A stretch of 59,601 bases of DNA from Lachnospiraceae bacterium (GTDB taxonomy: Bacteria; Bacillota; Clostridia; Lachnospirales; Lachnospiraceae). The notes beneath the pieces are model-generated. The model searched no databases. It had not been told where the DNA came from and saw only the letters and a program-made list of their open reading frames with translations. Positions 1 through 59,601 of this stretch are shown here, piece after piece. How positions within the stretch are numbered: the first letter of the stretch is position 1; each line of letters opens with the position of its first letter. The translations under genes and the position numbers were made by a program. Location of the stretch: the NCBI GenBank assembly GCA_910575005.1, contig CAJTCL010000025.1, forward strand, positions 1 through 59,601. Reading direction: 5' to 3'.

Positions 1-67
1 TAGGGCAGAGGTGGAAGTACAGCAATGTATGGAGCTGACTGTTACTAATCGGTCGAGGGCTTGACCT
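1..67 (+). rRNA. 23S ribosomal RNA, 3' end (partial)
   Basis: The first 65 or so bases match the conserved end of bacterial 23S rRNA, including the ACTAATCGGTCGAGGGCTTGACC tail region (about positions 44-66). The gene runs in from the left edge. No 5S gene is visible in the roughly 90 bp before the first tRNA, nor later in the window. The exact 3' end is approximate. Confidence 0.9.
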
Positions 68-155
68 CACTTTTCGGTTCTTCTGTGTGAATTTTTTAGG
101 GTATTGTAAATTTTTCCTTTACAAAGTATGGAAGATTTGTTATACTTCTATAAAT

Positions 156-229
156 GGCCTAGTGGCTCAGTTGGTTAGAGCGCCGCCCTGTCACGGCGGA
201 GGTCGAGGGTTCGAGTCCCTTCTGGGTCG
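156..229 (+). tRNA. tRNA-Asp (GTC)
   Basis: A cloverleaf of 74 nt with acceptor GGCCTAG pairing with CTGGGTC (two G-U pairs), anticodon GTC at 190-192 between CCGCC and GGCGG stems, and a GGTTCGAGTCC T-arm. CCA is not encoded. It is the first of six tRNAs after the 23S gene. Confidence 0.96.
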
Positions 230-237
230 TTAAATAT

Positions 238-310
238 GGGATCTTAGCTCAGCTGGGAGAGCATCTGCCTTACAAGCAGAGGGTCACAGGTTCGAGCCCT
301 GTAGGTCCCA
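238..310 (+). tRNA. tRNA-Val (TAC)
   Basis: A 73-nt cloverleaf with acceptor GGGATCT/AGGTCCC, anticodon TAC at 271-273 in the loop CTTACAA, and a standard T-arm. CCA is not encoded. It lies 8 bp after tRNA-Asp. Confidence 0.96.
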
Positions 311-318
311 TTTTTAAT

Positions 319-391
319 GCCGATGTGGCTCAATTGGCAGAGCAGCTGATTTGTAATCAGCAGGTTATCGGTTCGAGTCCGATCATCGGCT
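319..391 (+). tRNA. tRNA-Thr (TGT)
   Basis: A 73-nt cloverleaf with acceptor GCCGATG/CATCGGC, anticodon stem GCTGA/TCAGC and loop TTTGTAA giving anticodon TGT at 352-354. CCA is not encoded. Confidence 0.96.
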
Positions 392-417
392 TGTTGGAAA
401 TTATATATTTTCATTAT

Positions 418-499
418 GGATGGATTCCCGAGTGGCCAAAGGGGGCAGACTGTAAATCTGTTGGCACCGCCTTCGAAGGTTCGAATCCTTCTCCATCCA
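418..499 (+). tRNA. tRNA-Tyr (GTA)
   Basis: A class II tRNA of 82 nt with a long variable arm, acceptor GGATGGA/TCCATCC, anticodon GTA at 452-454 and discriminator A. CCA is not encoded. Its T-arm and acceptor tail, with 11 bp of flank, are duplicated immediately downstream (see the repeat at 478-613). Confidence 0.96.
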
Positions 500-613
500 T
501 TTAGGATAAGTAGGAAAACAACCAAAACGGTTCGAATCCTTCTCCATCCATTTAGGATAAGTTAGGAAAGTAACTAAAGCAGTTTGGATCTTTCTTTATC
601 CATTTAAGAATAG
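478..613 (+). repeat. Three tandem copies of the tRNA-Tyr 3' tail
   Basis: The 33 bp at 478-510 (end of tRNA-Tyr plus TTTAGGATAAG) recur without a mismatch at 529-561, a 51-bp period. A third, decayed copy at 581-613 keeps about three quarters of the positions. The spacers (TAGGAAAACAACCAAAA and TTAGGAAAGTAACTAAAGC) are also related, so this looks like tandem duplication of a unit of about 51 bp. The second and third copies lack the 5' half of a tRNA and cannot be functional tRNAs. Confidence 0.9.
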
Positions 614-676
614 ATAAAAAGGGTTAGCAGTATAACAGAATCTTTTTATTTATTCTGACAATTAAATATTTATTAT

Positions 677-750
<74 letters not shown>

Positions 751-758
751 TTTCAATT

Positions 759-831
<73 letters not shown>

Positions 832-833
832 CG

Positions 834-885
834 AATAAACTCTTACAAATACTATGGAGATAGTGTTTGTGAGAGTTTATTTTTT
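834..885 (+). terminator. Rho-independent terminator of the rRNA/tRNA operon
   Basis: A long near-perfect inverted repeat (AATAAACTCTTACAAATACTA against TAGTGTTTGTGAGAGTTTATT) with a 6-nt loop is followed by a run of Ts. It closes the tRNA cluster 3 bp after tRNA-Phe. Confidence 0.9.
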
Positions 886-1201
886 ACCTTATAGGAAATT
901 CCTCTGGATTTCCTATTAAGATAAAAAACAATGATCACAGGGTCTTTCTTCACTTCGTTTCGGTCGTTGCTTAACAAGTGCCACTGGCACTTAGCAACCC
1001 AGCGAAGCGAGGGCACGGCGGCGGAAATGAAATATGTCGCAAAAGTGCCCCGCCGCAGGCAGAGGATCTGTGAGAATGGTATACATGTCAATATTTGTCG
1101 AAAAGTTAATTCTGCTAATCACTAAATTTCCATCACATTTGTATGATAAAATGAACCCGTTTAGGGAAAACTAAAAAAAAGTTTAATGGAAAGGAATAAT
1201 A
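886..1201. repeat. Gene-free stretch with a GC-rich palindromic element
   Basis: There is no credible gene in these 316 bp. A 9-bp inverted repeat (ATAGGAAAT/ATTTCCTAT) lies at 891-916. At 966-998 the palindrome AAGTGCCACTGGCACTT (976-992) sits inside GTTGCT/AGCAAC arms. The flanks (about 950-1075) are unusually GC-rich, with CGAAGCGAG and GGCGGCGG stretches, compared with the AT-rich surroundings. The last 60 bp are AT-rich and hold the likely promoter (ATGATAAAAT around 1143-1152) and the AAAGGA ribosome-binding site of cysD. A mobile palindromic repeat family (REP/MITE-like) is an inference. Confidence 0.6.
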
Positions 1202-2092
1202 ATGACACATTTAGATGAATTAGAGGCAGAAGCCATTTATATTATGAGGGAAGTTGCAGCTACCTGTGAGAAACCTGTGATGTTGTATTCCATAGGAAAA
1301 GACAGTTCTGTAATGCTGCATCTTGCGATAAAAGCTTTCTATCCAGAGAAGCCGCCATTTCCTTTTTTGCATATAGACACTACATGGAAATTTAAAGAAA
1401 TGATAGCATTCAGAGATCGTGTAGCCAAGGAGAAGGGAATTGAGATGCTGGTTTATATCAATGAAGAAGGTGTAAAACAGGGAATTAATCCTTTTGAGCA
1501 TGGTTCAGCCTATACAGATATCATGAAGACACAGGCTTTAAAGCAGGCGCTCACAAAATATGGATTTACGGCGGCATTTGGTGGAGGTAGACGTGATGAG
1601 GAGAAATCTAGAGCCAAGGAACGTATTTTCTCTTTTCGGAATAGTGCGCAGGCATGGGATCCTAAAAATCAGAGACCTGAGATGTGGAAATGTTATAATA
1701 CACAGATTCACAAAGGTGAGAGTATGCGAGTGTTTCCCTTGTCCAATTGGACAGAGAAGGATATTTGGCAATATATTGCAAGAGAAAATATAGAGATTGT
1801 ACCACTTTATTTTGCCGCAGAAAGACCTGTAATATATCGAGATGGAAATATTATTATGGTAGATGATGAGCGTATGTCATTGCTTCCGGGTGAGGAGATA
1901 CAGCATAAAAGCATACGATTCCGTACTTTGGGATGTTATCCGCTTACTGGAGGTTTGGAATCTAAGGCTGCTACATTAGATGAAATTGTTGAAGAGACAT
2001 TGGGTGCGGTATCGTCAGAACGGACAAGCAGGGTTATTGACCAGGAAGCCGCTGGAAGTATGGAGAGACGTAAGAGAGAGGGATATTTTTAA
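1202..2092 (+). CDS. cysD: sulfate adenylyltransferase subunit 2 (CysD)
   Basis: This 296-residue protein is the ATP-binding subunit of ATP sulfurylase, which with the CysN GTPase makes adenosine 5'-phosphosulfate (APS) from sulfate and ATP. The PP-loop SIGKDSSV is at about residues 30-37. Other family features are [31 protein letters not shown] and a C-terminal [10 protein letters not shown] segment. Length is normal for CysD (about 300). An AAGGA ribosome-binding site precedes the ATG. It abuts cysN with no gap (TAAATG), so the two are translationally linked. No sulfate transporter or PAPS reductase lies nearby, so whether the pathway feeds cysteine synthesis or sulfation cannot be decided here. 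Confidence 0.95.
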
Positions 2093-2842
2093 ATGAATGG
2101 ATTATTGAAGTTTATTACATGCGGAAGCGTGGATGATGGGAAATCTACTCTGATTGGACATATGTTATATGATGCAAAATTGCTTTTTGCAGATCAGGAA
2201 CATGCACTGGAGCTGGACAGCAAAGTGGGAAGCAGAGAAGGAAAGATAGATTATTCGCTGTTATTGGACGGACTGATGGCAGAGCGCGAGCAGGGAATTA
2301 CCATTGATGTGGCATATCGTTATTTTACGACGGAAAAGAGAAGTTTTATTGTTGCAGATACTCCAGGACATGAGGAATATACCAGGAATATGGCAGTGGG
2401 AGCTTCTTTTGCTGATCTGGCCGTGATTCTTGTTGATGCATCTTTGGGAATTCAGGTTCAGACTAGACGTCATGTCAGGATCTGTGCATTGATGGGAATA
2501 CGTCATTTTGTTTTTGCTGTAAATAAGATGGATTTGACAAATTATAAGCAGCAGGAATTTAAGAAGATTGAGAAAGAAATTAAGAAACTGGCCATTGATT
2601 TAGAGTTTGAAAATATGATTGTGATACCTGTTTCTGCTACAGAGGGTGACAATGTTACTATAAAGTCCAAAAATATGCCGTGGTATACAGGCGACACGCT
2701 GTTAGGATATTTAGAGAATGTTGATGTAGATCAGGAGACAACAGAAGAAGGTTTTATATTACCAGTACAGAGAGTCTGCAGACCGAATTCTGAGTTTCGA
2801 GGTTTCCAGGGGCAGATTGCCTGTGGAAACATAAAAAAGTGA
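2093..2842 (+). CDS. cysN: sulfate adenylyltransferase subunit 1, GTPase part (CysN, 5' portion before an in-frame TGA)
   Basis: These 249 residues are the GTP-binding part of CysN: G1 GSVDDGKST (11-19), G2 [10 protein letters not shown]3 DTPGHE and G4 NKMD, followed by the start of the EF-Tu-like beta-barrel ([20 protein letters not shown]). The frame ends at TGA 2840-2842 in the middle of domain 2. The same frame continues directly with EEITVLPSREKVV and the rest of CysN fused to CysC, so the stop interrupts what would be a CysNC protein of about 608 residues. The stop follows an A6 run (ATAAAAAAGTGA). A split gene, a nonsense mutation or a sequence error are all possible. Confidence 0.85.
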
Positions 2843-2896
2843 GAGGAGATCACAGTTCTTCCTAGTCGAGAGAAAGTAGTAGTTCAGTCGATTTTT

Positions 2897-3919
2897 GTGG
2901 CTGAAAAAGAAGCAGAGCAGGCGGAGAAGGGGCAAGCTGTGACAATTTCTCTGAATCGAGAAGTTGATGTTTCCCGTGGCTGTGTTTTTGTGAATGGTAC
3001 AGAATTAACCGTTAGTAACATGTTTACAGCGGCTATTCTCTGGATGGATGATTTGGAATTAAAACAGGGAAAAAATTATTGGATTCAAATCGGCACCAAA
3101 ATGCTTCCAGCGTCCATTATGAACATTAAATATCGCATTGATATTGGCACAGGAGAGCATATTGCAGCTACTAAGCTGTATAAGAATGAAATTGCTGTTT
3201 GTGATATTGTCTTATCAAGTGAAGCAGTTTACTCAAAATTTGAGGATCATAGGGAGATGGGCAGTTTTATCCTGATTGATCGTGTTACAAATATGACATC
3301 AGCATGTGGAGTGGTGGAGCATTCACTGAGAAGATCAGAGAATATTGTATGGCAGAAATTGGATATTACTCGTCAGGCACGTGCAGAAAAGATGGAACAA
3401 AAACCGGTAACATTGTGGTTTACAGGACTTTCTGGAGCGGGAAAGTCTGCATTGGCAAATGAAATTGAGAAACGTCTCAGTGTCAGCGGCAAATATACCA
3501 TGCTTTTAGATGGTGATAATATCCGCATGGGACTGAACAAAGATCTTGGATTTGAACCAGAAGACCGCATTGAGAACATCAGAAGAATTGCGGAAGTAGC
3601 AAAATTGATGAATGATGCTGGACTGATCGTGCTTACTTCTTTTATTGCCCCGTTTATCAGCGACAGACGTCAGGCAAGGGATATTATTGGAGCTGATAGT
3701 TTTATTGAGATTTACGTTAGTACGCCTTTGGAAGAATGTGAGCGCAGAGACGTGAAGGGCTTGTATCAGAAAGCCAGAGAAGGGAAAATTCCAAACTTTA
3801 CAGGTATCTCAAGTCCATATGAAGTGCCAGAGGAGGCCGATGTCATTATAGATACTTCTGAGCATTCACTTCAGGAATCTGTTGATTTGGTACTCAAGGC
3901 ATTAGAGGATAGAATGTGA
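2897..3919 (+). CDS. cysC: CysN C-terminal domains fused to adenylylsulfate kinase (CysC)
   Basis: These 340 residues are in the same frame as the upstream cysN part, 54 bp after its stop. Residues 1-165 are the CysN beta-barrel domains 2-3 (GQAVTISLNREVDVSRGCVF, then HREMGSFILIDRVTNMTSACG). Residues about 169-340 are APS kinase, which phosphorylates APS to PAPS: Walker A GLSGAGKS (177-184), LLDGDNIRMGLN and FIAPFISDR (FISPFRSDR is commoner). The start is uncertain. GTG 2897 is the first standard start codon; a GAGAGGAG just after the TGA could drive reinitiation. It overlaps cysQ (TGATG). APS kinase alone could still be active if translated. Confidence 0.8.
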   Translation: MAEKEAEQAEKGQAVTISLNREVDVSRGCVFVNGTELTVSNMFTAAILWMDDLELKQGKNYWIQIGTKMLPASIMNIKYRIDIGTGEHIAATKLYKNEIAVCDIVLSSEAVYSKFEDHREMGSFILIDRVTNMTSACGVVEHSLRRSENIVWQKLDITRQARAEKMEQKPVTLWFTGLSGAGKSALANEIEKRLSVSGKYTMLLDGDNIRMGLNKDLGFEPEDRIENIRRIAEVAKLMNDAGLIVLTSFIAPFISDRRQARDIIGADSFIEIYVSTPLEECERRDVKGLYQKAREGKIPNFTGISSPYEVPEEADVIIDTSEHSLQESVDLVLKALEDRM

Positions 3920-4707
3920 TGAAGTGGGAAAAAGAACTTGAAGCTGCAAAATGTGCGGCTGTGGAAGCAGGCAAGGCAATTATGGATATCTATCAGGGTG
4001 CTGATCAGACATTGGTTGAATATAAGGCTGATCAATCCCCTTTAACAATAGCTGACCAAGCAGCTAATAAAATTATTGTCGATTTTTTGAGAAAGACTTT
4101 TCCTCAGTATGCAATTTTGTCAGAGGAAGAGAAGGATCAGAAATCAAGATTGGAGAATGATTATTGTTTTGTTGTGGATCCTTTGGATGGAACGAAAGAA
4201 TTTCTGAAAAGAAATGGTCAGTTTACCGTAAATATTGCGCTGGCTTATAAACATGAATCTGTAATGGGAGTTATATATGTACCAGTTACTGGAGATTTGT
4301 ATTATGCTGCAAAGGAGTCAGGTGCTTTTGTAGAGCGTGCAAAAGGGCAGAGAACAAAATTATGCGTATCTGATCATACTGATATCTCCTCACTTCGTGT
4401 GGTAATGAGTAATTCCCACGGATGTGCAGAAATGGATGCTCTGATAGAGAAATATCATCTTTCTAATTTCGTAAAAGTTGGCAGTTCTCTGAAGGGTTGT
4501 ATGGTGGCAAGCGCAGAGGCCGATGTCTATTATCGTTTTAATCCCACAATGGAGTGGGATACCGCGGCGATGCAGTGTATTGTTGAGGAGGCTGGTGCAG
4601 TATTTCGGCAGATGGACGGTTCCATTATGACATACAATAGAGAAGATAGTCTAAATTCTAAAGGGTTTTATATCATTAATCGAATGGAAAATCTGTTGCT
4701 TTTATAA
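3919..4707 (+). CDS. cysQ: 3'(2'),5'-bisphosphate nucleotidase (CysQ)
   Basis: This 262-residue protein belongs to the inositol monophosphatase/FBPase superfamily. The metal-binding motifs are EEEKD (about 70) and DPLDGTKEF, with the C-terminal EWDTAA. CysQ degrades 3'-phosphoadenosine 5'-phosphate, the by-product of PAPS use, which fits its place after cysDNC. The ATG at 3919 overlaps the preceding stop (TGATG), a typical translational coupling. A GTG one codon upstream is in frame but less likely. Confidence 0.92.
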   Translation: MKWEKELEAAKCAAVEAGKAIMDIYQGADQTLVEYKADQSPLTIADQAANKIIVDFLRKTFPQYAILSEEEKDQKSRLENDYCFVVDPLDGTKEFLKRNGQFTVNIALAYKHESVMGVIYVPVTGDLYYAAKESGAFVERAKGQRTKLCVSDHTDISSLRVVMSNSHGCAEMDALIEKYHLSNFVKVGSSLKGCMVASAEADVYYRFNPTMEWDTAAMQCIVEEAGAVFRQMDGSIMTYNREDSLNSKGFYIINRMENLLLL

Positions 4708-4734
4708 AGTATTATCAGATAAATTTCAAGAATA

Positions 4735-4777
4735 AAAGAGTGCCCGATCGCAATATTTACGGTTGGGCGCCCTTTTT
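4735..4777 (+). terminator. Terminator after cysQ, probably bidirectional
   Basis: GCCCGATCG pairs with CGGTTGGGC around a 9-nt loop, followed by CCTTTTTATA. The convergent DUF1877 gene ends just downstream, so the hairpin may serve both strands. Confidence 0.8.
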
Positions 4778-4782
4778 ATATA

Positions 4783-5271
4783 TCAGCCAATAAAGGTAAT
4801 TACATTCTGTCGTTCCTTGGCAGCTTCTGCAATAAATGTTTTCAAGCTATTAAAATATTCCCATACATATGTGTAAAAGTCATTCTCATCCTCACCATCT
4901 ATAATGGGATAGATTTCATTGGTTATCATATTGTCAAAATCAAATTTATTCCGAAACATAGCCTCATCCCATGTATTTAAGGCTTCCGCTATCTGTGCCA
5001 CCAAATTTTTATTCAAAAGCAGAGCAGGCCCATAGCCCAAATCCTCTTCATTGACAGGCGATCCACCTAAAACTAGTTGGCTTAAAACATTATCGTCATC
5101 GCTTTCATATGCGTTTCCAGACAATATAAAATGGATTGCGTGCCAGGTTTTATCAACGTCAATCATATTTTCACTGTATGCATCATCAAAAATAATTTCC
5201 CCTGGATCTCCCTGGGTCATTTTTTCTACTAGTTCGTCATCTGCTTTTAAAAAGTAACCAATCATACTCAT
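4783..5271 (-). CDS. DUF1877 (YfbM-like) family protein
   Basis: This 162-residue acidic cytoplasmic protein starts MSMIGYFLKADDELVEKM, the usual opening of DUF1877/YfbM proteins, and contains DVDKTWHAIHFIL and LNTWDEAMFRNKFD. The function of the family is not established. An ATG seven codons further upstream is in frame, but its codons overlap the Shine-Dalgarno sequence GGAAGGAGC that is properly spaced before the ATG at 5271, so the shorter start was chosen. It is monocistronic. Confidence 0.85.
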   Translation of the reverse strand: MSMIGYFLKADDELVEKMTQGDPGEIIFDDAYSENMIDVDKTWHAIHFILSGNAYESDDDNVLSQLVLGGSPVNEEDLGYGPALLLNKNLVAQIAEALNTWDEAMFRNKFDFDNMITNEIYPIIDGEDENDFYTYVWEYFNSLKTFIAEAAKERQNVITFIG

Positions 5272-5498
5272 ATAGCTTTGCTCCTTCCACAATATATTTT
5301 AAATACATTATACTGTGCACAGAGGAAAAGTACAAGAAGAATAAAAATTGGCATCTATACCTTATAATTTATGTCAGTGTGACATCCTCTCTTTTGGGGG
5401 TGTCAGTCGCTTCGTTCAGCATCCTTCCTCCCGCCATCTATGACATTCTATCTTTTGAAGCTGTCACAAAAAGCAAATAAAAAAGGAAATTTAAATAT

Positions 5499-5645
5499 TT
5501 AAGAATTTTCGATTAAAAGGCGCTCTAACATATGGCTTAACAGCAGCAAGTCAGAAGCCAGTATTTCTATTTCTTCTTTATCTATACATTCAAAGATTTG
5601 ACAGGCAATTGTGGACAGTACATAGAGGTTGGTACAATGATTCAT
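5499..5645 (-). CDS. small DUF6774-like protein
   Basis: A 48-residue frame reads MNHCTNLYVLSTIACQIFEC, then IDKEEIEILASDLLLLSHML and a short tail. It resembles the very small DUF6774 proteins common in Lachnospiraceae (alternating hydrophobic residues, a Cys about every five residues, a conserved D/E-E-(I/L)-x-x-L segment). The function is unknown. The ribosome-binding site is weak (GGTG), so expression is not certain. The next gene on the same strand begins about 560 bp away, so it appears to stand alone. Confidence 0.6.
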   Translation of the reverse strand: MNHCTNLYVLSTIACQIFECIDKEEIEILASDLLLLSHMLERLLIENS

Positions 5646-5719
5646 AAGGACACCGAAAGATTTTTTTATATCCTATGCTTGCAGGAATGAAAGTTTCCAA
5701 TTATAGAAAACAAAATATT

Positions 5720-6205
5720 TTAAGTTTGACTGCACAGAACAATGATTCGTCTGGGAGTCGTCTGTGGGGGAATACTTCTGGTGGTTGTAGTATAATATAC
5801 AAGCAAAAAATTTCCACCTGGGGAACAGGAGTAGCGCTGGCCATTCAGTGTGAGGATTTCTGTGCTGCGGTTGAGATTTAATCGCAATGAATTGTCAGCG
5901 GCAGTCAGATCTCTGCGGAAGAAATTTAACATCACAGTTTCCTCATTTCGCAGTGGAGCGATGATTTCTGCCTGATACTGAGGAGGATAAATCAGGGGTA
6001 CAGGACGGCTGGAATCATAGAAGGCAGCCACAGGCATACCTGTGCGCAGCCTTGTACTTCCGACAACTACAGTATTGGGGGATAGCAAAAAGTTATTAAT
6101 ACCACCAGGAGTACTGACGGTGATCATCTGATTACAGCAGTCTCTTGGTGTCTGTGAAATATTTTGAATGATGCCGATTACGGGCAAGAGTGATTGATAA
6201 TTCAT
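5720..6205 (-). CDS. conserved hypothetical protein, beta-rich
   Basis: This 161-residue protein has no signal peptide and no membrane segment. The sequence is mostly short beta-prone stretches: CCNQMITVSTPGG, TVVVGSTRLRTGMPVAAFYD, PLIYPPQYQAEIIAPL and a C-terminal NFLLVYYTTTTRSIPPQTTP. The pattern suggests a small barrel (OB-like), but this is inference. I recall similar proteins, always unnamed, in clostridial genomes. A Cys pair (CC) near residue 23 and a final Cys are the only notable residues. The function is unknown. Confidence 0.7.
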   Translation of the reverse strand: MNYQSLLPVIGIIQNISQTPRDCCNQMITVSTPGGINNFLLSPNTVVVGSTRLRTGMPVAAFYDSSRPVPLIYPPQYQAEIIAPLRNEETVMLNFFRRDLTAADNSLRLNLNRSTEILTLNGQRYSCSPGGNFLLVYYTTTTRSIPPQTTPRRIIVLCSQT

Positions 6206-6324
6206 GTATTAGTTCCTTTAGCTTTTATTTGTTAGCATATGCGCAGAAAAGAAAAATGATAGTGATGGCCTTTTTTGTTTGTTATGCCATGAAAAGGAAA
6301 ATGTGGTTGGCCATTCTGTTAATG

Positions 6325-6837
6325 TTATATGTCAGATGGTGGTAGAAAAATTCCCAGTGCAGGAGGAGAGAAGGTAAATAAAACAAAGGCGGCGAACAAC
6401 AAAAGCGTGAAAAGTTTTGGCAGTAATGGATTTTTTTGCGCTTGACAGCGGGAGGCAATCAAATAGATTACAGTATAGGCAATGATTACACTGATATAGA
6501 AAGTTAGAATATCCAAAACCATATAATTATCCCCTAAGATGCCAGTGTAAGTATAAAAAATTACTGGAATGGCAAGAGTTCCTATTAGAATCCCAATGGG
6601 ATAAGCATAAGAGATACAGGGATAATCTGTTTTTAAGAATAATTGTGCTAAAATTCCATAGAAAAACATCGGGAAAAATAAAAGCTTCATATGTTCCCAG
6701 GTGGATTCATTTACAGGACTGAATAATCCTACAAAATAGTTTTCCTGCGACCATTCATAAGTAAAGTGTAACAGGGTACCAATGACAGAAGTAAAAAGAA
6801 TGCCAGTAATGATGAAAAACAACAATTTTTTGTTCAT
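6325..6837 (-). CDS. DUF6512 family membrane protein
   Basis: This protein of about 170 residues has five or six hydrophobic segments and the family signature LFSPVNESTWEHMKLLFFPM near residue 40. It is expected to be in the cytoplasmic membrane; the function is unknown. The ATG at 6837 (MNKKLLFF) was chosen over a TTG four codons upstream because it gives the usual short positively charged N-terminus. It ends with a proline-rich tail (SPPALGIFLPPSDI). Confidence 0.8.
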   Translation of the reverse strand: MNKKLLFFIITGILFTSVIGTLLHFTYEWSQENYFVGLFSPVNESTWEHMKLLFFPMFFYGILAQLFLKTDYPCISYAYPIGILIGTLAIPVIFYTYTGILGDNYMVLDILTFYISVIIAYTVIYLIASRCQAQKNPLLPKLFTLLLFAAFVLFTFSPPALGIFLPPSDI

Positions 6838-8480
<1,643 letters not shown>

Positions 8481-8498
8481 TAACTCCCTAATTGCCGG

Positions 8499-8545
8499 AA
8501 AACTCCTGCAAATGGCAGAGATTGCTGTCTTGCAGGAGTTTTTTA
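8499..8545 (+). terminator. Terminator of gdhA
   Basis: AAAACTCCTGCAA pairs with TTGCAGGAGTTTT and is followed by TTTTAT, 19 bp after the gdhA stop. Confidence 0.9.
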
Positions 8546-8552
8546 TATATTT

Positions 8553-8714
8553 TGATCAAGGTGTCAAAAGGTCTGAATTTCCCTTGCAGGCCAATTTGTC
8601 CAATCTTGCACTTCAATATCTATCAACGATGCGCCGCATCGCCTCAAGATATTGTAGCACAATCTTGAAAAAATTTGCTCTGCAATGAAAATGGACCCTT
8701 TGACACCTTAATCA
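8553..8714. repeat. 162-bp symmetrical palindromic element (MITE-like)
   Basis: The ends TGATCAAGGTGTCAAAAGGTC (8553-8573) and GACCCTTTGACACCTTAATCA (8694-8714) are inverted copies with few mismatches. Inner inverted segments (TTGCAGGCCAATTT/AAATTTGCTCTGCAA and CAATATCT/AGATATTG) continue to a central GATGCGCCGCATC (8628-8640). The centre of that core coincides with the centre of the whole element. The DNA could fold into one long hairpin. It has no coding capacity and lies between the gdhA terminator and putP. Confidence 0.75.
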
Positions 8715-8786
8715 TATTAGGAAAGTCTATCAATTTTCTTGATATATAAGTATTGTGAGACACTTGTGCGAAAGGAGGAAGTTTTA

Positions 8787-10325
8787 ATGAATATATCAAC
8801 AATTGTAATTTTGCTGGCATTTGCCGTGTACCTCGCGATGATGGTGGCGGTGGGGGTATGGTCAATGCGTAAAACAAACGGGGCAGATGATTATTTTCTG
8901 GGCGGCAGAGGCTTATCTGGACCCGTGGCGGCAATGTCTGCGCAGGCTTCTGATATGAGTGGCTGGCTGCTGATGGGATTGCCAGGTTCTATCTATGCAT
9001 TGGGAACTGGACAGGCGTGGATTGCCATAGGTTTAGGATTAGGAACAATTATCAATTGGCTGGTGATAGCTAAGCCGTTGCGTTCTTATACTATTGTTGC
9101 GGACAATGCTATGACTTTGCCAGAATTTTTTGGCAATCGTTATCATGATAAAAACAAAGTATTGCTTGGTATATCATCGGTAATTATTGTAATTTTTTTC
9201 TTGGTTTATACTGCTTCCGCACTGGCTTCTGGCGGAAAGTTATTTAATTCTGTATTTGGTGTGAATTATCATATCGCGCTTTTAATTGGTGCAGTGGTTA
9301 TATTATTGTATACATTTTTGGGCGGATTTTTTGCAGTATGTACCACAGATTTTATCCAGGGCAGTTTGATGCTGGTAGCGCTGTTAGTAGTGCCGCTGGT
9401 GGCATGGGGATATGTGAGCGGAGATTTTTCCAATTTGATTACCCAAAGCGGGGTGGAATCTGCCCATTACATGAGCCTAATGTATAATGGCGATCATCCG
9501 ATTACCTTGGTAGAAATCTTGTCCAATCTGGCCTGGGGACTTGGGTATTGTGGTATGCCACATATTCTTGTACGTTTTATGGCCATTAAGAATGAGAAAG
9601 AATTAAAGAAATCTTCTGCGATTGCTATTGTCTGGGTGGTATTGTCCTTGTCTCTGGCAGTGGTCATCGGCGTGGTTGGCCGAGCATTTTTGTTTCCAGA
9701 GATTTTGGGCGAGACAGAGGGAGCGGCAGCAGCAGAATCCGTATTTATTGAAATGATTCAGAAAATATTTACAGAACTTTTGCCGTTTTCTTTTGTCGGT
9801 GGAATTTTCCTCTGTGGTGTTTTGGCGGCAATTATGTCTACTGCAGATTCGCAGCTATTGGTTTGCTCCTCCTCAGTCTCAGCAGATATATATAAAGATA
9901 TTTTTAAGCCGCAGGCGTCAGATAAGACTGTCTTGCGTGTGGGACGTATTACTACTGTGGTAGTGGCGCTTTTAGCAGTTGTGATCGCATGGGACCCTGA
10001 TAGTTCTATTATGGCGCTAGTGTCTGATGCATGGGCAGGCTTAGGTTCTGCGTTTGGTCCGCTGGTTGTGATGAGTTTGTTTTGGAAGAGAACAAATCTT
10101 CCAGGAGCAATTGCTGGATTGATATCTGGGGCAGCTACTGTGTTAATTTGGGATTATATACCGTTGATAGATGGTAAGACAATTGCCGCAGCTACAGGAT
10201 TATATTCCTTATTGGTTGGTTTTTGTATCAGTATTGTGTGTATCGTGGTTGTCAGTCTGGTGACAAAAGCACCAGAACAGGCAGTGTTGGATGAGTTTGA
10301 GGCATATAAGAAATATCAGGAATAA
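8787..10325 (+). CDS. putP: sodium/proline symporter (PutP)
   Basis: This 512-residue member of the sodium:solute symporter family has about 13 membrane segments and takes up proline with Na+. The N-terminus holds GVWSMRKTNGADDYFLGGRGLSGPVAAMSAQASDMSGWLLMG, followed by the GLGLGTIINWLVIAKPLR segment characteristic of PutP. ADSQLLVCSSSVSADIY matches the PutP helix with the conserved SSS. The start at 8787 follows AAAGGAGG by 8 bp; a longer in-frame start would add 16 unrelated residues. It seems monocistronic and is preceded by the palindromic element. Confidence 0.93.
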   Translation: MNISTIVILLAFAVYLAMMVAVGVWSMRKTNGADDYFLGGRGLSGPVAAMSAQASDMSGWLLMGLPGSIYALGTGQAWIAIGLGLGTIINWLVIAKPLRSYTIVADNAMTLPEFFGNRYHDKNKVLLGISSVIIVIFFLVYTASALASGGKLFNSVFGVNYHIALLIGAVVILLYTFLGGFFAVCTTDFIQGSLMLVALLVVPLVAWGYVSGDFSNLITQSGVESAHYMSLMYNGDHPITLVEILSNLAWGLGYCGMPHILVRFMAIKNEKELKKSSAIAIVWVVLSLSLAVVIGVVGRAFLFPEILGETEGAAAAESVFIEMIQKIFTELLPFSFVGGIFLCGVLAAIMSTADSQLLVCSSSVSADIYKDIFKPQASDKTVLRVGRITTVVVALLAVVIAWDPDSSIMALVSDAWAGLGSAFGPLVVMSLFWKRTNLPGAIAGLISGAATVLIWDYIPLIDGKTIAAATGLYSLLVGFCISIVCIVVVSLVTKAPEQAVLDEFEAYKKYQE

Positions 10326-10398
10326 GATGATATTAATGTTGTTCAAGAAATTAGAATTTTTTATAAAATAAACAATTCCTTTTTTCTGTAATATATAG

Positions 10399-10433
10399 TA
10401 TAATGATAACATAAACCCGCGTTTTGAAACGCG
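10399..10433 (+). promoter_or_regulatory. xfp promoter -10 box and leader palindrome
   Basis: TATAAT (10399-10404) is followed by CGCGTTTTGAAACGCG (10418-10433), a 7-bp inverted repeat with a 2-nt loop placed at about the transcript start and directly upstream of the AGAAGGGAG ribosome-binding site. It could be an operator or a 5' mRNA hairpin. No convincing -35 box is visible. Confidence 0.55.
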
Positions 10434-10453
10434 AGAAGGGAGAATTTTTTATT

Positions 10454-12826
10454 ATGTCAAATGATTTATTTATGACAGAGGAGTATTTATCAGACCTGAA
10501 CGCTTATTGGCGTGCAGCAAACTATCTGGCTGCTACTCAGTTGTATCTGCTGGATAATCCGATGTTAAGGGAACCGTTAACGAGGGAACAGGTGAAGAAG
10601 AAAATTGTAGGCCATTGGGGTACAGTGCCAGGACAGAACTTTGTATATGCACATATGAATCGTGCAATCAACAAATACGACCTGGATATGATTCTGATTT
10701 CAGGACCAGGACATGGCGGCAACTTCTTTGTGGCAAACTCCTATTTGGAGGGAACTTACAGTGAGGTATATCCAAACATCAGCCAGGATATGGAAGGTCT
10801 TAAGAGACTGAATAAGCAGTTCTCCTTCCCAGGCGGTATTTCCAGCCACGTTGCACCAGAGACTCCAGGTTCCATCAATGAGGGAGGTGAGCTTGGTTAT
10901 TCTATCGCTCATGCGTTTGGTGCAGTATTTGACAATCCAGATTTGATCGCTACTGTTATCGTGGGCGATGGTGAGGCAGAGACAGGACCTTTGGCAACAG
11001 CTTGGCATTCAAATAAATTCCTGAATGCGAAGAATGATGGTGCGGTACTTCCTATTCTTCATATGAATGAATATAAGATCAACAATCCTACCGTATTATC
11101 TCATATTTCTCATGATGAAGTGGAGAGTTACTTCCACGGATGCGGATGGAAACCATATTTCGTAGAGGGCAGCGATCCGATGACAATGCATCGTCTGATG
11201 GCAGAAGCTGTTGACAAGTGTGTAGAAGAGATTAAAGAAAATCAGAGAGCGGCAAGAGAAGATGGCAAGACCGAAAGACCATTCTGGCCAATGATCGTAC
11301 TTCGTACACCAAAAGGATGGACAGGCCCTAAAGTAGTAGACGGACTTCAGGTAGAAGGTTCCTTCCGTGCACATCAGGTGCCGATTACTATGGAGAAACC
11401 AGAACATATTGATCTGTTGAAGGAATGGCTGTTAAGCTATCATCCAGAAGAGCTGTTTGATGAGAATGGCGTATTAATTCCGAAGCTTCGCAAGATTGCA
11501 CCTACAGGTGATCGCAGAATCAGCGCTAATCCTCATGCGAATGGTGGTAAGCTGCTGCGCGATCTGCGTCTGCCAGATTTTAGAGAATATGGTATTGATG
11601 TGGAGAAGCCAGGTCAGTTAGAGGCTCAGGATATGCTGAAACTGGGTGCATTTATCCGTGATATCTTTAAATTGAATAAAGAAGCAAAGAACTTCCGTAT
11701 CTTTGGACCAGACGAGACTATGTCTAATCGTCTCTATGATGTATTTGACGAGGAGAAGAGAGACTGGAATGCAGATTATCATGATGCTGATGAGGATCTT
11801 GCAACAGACGGAAGAATTATGGATGCATACTTGAGTGAGCATATGTGTGAAGGCTGGTTAGAGGGTTATCTTCTGACAGGTCGTCATGGATTCTTCGCTT
11901 CTTATGAAGCATTTATCCGTGTAGTAGACTCCATGTGCGCACAGCATGCAAAATGGCTGAAGGTATGTAATGAGCTTCCTTGGAGACAGAAGATTGCTTC
12001 CTTGAACCTGATTCTTACCTCTAATGTATGGCAGCAGGACCACAATGGATTTACACATCAGGATCCAGGTTTCTTAGATCATATTTCTAATAAGAAAGCA
12101 GACGTTGTCCGTATGTATCTGCCACCAGATGCAAACTGTCTGTTGTCCTGTTTTGATCACTGCATCCGCAGTAAGAACTATGTAAATGTAATTGTAGCTT
12201 CTAAGCATCCTAGCCATCAGTGGCTGACAATGGAGCAGGCTGTAAAGCATTGTACACAAGGTATTGGTATCTGGGATTGGGCAAGCAATGACCAGGGTGA
12301 AGAGCCAGATGTTGTATTGGCATGTTGTGGTGATACACCTACCAAAGAAGCATTGGCAGCAGTTACTATTCTGCGCGATAATCTGCCAGAAGTTAAGATT
12401 CGTTTTATCAATGTAGTTGATATGATGAAACTTGAGCCTTACAGCAAGCATCCACATGGATTGACAGATGTAGATTATGACGCACTGTTTACTAAGGATA
12501 AGCCAATTGTATTTGCATTTCATGGTTATCCTACTCTGGTACATGAGCTTACATATGAGCGCCATAACCGCAATCTGCATGTACATGGCTATCTGGAAGA
12601 GGGTACTATTACCACTCCGTTTGATATGCGTGTACAGAATGAGATTGACCGTTATCACTTAGTAATGGATATTGTAAATCAGCTTCCACAGCTTGGAAAT
12701 CGTGGAGCATATCTGTTACAGAAAATGCGCGATACTCTGGTTGCACATGATCAGTATATTGCAGCATATGGTCAGGATCTGCCAGAAGTAAGAGAATGGG
12801 TATGGCATACACCAGAAGATAAATAA
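10454..12826 (+). CDS. xfp: xylulose-5-phosphate/fructose-6-phosphate phosphoketolase
   Basis: This 790-residue thiamine-diphosphate enzyme cleaves xylulose 5-phosphate (and often fructose 6-phosphate) to acetyl phosphate plus glyceraldehyde 3-phosphate (or erythrose 4-phosphate). Family signatures visible are [37 protein letters not shown] and the ThDP-binding [19 protein letters not shown]; later come [12 protein letters not shown] and the Xfp C-terminal domain with [16 protein letters not shown]. Length is as expected. ATG 10454 follows GGGAG. A TTG ten codons upstream lies inside the leader palindrome and is unlikely. In this region it could serve pentose (arabinose) breakdown. Confidence 0.97.
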
Positions 12827-12889
12827 GTATTGACTGAAAATGAATAGAGTGTCTTAGAAATCGTTCATAGAGACATTGCTGATAATAAA

Positions 12890-12925
12890 TTCCCTGCCAT
12901 TTAATAAATGGCAGGGAGTTTTTTA
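12890..12925 (+). terminator. Terminator of xfp
   Basis: TCCCTGCCATTTA and AAATGGCAGGGA form a strong hairpin followed by GTTTTTT, about 65 bp after the xfp stop. Confidence 0.92.
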
Positions 12926-13365
12926 GGTATTGGACGATCAGAACTTTCACACGAAGGATCGGACTAATTGATTTTGCTGTATGACGATCTTTACATATGC
13001 AACAGTTTAGAAACTGAAAGATAAAAAATAACAAATTGCAGTTTGTAGGAATGTTAAGTGAGTGCAAATTCTACAATTACATATTAGAAAATGTATGGTA
13101 TTTCAAGTTTTATACAATGAGAACATTTTTCCGAAGAGTGAGTATTTTTATAAAGCTGTAACAGTAAAAAACATGTTTTGTTAAAATTTGTTAGAATATG
13201 TAGAAGTTTTCTTTCATGAAAGGTATAATGATAATTATATAGATGCAACAAATCTATAAATTAACGTATCAATTAATAGTCTGAATAGGATTGAGAAGTT
13301 AAAAAATTTTTTAACTATTTTGATAAAGGTGATAAATCCAAAGATAAGAAAGAGGAGAGTGTTAT
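12926..13365 (+). promoter_or_regulatory. 440-bp AT-rich upstream region of the helicase-nuclease gene
   Basis: There is no gene in this stretch. A -10 box TATAAT lies at 13224-13229, immediately preceded by the perfect 12-bp palindrome CTTTCATGAAAG (13211-13222), so a repressor bound there would block the promoter. A perfect 20-bp palindrome, AGTTAAAAAATTTTTTAACT, is at 13297-13316 in the likely leader. The ribosome-binding site AGAGGAGAG is at about 13351-13359. No good -35 hexamer is visible. Confidence 0.55.
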
Positions 13366-15990
13366 ATGGGTGCAGATTTAAATTTAGAGTTATCAAGTGA
13401 ACAGCAGTTATTTATAGAGAAAGCAATCCAGGGAAAAAATATTCTCGTAGATGCTTGTATTGGCAGCGGAAAAACGACAGCTATTCAAAATTTGTGTAAT
13501 CAATTACCGAGCACGAAAAAGGTTTTATATTTGACATATAATAGGCTTCTGAAATTAGATGCAAAGTCTAAGATTAAAAAAAGAAATGTTACAGTAACAA
13601 ACTATCATGGGTTTGCATACATGATTTTAAAAAGAAGTGGTATATCAGCAGGGATTTCGGATTTGATACAGAGATTTTTGAAAGAAAAACCTACGATTGG
13701 AAAATATGATGTTTTGATTATTGATGAATATCAGGATATTGAGCAGGAACTGGCCGGATTATTACAGTTAATAAAAGACAGTAATCCACAGATACAGATT
13801 ATTGCGGTTGGTGATATGGAGCAGAAAATATATGATAAAACAACATTAAAAGTGGAATCATTTATGAAAGGATTTCTAGAAGAACATCTTAGATTGAAAT
13901 TTACCCAATGTTTTCGTTTGTCAAATAATCTAGCATCTATGCTCGGAAGGGTTTGGAAAAAACAAATCATAGGAGTAAATAACTCCTGCAAGGTGCAAGA
14001 AATGTCAAAGAAAGATGTGATACCATTTTTGGCAGAGCAAATTCCAGCAGATATTTTGTGTTTAGGAGCAAGAACAGGTGCAATGTCTGACACACTCAAC
14101 ATTTTGGAAGAAAAATATCCAGATAAATTTAATAAGAACACGGTGTATGCAACGATATCAGATTATGATTCAATGGGAAAAACGGAACCAAAGGAAGATT
14201 CTGCAATCTTTACAACTTATGACAGCAGTAAAGGTTTGGAAAGAAAAATTTGTGTTATTTTTGATTTTACAGAAAGCTATTGGAGTGTAAGAATATCAAA
14301 GCCGCAGCAATTATACACAATATTGAGAAACATTTTCTGTGTTGCTGCCAGTAGAGGGAAAAATCAAATTATTTTTGTAAAATCAGATGAGGCCATGTTG
14401 TCTGAAAAGACACTCTCAACATATGTAGAGACAAATCAAAAATTTGAAGATTTAGGTATGAGTAAAATGTTTGATTTCAAGTATAAAGAAGATGTGGAAA
14501 AGTGTTTTTCACTGTTAAAAATATCTAAGCTGGAACAAACAAATAATTCAATCATAAATATAAAAAGTGCGGATGCCCTGATAGATTTATCGCCTTGTAT
14601 CGGCATCTATCAAGAGGCAGACTTTTTTGAGAATTATCAAATAGATGAAGATATAAAACTTGAAATTTTATTAAATCCTGAATTAAATGGATTGTATACA
14701 GAAGCGGTAAAGAATAGTACCCTAAACAATAAAATATTATTTTTAGTTTCACTTGAGACGAAACAGAAGAGATACAGAACCCAGGTGGTAACTCCGTTTG
14801 TCAGTGAAGAACAAAGCGCGTTAATGAGAGCTCGGCTAGAAACGCGATTGAATAGAAATGAGAATGCACAGGTTCCCTGTCAGATAAACTTTTATGATCC
14901 CCAAAATGGAAAGCCTATCTTTTCAGCCAAGGGATTTGCTGATGTGGTTAAGGATGATATGGTGTATGAATTAAAATTTGTATCAGAATTAACACATGAA
15001 CATTTCTTGCAGTGTGCTTGTTATATGGTTGCGATGAAGTTGCAAAAAGGGATTTTATGGAATACAAGAGATAATACATTGTATGAAATCAAAGTACCAG
15101 ACCGGAAAGCATTTTTGAATGCTGTTGCAAAGACTGTTACGAAGGGAGTAATAGAAAACTATTATGAACCAAATATATTTGAGAAGACAAAAGAAGATAA
15201 GATAGAAAACTTTGCTGTCATTGATACCGAGACAAACTGGAATGATGAGGTAATGTCGATTGGTGTAGTAGTTGCTGATTCCAAAACTTTGAAAAAAATT
15301 GATTCCAAATACTATATTTTTGATCCTGAATATAGAGCAGGCGGAATGTATGATAATCAATTAAGGCTTGACGAAAAAGGCGCCTGCGTTACAAGCAGAA
15401 GACAGGCTTTAGAGGAGATAAAACAGTGGCTGGATCATTATCATGTGCGGAAATTTTTTGCATATAATGCCTCTTTTGACAAGAAACATTTGCCAGAGTA
15501 TTTTGAGTATCAATGGTATGATATTATGCGTTTGGCGGCATATCGTCAATATAATAACTCTATACCAAGTTCTGCGGATTGCTATAAGACAGGGAGATTG
15601 AAACGAGGGTATGGTGTTGAAAATATATTGAAAATGCTTAGCGGTAATCATAGATATTATGAGACACATAATGCTGTTTTAGATGCAGAGGATGAATTAC
15701 AGATTATGCAATTGCTAGGGCATGGATTAAATGAATATGAGATTGCGTTGCTATCGGATAAGAATATTTCAATGGCAGGACAACAGCAAAGTGAAGTAAA
15801 ACCTTCAAGAATAATAGAACAGCAAAGTGATGTGAAACTTTCAAGAATAATAGAACAGCAAAGTGAAGTAAAACCTTCAAAAGTCATAGAACAGTATCAA
15901 AGTGATGTGAAACCTTCAAATATCACAACAAATCAATCCAAACGGAAAAGGGGCATTCTGTCTTGGCTTTTTGGAGATAGAAGGGATTGA
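13366..15990 (+). CDS. SF1 helicase / PD-(D/E)XK nuclease / DEDDh exonuclease fusion protein
   Basis: This 874-residue protein joins three nucleic-acid modules. Residues 12-390: UvrD/Rep-like SF1 helicase with Walker A IGSGKTT (32-38), Walker B LIIDEYQD (117-124), motif III VGDMEQ, QCFR (181-184), motif V TTYDSSKGLE and motif VI VAASRGKNQI. Residues about 490-600: PD-(D/E)XK nuclease with D526, E535-L-K537 and Q549-xxx-Y553, the Cas4/RecB arrangement. Residues about 614-785: DnaQ-like exonuclease with D620, E622, D705, H768 and D773. Then come 12-residue repeats (about 806-855) and a basic/hydrophobic tail, KRKRGILSWLFGDRRD. It is an isolated gene with its own promoter region and terminator, more AT-rich than its neighbours. 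I do not recognise this combination as a named system. A DNA-repair or anti-phage role is inference. Confidence 0.8.
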   Translation: MGADLNLELSSEQQLFIEKAIQGKNILVDACIGSGKTTAIQNLCNQLPSTKKVLYLTYNRLLKLDAKSKIKKRNVTVTNYHGFAYMILKRSGISAGISDLIQRFLKEKPTIGKYDVLIIDEYQDIEQELAGLLQLIKDSNPQIQIIAVGDMEQKIYDKTTLKVESFMKGFLEEHLRLKFTQCFRLSNNLASMLGRVWKKQIIGVNNSCKVQEMSKKDVIPFLAEQIPADILCLGARTGAMSDTLNILEEKYPDKFNKNTVYATISDYDSMGKTEPKEDSAIFTTYDSSKGLERKICVIFDFTESYWSVRISKPQQLYTILRNIFCVAASRGKNQIIFVKSDEAMLSEKTLSTYVETNQKFEDLGMSKMFDFKYKEDVEKCFSLLKISKLEQTNNSIINIKSADALIDLSPCIGIYQEADFFENYQIDEDIKLEILLNPELNGLYTEAVKNSTLNNKILFLVSLETKQKRYRTQVVTPFVSEEQSALMRARLETRLNRNENAQVPCQINFYDPQNGKPIFSAKGFADVVKDDMVYELKFVSELTHEHFLQCACYMVAMKLQKGILWNTRDNTLYEIKVPDRKAFLNAVAKTVTKGVIENYYEPNIFEKTKEDKIENFAVIDTETNWNDEVMSIGVVVADSKTLKKIDSKYYIFDPEYRAGGMYDNQLRLDEKGACVTSRRQALEEIKQWLDHYHVRKFFAYNASFDKKHLPEYFEYQWYDIMRLAAYRQYNNSIPSSADCYKTGRLKRGYGVENILKMLSGNHRYYETHNAVLDAEDELQIMQLLGHGLNEYEIALLSDKNISMAGQQQSEVKPSRIIEQQSDVKLSRIIEQQSEVKPSKVIEQYQSDVKPSNITTNQSKRKRGILSWLFGDRRD
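15784..15930 (+). repeat. 36-bp tandem repeat near the 3' end of the helicase-nuclease gene
   Basis: Four in-frame units start at 15784, 15820, 15856 and 15892 (the last carries a 3-bp insertion). They encode variants of QQSEVKPSRIIE. Units alternate between SEVKPS and SDV(K)LS/PS forms, suggesting duplication of two-unit blocks. The array is coding and short, not a CRISPR. Confidence 0.88.
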
Positions 15991-16010
15991 GCGAGTGGAA
16001 TAGAAAATAT

Positions 16011-16110
16011 AGGGCTGCCGCACTGAGAAAGAATAAACAATATATCGTATATATTAGGGAAACTTTATATATATTGTTTGAGATTTTCTGAATGCGCCAG
16101 CCCTTGTTTT
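16011..16110. terminator. Long hairpin between convergent genes
   Basis: AGGGCTGCCGCACTGAGAAA pairs imperfectly with the inverse of TTTTCTGAATGCGCCAGCCCT. An inner ACAATATAT/ATATATTGT arm extends it. T-runs follow on the plus strand (TTGTTTTTA), so it can end the helicase-nuclease transcript; it may also act on the minus-strand arabinanase transcript. Confidence 0.75.
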
Positions 16111-19061
16111 TATTTCACTTTCACTTTTTTTGCCTTACTATAAGCGCCAAAAATCTTGGTGTTTCCAGACTTTTTATAAGGCTGGATACGAAAATAATAG
16201 GTCTTTTTGCGCTTTAGGTTATTTATTGTTGTGGTTTTTGTTTTGCTATTTTTGATTGTGGTACTGCGGGCAGATTTAAACTTGGAATTAGTGGCATATT
16301 GTATGCGGTAGCCGCTTGCTTTGGAATCTGTCTTCCATTTTAAAGTCACCTTTTTTGCTGACTTGCTTTTGACAGAGGCTAGGGAAATCTTCTTAGGGGC
16401 AATTTTAATGCTTACCGTCTTTGTAAGTTTCTTATACTTACTGGTCTCTGAAACAGTGATGGTAATTTTGGCAATACCAGTATTGCGTATAGTCACTTTT
16501 CCTGTTTTACGATTGATGGCTGCAATTGTCGGAGAGTTTGAAGTATAGTGTATTGTACCGTCCCCTGTGGTTCTTTTCGCTTTAAGTGAAAATGCCTTGT
16601 CGCCATAAGTTTTATTGAAAGAAGATTTCACGGAAAGCTTCTGTTTTTTCTTGTTTACGGGTGTCTCAGGTTTAGGATCAGGTTCAGGATTAGGCGCAGG
16701 CTGCGGATCCTTTAAAGTGTCATTTTCATAAATTTCAGAAATCTGTTTGTTAGAGAGAGCAGCACTATAGACTGCCACATCATCAAATTTCATATCCCTA
16801 ACATCTTCATTGCCATAAATTAGACCCGAACCGATAAATATATTCACAGCATTTTGAATACAGCCAGAGAGAGAAATATCAAAACATTTGCTTAAATCCT
16901 TAGAAGTAGAACGTACCAATGTTCCATCCAGGAATAATTTAACTCCCTTAGGATCAACGGAATAGGCCACATGATGCCATTCACCTCGTTTTAATTCATA
17001 ATAGCTGCCGTTTGCAAAAGAACCAGCATTGATTTGGCAAGCGAGATTAGCACTAATGCGTGTCATTGGTGTGGAGGGTTTATCGTCGCCTCCGTTTGCC
17101 TCAAATAAGGCACTTTGCGCCAGTGTGCTGTTGGAAGCATTTACCCACATACTGACAGTAAACCCTTTTTCTGACAGTGTTGCCAAGCTGTCAGAGGGCA
17201 GGCGAAAATAATTTATCCCTTTGGCATCCTCTTCATTTTTGATATGGAGGATCTTACCTCTGACCGAATCCGTTTCAATGGAGGCAGTTCCGACTAGAGA
17301 GGCTTTGCCTGTCTTATTTGAGCGTTTTACTGGTGTAACACTGCCGTCTGAGGCCGAAGTCTCAAAGTTAAAACCATAGACGAGCGCTTCCGAGAGCGAG
17401 GCTTTTTCTGGGATTTGGCTTCCCCAGAGACAGATATTGTTATCTCCGATCGCAGAAAATGTCATTACTTTCTGAGGAGTTTCTGCCTCATTGTATTGCT
17501 TGTAGAGAATGCCTTTGTACACAGAACCATTTAATTTTAAGGTAATATAATCATATTCTTTGCCGTCAGAAGTAGATTTTTCCCAAGTTCCCTGCATAGC
17601 TCCAATTACAGTTCCATCGGCGCATAGATCCAGACTCTGCGAGGAAATCATCTCGCCATTGGTGGCTGTACCATGATTAATCAGTTCATAGCTGCCGACA
17701 ATTTCTTTCTTATCATAATGTTCGATTGTTTCTCCGCGGTATTCGTAGACAGCGGGAACTGGCCATTGATCTTCATTTAGATATTGTCTGCGCACTCGTA
17801 TCTGGTGTCCTTCATGTTGGTTGTCAGGAACATCAAAACGCTGATGGTGAAACAGATAGCGATTGTTGTCGTCATCAATCAGTGCAGAATTATGGCCGGC
17901 GGCACGATATCCTGGCTGCCCGTCAAAGCCATAGTTGCCAATCAGTTTGATGCCATACTGGTCATTGTCTTTGTTGCTGTCTTTGGCATTGTTGCCAGCA
18001 GCGTCCAGATAAGGACCATACACATTTTTCGAGCGGAACAGACGCATGTTGTAGCCGCCATTAGAGAGCAAACCGCCATAGCTTTCATATAGATAGTAGT
18101 AATCCGTTTCTTTGTCATAGAGAATATAAGCGCCTTCTCCAGATTGATGGTTGCCGCCGGCAATATGGGTGCCAAAATAGCGGTCTATAAAGTTGCCGGA
18201 AATTGGTTCTGTACCATCCTTGCCAGGATATTTCACTGCACCAGTGGCTTTGTCCAGCTCATGAATGAACAGTCCGCCAGACCAGGAACCATATACCATA
18301 TAAAGGTTGTCATTTTTGTCAAAAAATACAGTGGGGTCAATGGCATTTGGCGCATAGTTCTGGTTCCATCCTCCATCTGCAGAAAACCACTTACTGCTTA
18401 CATCGGAGATTGTTCCAGCCTCAATCAGTTCTTTAAGATTTAGGTAATCATTATCCCACTTGGTATTACGTTCACTTTTACCGCCATTTTCACCGTGGTC
18501 AAAAGCGCCTGTCTGGGTAAAACCAGAATAGATCATGGTGTCTACATATTGATAGGGACCTTCCGCGGTTTTTGATACCGCATAACCAATACAAGAACGC
18601 CGCCAGGTCGAGGAAGTGCTGTAGTATAACATATAGGCTCCCTTGGTTGAATCTTGCCAGGTGTAGTTGGGATTATAAATTACGTCTGGCGCCCAGACAC
18701 CAAGGCTTCCATTTTTCATATCGCCGTCGTCGTAGCCAGCCCAAGCAAAGGATTCCGAAAGATTTGTAAGGATATTTCCATACACAGAATCCTGTTTCCA
18801 GCTATCTTTGGGGTCTCTGGCATTCCAATCAGGATTCATCTGTGTCCAATGGATTAAATCCGTCGATTTAGCATCCGCAAGATGGGAACCAAACAGATAG
18901 TAAGTGCCGTCTGCCTTAAGAATGGAAGGATCGTGGGCAGATACACGTTCAGGTTCTGGCAGAGTTTCTGCGGCGGCAGCCTGCCCTGGGGGGAAAGAGG
19001 TACTCAGCAAAGCAGCAGATAGCACAATTGCCGCAAGCCTGTGGAAAATTTTTGTCTTCAT
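16110..19061 (-). CDS. secreted GH43 arabinan endo-1,5-alpha-L-arabinanase with LamG, Ig-like and FN3 domains
   Basis: This 983-residue secreted enzyme would hydrolyse arabinan outside the cell. The signal peptide (1-30) ends AAAA. The GH43 five-bladed propeller (about 36-400) carries the expected triad: D44 in HDPS, D242 in AIDPT and E309 in GEGAY. A C-terminal arabinanase accessory domain (about 410-555) follows, resembling AbnB/YxiA-type enzymes (GYRAAGHNSALIDDD, FHHQRFD). Next are a LamG/concanavalin-like domain (about 565-775), a Pro-rich linker (PAPNPEPDPKPETP), a bacterial Ig-like domain and a Lys-rich FN3 domain ending the protein. There is no LPXTG; the basic tail may bind the wall. 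It stands alone, convergent with the helicase-nuclease gene and divergent from nth. Confidence 0.9.
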   Translation of the reverse strand: MKTKIFHRLAAIVLSAALLSTSFPPGQAAAAETLPEPERVSAHDPSILKADGTYYLFGSHLADAKSTDLIHWTQMNPDWNARDPKDSWKQDSVYGNILTNLSESFAWAGYDDGDMKNGSLGVWAPDVIYNPNYTWQDSTKGAYMLYYSTSSTWRRSCIGYAVSKTAEGPYQYVDTMIYSGFTQTGAFDHGENGGKSERNTKWDNDYLNLKELIEAGTISDVSSKWFSADGGWNQNYAPNAIDPTVFFDKNDNLYMVYGSWSGGLFIHELDKATGAVKYPGKDGTEPISGNFIDRYFGTHIAGGNHQSGEGAYILYDKETDYYYLYESYGGLLSNGGYNMRLFRSKNVYGPYLDAAGNNAKDSNKDNDQYGIKLIGNYGFDGQPGYRAAGHNSALIDDDNNRYLFHHQRFDVPDNQHEGHQIRVRRQYLNEDQWPVPAVYEYRGETIEHYDKKEIVGSYELINHGTATNGEMISSQSLDLCADGTVIGAMQGTWEKSTSDGKEYDYITLKLNGSVYKGILYKQYNEAETPQKVMTFSAIGDNNICLWGSQIPEKASLSEALVYGFNFETSASDGSVTPVKRSNKTGKASLVGTASIETDSVRGKILHIKNEEDAKGINYFRLPSDSLATLSEKGFTVSMWVNASNSTLAQSALFEANGGDDKPSTPMTRISANLACQINAGSFANGSYYELKRGEWHHVAYSVDPKGVKLFLDGTLVRSTSKDLSKCFDISLSGCIQNAVNIFIGSGLIYGNEDVRDMKFDDVAVYSAALSNKQISEIYENDTLKDPQPAPNPEPDPKPETPVNKKKQKLSVKSSFNKTYGDKAFSLKAKRTTGDGTIHYTSNSPTIAAINRKTGKVTIRNTGIAKITITVSETSKYKKLTKTVSIKIAPKKISLASVKSKSAKKVTLKWKTDSKASGYRIQYATNSKFKSARSTTIKNSKTKTTTINNLKRKKTYYFRIQPYKKSGNTKIFGAYSKAKKVKVK

Positions 19062-19187
19062 AGGGTCCTCCGTTCTATAAAAAATGTTTTCGGTATAGTA
19101 GAATTATATCGGAAAATGCAGGAAAGGGAAAGTTATTTTTTGATTATTTTGAATGTTACCATTCACATATCAGCTAATATGGAGAAA

Positions 19188-19205
19188 ATCATATGATCGT
19201 ATGAT
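19188..19205. promoter_or_regulatory. 18-bp near-perfect palindrome between the arabinanase gene and nth
   Basis: ATCATATGATCGTATGAT differs from its reverse complement at one symmetric pair only. It lies 127 bp upstream of the arabinanase start and 152 bp upstream of nth, in AT-rich DNA. It is a candidate operator, more likely for the sugar gene; the binding protein is not known. Confidence 0.4.
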
Positions 19206-19356
19206 GATTTTTCCATTTGTGCTATGGAGAACAGAAAAAATTAGCAGTTGGTATCGTTTCAGGAATGTGCTATACTATTAAAATAACGTTCTTTTTTGAG
19301 CGAATAGAATATACCATGTTTTTGTGTGGTTTAAATACTAGGAAAGGGATTCCAAG

Positions 19357-20004
19357 ATGACAAAAGAAGAATTAGCGCTGGAATTGATTGCTAGATTAAA
19401 GCAGGAATATCCCGAAGCAGGCTGTACGCTGGATTATAATCAGGCCTGGAAACTTTTGGTTAGTGTGCGTCTGGCGGCACAGTGTACAGATGCACGGGTA
19501 AATGTGGTGGTGGAGGGGCTTTATGAAAAGTACCAAGATGTTAAATCACTCGCAGAGGCTCCAGTGGATGAAATTGAAGAAATTGTCAGACCTTGCGGGC
19601 TTGGAAAGAGCAAGGCCAGAGATATCAGTGCTTGTATGAAAATGCTCCATGAAGAATATCATGACAAGGTGCCAGAGGATTTTGACGCTCTTTTAAAATT
19701 GCCTGGTGTGGGCAGAAAAAGCGCCAATTTAATTATGGGGGATGTATTTCATAAGCCAGCGATTGTGACGGACACGCATTGCATCCGCTTGGTAAATCGC
19801 ATGGGGCTTGTGGACAATATCAAAGAGCCCAAGAAAGTAGAAATGGCGCTATGGAAGTTGATTCCGCCACAGGAGGGCAGTGATTTTTGTCATCGGCTGG
19901 TATATCATGGCAGAGATGTGTGCACTGCACGGACACTTCCTCATTGTGAACAATGTTGTGTAAAGGACATCTGTGCCAGAAATGGCGTGGACAAGGACAG
20001 ATAA
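19357..20004 (+). CDS. nth: endonuclease III (Nth)
   Basis: This 215-residue DNA glycosylase/AP lyase acts in base-excision repair of oxidised pyrimidines. The helix-hairpin-helix LPGVGRKSAN includes catalytic K121; catalytic D139 lies in IVTDTHCIRLVNRMGL. The C-terminal 4Fe-4S cluster ligands are C-x7-C-x2-C-x5-C (CTARTLPHCEQCCVKDIC), one residue longer in the first gap than the E. coli spacing. An AAAGGGA ribosome-binding site precedes the ATG. It is followed after 30 bp by the DUF1015 gene, probably in one transcript. Confidence 0.95.
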   Translation: MTKEELALELIARLKQEYPEAGCTLDYNQAWKLLVSVRLAAQCTDARVNVVVEGLYEKYQDVKSLAEAPVDEIEEIVRPCGLGKSKARDISACMKMLHEEYHDKVPEDFDALLKLPGVGRKSANLIMGDVFHKPAIVTDTHCIRLVNRMGLVDNIKEPKKVEMALWKLIPPQEGSDFCHRLVYHGRDVCTARTLPHCEQCCVKDICARNGVDKDR

Positions 20005-20034
20005 ATAAAAGGAAAAAAGAAAAGAGGAAATAGT

Positions 20035-21273
20035 ATGGCAGTAATTAGACCTTTTTATGCAATTAGACCCACTGAGGACAAAGCAAGCAAGATAGCAGCG
20101 CTTCCTTATGATGTATATAATCGGCAAGAGGCAAAAGAAGAGGTGTCCAAAAATCCAGAAAGTTTTTTGAAAATTGATCGGGCAGAGACACAGTTTGACG
20201 ACAGTGTAGATACTTATGCGCCAGAGGTATATCAAAGAGCACATGATCTGCTCTGGGATATGGTCAGGGAGGGTTCTTTTGTAAAAGAGGAAAAGGCTTG
20301 TTATTATATTTATGAGCTGACAATGGATGGGCGTACCCAGACAGGGATTACAGCTTGTGCTTCCATTGATGATTATGAGCAGGGAATTATTAAGAAACAT
20401 GAAAACACCAGGGCAGAGAAAGAGCAGGATAGAATTTGTCATGTGGATGTCTGTAATGCACAGACAGGGCCAATTTTTTTGGCCTATCGTTCCAATCCGA
20501 CAATAAATGCAGTGGTGGATGTGGTAAAACAGGAAGAACCGTTATATGATTTTGTGTCAGAGGATGAGATTCGCCACAGAGTATGGGTGATCTCAAAGGA
20601 AGCGCAGATTGGTGCAGTGGAAGCCGCTTTTGGCTCCATCGGTGAAATTTATATTGCAGATGGTCATCATCGGGCCGCGTCTGCGGTGCGAGTGGGACAA
20701 AAACGCAGAAAAGAACATCCTGATTACAATGGTACGGAAGAATTTAATTATTTCCTTTCGGTATTATTTCCAGATGAACAGCTTATGATTATGGACTATA
20801 ATCGGGTAGTCAAGGATTTAAATGGTCTGTCAGAATCAGCATTTTTAGAAAAAGTATCAGATCGTTTTGAAGTGGAATCGTTGGGAACAGAGGCTGTGAA
20901 ACCGACAAGAAAAGGCTGTTTTTGTATGTATTTGGCTGGAAATTGGTATCGTTGCAGCATTGCTGATAAGGATATCCCAGGACATCCAGTGGATGGCTTG
21001 GATGTATCTATACTGCAAAAGCAGTTGTTAGAACCAGTGCTTGGCATTACAGATCCAAAGACAGACAGCCGCATAGATTTTGTGGGTGGCATTCGAGGAC
21101 TGGAGGAGCTTGAGAGACGCTGTAATACAGACTGTGCAGTTGCTTTTGCCATGTACCCCACATCTATACAGGAGTTGTTTGCGGTGGCGGATGCTGGACT
21201 TTTAATGCCGCCGAAATCGACTTGGTTTGAACCAAAGTTAAGGAGCGGGATTTTTATTCATGCACTAGATTAG
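20035..21273 (+). CDS. DUF1015 family protein
   Basis: This 412-residue cytoplasmic protein is typical of DUF1015. It opens with IRPFYAIRPTEDKASKIAALPYDVYN and carries TRAEKEQDR and IADGHHRAASA, the most conserved family segments. The biochemical role is not established; in related clostridia these genes often sit near serine-biosynthesis genes (recalled, not checked), but here the neighbour is nth. A GAGGAAA ribosome-binding site precedes ATG 20035. No terminator is visible before the palindromic element that follows. Confidence 0.88.
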   Translation: MAVIRPFYAIRPTEDKASKIAALPYDVYNRQEAKEEVSKNPESFLKIDRAETQFDDSVDTYAPEVYQRAHDLLWDMVREGSFVKEEKACYYIYELTMDGRTQTGITACASIDDYEQGIIKKHENTRAEKEQDRICHVDVCNAQTGPIFLAYRSNPTINAVVDVVKQEEPLYDFVSEDEIRHRVWVISKEAQIGAVEAAFGSIGEIYIADGHHRAASAVRVGQKRRKEHPDYNGTEEFNYFLSVLFPDEQLMIMDYNRVVKDLNGLSESAFLEKVSDRFEVESLGTEAVKPTRKGCFCMYLAGNWYRCSIADKDIPGHPVDGLDVSILQKQLLEPVLGITDPKTDSRIDFVGGIRGLEELERRCNTDCAVAFAMYPTSIQELFAVADAGLLMPPKSTWFEPKLRSGIFIHALD

Positions 21274-21393
21274 TTAGGAAACACTGATCAAAGAGCTTTC
21301 GCACTGTATTTGTGCCGAAAAGCGGCATATTTCGTTGTGAATCGTGTGCATCTTCTGGGAAGTAAAGTGGAGATTTAAGCAGCGCTTCCTTAG
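21273..21393. repeat. 120-bp intergenic element with imperfect terminal inverted repeats
   Basis: TTAGGAAACACTGATCAAA (21274-21292) and TTTAAGCAGCGCTTCCTTAG (21374-21393) are imperfect inverted ends. The interior includes TTCGCACTG, GCCGAAAAGCGGC and CATATTTCGTTGTG. It lies between convergent genes, overlaps the last few bases of the MocR-type gene and could also act as a hairpin terminator. It may be related to the GC-rich element at 886-1075 (shared AAATATGYCGC-like segment). Confidence 0.45.
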
Positions 21394-22793
21394 TTTTCCA
21401 TAAATATTTGGCAGAGCCGTGCAATCGCTTCTGTAATATGTGCAGGAGGAATCGCAGAGTAATTCATGACAAATGTATGTTCGGCAGGAGGGGAATCCTG
21501 GTGGTAATACTGAGACAGGCAGACAAGGCGCAGTCCCAAGGATTTTGCCTTCTGCAAAATAATTTCATCGGAAGCAGAGAACGCTACATGCATCAGAAAA
21601 TGCAGTCCAGCATCTTCCTCCGTAATTGTAATACGAGGAGAGGCTGGGCTGTTTTTCAGGCAGTGCAATAATAAGTCTCGTTGATTTTGATAGAAATTGC
21701 GCATGCGGTTTATGTGGCGTTCAAAATGTCCCTCCTCGATAAAACGGGTCAGGGTATATTGTTCAAAATTAGAAACGGTACAGGCATAAAATCCTAAATG
21801 CTGCTGAAAATGCAACATTAAATGCTTGGGAAGTACCATATAGCTGATGCGGATGGTTGAGGCAAGTGTCTTGGTGAAGGTGTTCATATAGATCACTTTG
21901 TCCATTACATCAATGCTCTGTAAGGAGGGAATTGGTTTCCCCATAAAACGAAATTCACTGTCATAATCATCTTCAATAATATAGCGGGAGTCAGAGGCTG
22001 AGGCCCAGCCTAGAAGCTCATAACGGCGGCTAATCGGGGTGATGATTCCTGTGGGAAAGTGATGAGAGGGGGAAATATGCACAATATCCACGCCAGCAGA
22101 TTCCAGTTTATTCATACAGATTCCCTGGCTGTCCAGAGGGATATGGAGGCATGGGACATGGTGGCTTTGATAGACCTGAGAAATCTTCTGGTAGCCTGGT
22201 TCTTCCATGCCATAAATTTTGTCATGCCCCAAAAGCTGAATCAAAAGCCCATAGAGATAATCTGTCCCAGCTCCTACAATAATCTGTTCTGGAGAGACAT
22301 TCATACCTCGAAATTGTTTTAAATGACCGCAGATTGCTTTACGAAGAGCCAGAATTCCAACGCCAGGGGAATTTTCCATCAGTGCGGGACGACTGTCAGC
22401 TATGACTTCTCTCAATACTTTTGTCCATAGGGCAAAAGGAAAGGTGTCAGGATGTGTTTGATTGCTGGTAAAATCGGCATAACAATCAGTCTGCACAAAA
22501 GTAGAGTTAGGTACAGAAGCGTTTGGAATGGATGTTTGTGCTAGTTTGCTGCTGATGTCTGCAATATAGTACCCCTTTTTGGGGATAGAATAAATATAAC
22601 CTTCAGCCTGAAGCTGCGCATAAGCATTTTCAATGGTGATGGTGCTGACATTTAAGTGTTTGGCGAAGCTGCGCTTTGATGGGAGGCGGTCGCCGCAGGC
22701 AAGTACACCCCCCAGAATGTCATGTTTGATACATTTATATAAGTATTCATATAGACTTAGGGAACCAATATCAGAAAAAGAATAAGTTAACAT
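21390..22793 (-). CDS. MocR/PdxR-type transcriptional regulator (GntR HTH + aminotransferase-like domain)
   Basis: This 467-residue protein has a GntR winged helix at the N-terminus (about 10-75: GDRLPSKRSFAKHLNVSTITIENAYAQLQAEGYIYS) joined to a fold-type I PLP domain. PLP-site features visible are GAGTDYLYGLLIQLL, HISPSHHFPTG, IIEDDYDSEFR and the Schiff-base lysine in NTFTKTLASTIRISYMVLP. Such regulators usually sense PLP or an amino acid and act on a divergent gene; here that is the small alarmone synthetase. A 12-bp sequence, CCTTATATCAGG, occurs upstream of both genes. Confidence 0.92.
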   Translation of the reverse strand: MLTYSFSDIGSLSLYEYLYKCIKHDILGGVLACGDRLPSKRSFAKHLNVSTITIENAYAQLQAEGYIYSIPKKGYYIADISSKLAQTSIPNASVPNSTFVQTDCYADFTSNQTHPDTFPFALWTKVLREVIADSRPALMENSPGVGILALRKAICGHLKQFRGMNVSPEQIIVGAGTDYLYGLLIQLLGHDKIYGMEEPGYQKISQVYQSHHVPCLHIPLDSQGICMNKLESAGVDIVHISPSHHFPTGIITPISRRYELLGWASASDSRYIIEDDYDSEFRFMGKPIPSLQSIDVMDKVIYMNTFTKTLASTIRISYMVLPKHLMLHFQQHLGFYACTVSNFEQYTLTRFIEEGHFERHINRMRNFYQNQRDLLLHCLKNSPASPRITITEEDAGLHFLMHVAFSASDEIILQKAKSLGLRLVCLSQYYHQDSPPAEHTFVMNYSAIPPAHITEAIARLCQIFMEN

Positions 22794-22811
22794 GGTGAGT
22801 CTCCAATCTGG

Positions 22812-22990
22812 CCTTATATCAGGCCAAGGGAATATCGTGTTACAGGCATAAGTATAGAAAATAAAAAAATTGTTGTCTTTGTAATAAAAGGCGCAATTAC
22901 AGCGAATAAATTTGTATAGTCATTATTATAATAACAAGTGATATAGTTGTAAAGGAAGAGATTTTACGAGAAATTTGTCCTTATATCAGG
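22812..22990. promoter_or_regulatory. Divergent intergenic region with two copies of CCTTATATCAGG
   Basis: CCTTATATCAGG occurs at 22812-22823, 19 bp upstream of the mocR-type start and inside a GGCCT/AGGCC inverted repeat. It occurs again at 22979-22990, where its last bases form the Shine-Dalgarno sequence of the alarmone synthetase gene. Exact 12-bp direct repeats flanking both genes suggest a shared operator, plausibly for the MocR-type protein, whose relatives bind direct repeats. Confidence 0.5.
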
Positions 22991-22998
22991 AGGTAGAA

Positions 22999-23610
22999 AT
23001 GAATTTAAAGGAATATTTACAGCAGGAGGAGTTTGTCGTAAAATGTGAATGCGGCATCAGCCTGATGAATGCCAAACTGCAGATTATTAACGCAGAACTT
23101 GGCATGCGTTTGGGGAGAAAAGTGATTCACAGCATGTCCAGTCGGATTAAATCTTATGAAAGCATTATAGTAAAATTAAGGCAAAAAGGACTGCCAGAAC
23201 ATGCACAGGCAGTGGAAGAGTATATCTATGATGTGGTGGGAGTGCGTGCAGTGTGTACTTATACAGATGATTTGTACCAGATTGCAGAGATGCTCTGTGC
23301 TCAAAAGGACATGAAACTTTTAAAAAAGAAGGATTATATCAAAAATCCTAAGAAAAGCGGTTATCGGAGCATGCATTTAATTTTTCGGGTTCCAATTTCC
23401 TTTGAGGCAGAGGTGCAGTGGATTCGAGTGGAAGTACAGCTTCGGACAGCGGCAATGGATTATTGGGCAGGTCTGGATTACCAGCTTCAATATAAAAAAG
23501 AAAATCGGGAGGCAAAAAATATTAGCAGAGAACTAAAGGCATATGCAAATGCCATTGAGCAGATTGACAGCAAAGTGCTGGAACTGCGCAGGCGGATAGA
23601 GGCAATTTAA
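22999..23610 (+). CDS. small alarmone synthetase (RelA/SpoT synthetase domain, YjbM/RelQ-like)
   Basis: This 203-residue single-domain (p)ppGpp synthetase lacks the hydrolase, TGS and ACT domains of long RelA/SpoT proteins. The synthetase features visible are RIKSYESIIVKLRQKG, YDVVGVRAVCTYTDDLY, DYIKNPKKSGYRSMHL (substrate-binding) and VEVQLRTAAMDYWAGLDYQL. A C-terminal helix follows, as in tetrameric RelQ proteins. ATG 22999 sits 6 bp after AGGAGG; an in-frame TTG eight codons upstream is rejected because it precedes that ribosome-binding site. Confidence 0.93.
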   Translation: MNLKEYLQQEEFVVKCECGISLMNAKLQIINAELGMRLGRKVIHSMSSRIKSYESIIVKLRQKGLPEHAQAVEEYIYDVVGVRAVCTYTDDLYQIAEMLCAQKDMKLLKKKDYIKNPKKSGYRSMHLIFRVPISFEAEVQWIRVEVQLRTAAMDYWAGLDYQLQYKKENREAKNISRELKAYANAIEQIDSKVLELRRRIEAI

Positions 23611-23754
23611 GATTTTTCATTGACTTTTTTTGTGTGAAATATATATTTTTATAGACAAATATGATTCTTTTTTGGTATTATTTTGTTAGATGCAAGAAGC
23701 GGATATTATATTTTTTGGAAACTATATAGCGAAGCAACGGAAGGAAAGGCTAAC

Positions 23755-25488
23755 ATGGAAAAAAAGATTAACAAAAATACCAAATTTAGAACAGGGATCA
23801 TGATGAAAATTTTGTTTATGGCCTTGGGCCCCTTACTTATGCTTGCTGTGATAAGTACTGTATTTTCAGCGAGGACCATAAGGGTTGGCATGGAGGAGGA
23901 AGCCATCAAGCGTTTGGAAGATATCACAAGTGGTGTCAATCAGGCTCTAAATGCATTAGGAGAGGGGGATTATAGGCTTGAGGGAGAGACGCTTTATAAA
24001 GGGGAAGAGAATATTTCAGAGCGAACGACGTTTTTTGAGGCTTTTGCTAATAATACCGAGATTGATATTACATTATTCTATGGAGACACCCGCAGAGTGA
24101 CTACATTGATAGACCGCAATACTGGCCAACCAATGGTGGGCACTCAGGCAGCAGATCGTGTGGTGGATATGGTTTTGAAACAGGGCTTAGGATTTGTAGA
24201 TATGGATCTGGAATTGAATGGGGAGCCATATTTTTGTTGTTACATACCATTGAAAAATACGGACGGAAGTATTGTGGGGATGATTTTTGCGGGTGAGCCG
24301 AGCAGCGGTATTCAGCAGTATATTAGACAAACATCCTGGGAAATTGTTTTTATCAGCGGTTTGATTATTTTAATCGGTGGCGCTGTGATTATCTATTTTT
24401 CCAAATTAGTTTCCAATGCAATTCAAAAAGAGAAGAACATTATTGAACAGCTTGCAGAAGGAAATTTAGATATCGAGGTAGATCAAAAACTCTTAAAGCG
24501 TGGGGATGAACTGGGAAATAGTGCCAAGGCCCTGCAACATTTGATTTCAGAGTTATCTAGGATTTTGCTTCATGTACAACAAACCTCCCATGAACTGATG
24601 CAGTCAGGAGATTCTTTGGATGGGATGGCGGAACGTGTCAATGCGAATTCTACCGAGATCAGTAAGGCGGTGGAAGAAATTTCACATGGAGCGATCTCTC
24701 AGGCGGAGGAAATTGAGCATGCCACAAGTCAGATTGTGGATATGGGGTTAATGATTGAACAGATTGTGGATGGTGTGGTTAAATTGGATCAGACTTCCAT
24801 TGCCATGAAAGATGCAGGGGATAGTTCTGTGGAGATTATGCATAATCTGGTGGAATCAACAAATAAGACGAATGAGGCAATTACCAAGATTGGAGCACAG
24901 ATCTATGCCACAAATGATTCGGCACAGAGGATTCGGGAGGCAGTGGATATTATTTCTTCCATTGCCAGCCAGACTTCTCTATTGTCACTGAATGCCAGCA
25001 TTGAGGCGGCTCGGGCTGGAGAGTTTGGCAAAGGTTTCGCGGTTGTGGCCACAGAGATTCAGAAGCTCGCAGATGAGTCCAGCCGTTCCGCCCAGACGAT
25101 TACAGATGTGATCAACGCTTTGTTGGCAGAATCTGACATGACTGTTAAGATTATGCAGGAGGTAGAAGGGATTATCACAGAACAGAAACAAAAGCTAGAA
25201 GCGACACAGCACAATTTTGCAGAGGTAGCTGACGGCATCCACAGTTCAAGGGAAGAAACTGCAATAATCGAACAGCAGACCCAGGTATGTGATACTTCTA
25301 GGAAAACAGTGGTGGATGTGATCTCAAATTTGTCAGCGCTTTCAGAAGAAAACGCAGCTTCTGCTGAAGAGACAACAGCTTCAATGGAAGAATTAAGTGT
25401 AACGATTAATTTGCTGGCAGATGCAGCAGCCGGTCTTAAAGATTTGTCCAGTGCAATGGATGAGGAGATTAAGTTCTTTAAATTGTAA
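23755..25488 (+). CDS. methyl-accepting chemotaxis protein with extracellular Cache-type sensor
   Basis: This 577-residue transmembrane chemoreceptor has TM1 at about 16-38, an extracellular domain at 40-194 that looks like a single Cache fold ([41 protein letters not shown]), TM2 at 195-216, a HAMP at about 217-270 and a signalling domain with the conserved hairpin tip [34 protein letters not shown]. Ligand unknown. ATG 23755 follows AAGGAAAGG. There are no chemotaxis or flagellar genes in the window; it is bounded by its own terminator. Confidence 0.93.
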
Positions 25489-25504
25489 CAAAGACAGAAA
25501 CAGA

Positions 25505-25543
25505 TAGAGCAGTTCCATATAGATGGGAGCTGCTCTATTTTTA
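25505..25543 (+). terminator. Terminator of the chemoreceptor gene
   Basis: AGAGCAGTTCCC and GGGAGCTGCTCT form a hairpin (about 25505-25537) followed by ATTTTTA. Confidence 0.85.
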
Positions 25544-25749
25544 GTGACAATTTAAAAGCTCAAACCATAAGTATTCAGAACTTTCAAATTTATTTGAATA
25601 GTAATTTTTTTATTAAAAAAGTGCTGTCAATCATTTAAATTTATAAAAATATAATACAGAAGTTCAATTTTTTCAGCAACAAGTTGAACTTATGGGCAAC
25701 AACTACTATAATAATAATACATGTTTATAAAATAGATTGGAGATTTAGA

Positions 25750-27381
25750 ATGTTAAAGGTATTTTTGGTGGAAGATGAGATTGTGGTTCGTGAAAGCATC
25801 CGCCAAATGATTCCGTGGATGAAATTTGGTTTTGAATTATGTGGGGAAGCTGGCGATGGAGAAATGGCGTTGCCGCTGATTCAAAGACAGAAGCCAGATC
25901 TGGTGATTACAGATATTCGGATGCCCTTTATGGATGGGCTGGAATTAAGCAGAATGGTGAAAAAAGATTTGCCAGAGACTAAGATTGTGATTATCAGCGG
26001 CTATCATGACTTTGAGTATGCTAAGGCAGCGATTTCGATTGGAGTAGAACAGTATTTACTGAAACCAGTTAGCCGTCAGGAATTTTTGGGGGTATTGAAG
26101 AAGATACGGGACTGTTACGACAAGGAAAATGCACAACGCATTTATTATGAAGAGTTTGAAAAAGAAATGAGGCAGTATGAACAACATTCCAGAAGAGATT
26201 TTTTTGAGAAGCTTGTCTCGGGCAAGTACAGTCTCAATGAGATTTATGAACAGGCAGCGCAGCAACAGATTGATATTATGGCCTCTGCCTATAATATTGT
26301 TTTATTTCAGATCAGTAGTAAGGAACAACAAAGATTATGGACAGAATATTTTTCTCAGACAGAATTAGAGATTTGGGAAAGGATAAAATCATATATTAAG
26401 GAACAAGAAGAATATTTGATATTCCGAAATCATGTATTTGGTTATGCGGTTGTGGTAAAAGGGACGCCAGAAAATATTGAATCGCTTACAGAGGAATGTG
26501 TACAGTATCTGAAAGGTTACATGGAGGAAGGAAATGTGACTTGGTTTTTGGCGGTTGGAGAACCAGTGGAACGTCTGAGTATGCTCTCAAAAAGTTATCG
26601 AAGTGCAGTGCAGGTATTTACGCTGCGTTATACCAGGCCAAACCGATGTGTCACCTATCAGCAGTTAGAAGAGCAGAGAGCAGGAGATCGGGATGTAAAT
26701 CTTAAGGAGATAGATGCGGCTGTGATGGACACGGAGGTTGTGCACACCTTTCTGGGCAATGGACTGTTAGAAGATACAGAGAGTTTTGTAGATGATTATT
26801 TTTCTATGATTGGGGAGAACGCACTGCAATCGAGAATGTTTCGGCAATATGTAGTTTTGAATATCCATTTTTGTACGATGTCCTTTGTGACAAAACTTGG
26901 TTATGATAATGAGATGATAGACAGCGGCCAGGAAATAGAACAGATGGGCAGCACCCTGGCACAAGCGAGAAAAGCTGTCATCAATCTATTAAGACAAGGG
27001 ATTAAGCTTAGGGATGAGAGCAGCAAAAGCAGAAACCGCACTATGATGGGAAGGGCGCTGGAATTTATTCAGGAGAATTATACCGATCCAGAGATGTCCT
27101 TAAATCGGGCGGCCAGTGTTGCTAATGTCAGCGCCAATCATTTTAGTGCCTTATTCAGTCAGGAAATGGGACAGAATTTTATTGAATATCTGACAGAGCT
27201 TCGTATGAAGAAAGCAAAGGAATTATTGCGCTGTACCAGTATGCGTTCTGGTCAGATTGCATTGGAGATTGGATATAAGGATTCTCATTATTTTAGTTTT
27301 TTATTTAAGAAAACACAGGGCTGTACGCCCAGCGATTACCGCAATCAAATTGGGCAAAGGAATGGAGTATGTCATGGATAG
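25750..27381 (+). CDS. response regulator with AraC-type HTH (YesN-like), first copy
   Basis: This 543-residue regulator has a receiver domain (1-120) with acidic pocket VEDE and phosphoacceptor D55 in VITDIRMPFMDG, a middle region of about 300 residues of unknown role, and two C-terminal AraC helix-turn-helix motifs (about 440-535: SLNRAASVANVSANHFSALFSQ, then QIALEIGYKDSHYFSFLFKK). It is clearly paralogous to the gene at 28083. The ATG follows GGAG by about 8 bp. Its stop overlaps the kinase start by 8 bp (ATGGATAG), so the two are co-translated. It probably controls the downstream sugar genes. Confidence 0.92.
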   Translation: MLKVFLVEDEIVVRESIRQMIPWMKFGFELCGEAGDGEMALPLIQRQKPDLVITDIRMPFMDGLELSRMVKKDLPETKIVIISGYHDFEYAKAAISIGVEQYLLKPVSRQEFLGVLKKIRDCYDKENAQRIYYEEFEKEMRQYEQHSRRDFFEKLVSGKYSLNEIYEQAAQQQIDIMASAYNIVLFQISSKEQQRLWTEYFSQTELEIWERIKSYIKEQEEYLIFRNHVFGYAVVVKGTPENIESLTEECVQYLKGYMEEGNVTWFLAVGEPVERLSMLSKSYRSAVQVFTLRYTRPNRCVTYQQLEEQRAGDRDVNLKEIDAAVMDTEVVHTFLGNGLLEDTESFVDDYFSMIGENALQSRMFRQYVVLNIHFCTMSFVTKLGYDNEMIDSGQEIEQMGSTLAQARKAVINLLRQGIKLRDESSKSRNRTMMGRALEFIQENYTDPEMSLNRAASVANVSANHFSALFSQEMGQNFIEYLTELRMKKAKELLRCTSMRSGQIALEIGYKDSHYFSFLFKKTQGCTPSDYRNQIGQRNGVCHG

Positions 27382-28069
27382 GGAACTGGAAAAAGCCAAG
27401 ATAGAGCAGCTTTTGGCAGAGGTGGAACAGGAACGCAGGTTAAGGCACCTTGCAGAGATGAAATTGCTGCAGGCACAGGTAAACCCCCATTTTTTATATA
27501 ATACACTAGATGCAGTTATGTGGCTGGTGGAAGCAGAAAAACAGCAGGAGGCGGTGGAGATGCTTGGCCAGTTATCCTTGTTTTTTCGGATTTCACTCTC
27601 AAAAGGGCAGGATGTAATCTGTTTAAAAGAGGAAATAGAGCATACTAGAAGTTATATGGAGATTCAAAAGAGATGTTATCATGATATCATGGATTATACG
27701 ATTACACTTCCACATGAGTTGGAAGAAATTAGATTGCCAAAACTTATCATACAACCTTTGGCAGAGAATGCATTATATCACGGAGCCAAGCAAAAACGTG
27801 GAAAAAGCATGATACAGATTGCATGTCAGGACTTAGAAGAGGATATACTAATTACAGTAAAAGATAATGGGGCTGGGATGAAGGCAGATCAGTTGATGGA
27901 ATTGCAGCAGGCATTGAAGCAGGGAAAACATGTGGGGTTTGGGCTTACTGCAGTTCATGAGAGAATAAGATTGTATTATGGAGAGCCATATGGAGTAAAA
28001 ATAAACTCAAAATACGGGGAGGGAACGCGGGTGGAAGTTCAATTGCCAAAAGAGCTTTTGCCGATTTAG
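27374..28069 (+). CDS. soluble sensor histidine kinase (LytS/YesM family), no membrane sensor
   Basis: This protein of 231 residues consists of a coiled-coil start (1-35), the His_kinase motif QAQVNPHFLYNTLD with H39, and an HATPase domain with N132 (PLAENALYHG), DNGAGM (164-169) and GFGLTAVHERIRLYYG. YesM-type kinases normally carry two TM helices, an extracellular domain and HAMP, all absent here. ATG 27374 has GGAG six bases upstream, while the ATG at 27362 has its ribosome-binding site too close. It lies between two paralogous response regulators, overlapping the first and 13 bp before the second. Confidence 0.88.
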   Translation: MDRELEKAKIEQLLAEVEQERRLRHLAEMKLLQAQVNPHFLYNTLDAVMWLVEAEKQQEAVEMLGQLSLFFRISLSKGQDVICLKEEIEHTRSYMEIQKRCYHDIMDYTITLPHELEEIRLPKLIIQPLAENALYHGAKQKRGKSMIQIACQDLEEDILITVKDNGAGMKADQLMELQQALKQGKHVGFGLTAVHERIRLYYGEPYGVKINSKYGEGTRVEVQLPKELLPI

Positions 28070-28082
28070 CAAGGAGGAAAAA

Positions 28083-29705
28083 ATGTTAAAAGTATTTCTG
28101 GTGGAGGATGAAACGATCGTCAGGGAGAATCTGCGTGATCATATTATGTGGCAGCAATATGGGTATCAGTTTGCAGGTGAGGCAAGTGATGGAGAGATGG
28201 CGCTGCCCCTGATCCGAAGGCTAAAGCCAGATGTGTTAATTACGGATATTAAGATGCCATTTATGGATGGGCTTGCGCTCTCTGCGATTGTGAGACAAGA
28301 GTTCCCGCAGATGAAAATTATTATTATCAGTGGTTACAATGATTTTGAATATGCTAGACAAGCAATTCAGGCAGGGGTGGAGCAGTATCTGCTCAAGCCA
28401 ATTACCCGCTCTTCTCTTCAGAAGGCGCTGCAGGAAATCAAGGAAAAGATTGAACAGCAGCGGGTACAGGAAGAATATCTGGAGAAATTTAAAGAAGATA
28501 TGCAAATGTATGAGCAGTTTTCCAGAAGAAATTTTTTTGAGAAGGTCTTTGAAGGGCAGCTTTCGGTACAGGAAATTTATGAGGAAGCGCAAAAATTGTC
28601 ACTGGAGATGGATGCAGCAGGCTACAATCTGGCTATGGTTAGCCTGCGCGAAAATAGGAATATGGAGGAACCCTCCCAGGAGTCACGGCTGCTTGCTGCT
28701 AAAAGAGAGGAATTAATTCGATATTTCCAGCGCTATCCTGAATTTTTGGTGTTTCGGTGGAATATCAATACGTATGGCATATTGATGAAGGGGGAGGAGG
28801 AACAAATGGAAGAATTAAAGGATAGGTGCCGTGAAAATATCATTCGCATTTGTTCTGGACAAGACACTGAGATAAAATGGTATTGTGCAATTGGGGAACC
28901 AGTAGAACGTCTAAGTCTTCTGCCTCAGGTATACAGTAAAGTCAATCATATGATGTCCTGTCGTTTCCTAAAGCCCGGACAGCATATTTTGACAATGGAA
29001 TCAAACAATCTTGAGCATCATGGCAAAGAGGAGAGTTCTATAGGGATGGTGGATATTGCTAAGATTGATCCAGAAATTATAAAGAATTTTCTGATACATG
29101 GGCAGGAAGAGGAAGTGGAGGACTTTGTAGATGGCTATCTGGAGAGTCAGAAAGAAGCTTTGAAGTCTAAAATATTTCGAGATTACTTGATGCTCAGCAT
29201 TCGTTTTACCACGATTTCTTTTGTAAAGAATCTCGGTTATAGTCAAGATGACCTGTTGGAAAATACATATACTGACAAGATGAAGGTATTCAGCCTTAAT
29301 ATGGAAGATATGCGTTTTTATATGCAGGAGCTTATTTATCGGGCGTTGGAACTGAGCAATCAGGCGTTAGAAAGTCAGAGCAAGAAGCTGATTAAGAAGG
29401 CGATGGGATATATTGAAGAAAATTATGCCAAAGAGACAATCTCCCTTAATGAAGTTGCAGGGGCAGTGGAAGTCAGTGCCAATTATTTCAGCACAGTATT
29501 CCGCCAGGAGACAGAGATGACATTTACAGAATATGTGACACAGAAGCGTATGGAGAAAGCCAAACAGCTTTTGCGGCAGACAGAACGGCAGTCAGGCGAT
29601 ATTGCCACAGAGGTAGGATTTAAGGATCCACATTATTTTAGTTTTGTATTCAAAAAGACACAGGGTTGTACGCCCAGAGAATATCGCAGTGGAATGAGAG
29701 CATAA
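28083..29705 (+). CDS. response regulator with AraC-type HTH (YesN-like), second copy
   Basis: This 540-residue paralogue of the regulator at 25750 shares the architecture: receiver with D55 (LITDIKMPFMDG), a divergent middle region and AraC HTH motifs (SLNEVAGAVEVSANYFSTVFRQ, DIATEVGFKDPHYFSFVFKK). The middle regions still match in places (SRRxFFEK, WYCAIGEPVERLSLL against WFLAVGEPVERLSML), which supports gene duplication. AAGGAGG precedes the ATG. It is the last gene of the RR-HK-RR operon and ends at a hairpin shared with araR. Confidence 0.92.
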   Translation: MLKVFLVEDETIVRENLRDHIMWQQYGYQFAGEASDGEMALPLIRRLKPDVLITDIKMPFMDGLALSAIVRQEFPQMKIIIISGYNDFEYARQAIQAGVEQYLLKPITRSSLQKALQEIKEKIEQQRVQEEYLEKFKEDMQMYEQFSRRNFFEKVFEGQLSVQEIYEEAQKLSLEMDAAGYNLAMVSLRENRNMEEPSQESRLLAAKREELIRYFQRYPEFLVFRWNINTYGILMKGEEEQMEELKDRCRENIIRICSGQDTEIKWYCAIGEPVERLSLLPQVYSKVNHMMSCRFLKPGQHILTMESNNLEHHGKEESSIGMVDIAKIDPEIIKNFLIHGQEEEVEDFVDGYLESQKEALKSKIFRDYLMLSIRFTTISFVKNLGYSQDDLLENTYTDKMKVFSLNMEDMRFYMQELIYRALELSNQALESQSKKLIKKAMGYIEENYAKETISLNEVAGAVEVSANYFSTVFRQETEMTFTEYVTQKRMEKAKQLLRQTERQSGDIATEVGFKDPHYFSFVFKKTQGCTPREYRSGMRA

Positions 29706-29714
29706 CAAATTTCA

Positions 29715-29742
29715 TGCCCCGTCAGCTTTGCTGCGGGGTATT
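29715..29742. terminator. Hairpin between convergent RR gene and araR-like gene
   Basis: CCCCGTCAGC pairs with GCTGCGGGG (one bulge) around TTT, followed by TATTTGAGTTTT on the plus strand. It overlaps the end of the minus-strand repressor gene and could terminate both transcripts. Confidence 0.65.
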
Positions 29743-30852
29743 TGAGTTTTCATCGGACAAGGTATTGTGGCGGTGTTGTCCATAAGCACAATCACTTCCA
29801 CGTGAAACCAAACGCCAGGGGAGCTCTTCTGAAAACACAGTTTCTCCCTGAATCATCCGCAGCAAAGCACAGGCCGCTGTTTTTCCAAGTTCATGTCTGC
29901 CGTGAGATAACGTAGTGATGCGAATAGAATCCAGATCACTCATATAGCTATTGTCAAATGAGACTACCGAGATATCTTCAGGAACTCGAATATCTGCATA
30001 ACGCAGCTCACGAATCAGCCAATACGCAATCTCATCATTATGACAGATAATAGCAGAGCATAGAGATTTATTTCGGCGGAGAAATGAGGTCAGAAATCCA
30101 GTATCTGATCTAGTTTCCAAAGCCTCCAATTTGGCGGAGGTATACCACAAAATCAGCTCTTCTGCAACAGTGATCTTAAAGTCCCGCAGTGCGGTGACAA
30201 AGCCAAAATACCGTTCTAGACCTTGCATATCATCAATCTTAAAGATTCCTGCGATCTGGGTATGACCTTGCTGGATGAAATGCTTTGCCAACAGATAACC
30301 GCCATAATAGTTGTCATCCTTGATATAGACAGCAGAAGTAAGGGCGGGATAATTCCCACCAGCAAACACTATAGCGACTCCTTTCTCCATCAGATACTCA
30401 TAGAGGTCAAGATTAGGGTTCGGAAGTGCTGTCTTAGTACCTTCAACAATCAAACCTCTGATGGGTGCAGTTCTTAGATTTTCTAATATTTCCCTTTCAA
30501 TTGCTATTTTAGAATAGGTAGAATAGATTTGTGCTGTGTAGCCTTTTTCTCTGAATACAGATTTCAAGTCAGCGAGCAGAGCAGGTGTTGTGTATTCGTC
30601 AGCATTGTTTACAATGATACCAATGGTATTTTCTCGTGTTCCAAGTCCAGTGGAGAAGGAACCGCTGCCCTGGCGTTTTTCAATCAGTCCTTCTTCTGTC
30701 AGAAGATGCAGCGCTGCCCGCACGGTTTGGCGGCTTAGATGATATTGAGCACAAAGTTCATGTTCGGATGGGAGTTTATAAATTCCTTTGCCAGTATTCT
30801 GGAAGATGATCTCCCGCAATATATTTGCAAGATGGATATATTTTGCTGACAT
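29722..30852 (-). CDS. AraR-like repressor (GntR winged helix + LacI-type sugar-binding domain)
   Basis: This 376-residue protein combines a GntR-type winged helix (1-70: YKLPSEHELCAQYHLSRQTVRAALHLLTEEGLIEKRQGSGSF) with a LacI/periplasmic-binding effector domain (about 75-360: NTIGIIVNNADEY, ISVVSFDNSYMSDLDSIRITTLSH). That architecture is the hallmark of B. subtilis AraR, the L-arabinose-responsive repressor. It is transcribed divergently from the sugar ABC transporter and sits within the GH43 locus, so control of arabinose/arabinan genes is the natural inference. A different furanose effector is possible. Confidence 0.88.
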   Translation of the reverse strand: MSAKYIHLANILREIIFQNTGKGIYKLPSEHELCAQYHLSRQTVRAALHLLTEEGLIEKRQGSGSFSTGLGTRENTIGIIVNNADEYTTPALLADLKSVFREKGYTAQIYSTYSKIAIEREILENLRTAPIRGLIVEGTKTALPNPNLDLYEYLMEKGVAIVFAGGNYPALTSAVYIKDDNYYGGYLLAKHFIQQGHTQIAGIFKIDDMQGLERYFGFVTALRDFKITVAEELILWYTSAKLEALETRSDTGFLTSFLRRNKSLCSAIICHNDEIAYWLIRELRYADIRVPEDISVVSFDNSYMSDLDSIRITTLSHGRHELGKTAACALLRMIQGETVFSEELPWRLVSRGSDCAYGQHRHNTLSDENSNTPQQS

Positions 30853-31407
30853 CTCAGACCCCTTTCTTATGATGTTCTTTGATTCTGCGGATAAAAGTTA
30901 CAAGTTAAAGCAAATGTTTCGTTTCTCAAATTATATCATAACCCGAAGAAATACAGTATATGGAAATGCAGGAAAAGCTCTGGTACTTATATCGTAGAAA
31001 ATTATCTGAAAATATTTATTTTTATAATTTTTTTATATTTAAGTCGTGATTTTATCCTTAAGAAAATGAACAAAAAATGAACAAATTATGGACAAATAGG
31101 AGAAGATGACAAAAAGTTACAAAAGTAAGTGCAAAAAATGAAAGCAATTTCACAGAAAAACTAGCCTATATTTTGGGAATAACGGAAAAAAAATAATATA
31201 TTTTCTTAAAAAAGTTAAAATAACATGGAAATTTATAAAAAAATATTCATACTTGTACTGAAAAATAAATTATGAACAAAAAGTTGTATTGGATATAGCG
31301 ACAAATATAAAAAAGAGAGGGTAAGTCTTATTGACGGGGAGGAATAAAAAACTTAAAATAAAATCACCGACGGCGTGATGCCGAATAAAAAAAGGGAGGA
31401 CATGTAA
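30853..31407 (+). promoter_or_regulatory. 555-bp AT-rich divergent control region of the araR-like and ABC transporter genes
   Basis: There is no gene in this stretch. Three copies of GRACAAAW start at 31068, 31079 and 31090, exactly 11 bp apart. A sigma-A promoter TTGACG (31331-31336), 17 bp, TAAAAT (31354-31359) serves the transporter, followed by a small CGGC/GCCG hairpin (about 31371-31383) and the ribosome-binding site GGGAGG. On the minus strand TATAAT (30930-30935 inverted) may be the araR-like -10. CTTGTAC at about 31249 resembles half an AraR operator; I found no full palindromic AraR site. Confidence 0.6.
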
Positions 31408-32529
31408 ATGTTAAGAAAGAAGTTAGCAATGTTACTTGCTGTAGTTATGGTAGCAGGAACTGTAGTTGGATGTGGTTCAGGAGATGATAGTGCAAAGAAG
31501 GATGAGCCAGCAACAGCTCCAGCAGCAGATGACAGCACTAGTGAGCCAGCAACAGATGACAGCACTAGTGAGCCAGCAACAGATGATGAAAGTACTGGCG
31601 GCGATGAAGCAACAGATGACGAAAGTGCTGGCGGCGGCTCAGGAGAGTTGATTAAAGTTGGTATCATCAACAATGACCCGAATGAGTCTGGCTATCGTAC
31701 CGCTAACGATGCAGATTTAAAGGAGACTTTCACAAAAGAGAACGGATATGATGCATCTTTTGCTTACAGCATGAAGAATGACGAGCAGATCACAGCAGCT
31801 CAGAAGTTTATTCAGGACGGTGTAGATTATCTTCTGATTTCCGCAGCAGATACCGCAGGCTGGGAATCTGTACTTACAGATGCACAGACAGAAGGTATTG
31901 GAGTTATCTTATTTGACCGTACTATTGATGCACCTGAGGATCTTTATGCAGCTTCCATCGTATCTGATATGGAAAAAGAAGGTCAGACAGCTGTTGATTG
32001 GCTGACAGATCAGAAATTAGATAAATATCAGATCATCCACCTTCAGGGCGCTATGGGTACTGCAGCACAGCAGGGACGTACCAAGGCGTTGGAAGAGGCT
32101 GTAGCAGCAAATGACAACTGGGAATATGTTGGTGAGCCACAGACTGCTGAGTGGAATGCTGAGAAGGCACAGCAGATCGTACAGGCTGCAATTGACTCTG
32201 GTAAAGAGTTTAACGTAATTTATGCAGAGAACGACGATATGGCTAAGGGCGCGGTGGCAGCTCTTGACAAGGCTAACATTTCTCATGGTGTTGACAAAGA
32301 TGTAATCATTATGGGATTTGACTGCAATAAGTGGGCGTTAGAAGAACTGAAAGCTGGAAATTGGAACTATGATGGACAGTGTAATCCATTCCAGTCTAAA
32401 TACATTTCTGATGTTATTAAGGAACTTGAGGCTGGCAATACTCTTTCTGAAAAAACTATCGTAATGGAAGAAAAAGGTTTTGACGCTAAGACAATCACCG
32501 ACCAAGATATTGAAGACTTTGGTATCTAA
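31408..32529 (+). CDS. sugar ABC transporter substrate-binding lipoprotein (YtfQ-like)
   Basis: This 373-residue protein is the extracellular binding component of the importer encoded downstream. A lipoprotein signal with lipobox VVGC (C22) is followed by an acidic Ser/Thr/Pro-rich linker (24-76) and a periplasmic-binding type I domain (from KVGIINNDPNESGYRTAND; later DGVDYLLISAADTAGWESVL, VILFDRTIDAP, IHLQGAMGTAAQQGR, VIYAENDDMAKGA, IMGFDCNKWALEELKAG). The family includes YtfQ, which binds galactofuranose. With AraR-like control and arabinanases nearby, arabinofuranose-type sugars are likely. A hairpin after the gene may keep its expression above that of the other components. Confidence 0.92.
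   Translation: MLRKKLAMLLAVVMVAGTVVGCGSGDDSAKKDEPATAPAADDSTSEPATDDSTSEPATDDESTGGDEATDDESAGGGSGELIKVGIINNDPNESGYRTANDADLKETFTKENGYDASFAYSMKNDEQITAAQKFIQDGVDYLLISAADTAGWESVLTDAQTEGIGVILFDRTIDAPEDLYAASIVSDMEKEGQTAVDWLTDQKLDKYQIIHLQGAMGTAAQQGRTKALEEAVAANDNWEYVGEPQTAEWNAEKAQQIVQAAIDSGKEFNVIYAENDDMAKGAVAALDKANISHGVDKDVIIMGFDCNKWALEELKAGNWNYDGQCNPFQSKYISDVIKELEAGNTLSEKTIVMEEKGFDAKTITDQDIEDFGI
31528..31581 (+). repeat. 27-bp perfect tandem duplication in the lipoprotein linker
   Basis: Two identical 27-bp units (31528-31554 and 31555-31581) each encode DDSTSEPAT; a looser acidic repeat (DDESTGGDEAT, DDESAGGG) follows. The repeats lie in the surface linker between the lipid anchor and the binding domain, so copy number could vary without harming the fold. 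Confidence 0.9.
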
Positions 32530-32559
32530 TTAACTTAAAATAATTTTTAGTGATTATTC

Positions 32560-32614
32560 AAAGCGCGGCGCAGCAAAGGCGGAAATGGAAAAGTCTGCAC
32601 CGCGCTTTGTTTTC
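32560..32614 (+). terminator. Intercistronic hairpin after the binding-protein gene
   Basis: AAAGCGCGG-GCAG pairs with CTGC-CCGCGCTTT across a 20-nt loop, followed by GTTTTC. It is probably a partial terminator or mRNA stabiliser between the binding protein and the ATPase. Confidence 0.75.
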
Positions 32615-32649
32615 GGACAATGATAATTTATTAGGAGGTGAACTCATAG

Positions 32650-34164
32650 GTGAAAGATAATGCTGTATTAGAGATGAGAAACATACATAAAAGCTTTCCC
32701 GGAGTACGTGCCCTGCAGGGAGTAGATTTTACATTGCGCAAAGGCGAGGTTCATGCGCTGATGGGAGAAAATGGTGCTGGAAAATCCACTTTGATCAAGG
32801 TCTTGACTGGAGTTTATGGGAAAGATGAAGGTGAGATTTTCCTCGATGGTGTGGAAGGACCAGTGGCAATTCATTCACCCCAGGATGCACAGAATGTTGG
32901 TATCAGTACGGTATACCAAGAGATTACGCTCTGTCCCAATCTTTCTGTTGCAGAGAATATGTTTATAGGCCGAACCAAAGGCATGGGACAGAATTGGAAG
33001 AAAATGAATACTGATACAGAGAAGATTCTGCAGTCTCTTGATATTCCGGCAACTGCAACACAGCAGTTGGAGACCTGCTCTATTGCGGTTCAGCAGATGA
33101 TTGCCATTGCACGTGCAGTGGATATGGATTGTAAGGTATTGATTCTGGATGAACCGACATCCTCCCTGGATGAGCAGGAGGTTGCTAAGCTGTTTAAGCT
33201 GATGCGGGATTTAAGATCAAGAGGCGTTGGAATTGTCTTTGTTACCCATTTCATGGATCAGGTATATGAGATATGTGACCGGATTACAGTTATGCGTGAT
33301 GGCCAGTTGGTGGGTGAGTATGCAATTAAAGATCTTCCGCGTGTCAAACTTGTGGCTAAGATGCTTGGCAAAGAGATGGATGATATGGCTGACATTAAGG
33401 GCGAGCAGAAGGAATATCAGAGAAAGCCTGGTATGGTGCCAGTATTGGAAGCAACAAACCGTGTCAGCGATGCTGGAATCAAGCCATTTGATTTCCATAT
33501 TGAGAAGGGTGAAGTAAACGGCTTTACTGGTTTGCTTGGTTCTGGAAGAAGCGAGTGCGTCCGTGCACTCTTTGGTGCGGATAGAGTAACGGGCGGAACT
33601 GTTAAGATGAACGGCAAAGAAGTAAAGATTACAAAGCCTTTGGATGCTATGAAAAATAAAATTGCATACCTACCTGAAGACCGTAAGGGAGATGGTATTG
33701 TGGGAGATCTCTCCGTTCGTGAAAATATCATTCTCGCTCAGCAGGTATTAAGAGGATTTTTCAAGCCATTCTCGAAAGCAGAGCAATATAAGATTGCAGA
33801 CGAATACATAAAACTTTTGAGCATTAAAACTGCTTCTGCAGATACACCGATTAAGTCCCTGTCCGGTGGAAATCAGCAGAAGGCAATTTTGGCCCGTTGG
33901 CTGTTTACCCATCCAGAATATTTGATTTTGGATGAGCCGACGCGTGGTATTGACGTCGGAACAAAAGTTGATATTCAGAAATTAGTGCTGAAGCTTGCTT
34001 CAGAAGGAATGAGCGTTACCTTTATTTCTTCTGAGTTAGACGAGATGCTGCGTACTTGTTCCCGGTTAGTCGTTATGAGAGACCGCAAAGTTGTAGGCGA
34101 GCTCTCAGGAGACGATCTGAATCAGAGTAAGGTTATGAGTACCATTGCCGGAGGTGACAGATAA
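32650..34164 (+). CDS. sugar ABC transporter ATP-binding protein (two ATPase domains; YtfR/AraG-like)
   Basis: This 504-residue double ATPase energises the importer. The first domain has Walker A GENGAGKSTL (about 41-50), Walker B VLILDEPTSS and signature region LETCSIAVQQMIAIARA. The second has a degenerate Walker A, GLLGSGRSECV, as usual in this family, and an intact SLSGGNQQKAILARWL with YLILDEPTRGIDVG. The GTG start at 32650 follows AGGAGGTGA by about 8 bp. The next gene begins 2 bp after the stop. Confidence 0.94.
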   Translation: MKDNAVLEMRNIHKSFPGVRALQGVDFTLRKGEVHALMGENGAGKSTLIKVLTGVYGKDEGEIFLDGVEGPVAIHSPQDAQNVGISTVYQEITLCPNLSVAENMFIGRTKGMGQNWKKMNTDTEKILQSLDIPATATQQLETCSIAVQQMIAIARAVDMDCKVLILDEPTSSLDEQEVAKLFKLMRDLRSRGVGIVFVTHFMDQVYEICDRITVMRDGQLVGEYAIKDLPRVKLVAKMLGKEMDDMADIKGEQKEYQRKPGMVPVLEATNRVSDAGIKPFDFHIEKGEVNGFTGLLGSGRSECVRALFGADRVTGGTVKMNGKEVKITKPLDAMKNKIAYLPEDRKGDGIVGDLSVRENIILAQQVLRGFFKPFSKAEQYKIADEYIKLLSIKTASADTPIKSLSGGNQQKAILARWLFTHPEYLILDEPTRGIDVGTKVDIQKLVLKLASEGMSVTFISSELDEMLRTCSRLVVMRDRKVVGELSGDDLNQSKVMSTIAGGDR

Positions 34165-34166
34165 TA

Positions 34167-35252
34167 ATGCAGAAAAATGAAGCGAAGAAATCAAACGAAA
34201 ACTTTTTTATGAATCTGGTTAGGCAGCAGATGTTTATTCCGATCTTGGCAGTGTTGCTGCTTGCGGTATTTAACTTGATTGCTGACCCTAGTTTTTTTAA
34301 GATTACGTTAGGATATAACAGTGCGGGAAATCCCGTTTTATCTGGTTTCTTGATTACAATTTTGGATAGTGGTTCCGAGCTTGCAATTCTGGCAATTGGT
34401 ATGACTTTGGTAACGGCTGCTTCCGGTGGTCAGGATATCAGTGTGGGCGCGGCAGTAGCGATTGCCGGCAGTGTAATTTTGCGTGTGCTCTGCGGCGGCA
34501 ATTCACGTCCAGAAAAACTTGCAGCGCCGATTATTGTAGCATTTTTGGTAAGCTGTATCGTAGCAATGCTGTTTGGAGCATTTAACGGTGTGCTGGTGGC
34601 TTATTTCAAAATTCAGCCGATGATTGCGACTTTGATTCTTTATACTGCAGGCCGTTCTATTGCAGCATGGATTAACAACAATGAGCTTCCAGTTATCAGT
34701 GATGAATCATTTACATATTTTGGTGAATTTATTCCGGGAATCCCGATTCCGACGCCATTCTTTATTGCAGTGGCATGTATGATCATTATTTTCCTTGTAT
34801 TGAAGTTTACCAACCTTGGATTATATACCCAGGCAGTTGGTATCAATGAGAGTTCTTCCAGACTGAACGGTTTAAATCCAGCTTTTATCAAGGTAATGTC
34901 ATTTGTCGTTCTTGGGTTGTGTGTTGCTGTAGTTGGTTTGATTAAGGTTAGCCGTGTATCAACCATCAACTATTCTGTTATCGCAAAGGATATTGAAATG
35001 GATGCCATCCTTGCAGTTGCTCTGGGTGGAAATGCTTTGAGTGGTGGTAAATTTAACATGGCAGCTTCCATTGTCGGCGCTTATGTTATTCAGTTCTTGA
35101 CCACAACACTTTACAAGTTCAATGTTCAGTCTGATGCGCTTCCAGCATATAAGGCGGTTGTGGTAATTGTTCTGGTTGTGATCAGTGCACCAACTGTAAG
35201 AGATTGGTTTTCCAGTCTTACAAAGAAGTTAAAGGTTAAGGAGGTTGCTTAG
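34167..35252 (+). CDS. sugar ABC transporter permease (YtfT-like)
   Basis: This 361-residue membrane protein of the BPD_transp_2/RbsC family has about 8-10 TM helices. The family motif is GMTLVTAASGGQDISVGAAVAIAGSV near residue 78, with AFNGVLVAYFKIQPMIATL and ILAVALGGNALSGGKF later. GGAGGTGA within the end of the ATPase gene is its ribosome-binding site. It would form a heterodimeric channel with the following permease. Confidence 0.93.
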   Translation: MQKNEAKKSNENFFMNLVRQQMFIPILAVLLLAVFNLIADPSFFKITLGYNSAGNPVLSGFLITILDSGSELAILAIGMTLVTAASGGQDISVGAAVAIAGSVILRVLCGGNSRPEKLAAPIIVAFLVSCIVAMLFGAFNGVLVAYFKIQPMIATLILYTAGRSIAAWINNNELPVISDESFTYFGEFIPGIPIPTPFFIAVACMIIIFLVLKFTNLGLYTQAVGINESSSRLNGLNPAFIKVMSFVVLGLCVAVVGLIKVSRVSTINYSVIAKDIEMDAILAVALGGNALSGGKFNMAASIVGAYVIQFLTTTLYKFNVQSDALPAYKAVVVIVLVVISAPTVRDWFSSLTKKLKVKEVA

Positions 35253-35253
35253 T

Positions 35254-36300
35254 ATGTCAAATAATAAATCATCTGCGTCTGGTAGTTTTTCTGAGAAAAT
35301 AAATAATCTTACCGACACAAATTTACTCCTTACGATTACAATTGTGGTGTTCTTCCTGATGTATATCGGTGCGATTCTCTTTCAGGGAGGGGGCTTTTTA
35401 AAACCACAGAACTTCTTAAATCTTTTGAATGCAAATGCAGCCTTAATTGTTCTGGCCTGCGGCTTGAGCCTTGTTATGATCACTGGCGGGATTGATATCT
35501 CGGTTGGTGGTGTTACAGCATTAGTTAGTATGTGCTGTGCAGTGTATCTGGATTTCAAAGGCGGAAACGTATTTGTATCTGTGCTTATTGCATTGGCAAT
35601 CGGTCTTGCATTTGGCGCGTTCCAGGGATTTTTGGTTGCCTATCTGGATATTCAGCCCTTTATTGTCACCCTGGCAGGTATGTTCTTTGCCCGTGGTATG
35701 ACTACAATTGTAAATACAAAGCCATTTAACGTGGCAAATGAAGCATTCAGCAAGTTAAAAATGACCCGTGTGGTTATTCCAGGTCTTGGTTCTACAAATA
35801 GAAAAGGCATTTATGTAGATGCCTATGTTGAGATTGGTGTAGTGGTAGCACTTCTTGTTGTAGTTGTAATGTTCTGTATGCTTCGCTGGACCAAGCTTGG
35901 ACGTTCTTTCTATGCAGTAGGAGGAAATCAGCAAAGTGCTTTGATGCTCGGTATCAATGTTAAGAGAACAAGATTCCTCTCTCATCTGATTTGCGGATTG
36001 TTGGCAGGAATTGGCGGATATGTATATTTCCTCCATGTAGGTTCTGGTTCTCCATCTCATGCAACTGGAGCAGAAATGGATGCGATCGCATCTTCCATTA
36101 TCGGTGGTACCATGTTGACTGGTGGTGTTGGTAATATCGTTGGTACGCTTTTCGGTGTATTATCACTGGGTACCATTCAAAATATCGTTTCCTCCGCAGG
36201 TCTGGATCAGGCTTGGTGGACAGGAATTACAAGGGCAGTTATGCTTTGCTTATTCCTTGTTGTTCAGAGTGTTGTTATGGCACGTAAGAAGAAGGCATAA
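35254..36300 (+). CDS. sugar ABC transporter permease (YjfF-like)
   Basis: This 348-residue second permease of the same family has CGLSLVMITGGIDISVGGVTALVSM, GFLVAYLDIQPFIVTLAGMFFARG and IGGTMLTGGVGN. The N-terminal extension (MSNNKSSASGSFSEKI) is cytoplasmic. ATG 35254 follows AAGGAGG by 9 bp and starts 1 bp after the preceding stop; an in-frame TTG three codons upstream overlaps that gene. A binding protein, double ATPase and two different permeases is the layout of the E. coli galactofuranose transporter YtfQRT-YjfF. Confidence 0.93.
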   Translation: MSNNKSSASGSFSEKINNLTDTNLLLTITIVVFFLMYIGAILFQGGGFLKPQNFLNLLNANAALIVLACGLSLVMITGGIDISVGGVTALVSMCCAVYLDFKGGNVFVSVLIALAIGLAFGAFQGFLVAYLDIQPFIVTLAGMFFARGMTTIVNTKPFNVANEAFSKLKMTRVVIPGLGSTNRKGIYVDAYVEIGVVVALLVVVVMFCMLRWTKLGRSFYAVGGNQQSALMLGINVKRTRFLSHLICGLLAGIGGYVYFLHVGSGSPSHATGAEMDAIASSIIGGTMLTGGVGNIVGTLFGVLSLGTIQNIVSSAGLDQAWWTGITRAVMLCLFLVVQSVVMARKKKA

Positions 36301-36327
36301 GAAAGTAATTGCAAATACTCTTAAAGA

Positions 36328-36371
36328 AATAGCAGGAGGTCGCCTGATGGCGGCCTCTTGCTATGTTTTAT
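36328..36371 (+). terminator. Terminator of the sugar ABC transporter operon
   Basis: ATAGCAGGAGGTCGCC and GGCGGCCTCTTGCTAT form a strong hairpin with a 4-nt loop, followed by GTTTTATT. Confidence 0.92.
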
Positions 36372-36673
36372 TGATTAAAAATATTACATTAGTAAATTAT
36401 ATAGACATTTTGCAGGGAGAGAATTTGTAGTTACAGCTCACTTTTCAGCCAATATAGAGAAGCACATGCCTGTATATTGATTTCCTCATTTGTGATGACA
36501 AGCAAATGGTAATAATTTGTAAGATACTGGTAAAAATTTTGCTAACTTATCTTGCCTTTTTCAGTAAAATTTAGTAAAATAAGAATAGTATTTGTGCAGC
36601 TGTACCGACAGAGATGGAACAACAATTGATGAGCTGTGCAAAACAAATATTAATTTTATAGAGGAGGATACAT
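36372..36673 (+). promoter_or_regulatory. 302-bp upstream region of the first GH43 gene
   Basis: There is no gene in this stretch. A direct repeat AGTAAAATTT-AGTAAAATAA lies at about 36563-36582; its second copy could supply a -10 box (TAAAAT). GTGCAGCTGTAC (about 36595-36606) is a near-palindrome, repeated in part in inverted form (AGCTGTGCAAAA at about 36632). The ribosome-binding site AGAGGAGG stands 8 bp before the ATG. Confidence 0.4.
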
Positions 36674-39600
36674 ATGGCTAAGAAAAAGTTGGCAAAACAG
36701 TGTATGGCGGCATTTCTGTCGTTTACCATGATGTTTTCCGTATTTCCAACATCTGCTGTGAACGCGGCTGGTGAAGGGGAGACAACAGTTGGCACCACAC
36801 AGACGATTGCGTGCAGTAAGTTTGTGCAGGCTGGTACTAATGGTGACAAGGTAGGAACTGATGACAAGAAAGCAGTAATGATTGGAATGTCAGTTGAAGC
36901 AGGTAATGGCGATGAGAAGGCAGCGGCTTATGTAGAAGGTCAGACAGCAATCGGAAAGAATAAGGTTGGTTCTAACAGAGTGGCGGCAATGGGATTTGAA
37001 CTGCCTAAGAACAAGATTTCTGATAGTGAGGCAGGGATTGACCCAGAACTAATCAGTAGTGCAGAGTTGACACTTACATTGTGTGATGGGAATGATACAT
37101 TGAATACTGATAAGAAGACCAAGGCAGCAATTTTCCAAGTGGATTCTGCACAATATGCACAGTTAGCAAGTGATGAGACTTTAAATGCACCAGGAAGTAC
37201 ATTTCTGGCAAAGAACAACGATTACAGCAAAGATAAAACTGTGTATAGTGGTGGTCTTGGCGGTAATGAGGGATGGATTGAGTATAAGAATGCGATACAA
37301 GATCAGAAATTGACCTTTGATGTGACAGATTGGGTCAAACAGTCCATAAATGCCGGTGATCAGTATGCAATTTATCGATTGCAGACAGTAATTGCAGGTT
37401 ATTATGTCTATAAGGAAGGTGATCAAGCGCCAAAGCTTTCTATTACCACTATGACGGACCAAGAGGCAGTAGATGCAGCAAAAGCAGAGTTGACGTTGCC
37501 GGCAAGTACAAAGACGAATCTGAATCTGCCAACTACAGGCAGTTATGGTACTGAGATTACCTGGGTTTCAGATAAACCAGAGGTAATTGCCAATGATGGT
37601 ACTGTTACCAGACAGCAGACAGATGTGGATGTAAAATTGACAGCAACCATTAAAAAGGGGCAGGCAGAGACAGAAAAAGATATCACTGTGAAGGTTCTGA
37701 TGCAGAGTGAAACTACCCCCATTGCTGCTTATCAGTTTACAGCGGACGATCTGACCGATAAGATCATTGAAGATACCACTGGAAATGATTATGATGCAGA
37801 GCTGAAAGGCAGCGGAGCGGAAGTTTCAGATGGTATGCTGAGTTTGCCAGGTGGTGAGAAAGGTTCTGACGCAGCTTATGTGGCCCTGCCAGGAGCTATA
37901 TTTGAGAATCAAAATACACTGACCATCACCACCTGGTTAAAAAATGAGACAGGGGCAGGAGACTATGCAGCTATGTTCTTTGGCACCAAGACCAAACATG
38001 TGGATAGTGCTGTTGAGGCAAATATGCCTCTCAATTACTGGCTCTTAAATCCGTCCAAGGGCGGTAAATTTAAGTCTGTATGGACAGACAGCAATAATGC
38101 AGATGCACCTTACAGTACAGAGACTGCAGTATCGAATGCTCAGACCAGCGACCAGTGGGCGTTGTATACCACAGTAATTACCCCAGAGAGAATTATTGGA
38201 TATTATAATGGGGAAGAGGTATGCAATAATCCAAAGACCAAGACTACCACAGATTTTGGCACAGGGCTGGTTGGCTTTATCGGACGTTCTTCCTATGATG
38301 ATATGTACTATAAGGGGGGCGTCTTTGGTGTAAAAGTGTATGACGAGGCATTGACGCAAGAAGAGATTTATGATGAATATTATAACAATACTCCGCCAGC
38401 AGTAGAAAAACAGGATTTATATGACAGTGTTGCTGAGGAAGTATTGGCAGCGATGTTAAATGAAAACGAGAATGCAGATACAATTATCTCTGACCTGTTG
38501 TTTACAAAGTCCAAGAGAGGTGTGACATTATCTTGGACATCTTCAGACACTACAGTGATTGATGCTGAAGGTAAAGTTTTATATTCAGGAGATGAAGGTA
38601 AGAACGTAAATATTACCTTGACAGGTACTTTCAAGGGTCAAGAGGTATTTGAGAAAACCATCGCTGTGACAGTTCAGTCAGAGTTTTCCGCAGATGTGGC
38701 AGCATTGACCATTCCTGATATGGACAATATCAGAGGCAATATCACTTTGCCTAAGGTGGGCAAATATGGCTCCGCGATTACCTGGACATCTGACAAGGAA
38801 AATGTGATCAGTACAGAAGAGACGACAAACGAGGGATATGATAGTACTCCTGCTGGTGTTGTCAATAGACAGGACACTGACACAGCAGTAACACTGACAG
38901 CAACCCTGACGAAAGACCAAAAAACACAGACCAAGGAATTTAATGTCACTGTAAAAGCTAAGGCCAATGTTGATGAGATGACAGATTACCTCTTTGCTTA
39001 CTTTATTGGAAATGGCACAGGGGAAGAGCAGATTTATTTTGCTTCCAGTGAGGATGGTCTTGATTGGGAAGAATTGTATGATGGGAAACCAGTGCTGACC
39101 TCCAGCATGGGTACTACAGGACTACGTGATCCCTATATTTTCCGTTCTGCTGAAGGAGATAAATTCTATCTGATTGCTACGGACTTGAGCATTGCCCTTG
39201 ATGGTAACTGGACTACTGCACAGCAGAAGGGAAGCCAGGCCATTATGGTATGGGAGTCTGAGGATTTAGTAAACTGGACAGATCAGCGTATGGTGACAGT
39301 CAGTGACAAGATTCAGGCAGGCTGTACTTGGGCGCCAGAAGTATTCTATGATGAGAAGACGGGAGAATATCTGGTATTCTGGGCGTCTAAAGTAGCTACA
39401 GATAACTATGCAAAACAGAGATTATATTATAGCAAGACCAGAGATTTCCATAGCTTTACCGAACCTAAGGTTTGGATTGACGAGAGTCATAGCGCGATTG
39501 ATTCTACAGTGGTAAGAGATGATGATGGTACATATTATCGTTTTACAAAAAATGAGAGTGAAACATTTATTTATATGGAAAAATCAGACTCTCTGCTAGG

Positions 39601-41713
39601 TAACAACTGGACAAAGGTGAATGAAAAAATCGCAAGCGGTGTAGAAGGTCCTTGCAGTTTTAAATTCAATGAGGATGATATTGAGAGTGCAGGTGCAAAA
39701 TGGTGTCTGCTTCTGGATGCTTTCGGAGCAGGCGGATATTATCCAATGATTACTGACAGTTTGGCAAGCGGACAGTTTACAAAGATTGAGAATGCAAATC
39801 TGCCTAAAAGACCTCGTCATGGTACTGTTATGAACATCACCAGAGCAGAATATAACGCAGTGATGCAGGCATACAGCAGTATTGAAGTAATCGATGATAA
39901 ATTACCAGATGCTGTATTGGCAGGAAGCGGTTATCAGCTCCCGGCACAATTAAAAATCAGTGTTTTTGATCAGGAGAAGACAGTTGCAGTAACATGGGAA
40001 GCTGTTGCAGAAGGAGCATTTGATCAGCCAGGATCAGTTACCGTAAAAGGTACAATTGCTGAACTGAATAATCGTGAGATCACGCATACAATTGAAGTTG
40101 TATCAGATAAATTGATCTATTATATTGATTCGGGCGTAGGTTCTTGGAATAATGATATGAAAGAATCTGCAAGTTTTGATGCAATTGCAGGTCTTGATGA
40201 ATTAGAACTGCGCAATGAAGAGCCAGATAAGATCTATGCAGCTAACAGTTGGGGATTTGTCAATGATGAAGATCAGACAATCGCCGGATGCCGTACCAGC
40301 GCTACTGAATCCATCTTTACTAACGGCTGGTATGCAAAGTCAGGCAAGGATTGTGAGTATATCATTCCATTGGAGAGCGGTACTTATACGGCCACAGGCT
40401 ATTTTGGAGAGTGGTGGAGCGTGAATCGTCCGATGAAGTTCTATATGGAATATACGGACGACAATGGAAAGAAAGTGACTTCTGAGGCAAAGGAAGTGAC
40501 GGTCAGCGGTTCCGCAGCACAGCAAAAAGTTGCCATCGAATTTAAAGTGGAAAATGTGGTAGGCACAGCAGAAGTACATTTCTTGGCAGTTAAGGCAGCA
40601 AATGCAGATCCAGTAATTGCCGGACTTGCAGTGGAGCAGTTAGAGAATGGCCAGGCAGAGGCAGTAGCAAAAGCAGCAGCTAGAGAAGCTTTGAGTAAGG
40701 CAACTGTACCTGCAACAAAGAATATGAAGATTGGCGATACAGCTAAGATTGGGATCACTTATCCTAGTGACTTTGCACAGAAATTGGAAGCAGCAGGATT
40801 GAGTGTGAAGTCTACAACCTATTCTAGCGATAAAGAGACAGTAGCTAAGGTATCTGCGGATGGCACAATTACCGCAGTGGCAGAAGGAACAGCAAAGATT
40901 ACCACTAAGATTGTATTGAGTGATGATACAGAAAAAGTATTGACTACAACAGTCACTGTTGAGAAGAAAACTGTGGTAGTTCCAGTAAAAGGTATCACCC
41001 TGAGTAAGACAAATCTCACGCTTGCACCAGGAAAGAGCGAAACACTGAAAGTAACGTTTAATCCATCAAATGCAACAAACAAAGGGCTGACATGGAAGAC
41101 AAGTAATGATAAAATTGCAACAGTGGTAAATGGAAAAGTCACTGCAAAGAAAGCAGGAAAAGCAACCATAACAGTGACAACAAAAGACGGCGGCTTCAAA
41201 AAAACCTGTCAGGTTACAGTGAAGATCCCTGTAAAGAGCGTATCACTGAATAAGACAAAACTCACATTGGGCGCTAAGGAGAAATTCACCTTAAAGGCTA
41301 CAGTGAAACCAAACAATGCTACCAGTAAGAAAGTAAGCTGGAACTCCAGCAACAAGAAAGTGGCAACGGTATCTTCCAAGGGCGTGGTGACAACAAAGAA
41401 AACTGGTAAGGTAACAATTACTGCAAAGGCTGACGGCAAGAGCAAGAAATGTACAATCACAGTTAAGAAAGCGCCAAAGAAGATCACCTTGAATGCTAAG
41501 AGGAAGACTTTGAAGAAAGGTAAGACATTCAAGATCAAGGCTAAACTGCCCAAGAATACTGCAAGCTACAAGATTACTTACAAGACCAGCAATAAGAAAG
41601 TGGCAACAGTATCTGCAAGCGGTAAGGTAACAGCAAAGAAAAAAGGAAAAGCAACCATTACAGTGACAACCTTTAATAAAAAGAAGGCAACACTGAAGAT
41701 TACAGTAAGATAA
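36674..41713 (+). CDS. giant secreted GH43 glycosidase with LamG, Ig-like and carbohydrate-binding modules (first of three)
   Basis: This 1679-residue secreted protein starts with a signal peptide (1-32). Domains in order: a DNRLRE-like beta-sandwich (about 45-255), an atrophied Ig-like domain (258-341), LamG (350-571), two more Ig-like domains (575-768), a GH43 propeller (770-1065), a Big_4-like domain (1068-1145), a second carbohydrate-binding-like sandwich (1147-1322) and four BIG2-type domains (1330-1679). The GH43 triad is D819 (LRDPY), D943 (AIDST) and E991 (VEGPC), so it should be active on furanosides, probably as an arabinofuranosidase or arabinanase; specificity cannot be read. There is no LPXTG or SLH; the strongly basic Ig tail may hold it to the wall. 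It has its own promoter region and terminator. Confidence 0.88.
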   Translation: MAKKKLAKQCMAAFLSFTMMFSVFPTSAVNAAGEGETTVGTTQTIACSKFVQAGTNGDKVGTDDKKAVMIGMSVEAGNGDEKAAAYVEGQTAIGKNKVGSNRVAAMGFELPKNKISDSEAGIDPELISSAELTLTLCDGNDTLNTDKKTKAAIFQVDSAQYAQLASDETLNAPGSTFLAKNNDYSKDKTVYSGGLGGNEGWIEYKNAIQDQKLTFDVTDWVKQSINAGDQYAIYRLQTVIAGYYVYKEGDQAPKLSITTMTDQEAVDAAKAELTLPASTKTNLNLPTTGSYGTEITWVSDKPEVIANDGTVTRQQTDVDVKLTATIKKGQAETEKDITVKVLMQSETTPIAAYQFTADDLTDKIIEDTTGNDYDAELKGSGAEVSDGMLSLPGGEKGSDAAYVALPGAIFENQNTLTITTWLKNETGAGDYAAMFFGTKTKHVDSAVEANMPLNYWLLNPSKGGKFKSVWTDSNNADAPYSTETAVSNAQTSDQWALYTTVITPERIIGYYNGEEVCNNPKTKTTTDFGTGLVGFIGRSSYDDMYYKGGVFGVKVYDEALTQEEIYDEYYNNTPPAVEKQDLYDSVAEEVLAAMLNENENADTIISDLLFTKSKRGVTLSWTSSDTTVIDAEGKVLYSGDEGKNVNITLTGTFKGQEVFEKTIAVTVQSEFSADVAALTIPDMDNIRGNITLPKVGKYGSAITWTSDKENVISTEETTNEGYDSTPAGVVNRQDTDTAVTLTATLTKDQKTQTKEFNVTVKAKANVDEMTDYLFAYFIGNGTGEEQIYFASSEDGLDWEELYDGKPVLTSSMGTTGLRDPYIFRSAEGDKFYLIATDLSIALDGNWTTAQQKGSQAIMVWESEDLVNWTDQRMVTVSDKIQAGCTWAPEVFYDEKTGEYLVFWASKVATDNYAKQRLYYSKTRDFHSFTEPKVWIDESHSAIDSTVVRDDDGTYYRFTKNESETFIYMEKSDSLLGNNWTKVNEKIASGVEGPCSFKFNEDDIESAGAKWCLLLDAFGAGGYYPMITDSLASGQFTKIENANLPKRPRHGTVMNITRAEYNAVMQAYSSIEVIDDKLPDAVLAGSGYQLPAQLKISVFDQEKTVAVTWEAVAEGAFDQPGSVTVKGTIAELNNREITHTIEVVSDKLIYYIDSGVGSWNNDMKESASFDAIAGLDELELRNEEPDKIYAANSWGFVNDEDQTIAGCRTSATESIFTNGWYAKSGKDCEYIIPLESGTYTATGYFGEWWSVNRPMKFYMEYTDDNGKKVTSEAKEVTVSGSAAQQKVAIEFKVENVVGTAEVHFLAVKAANADPVIAGLAVEQLENGQAEAVAKAAAREALSKATVPATKNMKIGDTAKIGITYPSDFAQKLEAAGLSVKSTTYSSDKETVAKVSADGTITAVAEGTAKITTKIVLSDDTEKVLTTTVTVEKKTVVVPVKGITLSKTNLTLAPGKSETLKVTFNPSNATNKGLTWKTSNDKIATVVNGKVTAKKAGKATITVTTKDGGFKKTCQVTVKIPVKSVSLNKTKLTLGAKEKFTLKATVKPNNATSKKVSWNSSNKKVATVSSKGVVTTKKTGKVTITAKADGKSKKCTITVKKAPKKITLNAKRKTLKKGKTFKIKAKLPKNTASYKITYKTSNKKVATVSASGKVTAKKKGKATITVTTFNKKKATLKITVR
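40982..41713 (+). repeat. 732-bp Ig-tail cassette, copy A (pairs with 50186-50917)
   Basis: The last 732 bp of the first GH43 gene are nearly identical, without indels, to the last 732 bp of the third GH43 gene (50186-50917). I noticed only scattered substitutions, for example AAAATTGCAACAGTGG against AAAGTTGCAACCGTAG. The second GH43 gene has a more diverged version over its last 500 bp. The cassette encodes three BIG2-type domains. Confidence 0.92.
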
Positions 41714-41725
41714 TTAGATTTTGTT

Positions 41726-41757
41726 TCAGGGGCATGAATTTTCGTGCCCCTGAAAAA
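41726..41757 (+). terminator. Terminator of the first GH43 gene
   Basis: CAGGGGCA (41727-41734) pairs with TGCCCCTG (41745-41752), followed by AAAAAG. The T-run is missing on the plus strand, so it is a weaker call than its neighbours. Confidence 0.65.
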
Positions 41758-41821
41758 GTATATCAGATGATATATCATTTTTGATCATGTAATCAATGCA
41801 TAATAAAAAGGAGGATGTCTG

Positions 41822-44800
41822 ATGAAGAAGTATAAGAAACGATTTCTAGCCATACTATTGACATTCGCGATGATGTTTACACTGTTTCCAGCGACAGGAG
41901 CAAATGCTGCTGTAGAGTCGGAGCCCGCAGTGATTGAGCCGTTGGTGATTCAAAGCAGCAAGTTTGTGCAGGCTGGCTCAAATGGCGATCAGGTAGGAAC
42001 CAATGGTAAGAAAGCGGCAATGATTGGAGTGAAGGGTGTTACGGGAGACGGCAATGAAAAGTCAGCGGCTCGTGTGGAAGGTGAGACAGCCATTGGAAAT
42101 ACCGAAGTTGGAAGCAGCAGAGTGGCAGCTATGGGATTTGAGTTACCAGGTAAGAAAACCTCGGACGACCAGGCGGAGATTGATCCAGATCTGATCGATC
42201 TTGCAGAAGTAACGATTACCATATGGGATGGAAATGAGAACTTAGGCGGCAATATGAAGACTAAGGCAGCCATTTTTCAGGTCGAATCTGCAAAATACAA
42301 TGGAATGAAGGATGAACCCACAACAGATGCGCCAGGGAGCACATTTCCGGCAAAGAACAATGATTATAGCAAAGATAAGACGGTGTATGGTGGTGGACTT
42401 GGCGGCAGCTTAGGATGGATTAGATATAATAACAAGCAGGCGCAGGATTTGAAAGTGACTTTTGATGTAACAGAGTGGGTCAAAGAATCTATTAAGGCTG
42501 GAGATCCTTATGCTGTATATCGTTTGCAGACAGTAATTGCAGGTTATTATGTCTATAAGGAAGGTGATCTGGCTCCAAAGCTTTCCATCTATACATTGAC
42601 AGAACAGCAAGCGGCAGATCAGACCAAAGAAGATTTGACACTGCCAGAGAGTACTAGAGGAGATTTAAAACTTCCAACGGTTGGCACCTGTGGCAGTGTG
42701 ATCACTTGGGAATCTCAAAATAAGGCAGTGATTGCCAATGATGGTACTGTCACCAGACAGCAAGAAGATGTTGATGTTACTTTGACAGCGACGATTACCC
42801 GAGGAAAAGGCAGAGCTACCAAGGATATTACTGTTACCGTTAAGGGAACACAGTCAGGGCCTCAGGCTGCTTATGCATTTCAGGACTCTGATCTGACAGA
42901 TAAAAGAATTGATGACCTCTCAGGAAATGGTTTCCACGCAGAGTTGAAAGGAAATGGAGCGATCATTACAGATGGAATGCTGATGCTTCCTGGCGGGGCT
43001 GCTGGTTCTGATGCAGCATATGTCTCCATTCCTAAAGAGGTATTTGTGGGGCAGGATACACTGACCATCAATGTATGGCTTAAAAATCAGACTGGATCAA
43101 ATAATTATGCAGCTATGTTCTTTGGCACTAAGAGCAAGTATGTTGACAGTGCTTCCACAGCAGAAATGCCTTTGAATTATTGGCTGTTAAATCCAGCAGA
43201 TAAAGACAACAAGGGAATGTTTAAGTCTGTATGGACCAATGGTGATAATACTGACACACCATATAGAACAGAGACAGCCGTATCTAAAACCAAGACAGGC
43301 TCGGATTGGGCTATGTATACCACTGTGATTACACCTACCAGCATCAAGGGATATTACAATGGCAAAGAGGTGTGCAGTAATACAAAGGAAAAGACTACCT
43401 CAGATTTTGGCAGTGATCTGGTGGCATTTATTGGGCGTTCTTCCTACAACGATATGTTCTATAAGGGAGGCGTTTATGGAGTGACTGTCTATGCAGAAGC
43501 ATTTACCCCAGCAGAAGTTGAAAATGAATATTATAGAGATATGCCTTCTGGTTTTGTGACAGAAGTATTTGAGAAAATTAAGACCAATCTGACAGACAGA
43601 TTTGGAGATTTGAGCGAAGTAACAGCAGATCTAGCGCTTCCCACTGAGGGAGAGAATCAGGCACAGATTTCCTGGAGCAGTGATAAGCCAGAGGTAATTT
43701 CTAAAGATGGTAAAGTGACAAGGCCTGAGAATCAGAATGTAGACGTCACATTGACGGCAACGATTCGCCTGGGCGGAAAGACAGATACAGCAACGTTTAA
43801 AGCCACAGTAATCAGTACCAGTAAACAGAGCCAGTTAGATTTACAAGTAAAGCATCTGGCAATTGACGGCGCTGTTTTAGTGGGAAATATGGAATTACCA
43901 AGTAAATTGGATGCCAATACAAAACTTACCTGGACGAGCAGTAAAGAAGATGTGGTCAAAATTGAGCAAGCGGCAGATAAGATTACTGCTGTGATTACAC
44001 GTCCTAGTAAGGGAGAAGAAGATGCAGCAGTGACACTGACAGTCAAGGCTGTCTTAGAAAATGGTTCTCAGAAATTAGAAGCCACAAAGGATTATGCAGT
44101 CAAAGTACGTGCAGAAAGTTATGGTTCCCTGATGGCCTATACGAACAGCAAAGAATCGGCTACCTTGGGGAACAGCCTGCATTTGGCTTACAGCGAGGAT
44201 TCTATAAATTTTACAGCCCTTAATTCCAATACGGGAATTTGTTTTGCTAATAATGCAGGCGGCAGCAAAAATTCTAGTCCCAATGGTTTACAGGATATGA
44301 AATTCTTCCTGAAAGCAGATGGCACATATGGAATGATTGCAAAGAATGTTTCCAATCAGAAATATATCTATGTATTCGATTCTGAGGATCTGGTACATTT
44401 TACAAATGAAAGACAGCTATTATTGGATAGCAATGTAACAGAACTCTTAGAGATTGCACAGTATGCGTATGATGGAACAGATATTACATATGCGCTTTAT
44501 TGGACCGATGGCACAAAAAAATATCGTGCATTGACCAAAGATTTTAAGACGGTGATAGAGCAGGCTGAGACAACATATGCTGCCGGCTCAGATTACACCA
44601 CAGATATTCTGCCGCCAGAGGGCGCGGCGATCAATGATATCATTGGCGTCAGCAAATCAGAATATCAGAGGGTAGTAAACAAATTAGATGTTGTCAGGAA
44701 TACGGGTATGCAACCGGTATCTGTGACAGCAAAGGCTGGTGATGATCTGTCAAAATTGCTGCCCAAGAAAGTGACTGCAGATTACAGTGATGGCAGCACC

Positions 44801-46711
44801 ACGGATATGGGCGTGGAGTGGAATGCCCAGGAACTTGCAAAAGTAGATTTGAGCAAGGCTGGTACTTACAATGTAAGTGGAACCATAAAGCAGACCCAAT
44901 ATCCGAATCCGTTTATTGAGCAGCGCGCCGATCCCTGTATTTTAAAAGGCAATGACGGTTATTACTATTTTACCGCTTCCTATCCGATGCGTGGAGACAG
45001 TGATGCAGAAGGATATGACAGGATTGTGCTCAGACGTTCCAAGACAATTGCAGGACTCGCTGAGGCAGAGGAGATTGCGATCTGGGACTGCGATTCCTCC
45101 AATACTGAAAATCGTTATGTCTGGGCGCCGGAAATTCGTTTGGTGGATGGAAATTACTATGTATTCTATACCTCAAGTATTGATAATAGTGTATGGTCAA
45201 TCCGTCCTCATGTCCTCAAATGTACGAATCCTGCGGATATCATGAATCCTTCCAGTTGGCAGGCGATGGGACGGATGCAGAGCGTGGCTTCTGATGGATT
45301 AGCCTTTACAGGCTTCTCTCTGGATATGACAGTATTTGAAAATCAAGGACACTGGTATGTGATCTGGGCGCAGTCGGACGGATATTCCTCACTATTTCTG
45401 GCAGAGATTGATCCAAAGGAGCCGTGGAAATGTATTTCTGAATCGGTAAAAATCAGTGTTCCAGAATATAGCTGGGAGCGTCAGGTAGAAAATGTAGATG
45501 AAGGGCCTTCCGTCATTAAAAATAACGGCAAGATTTACGTAGCATTTTCCGCGTCAGGGACAGGGCCAGAGTATTGTGTGGGATTACTGTCTATTGATGA
45601 AACCGCAGATATGCTTGACAAAAATGCCTGGGTAAAACAGCCTTATCCGGTATTGACTTCTTCTGATGTGCCAGGCGAATATGGTCCAGGACATAATTCC
45701 TTTACAGTAGACGAGGATGGAAATCCTATTTTTGTATACCATGCCAGAGGACAGCAGTGTTATGAGGATAAATGTGAGTGGGCAAATTCTTCTTCCTTAG
45801 GTGATCCTTGCCGTGATGCAAGACTGAAAAGAGTGCATTGGGCGGCAGACGGCACGCCAATCTTGAAGATGAGTTATCAGGAAGAGCTGGCGGAGGAGAA
45901 TCGTACTGTAACAGCAACAATTAAAGTGGAGAGTGGAAAGCCTGGAGAAGGTGACGATGAGAAGCCAATTACAGTTACAGGTGTTAGTATGAATAAGAAG
46001 AATGTTACATTGAAGCCAAAGGAGACAATTAATCTGACAGCAACTGTGAAACCTTCCAATGCAACAAATAAAAAAGTTACTTGGAGTTCTAAGAATCAAA
46101 AAGTAGCTACTGTGACACAAAATGGTAAGGTGACAGCTAAGGCAGCAGGAACGACAACAATTACAGCTACTACGGAAGACGGCGGTTTTACAGCAACCTG
46201 TAAGGTGACGGTGAAGATTCCTGTAACCAAAGTAACATTGAATAAGACAAAGCTTACATTGGGTGCCAAGGAGAAATTTACCTTAAAGGCTACAATCACA
46301 CCAAAGAATGCTACCAATAAGACTGTGAAGTGGACTTCCAACAAAAAGAGTGTAGCAACAGTATCTTCTAAGGGTGTGGTGACAACGAAGAAAACTGGAA
46401 AGGTAACAATTACTGCAAAGGCTGACGGCAAGAGCAAGAAATGTACAATCACGGTTAAGAAAGCGCCAAAGAAGATCACTCTGAATGCTAAAAAGAAGAA
46501 TTTGAAAAGAGGTAAGACATTCAAGATCAAGGTGAAACTGCCAAAGAATACTGCAAGCTACAAGATTACTTACAAGACCAGCAATAAGAAAGTGGCAACA
46601 GTATCTGCAAGCGGTAAGGTGACAGCAAAAAAGAAAGGAAAAGCAACTATAACGGTGGCTACTTTCAATAAAAAGAAAGCCATATTGAAGATTACTGTAA
46701 CAAATAATTAA
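41822..46711 (+). CDS. giant secreted GH43 glycosidase with LamG and Ig-like modules (second of three)
   Basis: This 1629-residue secreted protein has a signal peptide at 1-30. The first 570 residues are collinear with the first GH43 gene (DNRLRE-like sandwich, Ig-like, LamG). Then come two Ig-like domains, a short propeller-like segment (about 765-950) that resembles the first blades of the GH43 domain of gene one but reads LQDMKFF instead of LRDPYIF, a Big_4-like domain, a full GH43 domain (about 1030-1355) and three BIG2-type domains. The triad is D1037 (RADPC), D1168 (SLDMT) and E1227 (VDEGP). This GH43 is of a different subfamily from that of gene one and resembles that of gene three. 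A furanosidase on side chains is likely. Confidence 0.88.
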   Translation: MKKYKKRFLAILLTFAMMFTLFPATGANAAVESEPAVIEPLVIQSSKFVQAGSNGDQVGTNGKKAAMIGVKGVTGDGNEKSAARVEGETAIGNTEVGSSRVAAMGFELPGKKTSDDQAEIDPDLIDLAEVTITIWDGNENLGGNMKTKAAIFQVESAKYNGMKDEPTTDAPGSTFPAKNNDYSKDKTVYGGGLGGSLGWIRYNNKQAQDLKVTFDVTEWVKESIKAGDPYAVYRLQTVIAGYYVYKEGDLAPKLSIYTLTEQQAADQTKEDLTLPESTRGDLKLPTVGTCGSVITWESQNKAVIANDGTVTRQQEDVDVTLTATITRGKGRATKDITVTVKGTQSGPQAAYAFQDSDLTDKRIDDLSGNGFHAELKGNGAIITDGMLMLPGGAAGSDAAYVSIPKEVFVGQDTLTINVWLKNQTGSNNYAAMFFGTKSKYVDSASTAEMPLNYWLLNPADKDNKGMFKSVWTNGDNTDTPYRTETAVSKTKTGSDWAMYTTVITPTSIKGYYNGKEVCSNTKEKTTSDFGSDLVAFIGRSSYNDMFYKGGVYGVTVYAEAFTPAEVENEYYRDMPSGFVTEVFEKIKTNLTDRFGDLSEVTADLALPTEGENQAQISWSSDKPEVISKDGKVTRPENQNVDVTLTATIRLGGKTDTATFKATVISTSKQSQLDLQVKHLAIDGAVLVGNMELPSKLDANTKLTWTSSKEDVVKIEQAADKITAVITRPSKGEEDAAVTLTVKAVLENGSQKLEATKDYAVKVRAESYGSLMAYTNSKESATLGNSLHLAYSEDSINFTALNSNTGICFANNAGGSKNSSPNGLQDMKFFLKADGTYGMIAKNVSNQKYIYVFDSEDLVHFTNERQLLLDSNVTELLEIAQYAYDGTDITYALYWTDGTKKYRALTKDFKTVIEQAETTYAAGSDYTTDILPPEGAAINDIIGVSKSEYQRVVNKLDVVRNTGMQPVSVTAKAGDDLSKLLPKKVTADYSDGSTTDMGVEWNAQELAKVDLSKAGTYNVSGTIKQTQYPNPFIEQRADPCILKGNDGYYYFTASYPMRGDSDAEGYDRIVLRRSKTIAGLAEAEEIAIWDCDSSNTENRYVWAPEIRLVDGNYYVFYTSSIDNSVWSIRPHVLKCTNPADIMNPSSWQAMGRMQSVASDGLAFTGFSLDMTVFENQGHWYVIWAQSDGYSSLFLAEIDPKEPWKCISESVKISVPEYSWERQVENVDEGPSVIKNNGKIYVAFSASGTGPEYCVGLLSIDETADMLDKNAWVKQPYPVLTSSDVPGEYGPGHNSFTVDEDGNPIFVYHARGQQCYEDKCEWANSSSLGDPCRDARLKRVHWAADGTPILKMSYQEELAEENRTVTATIKVESGKPGEGDDEKPITVTGVSMNKKNVTLKPKETINLTATVKPSNATNKKVTWSSKNQKVATVTQNGKVTAKAAGTTTITATTEDGGFTATCKVTVKIPVTKVTLNKTKLTLGAKEKFTLKATITPKNATNKTVKWTSNKKSVATVSSKGVVTTKKTGKVTITAKADGKSKKCTITVKKAPKKITLNAKKKNLKRGKTFKIKVKLPKNTASYKITYKTSNKKVATVSASGKVTAKKKGKATITVATFNKKKAILKITVTNN

Positions 46712-46721
46712 AAAAATTTAC

Positions 46722-46752
46722 AAGGGACATGAAATTTCATGTCCCTTTTTTG
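46722..46752 (+). terminator. Terminator of the second GH43 gene
   Basis: AAGGGACATGAAA pairs perfectly with TTTCATGTCCCTT and is followed by TTTTG. Confidence 0.93.
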
Positions 46753-46763
46753 TGAAAGTGTGC

Positions 46764-46800
46764 TATAATAGAGGAACCATAAAAAAGGAGGAAAAGAGAG
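46764..46800 (+). promoter_or_regulatory. -10 box and ribosome-binding site of the third GH43 gene
   Basis: GTGTGCTATAAT ends in TATAAT (46764-46769), only 12 bp after the preceding terminator; a TG dinucleotide upstream may compensate for the poor -35. AAGGAGG follows 12 bp before the ATG. The third gene is therefore probably transcribed on its own. Confidence 0.55.
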
Positions 46801-46801
46801 G

Positions 46802-49800
46802 ATGAAAGGAAAACTTTTCAAGACAGGGATCTCGATGCTCTTAGCATCGGCCATGATGATTACATCAATCCCTGCAACCAATCTGTCTGCGGCAGAGCCA
46901 AAGGCAGGAGAGACCCCGGTTCTGGACTCGGCGATCGTTACATATGATTTTGACGACTGGTCTGTAGTGACAGGGGATGATGGGAAACCAGCAGCAGAAT
47001 TGACCAATGGCACAGACAAGAAGATTGTGCTGGAGACAACTGGAAATGGTAAGAAACCAGAATTAAAAAACACTGCAAGAGGTAAAGTATTGGCAATGAC
47101 AGAGCAGGATTATGCGAACAGAGGAGCTGCACTTCTACCAGAGAATCCGTTTGCAGGAAAATCTGTAGAAAATGGCTTTACCTTAAGTTTTTGGACTAAA
47201 ACCACTGGCAGTGTTGGCGGAAACAGATGTTTAGTTGACTTTGAGGTTGCTCCTGCAACTGATGGCCGTGCAGGAACTTTTGCTGTTAATCAGTCAATGG
47301 TATACTGGAATACCACAGATCAGAATGCTAAATTTACAGACTTTAATATTTCCAATATGTCACTTGCGCCAGCAAATGGCTGGAAAATGGTAACAATGGC
47401 AGTGACAAAGGAAGGAATTACCTTCTATTCTGATGGCAAGAAGATTCAGCATACTGTTCAAGCCAACGATGCAGGCGGAGAAGACTATGAGCATATGATT
47501 AAGGATTTGGCTGGAACCAGTGGAATCTGTGATGATCCAGCTAAGACAAAAGTTCGTCTTGGCGCTAGTATGGCAACTTATTGGCATTGCGCGGGCGCTT
47601 GGATTGATGATGTGTCTTTCTTTGGCAAGGCATTATCAGATGCGGAAGTCACAGCGCTCTATAATGAGACTTTGGTTGATACATCATCCGTGGTAGTCAA
47701 TGCTGTGGAGATTCAAGGTTCCAATAGAGTGACAGAAGGGAACCGAATTCAGTTATCTGCGGTATTATTGCCAGAGGATGCCAGTGATATCAGTGGTAAG
47801 AAAGTGACATGGGAGTCTAGTAACGAGCAGGTATTGACGGTTGATTCCAGGGGCAGAGCTACAGGTGTAAGCGCTGGAACTGCAAATGTTACTGCTAAGG
47901 TGGAAGGTACTGAAATTACATCAAAGCCGTTCCCAATCAAAGTGACAGGCCTGACACAGAGCCTGACAGAAGGCAAATATTATCTGACTGTCTATTCCAC
48001 AACCAAGGACTTCTATGCAAGCACAGATAATCTTGCACAGGAGACCAGAAGTGTTTATTTTGCAGTCAGCGCAGATGGCAGGAAGTTTGAAGTTCTGAAC
48101 AATGGCGGTGGTGTTATTTTTGCTAAGAAAGGTTCCAAACAACTTACAGATCCAAGAGTGTATAAGGACAATGGCAAGTTTAAGGTGATGGCAGCGGATA
48201 ACACAACCTCTAATGGCATCCATCTGTTTACATCTGAGGATGGTGTAAATTATTATGATGAATCCTTGACGGAAGATTATGCAGAGGGCGATGGGCCGCT
48301 TAAAAAGGCAAACTTTGAATTATTGTTGAAGGGCGAGAATATTCTTACTACAGATACAAGTATTTCCTTGGGAAATGCAGTTGAGCTTACAGAGGCTGAG
48401 TATAAGCATTTTCTTGACAAGCTGGGAACCGTGAAGAATACTGGCTTAGAAAAGACAGAGCTTGAGGAAGTAAATGTGGAAGCAGGAAGCGATATCGCTG
48501 CGGCGTTGAAGGAACAGCGTCCAAGCGTAAATGCTACTTACAGCGACGGTTCTACTCAGAAATTTAATATAGACTGGAGCGAAGCTGTAAAGGATGTTGA
48601 TAATTCAAAGGTAGGAGAGACTTATACTCTGACTGGCAAGGTAGCACAGACCAAGTATTTAAACAATTTAAAAGCAATCAATGGCAGTACACTTCCTGAG
48701 GATGATCCTGCAAATGTCAATGCAAATGAGCCAGATAACTATAATGAAGAAACTGGTGAAGTGTATTTTGATAAGACAAAATATGTAGAGGGTATGGCAG
48801 ATCCAATGATCTATTGGGATGAGCAGACCGGTTATTACTATATGACAGGTTCCTATTTCCCAGAGGCAAAAGATAAGGATAAATTGCCAGGTGACAATAC
48901 ACAGCAGTATGACCGCGTAGTTTTGAGACGTGGAAAGACTTTAGAAGAGCTTCAGGACAGAAGCAAACAAGTAACAATCTGGAAAGTTGGCAATCAGGGA
49001 TATGAAAACGGTGCTGGAACCAATGTGGCTAGCGGATATCGTTATATCTGGGCGCCAGAAATTCACCGTGTTGGCAATAATTGGGTAGTATACTTTACCG
49101 AGAGTCATGGAAGCAATAACGCATATGATATTTATTGTCATGCATTAATTTTGGATGGAACCAAGGATCCTTATGAGACAGCGCTGAAAGCTGCTAATGG
49201 TGTATCAGAATGGAAAGATTACCAGATGCGCGGCGGCACAGGCAAGACGAAAGCAATTACAAGTTCTTTCTGTCTGGATATGACCTATTTTAAAGATGCA
49301 GTAAATAATGAGTCTTATGTAATTTGGGCATCTAAGGCTTATGGTAATTCTGAGCTGTATTTGGCAAAAGTTAGTGAAGATCAGCCCTGGAAATTAACAT
49401 CTGATATAGTTTTATTGACAACTCCTGAGTATGGCTGGGAAAATGTTCGTTATATGGTAAATGAAGGTCCTACGGTATTGCAGAAAGACGGCAATATTTT
49501 CATGTGCTATTCTGCATCCGGTACAGGATCTGAATATGCAATTGGTATGATGAACGCGAAAGCTGGAACGGATTTATTAAAAATTGACAACTGGACCAAG
49601 AGTCCCTATCCACTTTTAACATCTCGTGATGTAGATGGCGAGGAAGGTCCTGGCCATAACTCCTTCACCGTTGATCAGGATGGCAATGCGATCTTTGTAT
49701 ACCATGCAAGACCTACTTCTCACAATTATCAGCATTGTGGATGGAATGGAACAGAATCAACCCATTATAATGATCAGCCTCTGAACGATCCTTGCCGTCA

Positions 49801-50917
49801 TGCACGTCTGAAACGTGTACATTGGGCAGCAGATGGTACACCAATCCTGAAGATGACCTATGAGGATGAATTATTAGAAGCGAATCAGACTGTGACAGTA
49901 AAAGTAACAATCACAGAAAAAACAACTACTTCAGTGACAGATATCAAGCTGAGCAAGAGCAGTCTGAATCTTACAGTTGGACAGAGTGATACTCTGACAG
50001 CAACCGTATTACCAAATGATGCAACGAACAAAGATGTAATTTGGAAGTCCAGTGATGATACAATTGCATCGGTAGAAAATGGAAAAGTTACTGCGAAAAA
50101 GGCTGGAAAAGCAACAATCACTGTTACCAGCGCTGATAATGAAACTATAAAGAAAACATGTGAGGTAACAGTAACAGCAAATGTTCCAGTAAAAGGTATC
50201 ACCCTGAGTAAGACAAATCTCACGCTTGCACCAGGAAAGAGCGAAACACTGAAAGTAACGTTTAATCCATCAAATGCAACAAACAAAGGGCTGACATGGA
50301 AGACAAGTAATGATAAAGTTGCAACCGTAGTAAATGGAAAAGTCACTGCAAAGAAAGCAGGAAAAGCAACCATAACAGTGACAACAAAAGACGGCGGCTT
50401 CAAAAAAACCTGTAATGTTACAGTGAAGATCCCTGTAAGCAGCGTATCACTGAATAAGACAAAACTCACATTGGGCGCTAAGGAGAAATTCACCTTAAAG
50501 GCTACAGTGAAACCAAACAATGCTACCAGTAAGAAAGTAAGCTGGAACTCCAGCAACAAGAAAGTGGCAACGGTATCTTCCAAGGGCGTGGTGACAACAA
50601 AGAAAACTGGTAAGGTAACAATTACTGCAAAGGCTGACGGCAAGAGCAAGAAATGTACAATCACAGTTAAGAAAGCACCGAATAAGATCACCTTGAATGC
50701 TAAGAGGAAGATTTTGAAGAAAGGTAAGACATTCAAGATCAAGGCTAAACTGCCCAAGAATACTGCAAGCTACAAGATTACTTACAAGACCAGCAATAAG
50801 AAAGTGGCAACGGTATCTGCAAGCGGTAAGGTAACAGCAAAGAAGAAGGGAAAAGCAACCATTACGGTGACAACCTTTAACAAGAAGAAAGCAACTCTTA
50901 AGATCACAGTAAGATAA
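46802..50917 (+). CDS. secreted GH43 glycosidase with LamG and BIG2 domains (third of three)
   Basis: This 1371-residue secreted protein has a signal peptide (1-30), a LamG domain (about 40-290), a BIG2 domain (about 298-382), a short propeller-like segment (about 390-540) that keeps D450 in LTDPR but lacks the rest of a catalytic site, a Big_4-like domain (about 545-620), a GH43 domain (about 660-1020) and four BIG2 domains (about 1040-1371). The triad is D667 (MADPM), D826 (CLDMT) and E888 (VNEGP). The catalytic domain is clearly paralogous to that of gene two (shared GPGHNSFTVD, RLKRVHWAADGTPILKM). It lacks the N-terminal DNRLRE-like module of the other two. The last 732 bp match gene one. 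Confidence 0.88.
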   Translation: MKGKLFKTGISMLLASAMMITSIPATNLSAAEPKAGETPVLDSAIVTYDFDDWSVVTGDDGKPAAELTNGTDKKIVLETTGNGKKPELKNTARGKVLAMTEQDYANRGAALLPENPFAGKSVENGFTLSFWTKTTGSVGGNRCLVDFEVAPATDGRAGTFAVNQSMVYWNTTDQNAKFTDFNISNMSLAPANGWKMVTMAVTKEGITFYSDGKKIQHTVQANDAGGEDYEHMIKDLAGTSGICDDPAKTKVRLGASMATYWHCAGAWIDDVSFFGKALSDAEVTALYNETLVDTSSVVVNAVEIQGSNRVTEGNRIQLSAVLLPEDASDISGKKVTWESSNEQVLTVDSRGRATGVSAGTANVTAKVEGTEITSKPFPIKVTGLTQSLTEGKYYLTVYSTTKDFYASTDNLAQETRSVYFAVSADGRKFEVLNNGGGVIFAKKGSKQLTDPRVYKDNGKFKVMAADNTTSNGIHLFTSEDGVNYYDESLTEDYAEGDGPLKKANFELLLKGENILTTDTSISLGNAVELTEAEYKHFLDKLGTVKNTGLEKTELEEVNVEAGSDIAAALKEQRPSVNATYSDGSTQKFNIDWSEAVKDVDNSKVGETYTLTGKVAQTKYLNNLKAINGSTLPEDDPANVNANEPDNYNEETGEVYFDKTKYVEGMADPMIYWDEQTGYYYMTGSYFPEAKDKDKLPGDNTQQYDRVVLRRGKTLEELQDRSKQVTIWKVGNQGYENGAGTNVASGYRYIWAPEIHRVGNNWVVYFTESHGSNNAYDIYCHALILDGTKDPYETALKAANGVSEWKDYQMRGGTGKTKAITSSFCLDMTYFKDAVNNESYVIWASKAYGNSELYLAKVSEDQPWKLTSDIVLLTTPEYGWENVRYMVNEGPTVLQKDGNIFMCYSASGTGSEYAIGMMNAKAGTDLLKIDNWTKSPYPLLTSRDVDGEEGPGHNSFTVDQDGNAIFVYHARPTSHNYQHCGWNGTESTHYNDQPLNDPCRHARLKRVHWAADGTPILKMTYEDELLEANQTVTVKVTITEKTTTSVTDIKLSKSSLNLTVGQSDTLTATVLPNDATNKDVIWKSSDDTIASVENGKVTAKKAGKATITVTSADNETIKKTCEVTVTANVPVKGITLSKTNLTLAPGKSETLKVTFNPSNATNKGLTWKTSNDKVATVVNGKVTAKKAGKATITVTTKDGGFKKTCNVTVKIPVSSVSLNKTKLTLGAKEKFTLKATVKPNNATSKKVSWNSSNKKVATVSSKGVVTTKKTGKVTITAKADGKSKKCTITVKKAPNKITLNAKRKILKKGKTFKIKAKLPKNTASYKITYKTSNKKVATVSASGKVTAKKKGKATITVTTFNKKKATLKITVR
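50186..50917 (+). repeat. 732-bp Ig-tail cassette, copy B (pairs with 40982-41713)
   Basis: This is the second copy of the near-identical cassette, in the same orientation and about 9.2 kb from copy A. The boundary is sharp: upstream of CCAGTAAAAGG the two genes no longer align. Confidence 0.92.
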
Positions 50918-50937
50918 TAAACCGCAAAATGGTTTCA

Positions 50938-50975
50938 GAAAAGTGCATGGAAAATATTTCCATGCACTTTTCATA
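50938..50975. terminator. Bidirectional terminator between the third GH43 gene and the glycosyltransferase
   Basis: AAAAGTGCATGGAA pairs perfectly with TTCCATGCACTTTT around AATAT; A- and T-runs flank both sides. The minus-strand glycosyltransferase gene ends 40 bp further on. Confidence 0.9.
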
Positions 50976-51014
50976 TATATAAATAAGTCTAAACCTTTAT
51001 TGTAATAATTTGAT

Positions 51015-51941
51015 TCAATTCTGTTCCCGAATAATATAGATCGGGCGTTTCTTATTTTCCAGATAATCTTTAGAAAGATATTCTCCCAGGATAAACACCA
51101 TCATCATCTGCAGGCTGCTTAGGAATATTACAACTATCATTACAAGTGTGAGGCTGCTGACACTGTGATGGAAAAAGAACTGCTGTGTAAAACCAGAGAA
51201 GCTCAGCAGACAGGCAATTAAAAACAGGATTCCGCCTAGAATGCCAGAAAGTTTTAAGGGCGCAGTGGAAAAAGATAAAATACCATCAAAAGCATAGGAA
51301 AACAAGCTTTTTAAGTTCCATTTGGTTTTTCCGGCAGCACGTTCCACATTTTCAAATTCCAGCCATTTTGTCTCAAATCCTACAAAAGAAAAGATTCCTT
51401 TTGTATACCGGTTATATTCCTGAATTTGAAGGATAGCGTCTACCATTGTGCGGTTCATCATGCGGAAATCTCCATCCCCGTCATTCATATTCATATGGGT
51501 TAATTTTTGTATCACAGAATAAAAGCTTCGTGATAAAAAACTGCGCATCACACCGTCGCCCTCTCGTCCCATGCGTTTGCCAGCACAGCAGTCATAACCT
51601 TCCTGGCTTAGCGCGTGATACATAGGTGCAAGTAACTTTGGAGGATGCTGCAGATCGGCGTCCATAATCACACAGTAATCACCGCAGGCATGTTTTAATC
51701 CAGCATACATAGCAGCTTCCTTACCAAAGTTTCTGGAAAAAGAGAAATAGCGGCAGTTTGGATCCTGGTAGCACAGAAGTTTTAGAATATCGAGTGTATG
51801 ATCTCTGCTTCCATCGTCAATAAATAAAAATTCATAGGAAGTGCCTGCGATAGCGCTGACGGCGGCATGGGTTTCTTGATAAAAATGTATCAGAACTTCT
51901 TCTTCATTATAACAGGGAACAATAATACTAATCTTATTCAT
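51015..51941 (-). CDS. family 2 glycosyltransferase, CsbB/GtrB type (undecaprenyl-phosphate sugar transferase)
   Basis: This 308-residue enzyme would move a sugar from a nucleotide donor to undecaprenyl phosphate at the inner membrane face. The GT-A domain has VPCYNEEE (8-15), IDDGSRD (41-47) and DADLQHP (94-100). Two C-terminal TM helices (about 231-250 and 262-287) and the KDYLENKKRPIYII tail are typical of CsbB, GtrB and dolichol-phosphate mannose synthase relatives. It lies 57 bp downstream of the YfhO gene in the same direction. CsbB and YfhO form a known lipoteichoic-acid glycosylation pair in Bacillus and Listeria. Confidence 0.92.
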   Translation of the reverse strand: MNKISIIVPCYNEEEVLIHFYQETHAAVSAIAGTSYEFLFIDDGSRDHTLDILKLLCYQDPNCRYFSFSRNFGKEAAMYAGLKHACGDYCVIMDADLQHPPKLLAPMYHALSQEGYDCCAGKRMGREGDGVMRSFLSRSFYSVIQKLTHMNMNDGDGDFRMMNRTMVDAILQIQEYNRYTKGIFSFVGFETKWLEFENVERAAGKTKWNLKSLFSYAFDGILSFSTAPLKLSGILGGILFLIACLLSFSGFTQQFFFHHSVSSLTLVMIVVIFLSSLQMMMVFILGEYLSKDYLENKKRPIYIIREQN

Positions 51942-51998
51942 GGATGATTCTTCCTTTCCTTTTTATTAATATTTGGTATTTACAGAAATAGTAGTTTA

Positions 51999-54722
51999 TC
52001 AAAGTGGATTGTGTTTTCTCTTTTCTGTATAATTTTTTTTATCTGTTGCTACCTTATCGTAAAGGATCCAGATCATAAATAGGAGGCAGGACAGGAGACT
52101 AATCAAGATGGCGGCTTGTTTGCCAGGAGGACTATAGAAGATGGAGACTTCATAGTTTCCGGCGGCAAGGGGAATACCAACAAAGGTTTTGTTGATGCAG
52201 GTGATGGGAGTTTCTGTCCCATTTACATAGGCTTTATACCCCTTGCGAAAGGGAAGACTAGTGCAAAAATAACCAGGATTTTCCAGGACGGCCCTTCCGT
52301 TTAATAGCAAGCTTCCAGCAGTCTGGGGCTGATTTTTGTTTTGATCATTAATCAAGGATTGTATGGTGCTGTTTCCCCAATCATCTGTGTCCATACAAAA
52401 GCCCTGCCAATTAGAGAGCGTATAATCTCCTGAGGAGAGTACAAGGTTAAGTGTTTCAATTGGTTCATTGGCAGAGAGAATCCAGGTAAATGTGTCATTG
52501 TGGTTCGGATATGCTGCATTCTTTCCAGATAGTTTATTGCGGATATTGTTGATGTCTATCGTCACTTCATCTCCTGTTGGGGAAGATACCTGCACAGTTA
52601 GAATCAATAAATGGCTGTTTAACTTGGTGGGAACATGTATTGTCAGGTGTGTATCTTCCTGATTTGTTGTCTTTGAGTCTGCATATTGCGGAAGATTAAA
52701 ATTTTCCAGCGAAATCGGACGGATTTTGGAAGCTGCCATCATCTGGTCAGCACTGTAGATTGTGGACAATGCATCAAGCTGCTTATTATTAGAATGATCA
52801 GGCACTATCGTATAGCGTGTCAAAGCCTCCAACGTATAGGGGAAAGATAACTTTTCAAATTCTGTTTGGCTCATTAAGGCGGTACTGCTATAAGCAATTG
52901 GCAGAACATTGGGATTTTCAGCAAGTACTCCTAAATCACCAGATTGTGTAATCGCTTGATAGCCCCAAGGGAGAAAATCTGGATGGGCCTGAATGTAGCG
53001 AATTCCCATAAAATAGGAGAAAAATGGGTTGGCGTCTGTCATCAGTGCTACCCGATTGCGGACACGAATTGGATTTCTCATCACATTATAGTAAAAGTCT
53101 GCATAATCATGATTAGTAACCGAGGAATACATGGAAGTACGTCCAAACCCCGATAACGGCTGGGTGTTTGTATTGGCATAAGGTTCAATCAGGCGTTCAA
53201 AACGGTAATTTTTGTCAGTCTGATTGATCAAGGATTGTTCTTGCTTAGAGCAAAGGGACTGACGTTGGTCATATTTGTAGATAAATGTTTCTTTTCTTGC
53301 GGCACAAATGCAGAAACATATTGCTGGCAGGCACAGAAGAAGGTATAGAGGGAGTGTCCGCAGCGGCAGAGAGCTTACAGCTATGCCATTTGTGCGAGGA
53401 GTACCAGTTTTAAATGATGTAAAATAGCGTTTTCCCATAGAGATTGCCGCAAAGGAGCACAACAGCCAGAGGAAGTCAGCCAAGATTCCTATACGGTAAT
53501 CTGCAAATAATGCAGGTATGAGGCATAGAATGCCCAGAGGAAGGCTGTGTTGTTCTCTTTCGGTAAATAGAGCGTCTAAAGTGCGTACGCACATCAGAAG
53601 CAGCAGCGGCACCAAGGGAATTAGTACCTTGTAGCGCACATACAAAAAGCCACTCAGTATGTAAGTAAGCAGATTGAACGTGAGACATAAAAGCAGAAAG
53701 ATGCTTAAAGTTCGATCAGTCTTGCGCCTTATACTTAACAACAATGTATAGAGACATAAGATAGTCAGTCCGCAGCCATAGGGATGGTACAACAGGCCTT
53801 CCAGATTACCCTGCAGAGATAAAATTTGCTGCAAAGAGGCAGGTGTTCCAGCATCCTTGACAGTGGAGAGAAGATCAAGTGCTGTGGGTAATAGCAAGAT
53901 CGCTGCCATACCGATTGCCAGCAAAATGGAGGCAGCAAATTTGACGCACAACAATTTATGGTCTAAGAGTAGTCTGTAAAATGGTGTATTATGGTTGTTC
54001 CATTGCTTGTTTCTAGATAGACATTGAAGGAAATATGCACTGCAGACCACCAGGACAGCAGGGGCAAAATAATAGCTATGCAAACACACCGAGAAGATAG
54101 AAATGGTCAGAAGCCAAATCTTTTCATGTTCCATCAGCATTTCTATTCCCCAAAGCGCCAGTATGAGAAAGGGCATATAATTTACAAACATAATCTGACG
54201 GTGTGTATGGAAAAAGCAGGCAGCTAAGGGGTAGAGTACTGCTCCCAGAAAGGCAAAAAATGACAGTGATACATGTCGTTTCAGCCAGAAATAGCACAAC
54301 AATGTTCCAATCACAAGTTCCAGAACGGCATATCCAGAAATGATATCTGTCATAGGTGTACCTGGTAATAAAAAAGAGATCAGCACATCTGGCCGCAAAA
54401 ATCCATAATAGGAAAAATCATAGCTGTTACTGCCAGCGCCCAGGGGAAGCCAGTCAGGGAGTAACTTTCCGGTTTCATAAAATGTAGTGCGATACTGTTC
54501 GGCAACAGCCACATGCTGGCTAAACCAATCGCCCTCAGATCCCAACAGAGCATGTTCTGGAAGAACAAAATGGAGACTTGCGAACACAAGCAGTATCAAT
54601 ATGGCTGGATAAAGAAAAAAGGCTATTTTTCGTGATTCTGTGGAATATTGAAAATCATGTGACCTGGAGGGCTCTCGATTTTGAAAAGAAAATTTTTCAC
54701 GGCAAAATATTACAAGTTTCAT
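51999..54722 (-). CDS. YfhO family membrane protein (probable GT-C glycosyltransferase)
   Basis: This 907-residue polytopic protein has a cytoplasmic N-terminus, a first TM (about 33-52), an extracytoplasmic loop with GSEGDWFSQHV (possible catalytic D65), roughly ten more TM helices to about residue 470, a large extracytoplasmic beta-rich domain (about 480-865; SFPYTLEALTRY, FPRKGYKAYVNG-like end) and a last TM near the C-terminus. YfhO proteins transfer the sugar from the undecaprenyl carrier to an envelope polymer. AAAGGAA precedes the ATG. The pairing with the downstream CsbB-type gene supports the function; the acceptor polymer is not known. Confidence 0.9.
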   Translation of the reverse strand: MKLVIFCREKFSFQNREPSRSHDFQYSTESRKIAFFLYPAILILLVFASLHFVLPEHALLGSEGDWFSQHVAVAEQYRTTFYETGKLLPDWLPLGAGSNSYDFSYYGFLRPDVLISFLLPGTPMTDIISGYAVLELVIGTLLCYFWLKRHVSLSFFAFLGAVLYPLAACFFHTHRQIMFVNYMPFLILALWGIEMLMEHEKIWLLTISIFSVCLHSYYFAPAVLVVCSAYFLQCLSRNKQWNNHNTPFYRLLLDHKLLCVKFAASILLAIGMAAILLLPTALDLLSTVKDAGTPASLQQILSLQGNLEGLLYHPYGCGLTILCLYTLLLSIRRKTDRTLSIFLLLCLTFNLLTYILSGFLYVRYKVLIPLVPLLLLMCVRTLDALFTEREQHSLPLGILCLIPALFADYRIGILADFLWLLCSFAAISMGKRYFTSFKTGTPRTNGIAVSSLPLRTLPLYLLLCLPAICFCICAARKETFIYKYDQRQSLCSKQEQSLINQTDKNYRFERLIEPYANTNTQPLSGFGRTSMYSSVTNHDYADFYYNVMRNPIRVRNRVALMTDANPFFSYFMGIRYIQAHPDFLPWGYQAITQSGDLGVLAENPNVLPIAYSSTALMSQTEFEKLSFPYTLEALTRYTIVPDHSNNKQLDALSTIYSADQMMAASKIRPISLENFNLPQYADSKTTNQEDTHLTIHVPTKLNSHLLILTVQVSSPTGDEVTIDINNIRNKLSGKNAAYPNHNDTFTWILSANEPIETLNLVLSSGDYTLSNWQGFCMDTDDWGNSTIQSLINDQNKNQPQTAGSLLLNGRAVLENPGYFCTSLPFRKGYKAYVNGTETPITCINKTFVGIPLAAGNYEVSIFYSPPGKQAAILISLLSCLLFMIWILYDKVATDKKNYTEKRKHNPL

Positions 54723-54818
54723 ATCAGAGTTCCTTTCATTGATAAAAACGAGTAGAACGTGTTTTTCACTACAAGCAAGAGTATAAAGTGAAGATCTTAA
54801 AAATCCACCAAAGAAAAT

Positions 54819-54838
54819 CTAAAGATTTCTTAAGATTT
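54819..54838 (+). promoter_or_regulatory. 10-bp tandem repeat upstream of the OmpR-type regulator
   Basis: TCTAAAGATT and TCTTAAGATT stand back to back, with a looser third unit (TTCTTTTATA) after them. OmpR/PhoB-type regulators bind head-to-tail repeats of this length, so autoregulation is plausible. A possible -10 (GGTAAACTGTATAC) follows at about 54860. Confidence 0.45.
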
Positions 54839-54904
54839 TCTTTTATAAGTCAAAAATATGGTAAACTGTATACGAAATCAATGCAGAATATAGGAGAGCT
54901 AGAT

Positions 54905-55675
54905 ATGAGTGATATGAAAGAATCGAAGATACTGTTGGTGGATGATAATGAGGAAATCCGTGAAGTTGTAAACATTTTATTGTCTGGAGAAGGCTTTTGG
55001 GTAGAGGAGGCCGCCGATGGTATTCAGGCATTAAAAAAGATTCAGACAGAAAGCTATGATCTGGTAATTCTGGATGTAATGATGCCTGGTCTGAATGGCT
55101 ATCAGACTTGTCTGGAAATACGTAAGTTTAGTAATGCACCAATATTGTTTTTAAGTGCTCGTTCTCAGGTGGAGGACAAGACTTTGGGATTTTCAAGTGG
55201 TGGGGATGATTATCTTCCTAAGCCATTTTCTTATCAGGAGCTGCTAAGCAGGGTAAAGGCATTGATACGTCGCTATCAGGTGTATCAGGGCAAGATTCAC
55301 GATGAACAGAAGGAGGCAGAAAGCAATCATTATTCTGAATCCTCAAATATGGCTTCAAAGCAGCAGGAAGCAGACAATGTGATTACACTTTCAGGATTGA
55401 AAATTTATCAACAACAAGGGCGGGTACTGCAAAATGGGCAAGAGTTGGAATTGACAGATTTAGAATTTGCTATTTTATGTCTGCTTGGAGAGAATCGCGG
55501 CCAAATTTTTTCTGCACAGCATTTATATGAGAGTGTCTGGCAGGAGCCGTATTATTACGGGGCTGCCAACACAGTTATGGTACATATCCGTAATTTGCGC
55601 CGCAAGATTGAGGAAGATCCACATGAGCCGAAAATTATAAAAAATGTGTGGGGAAAGGGGTATCGCTGTGGTTAG
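54905..55675 (+). CDS. OmpR/VanR-type response regulator
   Basis: This 256-residue regulator has a receiver domain (7-120) with VDDNEE and phosphoacceptor D57 in LVILDVMMPGLNG, a hydrophilic linker longer than usual (about 128-160: KIHDEQKEAESNHYSESSN) and a winged-helix output domain (ELTDLEFAILCLLGENRGQIFSAQHLYESVW, NTVMVHIRNLRRKIE). ATG 54905 follows TAGGAGAG by 7 bp; an in-frame extension of 39 residues has no ribosome-binding site. It overlaps the kinase gene and is divergent from yfhO, which it may regulate. Confidence 0.93.
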   Translation: MSDMKESKILLVDDNEEIREVVNILLSGEGFWVEEAADGIQALKKIQTESYDLVILDVMMPGLNGYQTCLEIRKFSNAPILFLSARSQVEDKTLGFSSGGDDYLPKPFSYQELLSRVKALIRRYQVYQGKIHDEQKEAESNHYSESSNMASKQQEADNVITLSGLKIYQQQGRVLQNGQELELTDLEFAILCLLGENRGQIFSAQHLYESVWQEPYYYGAANTVMVHIRNLRRKIEEDPHEPKIIKNVWGKGYRCG

Positions 55676-57026
55676 GTGCTGGAAATGCATGAGGAAGAGA
55701 ATTCCAGGGTTTCCTACAAAGGTGACAATAAGAGTATTATTGCTGTTACTTTTCTGTGCGTCTTTAAGTATTTGTTGTTTTCGTTATCTGATGCAGTGGC
55801 AGACTTGGACATACTTTCAACTGCTTGAAGGGGGTTTTTTGGGATATGATCCAGAAAAGATTATGCAGGAAATCAGTGAGAAAGCAAAAAATATCACATT
55901 TCATGAGTTAAGCCAGAAGCAGTTGGAGGAGATTTTAGATCTACAAAAATATGATGATGGCTATACTTATTTTAGTTTTTATGATGCACAGAGCGGTGAT
56001 TTTCAATTTCGCACGATCGCTTCAGTAGATTGGAATCACTTCGACAATACAATCTTTTGGTATCATGATGTAGCATATAATTCTGGCATGGATTATATGG
56101 AATTTGTTGATTTTGCGGATACCACAGAACAAATTATAATTTATTCTATGCACCAGGCAAAGATTGTAATTCCCTATTTTTTTATAGTGTTTTTTATCAG
56201 TATCATGTGTCTGTTGCCAGTTCCAGTCTATATCTGGGGAAGAATGCGATATGTTCGCAGGATTAAAGATGAAATTCAGGTGATGGCAGACGGCGATCTG
56301 GAGCATCCTATTACAGTAAAAGGCCAAGATGAGTTGGGGATTCTTGCAAAAAATCTTGATGGAATGCGCGTCGCACTTGAGGAGAATAGCCGTAAAGAAC
56401 AGGAGGGGCAGAGAGCAAACCAGGAGTTAATTCGCTCGCTCTCTCACGATCTACGCACCCCGCTGACTACGTTATATGGTTATTTGGAGATTTTGGAACA
56501 GAATAAGTGCTCTCAGGAAAAGCAGATTGATTATCTGGCTCGCTGTATCACTAAGGTAGAGGAAATCCGTATTTTGTCCGATAAAATGTTTGAATATGCA
56601 TTTGTCTATGGCAAAGAGGAAGGAGTGGAGCTTACAGAAATTTATTTGAAGGAGTTGTTAGAAGAGCTGGAGCAGAACCGTGAGTTCCTGGAACTGAAAG
56701 GATTTTCTGTGCAGACAGAATTTTTGGCAGAAGAGGGAAAAATTATGGGCAATGTTATGTTTTTCCAGCGTATTTTTAGCAATTTATTTACCAATATTTT
56801 AAAATATGCAGATCAAGATCAAAGCATTGTCTGGACAGTGAAGGTGGATCGGGGTATGCTTTGTTTTCTGTTTTGGAATCAGAAATTGCGCAGCCGAAAG
56901 TTGGTGGAGAGTAATGGAATAGGATTGAAGAGTGTTCGCAGGATGGTGGAATTACAGAATGGCAGCGTTTTTATGACTGGAGATGGAGATCATTTTGCTT
57001 TGACGATGAAGTTTCCATTGATATAG
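55668..57026 (+). CDS. sensor histidine kinase, VanS-like
   Basis: This membrane kinase of about 452 residues has TM1 (about 20-40), an extracytoplasmic sensor region of about 125 residues, TM2 (about 166-190), HAMP (about 190-245) and a HisKA motif, SLSHDLRTPLTTLYGYLEIL, with H260. The ATPase domain has an N box (NLFTNILKYADQD) and GIGLKSVRRMVELQNG, but the usual D-x-G-x-G1 box is degraded (FLFWNQKLRSRKLVESN), as in some VanS-group kinases. GTG 55668 was chosen because AAAGGGG lies 7 bp upstream and it overlaps the regulator stop by 8 bp; ATG 55644 and ATG 55689 are alternatives. Confidence 0.88.
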   Translation: MVRCWKCMRKRIPGFPTKVTIRVLLLLLFCASLSICCFRYLMQWQTWTYFQLLEGGFLGYDPEKIMQEISEKAKNITFHELSQKQLEEILDLQKYDDGYTYFSFYDAQSGDFQFRTIASVDWNHFDNTIFWYHDVAYNSGMDYMEFVDFADTTEQIIIYSMHQAKIVIPYFFIVFFISIMCLLPVPVYIWGRMRYVRRIKDEIQVMADGDLEHPITVKGQDELGILAKNLDGMRVALEENSRKEQEGQRANQELIRSLSHDLRTPLTTLYGYLEILEQNKCSQEKQIDYLARCITKVEEIRILSDKMFEYAFVYGKEEGVELTEIYLKELLEELEQNREFLELKGFSVQTEFLAEEGKIMGNVMFFQRIFSNLFTNILKYADQDQSIVWTVKVDRGMLCFLFWNQKLRSRKLVESNGIGLKSVRRMVELQNGSVFMTGDGDHFALTMKFPLI

Positions 57027-57042
57027 AAGGGAGGAAGAGCGT

Positions 57043-57546
57043 ATGAGAGAGCAATTAACAAAAAGTGATGTCAAGAAGATTGAGGAAGAGATTGAGTATC
57101 GGAAGTTAGTGGTGCGCAAAGAATGCATTGAGGCAGTTAAGGAGGCGAGAGCACACGGAGATTTAAGTGAAAATTTTGAATATCATGCAGCCAAAAAGGA
57201 CAAGAATAAAAATGAGAGCCGCATTCGTTATCTGGAACGTATGTTGAAAACAGCAGATATTGTCTCAGATACCTCCAAGGAAGATGAGGTGGGAATGAAC
57301 AATACTGTGACAGTGTATTTTGAGGAGGATCAGGAGGAGCAGACGTTTCGTCTGGTGACATCCATCCGCGGAAATTCTATGAAAAATCGTATTAGTATAG
57401 AATCTCCGATTGGGAAAGCTATTCTTGGGCATAAAGTAGGGGATCGGATTGAGATTAAAGTCAACGATCAATATAGTTATTTTATTGTGATCAAGAAGAT
57501 TGAAAATACATCTGAAGATGTAAATGATACAATACGGACATACTAG
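57043..57546 (+). CDS. greA: transcription elongation factor GreA family protein
   Basis: This 167-residue protein would rescue backtracked RNA polymerase by stimulating transcript cleavage. It has the N-terminal antiparallel coiled coil with the acidic tip HGDLSENFEYHAAK (D40 and E43) and the C-terminal FKBP-like domain (SIESPIGKAILGHKVGDRIEI). A GGGAGGAAG ribosome-binding site lies 16 bp after the kinase stop, so it is probably the third gene of that operon. A second greA may exist elsewhere, given this unusual context. Confidence 0.93.
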   Translation: MREQLTKSDVKKIEEEIEYRKLVVRKECIEAVKEARAHGDLSENFEYHAAKKDKNKNESRIRYLERMLKTADIVSDTSKEDEVGMNNTVTVYFEEDQEEQTFRLVTSIRGNSMKNRISIESPIGKAILGHKVGDRIEIKVNDQYSYFIVIKKIENTSEDVNDTIRTY

Positions 57547-57564
57547 TCTCGTATTGTATCATTT
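57522..57564 (+). terminator. Perfect 15-bp inverted repeat at the end of greA
   Basis: AAATGATACAATACG (57522-57536) and CGTATTGTATCATTT (57550-57564) are exact inverted copies around a 13-nt loop. The left arm is within the greA coding end. A T-run is lacking (ATTTGATG), so termination is likely but not certain. Confidence 0.7.
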
Positions 57565-57598
57565 GATGTCAGGAAGTCCAAAGTAAGAGTAATAGAAA

Positions 57599-57955
57599 TT
57601 ATTCTTTCTTTGGGCTTTTTGAATGTTTCATGGAAAGACTTTGATAGAATTTGGCCTGTTCTATGAGAAGCTCCTGACGCTCTGGAACCAGGGAACGATA
57701 GAGATGAATCAAGGCTCCTTCGGCGGGATTTAAAGTTGAGGGTGCAGGTTTCTTCTCGCTGCTAAGTCCGAGAAGGTAGTCTGTAGAAACATCAAAGTAG
57801 CGTGCCAGACGAACTAGGGTCTGAAGATCTGGCTGCCGATGCTGTGTGACATATCCATTTAATGTGGAGTATGCGAAGTTCAGCTCGGCAGACAGGTCTT
57901 TTTGTTTAATATTTCTCTCCTGAATTAGATTTTCAAGACGTAAATGGAAATCCAT
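57599..57955 (-). CDS. XRE-family transcriptional regulator (first of a pair)
   Basis: This 118-residue protein has an HTH at about 8-62 (LIQERNIKQKDLSAELNFAYSTLNGYVTQHRQPDLQTLVRLARYFDVSTDYLLGL) and a C-terminal helical tail (EGALIHLYRSLVPERQELLIEQAKFY). ATG 57955 is 5 bp after GGGAGGTG, so an ATG five codons further upstream, inside that ribosome-binding site, was rejected. It is paralogous to the next XRE gene in both HTH and tail. No toxin-like or phage gene is adjacent. Confidence 0.92.
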   Translation of the reverse strand: MDFHLRLENLIQERNIKQKDLSAELNFAYSTLNGYVTQHRQPDLQTLVRLARYFDVSTDYLLGLSSEKKPAPSTLNPAEGALIHLYRSLVPERQELLIEQAKFYQSLSMKHSKSPKKE

Positions 57956-58079
57956 AGAAACACCTCCCATTTAGATAAAATTACACCCTCATCTTAATAG
58001 AAGCGTTTCCGTTCAGAACTTGAAATATACAAATAGAGGAAATGAATATGCGTATCGCGTGAAAAAGACAACAAGAAAA

Positions 58080-58126
58080 GCGAAAACATATCTAAAACCA
58101 GTGTTTTGTCTCAGATATGTTTTCGC
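58080..58126 (-). terminator. Terminator of the second XRE gene
   Basis: GCGAAAACATATCT and AGATATGTTTTCGC are perfect inverted copies; on the minus strand the hairpin is followed by TTTTCTTG. It separates the two XRE genes. Confidence 0.85.
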
Positions 58127-58154
58127 AATTTTTGGCACAAAATAGCGTGGTGTT

Positions 58155-58514
58155 CTATTTCTTGCGCATGTTAGAGGTATCAAGATCCTGTTTGGAGTAC
58201 ATATGTGCCTGTTTAATCAGATAACTTTGTTCTTGCGGACCAAGTGAACGATAAATTTCAAGCAAATCACCTTCATTGTCATCGTAATATTTGTTGGAAT
58301 CATAGGGACGACGAATATTGGTGACACCTAAAAGGTAATCTATAGATACTTCAAAATAATTGGCCAGTTTAATTAGCGTGGCGAAATCTGGTTCACGATT
58401 TCTCCGCAAATATCCATTTAATGTGGAAGGCGCTATATGCAGCTTTTTCGCTAATCCTCTCTGAGTAAGATCATGTTCTTCTAAAAGATTTTCCAGCCTT
58501 GTAGAAAATTTCAT
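58155..58514 (-). CDS. XRE-family transcriptional regulator (second of a pair)
   Basis: This 119-residue protein has an HTH at about 6-60 (LLEEHDLTQRGLAKKLHIAPSTLNGYLRRNREPDFATLIKLANYFEVSIDYLLGV) followed by a tail (EGDLLEIYRSLGPQEQSYLIKQAHMY) resembling that of the neighbouring XRE protein. AGAGGAA precedes the ATG. The shared tail motif E-G-x-L-(I/L)-x-(I/L)-YRSL suggests a common dimerisation or ligand role. It is transcribed separately because a terminator lies between the pair. Confidence 0.92.
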   Translation of the reverse strand: MKFSTRLENLLEEHDLTQRGLAKKLHIAPSTLNGYLRRNREPDFATLIKLANYFEVSIDYLLGVTNIRRPYDSNKYYDDNEGDLLEIYRSLGPQEQSYLIKQAHMYSKQDLDTSNMRKK

Positions 58515-58660
58515 AAAATATTCCTCTTTTGTAACAATCCGTAAATGCTCTATAGGAATATTCTACGGTAAAATAATGAAGAGACGCAGAAAATACGCAA
58601 TAATCATATAGTATTCGCATTTGTGAACACTAATCCATATCTAATTTTAAGAAGTATTGA

Positions 58661-59395
58661 CTATTGCCAGCCTCCATCAAAGGCAATAATTTGGCCAGTC
58701 AGATAGGCAGGAGCATTGGCCAAAGATGCAACAAGTTGTGCAGTTTCTTCGGGGGTTCCAAAACGTCCGGCGGGAATTTCATCTGCAAGCTGATTCCGTT
58801 CTTCTTTGGAAAAGCATTGATTCATTTTGGTATCAATGACACCACAGGCAATGGCATTGACAGAAATATTGCTGGGGGCAAGTTCCTTAGCAAGAGCCTT
58901 TGTAAAGGCGTTGACGCCGCCTTTTGAGGCGGAATAAGCCACTTCACAGGAAGCTCCAGTAATTCCCCATACAGAGGAGATGTTTATGATACGGCCATAT
59001 TGATTGTGAACCATATTGGGGATTGCGTGTTTGCAGCAACAGAAGACGGAGGTGAGATTCGTTTGAATCACCTGATTCCAATCTTCCAGTCGCAGATCAG
59101 AAAGAAGGCCAATATGTGAAATTCCAGCATTATTGATTAGTATAGTGACAGAACCTAATTTTTCTTCAATTATCTGGAAAGCTTGCGCTACAAAATTCTC
59201 CTCACCGATATCTCCAATTAGGGTCAGGCAGGGAATATGCCAAGTATCTTTTAATGATGCCGCAAATTCTTCCAATTCTGTTGCAGAATGTTTGCAGTTC
59301 AAAGCAAGTGAATAGCCAGCCTCGGCAAATTTTTCGGCAATGGCACGACCAATACCACGGGAAGCTCCGCTGATAAATGCTATTTCTGATTTCAT
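58661..59395 (-). CDS. SDR-family NAD(P)H oxidoreductase, FabG/YmfI-like
   Basis: This 244-residue short-chain dehydrogenase has the cofactor motif SGASRGIGRAI (about 9-19), NNAGIS, and the catalytic S-Y-K set in ISSVWGITGASCEVAYSASKGGVNAF. The SVWG/GASCEVxYSASKGG wording matches YmfI-like enzymes that reduce 5-aminopentanone on elongation factor P; a FabG-type 3-oxoacyl-ACP reductase is the alternative. No fatty-acid genes are adjacent. ATG 59395 follows AAAGGAG by 9 bp; an in-frame ATG 25 codons upstream lies in the promoter region. Confidence 0.88.
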   Translation of the reverse strand: MKSEIAFISGASRGIGRAIAEKFAEAGYSLALNCKHSATELEEFAASLKDTWHIPCLTLIGDIGEENFVAQAFQIIEEKLGSVTILINNAGISHIGLLSDLRLEDWNQVIQTNLTSVFCCCKHAIPNMVHNQYGRIINISSVWGITGASCEVAYSASKGGVNAFTKALAKELAPSNISVNAIACGVIDTKMNQCFSKEERNQLADEIPAGRFGTPEETAQLVASLANAPAYLTGQIIAFDGGWQ

Positions 59396-59506
59396 AGGTG
59401 TAACTCCTTTTGTATTATTATTTAAAAATTTTGCTGAGGGAACTGTAACGCATTGGCTTGAAATTGTCAAGAAATACCCACGACAAACGCATGAATGAAT
59501 AAATTA

Positions 59507-59535
59507 TGAACATTTCATCCATTTTTTGGTATAAT
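59507..59535 (+). promoter_or_regulatory. Promoter of the gene at the right edge
   Basis: TGAACA (59507-59512), 17 bp, TATAAT (59530-59535), 26 bp before an ATG with AAAAAAGGATGG upstream. Confidence 0.55.
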
Positions 59536-59560
59536 CAAAGAAAAAAGGATGGATTTGTTC

Positions 59561-59601
59561 ATGAAAGCACTTTTAGATTATGTAAGTACAGTTACAGATA
59601 T
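59561..59601 (+). CDS. start of an unidentified gene cut by the window edge
   Basis: The frame reads MKALLDYVSTVTD and is cut at the edge. Promoter and ribosome-binding site support a real gene divergent from the SDR. A membrane transporter of the alanine/glycine symporter type often starts like this, but 13 residues are too few to call it. Confidence 0.5.
   Translation, partial: MKALLDYVSTVTD

Follow-up and report, generated by a model that had tools for sequence, protein, structure and literature searches.

Introduction

R-M, Wadjet and type IV enzymes generate DNA ends, and the host RecBCD or AddAB enzyme is usually credited with finishing off invader DNA that has been cut. Phages carry RecBCD inhibitors (PMC9836394). 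Fusions of a UvrD-like SF1 helicase to a Cas4-like PD-(D/E)XK nuclease have been described previously; they occur singly or in a range of contexts, restriction-modification among them, and a defence role was predicted for them (Hudaiberdiev et al., 2017; PMC5704561). Here we describe a gene in which an SF1 helicase and a Cas4/RecB-type nuclease are joined to a DEDDh exonuclease. It is found in a 59,601-nt contig of a Lachnospiraceae bacterium (GenBank assembly GCA_910575005.1, contig CAJTCL010000025.1); this whole stretch of DNA is referred to as the window. Comparison of its relatives suggests a conserved, mobile enzyme with three activities, likely in the service of defence.

Results

The gene and its setting

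The gene (13366..15990, + strand) is a single frame of 874 codons with an ATG start and no internal stop codon. Conserved active sites, a pair of predicted models and, for the helicase and nuclease, fold comparison support the reading that it encodes one protein with a UvrD-like SF1 helicase, a Cas4/RecB-type PD-(D/E)XK nuclease and a DEDDh exonuclease. A first-pass annotation made from the sequence alone had called the gene AT-rich and isolated, and so it is: its GC content is 33.8% as compared to 40.9% for the window and 43 to 46% for six nearby genes, and it is separated by 539 bp from the upstream ORF and by 119 bp from a convergent downstream ORF. The neighbouring genes look metabolic as read from their sequences. 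No recombinase-like ORF was seen beside the gene among the window ORFs, and by reading it has no defence neighbour. Six tRNA genes are clustered at the left end of the window (155-832).

The intergenic region upstream (12827..13365) is partly conserved in a sister genome (G312) up to an AGGAG ribosome site. A perfect 20-bp palindrome (13297..13316) located about 50 bp before the start codon is a possible operator; it is AT-rich and a chance origin is conceivable. The sister genome has a different yet similar palindromic stretch at the matching place. The control region of its own that the annotation had proposed is plausible, although promoter-like matches in the upstream region are no more common than in shuffled sequences (17 vs. 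a mean of 15.7).

Helicase and nuclease domains

The SF1A (UvrD-like) helicase core occupies residues 1-356 (13366..14433, + strand) with the Walker A lysine at K36 and the Walker B pair at D120/E121. The lysine had been numbered K37 by the annotation; its remaining motif residues sit where it placed them. The PD-(D/E)XK nuclease domain follows at residues 360-606 (14443..15183, + strand) with D526, E535, K537, Q549 and Y553. Conservation was scored over 54 aligned rows (43 helicase, 43 nuclease and 30 exonuclease), and together with the predicted models it indicates intact motifs in all three domains. K36, D120 and E121 are kept in 43/43 helicase rows. Among the 43 nuclease rows, D526 is present in 42, E535 in 39, K537 in 40, Q549 in 40 and Y553 in 41, the exceptions being L068, L071, L079 and P0203. 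The first three of these (3/28 nuclease domains) have an altered ExK motif in an otherwise conserved protein, which suggests that some lineages can do without PD-(D/E)XK activity.

Domain-family matches and fold comparison both place the middle region in the PD-(D/E)XK fold of Cas4/RecB type, as first read. Pfam detects the AAA_19/UvrD N-terminal helicase half and PDDEXK_3 in the window protein. Across 28 members PDDEXK_3 is matched in 26, Cas_Cas4 in eight and PF12705 in one (E 0.075), and the window protein has no PF12705 match at E up to 1. As compared to the four cysteines of the Cas4 Fe-S cluster, one cysteine is invariant in 28/28 rows and absent in two actinomycete relatives. A phage DNA-helicase family of PHROGs matches the protein at 7.8e-30, and no NCBIfam model scores above its cut-off. 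PADLOC gives 16 matches, the best to GajB (6.4e-15) over the helicase part alone, and has no dedicated model for the fusion protein. A PDB sequence search with the nuclease profile returned two implausible matches and nothing else; the Foldseek matches listed for the full model are mostly helicases.

Exonuclease domain and C-terminal tail

The DEDDh 3'-5' exonuclease domain spans residues 612-795 (15199..15750, + strand). Its D-E-D-H-D set (D620, E622, D705, H768 and D773) is kept in 30/30 rows, 19 fused and 11 separate. A Pfam search with the full-length protein missed the domain at E up to 1, and the cut-out domain gave a sub-threshold Rv2179c-like match. PHROG 192 (DNA polymerase exonuclease subunit) matches residues 572-788 at 8.8e-9. 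The best PDB match with the exonuclease profile (A7) is weak, to the PolC exonuclease (2p1j, E 0.015). The domain has high pLDDT in the full-protein model, and the fold lists from that model are filled by helicases. Some A7 members also show weak matches to the PcrA/UvrD tudor domain (2/12) and the CarD/TRCF RID domain (1/12).

Residues 801-874 (15766..15987, + strand) form a disordered tail ending in the basic peptide KRKRGILSWLFG. It contains a 36-nt in-frame tandem repeat in 3.8 copies (15782..15919, + strand). The annotation had counted this repeat tail as part of the architecture. We rejected it as a functional domain: it has pLDDT under 50, it lacks constraint when compared to the sister species (dN 0.049, dS 0.050), and it is missing from many homologs, whose chain stops at the exonuclease. 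Close homologs of 850 aa carry a shorter tail. Five fused proteins (P0055, P0060, P0085, P0088 and P0108) end in a small segment, NDIAVRFEDGT.VEHTNKAKFV.GTI, in place of the repeat tail.

Insertion site and distribution

The gene is mobile. In the window, 3.3 kb separates the flanking genes (phosphoketolase and arabinanase-like by reading), the orthologs of which are 277, 81 and 392 bp apart in three congeners (G176, G324 and G325, respectively). The sister genome carries the fusion gene at the identical site (L042); its protein is 94.6% identical to the window protein over 849 aligned residues and 92% identical by BLAST across the whole. Any copy is found in 3/29 genomes of the genus. In G325 the gene is at another place, and a second, decayed copy (L135, L136; G325:C8) adjoins three large serine-recombinase-like ORFs, named by reading. 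Given the insertion between genes adjacent in three congeners and the presence in 3/29 genomes, the gene is accessory, in keeping with the acquired one-gene locus first proposed. AddAB is present separately (AddA 1076.7 bits; AddB-like 791.8 bits with a cut-off of 903.7; both on contig C16). AddA and AddB models gave no match over cut-off on the window protein (AddA scores 23 bits at the locus vs. 707.65). With AddAB separately present and the distribution patchy, a housekeeping recombination gene was ruled out.

Database searches found 1817 proteins matching the fusion protein, the best 120 of which are 69 to 99% identical; the names among the matches listed are "AAA family ATPase" (two) and "hypothetical protein" (two). 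The whole gene is under purifying selection when compared to the sister species (dN 0.026, dS 0.152). The number of matching proteins and this selection place the gene far beyond chance, and chance or misassembly was ruled out by the same 1817 proteins and the identical site in the sister genome. A two-domain relative without the exonuclease, about 38 to 42% identical, is found in actinomycetes and includes copies on two plasmids. Some two-domain relatives of about 1000 aa (P0135, P0136, P0192, P0196 and P0213) contain the intein-type LAGLIDADG domain PF14528.

Some 85,000 species genomes were scanned, which gave at least 58 close loci (L033-L090, including near-duplicates such as L038/L039) among at least 78 listed, those beyond L033-L090 being weak helicase matches. 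The hosts of the close loci are Lachnospiraceae, Oscillospiraceae, other Clostridia, Solobacterium, Acholeplasmatales, Candidatus Scatousia, Metamycoplasma auris and actinomycetes. In evenly drawn surveys, each scoring just the top few candidates per genome, any match was found in 31/299 genomes at family level and the helicase-nuclease part in about eight; at phylum level and 1e-30 there were matches in 2/398 genomes, the window genome itself (G000) and one with an exonuclease only. Four carriers were found in 2.9 million viral contigs, three plus L189, which is left out of the 61-locus counts below; P0001 as the query found no relative there. In 50,697 phage records no place covers 80% of the fusion protein, also at E 10, and an ordinary phage gene was thus ruled out.

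Fusion and fission of the exonuclease

The exonuclease is frequently linked to the helicase-nuclease, in cis or adjoining. In 43 of 61 helicase-nuclease loci it is fused or adjoining on the same strand, and in 18 it was not found in the DNA examined (L088 ends at a contig end). Among the 43, 25 are fused, 14 are adjoining and four are unclassified: L043, L058 and L075 have broken frames, and L074 is open over three domains under the mycoplasma code. Among the 14 adjoining cases, L041, L060 and perhaps others may be fusions that have broken. Broken or shortened frames occur in at least 5/61 loci (L043, L053, L058, L060 and L075; assembly error is possible). The exonuclease lies upstream of the helicase-nuclease in L061, L064, L067 and L113. 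In L113, a 147-kb viral contig, exonuclease similarity extends over 10022-10549 and no ORF of at least 90 aa covers the region; a stop codon that is recoded, or decay of the gene, may be the reason. Apart from a 144-bp fragment in L080, no further exonuclease match was detected at these loci. Stand-alone exonuclease genes also occur in genomes with no reported helicase-part match (L192, L193 and L195), in surroundings not readable as defence.

On a tree of 71 rows the labels fused, adjoining and none cluster and yet switch several times. The changes number nine for fused (at least three forced), ten for adjoining (at least seven) and eight for none (at least five), on a tree with many open inner branches and a bootstrap that had yet to settle fully; the count is inflated by broken fusions that carry the adjoining label. 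The distances of the exonuclease and the helicase-nuclease parts correlate (r 0.85 for 38 pairs; 0.65 for 13 unfused pairs), much of which vertical inheritance may explain because species relatedness was uncontrolled.

Neighbouring genes

The family has no fixed partner: the most common neighbour cluster (ABC-type ATPases by reading) is found at 13 loci, the gene itself being at 76, and no fixed housekeeping operon is seen. Defence genes were searched with PADLOC (1e-10) in the two nearest genes of at least 120 aa on each side. From 59 loci with contexts, 40 were hand-picked after the neighbours had been viewed by eye; those left out were near-duplicates, contigs of high GC content in which the ORFs were doubtful, and some others, and viral locus L111 was kept while L112 and L113 were omitted. 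L037, L040 and L043 were also dropped, so that 37 loci (132 proteins) were scanned. R-M, type IV, Wadjet or pPIWI-RE genes are found within two genes in 9/37 loci (L033, L036, L048, L059, L062, L068, L070, L089 and L111; L033 via JetD). As a control we scanned regions around nth or nth-like genes, 40 in number with some genomes used twice, from which four actinomycete regions and four without an nth ORF were excluded (32 loci, 127 proteins). PADLOC models matched number 146 around the fusion gene and 22 around nth; one protein may match many models, so these are tallies of models rather than of genes. No R-M, Wadjet, pPIWI-RE or type IV gene was found in the control, where the genes are mostly housekeeping by reading; it was scored 2/32 for its two strongest other models, PDC-S01 and MzaA.

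The one-sided Fisher p for 9/37 vs. 2/32 is 0.040. It rises to 0.055 when the three dropped loci count as negatives (9/40), to 0.063 after merging two near-identical loci (8/36) and to 0.18 if all 22 unscanned loci are negatives (9/59). The enrichment is modest, varies with the loci counted and is suggestive only; nth is a housekeeping gene and part of the difference may therefore mean "accessory region" rather than "defence". The stronger point is the operon-like placement in some relatives, in which the gene closely follows three unrelated defence systems on the same strand and, less closely, a type IV enzyme. By longest ORFs, the gap to the upstream gene is 45 bp in L036, -4 bp in L048, 33 bp in L059 and in L062, 142 bp in L068, 2 bp in L070 and 29 bp in L089, under 50 bp in six of the nine defence-neighbour loci. 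TIR- and SIR2-like neighbours were noted by reading in L057, L046 and L189, and PADLOC at 1e-10 gave no match on the neighbours of L057 and L046. Recombinase-like neighbours occur in L035, L041, L046, L047, L056 and L071.

Discussion

We lean slightly towards a portable, AddAB-like module, an accessory and horizontally moving DNA-end-processing enzyme that serves chiefly to defend the cell against phages and other invading DNA. Judged by the architecture and by what is known of AddAB/RecBCD, Dna2/Cas4 and DnaQ-type exonucleases, the protein would most likely use ATP to unwind DNA from an end while both strands are degraded. The SF1A helicase would load at a double-strand end or gap and run 3' to 5' on one strand. 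The Cas4/RecB-type nuclease would cut the unwound strand, tentatively the 5'-ended one, as Cas4 and Dna2 can, and the DEDDh exonuclease would trim the 3'-ended strand. Linear invader DNA would thus be rapidly destroyed without a Chi-like stop. Polarity, strand assignment, processivity and the defence role are what we infer. The defence role suggested by the first-pass annotation is plausible and gains support from the neighbourhoods of some relatives, but not from that of the window copy, which, standing alone, would act by itself or in trans. Also against a defence reading are the metabolic-looking neighbours in the window, the site kept in the sister species, the two-domain relatives on similar backbones of two actinomycete plasmids, the 18/61 loci in which no exonuclease was found, the missing dedicated PADLOC model and the 3/28 altered nucleases.

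Some of these observations would fit a maintenance gene of mobile elements, which aids the replication, recombination or transfer of a plasmid, an integrative element or a large phage and of which the Clostridia copies are parts or relics. The relatives on Gordonia pGKT2 and Rhodococcus pGS01 have similar surroundings, with an HTH gene and a topoisomerase next to them. Two long viral contigs (L112 and L113) carry the gene, one integrase-like cluster is near four loci (L041, L047, L056 and L071), L035, L046 and L064 have recombinase- or relaxase-like ORFs by reading, and the decayed copy in G325 adjoins serine-recombinase-like ORFs. However, the plasmid relatives are only about 39% identical and have no exonuclease, the gene is rare in viral contigs and is not covered to 80% in any of the phage records, and the window copy is alone with no recombinase-like ORF seen beside it. 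We regard this explanation as unlikely. An accessory repair enzyme, one that would resect or clear host DNA where it is broken or stalled and would also deal with cuts by the host's restriction systems, would share the helicase-then-nuclease order of AddA, AdnB and RecB, with fold matches, and would be under purifying selection as observed; adjacency to restriction enzymes also fits such damage control. It appears improbable in view of the AddAB already present, the patchy presence in the genus, neighbour clusters with no recurring repair gene, and the broken or shortened frames and decayed copy. The three domains might also act separately or on RNA, with the fusion a matter of convenience and the exonuclease an RNase. 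The weak Rv2179c-like matches and the exonuclease genes in genomes with no reported helicase-part match would agree with this; the best PDB match, also weak, is to PolC, PHROG 192 is a DNA polymerase subunit, and the parts remain linked in 43/61 loci. We give this reading very little weight.

Beyond the end-processing role in defence, the family might be a portable "end-shredder": a minimal AddAB-like enzyme whose two nucleases have unrelated folds and whose gene is either fused or split into a pair. It would have been placed downstream of mutually unrelated defence systems that cut DNA (type I R-M, type IV, Wadjet and pPIWI-RE), as a shared effector completing the loss of invader DNA, and it would also work alone as in the window. 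We put this forward tentatively and with more doubt than belief. A portable end-degrader behind R-M, Wadjet and type IV enzymes makes sense since such enzymes produce ends. If this is true, a mobile end-degrader after restriction-type systems could be a back-up insensitive to RecBCD inhibitors, and the repeated joining of an SF1 helicase, a Cas4-like nuclease and a DnaQ-like exonuclease would be explained. The protein is small and single-chain, and the proposal is directly testable.

Like AddAB, RecBCD and AdnAB, the present protein has the helicase-then-nuclease order, with both folds matched, and AddAB likewise has two nuclease centres. It differs in being a single chain of roughly 800 aa, or else encoded by two small genes, in having a second nuclease of DEDDh type, and in being an accessory gene found besides AddAB. 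The Gabija nuclease GajA is an OLD-family protein encoded by a separate gene, whereas the PD-(D/E)XK and DEDDh nucleases here share one chain. DinG-type helicases that come with an exonuclease differ in superfamily: DinG belongs to SF2 (PMC11981726) and the present helicase to SF1. The combination had not been recognized by the annotation; we found no description of the triple combination, of a characterized homolog with the same architecture or of these operons in the open-licence literature, which is weak evidence of absence, but its helicase-Cas4 half was already described and linked to defence. Those UvrD-Cas4 fusions (PMC5704561) share with the present family the joining of an SF1 UvrD-like helicase to a Cas4-like nuclease. 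Their nuclease is pfam12705, whereas that of the present family is PDDEXK_3 with pfam12705 in 1/28 members; the passages of that paper on these fusions mention no exonuclease partner, and the present family has one.
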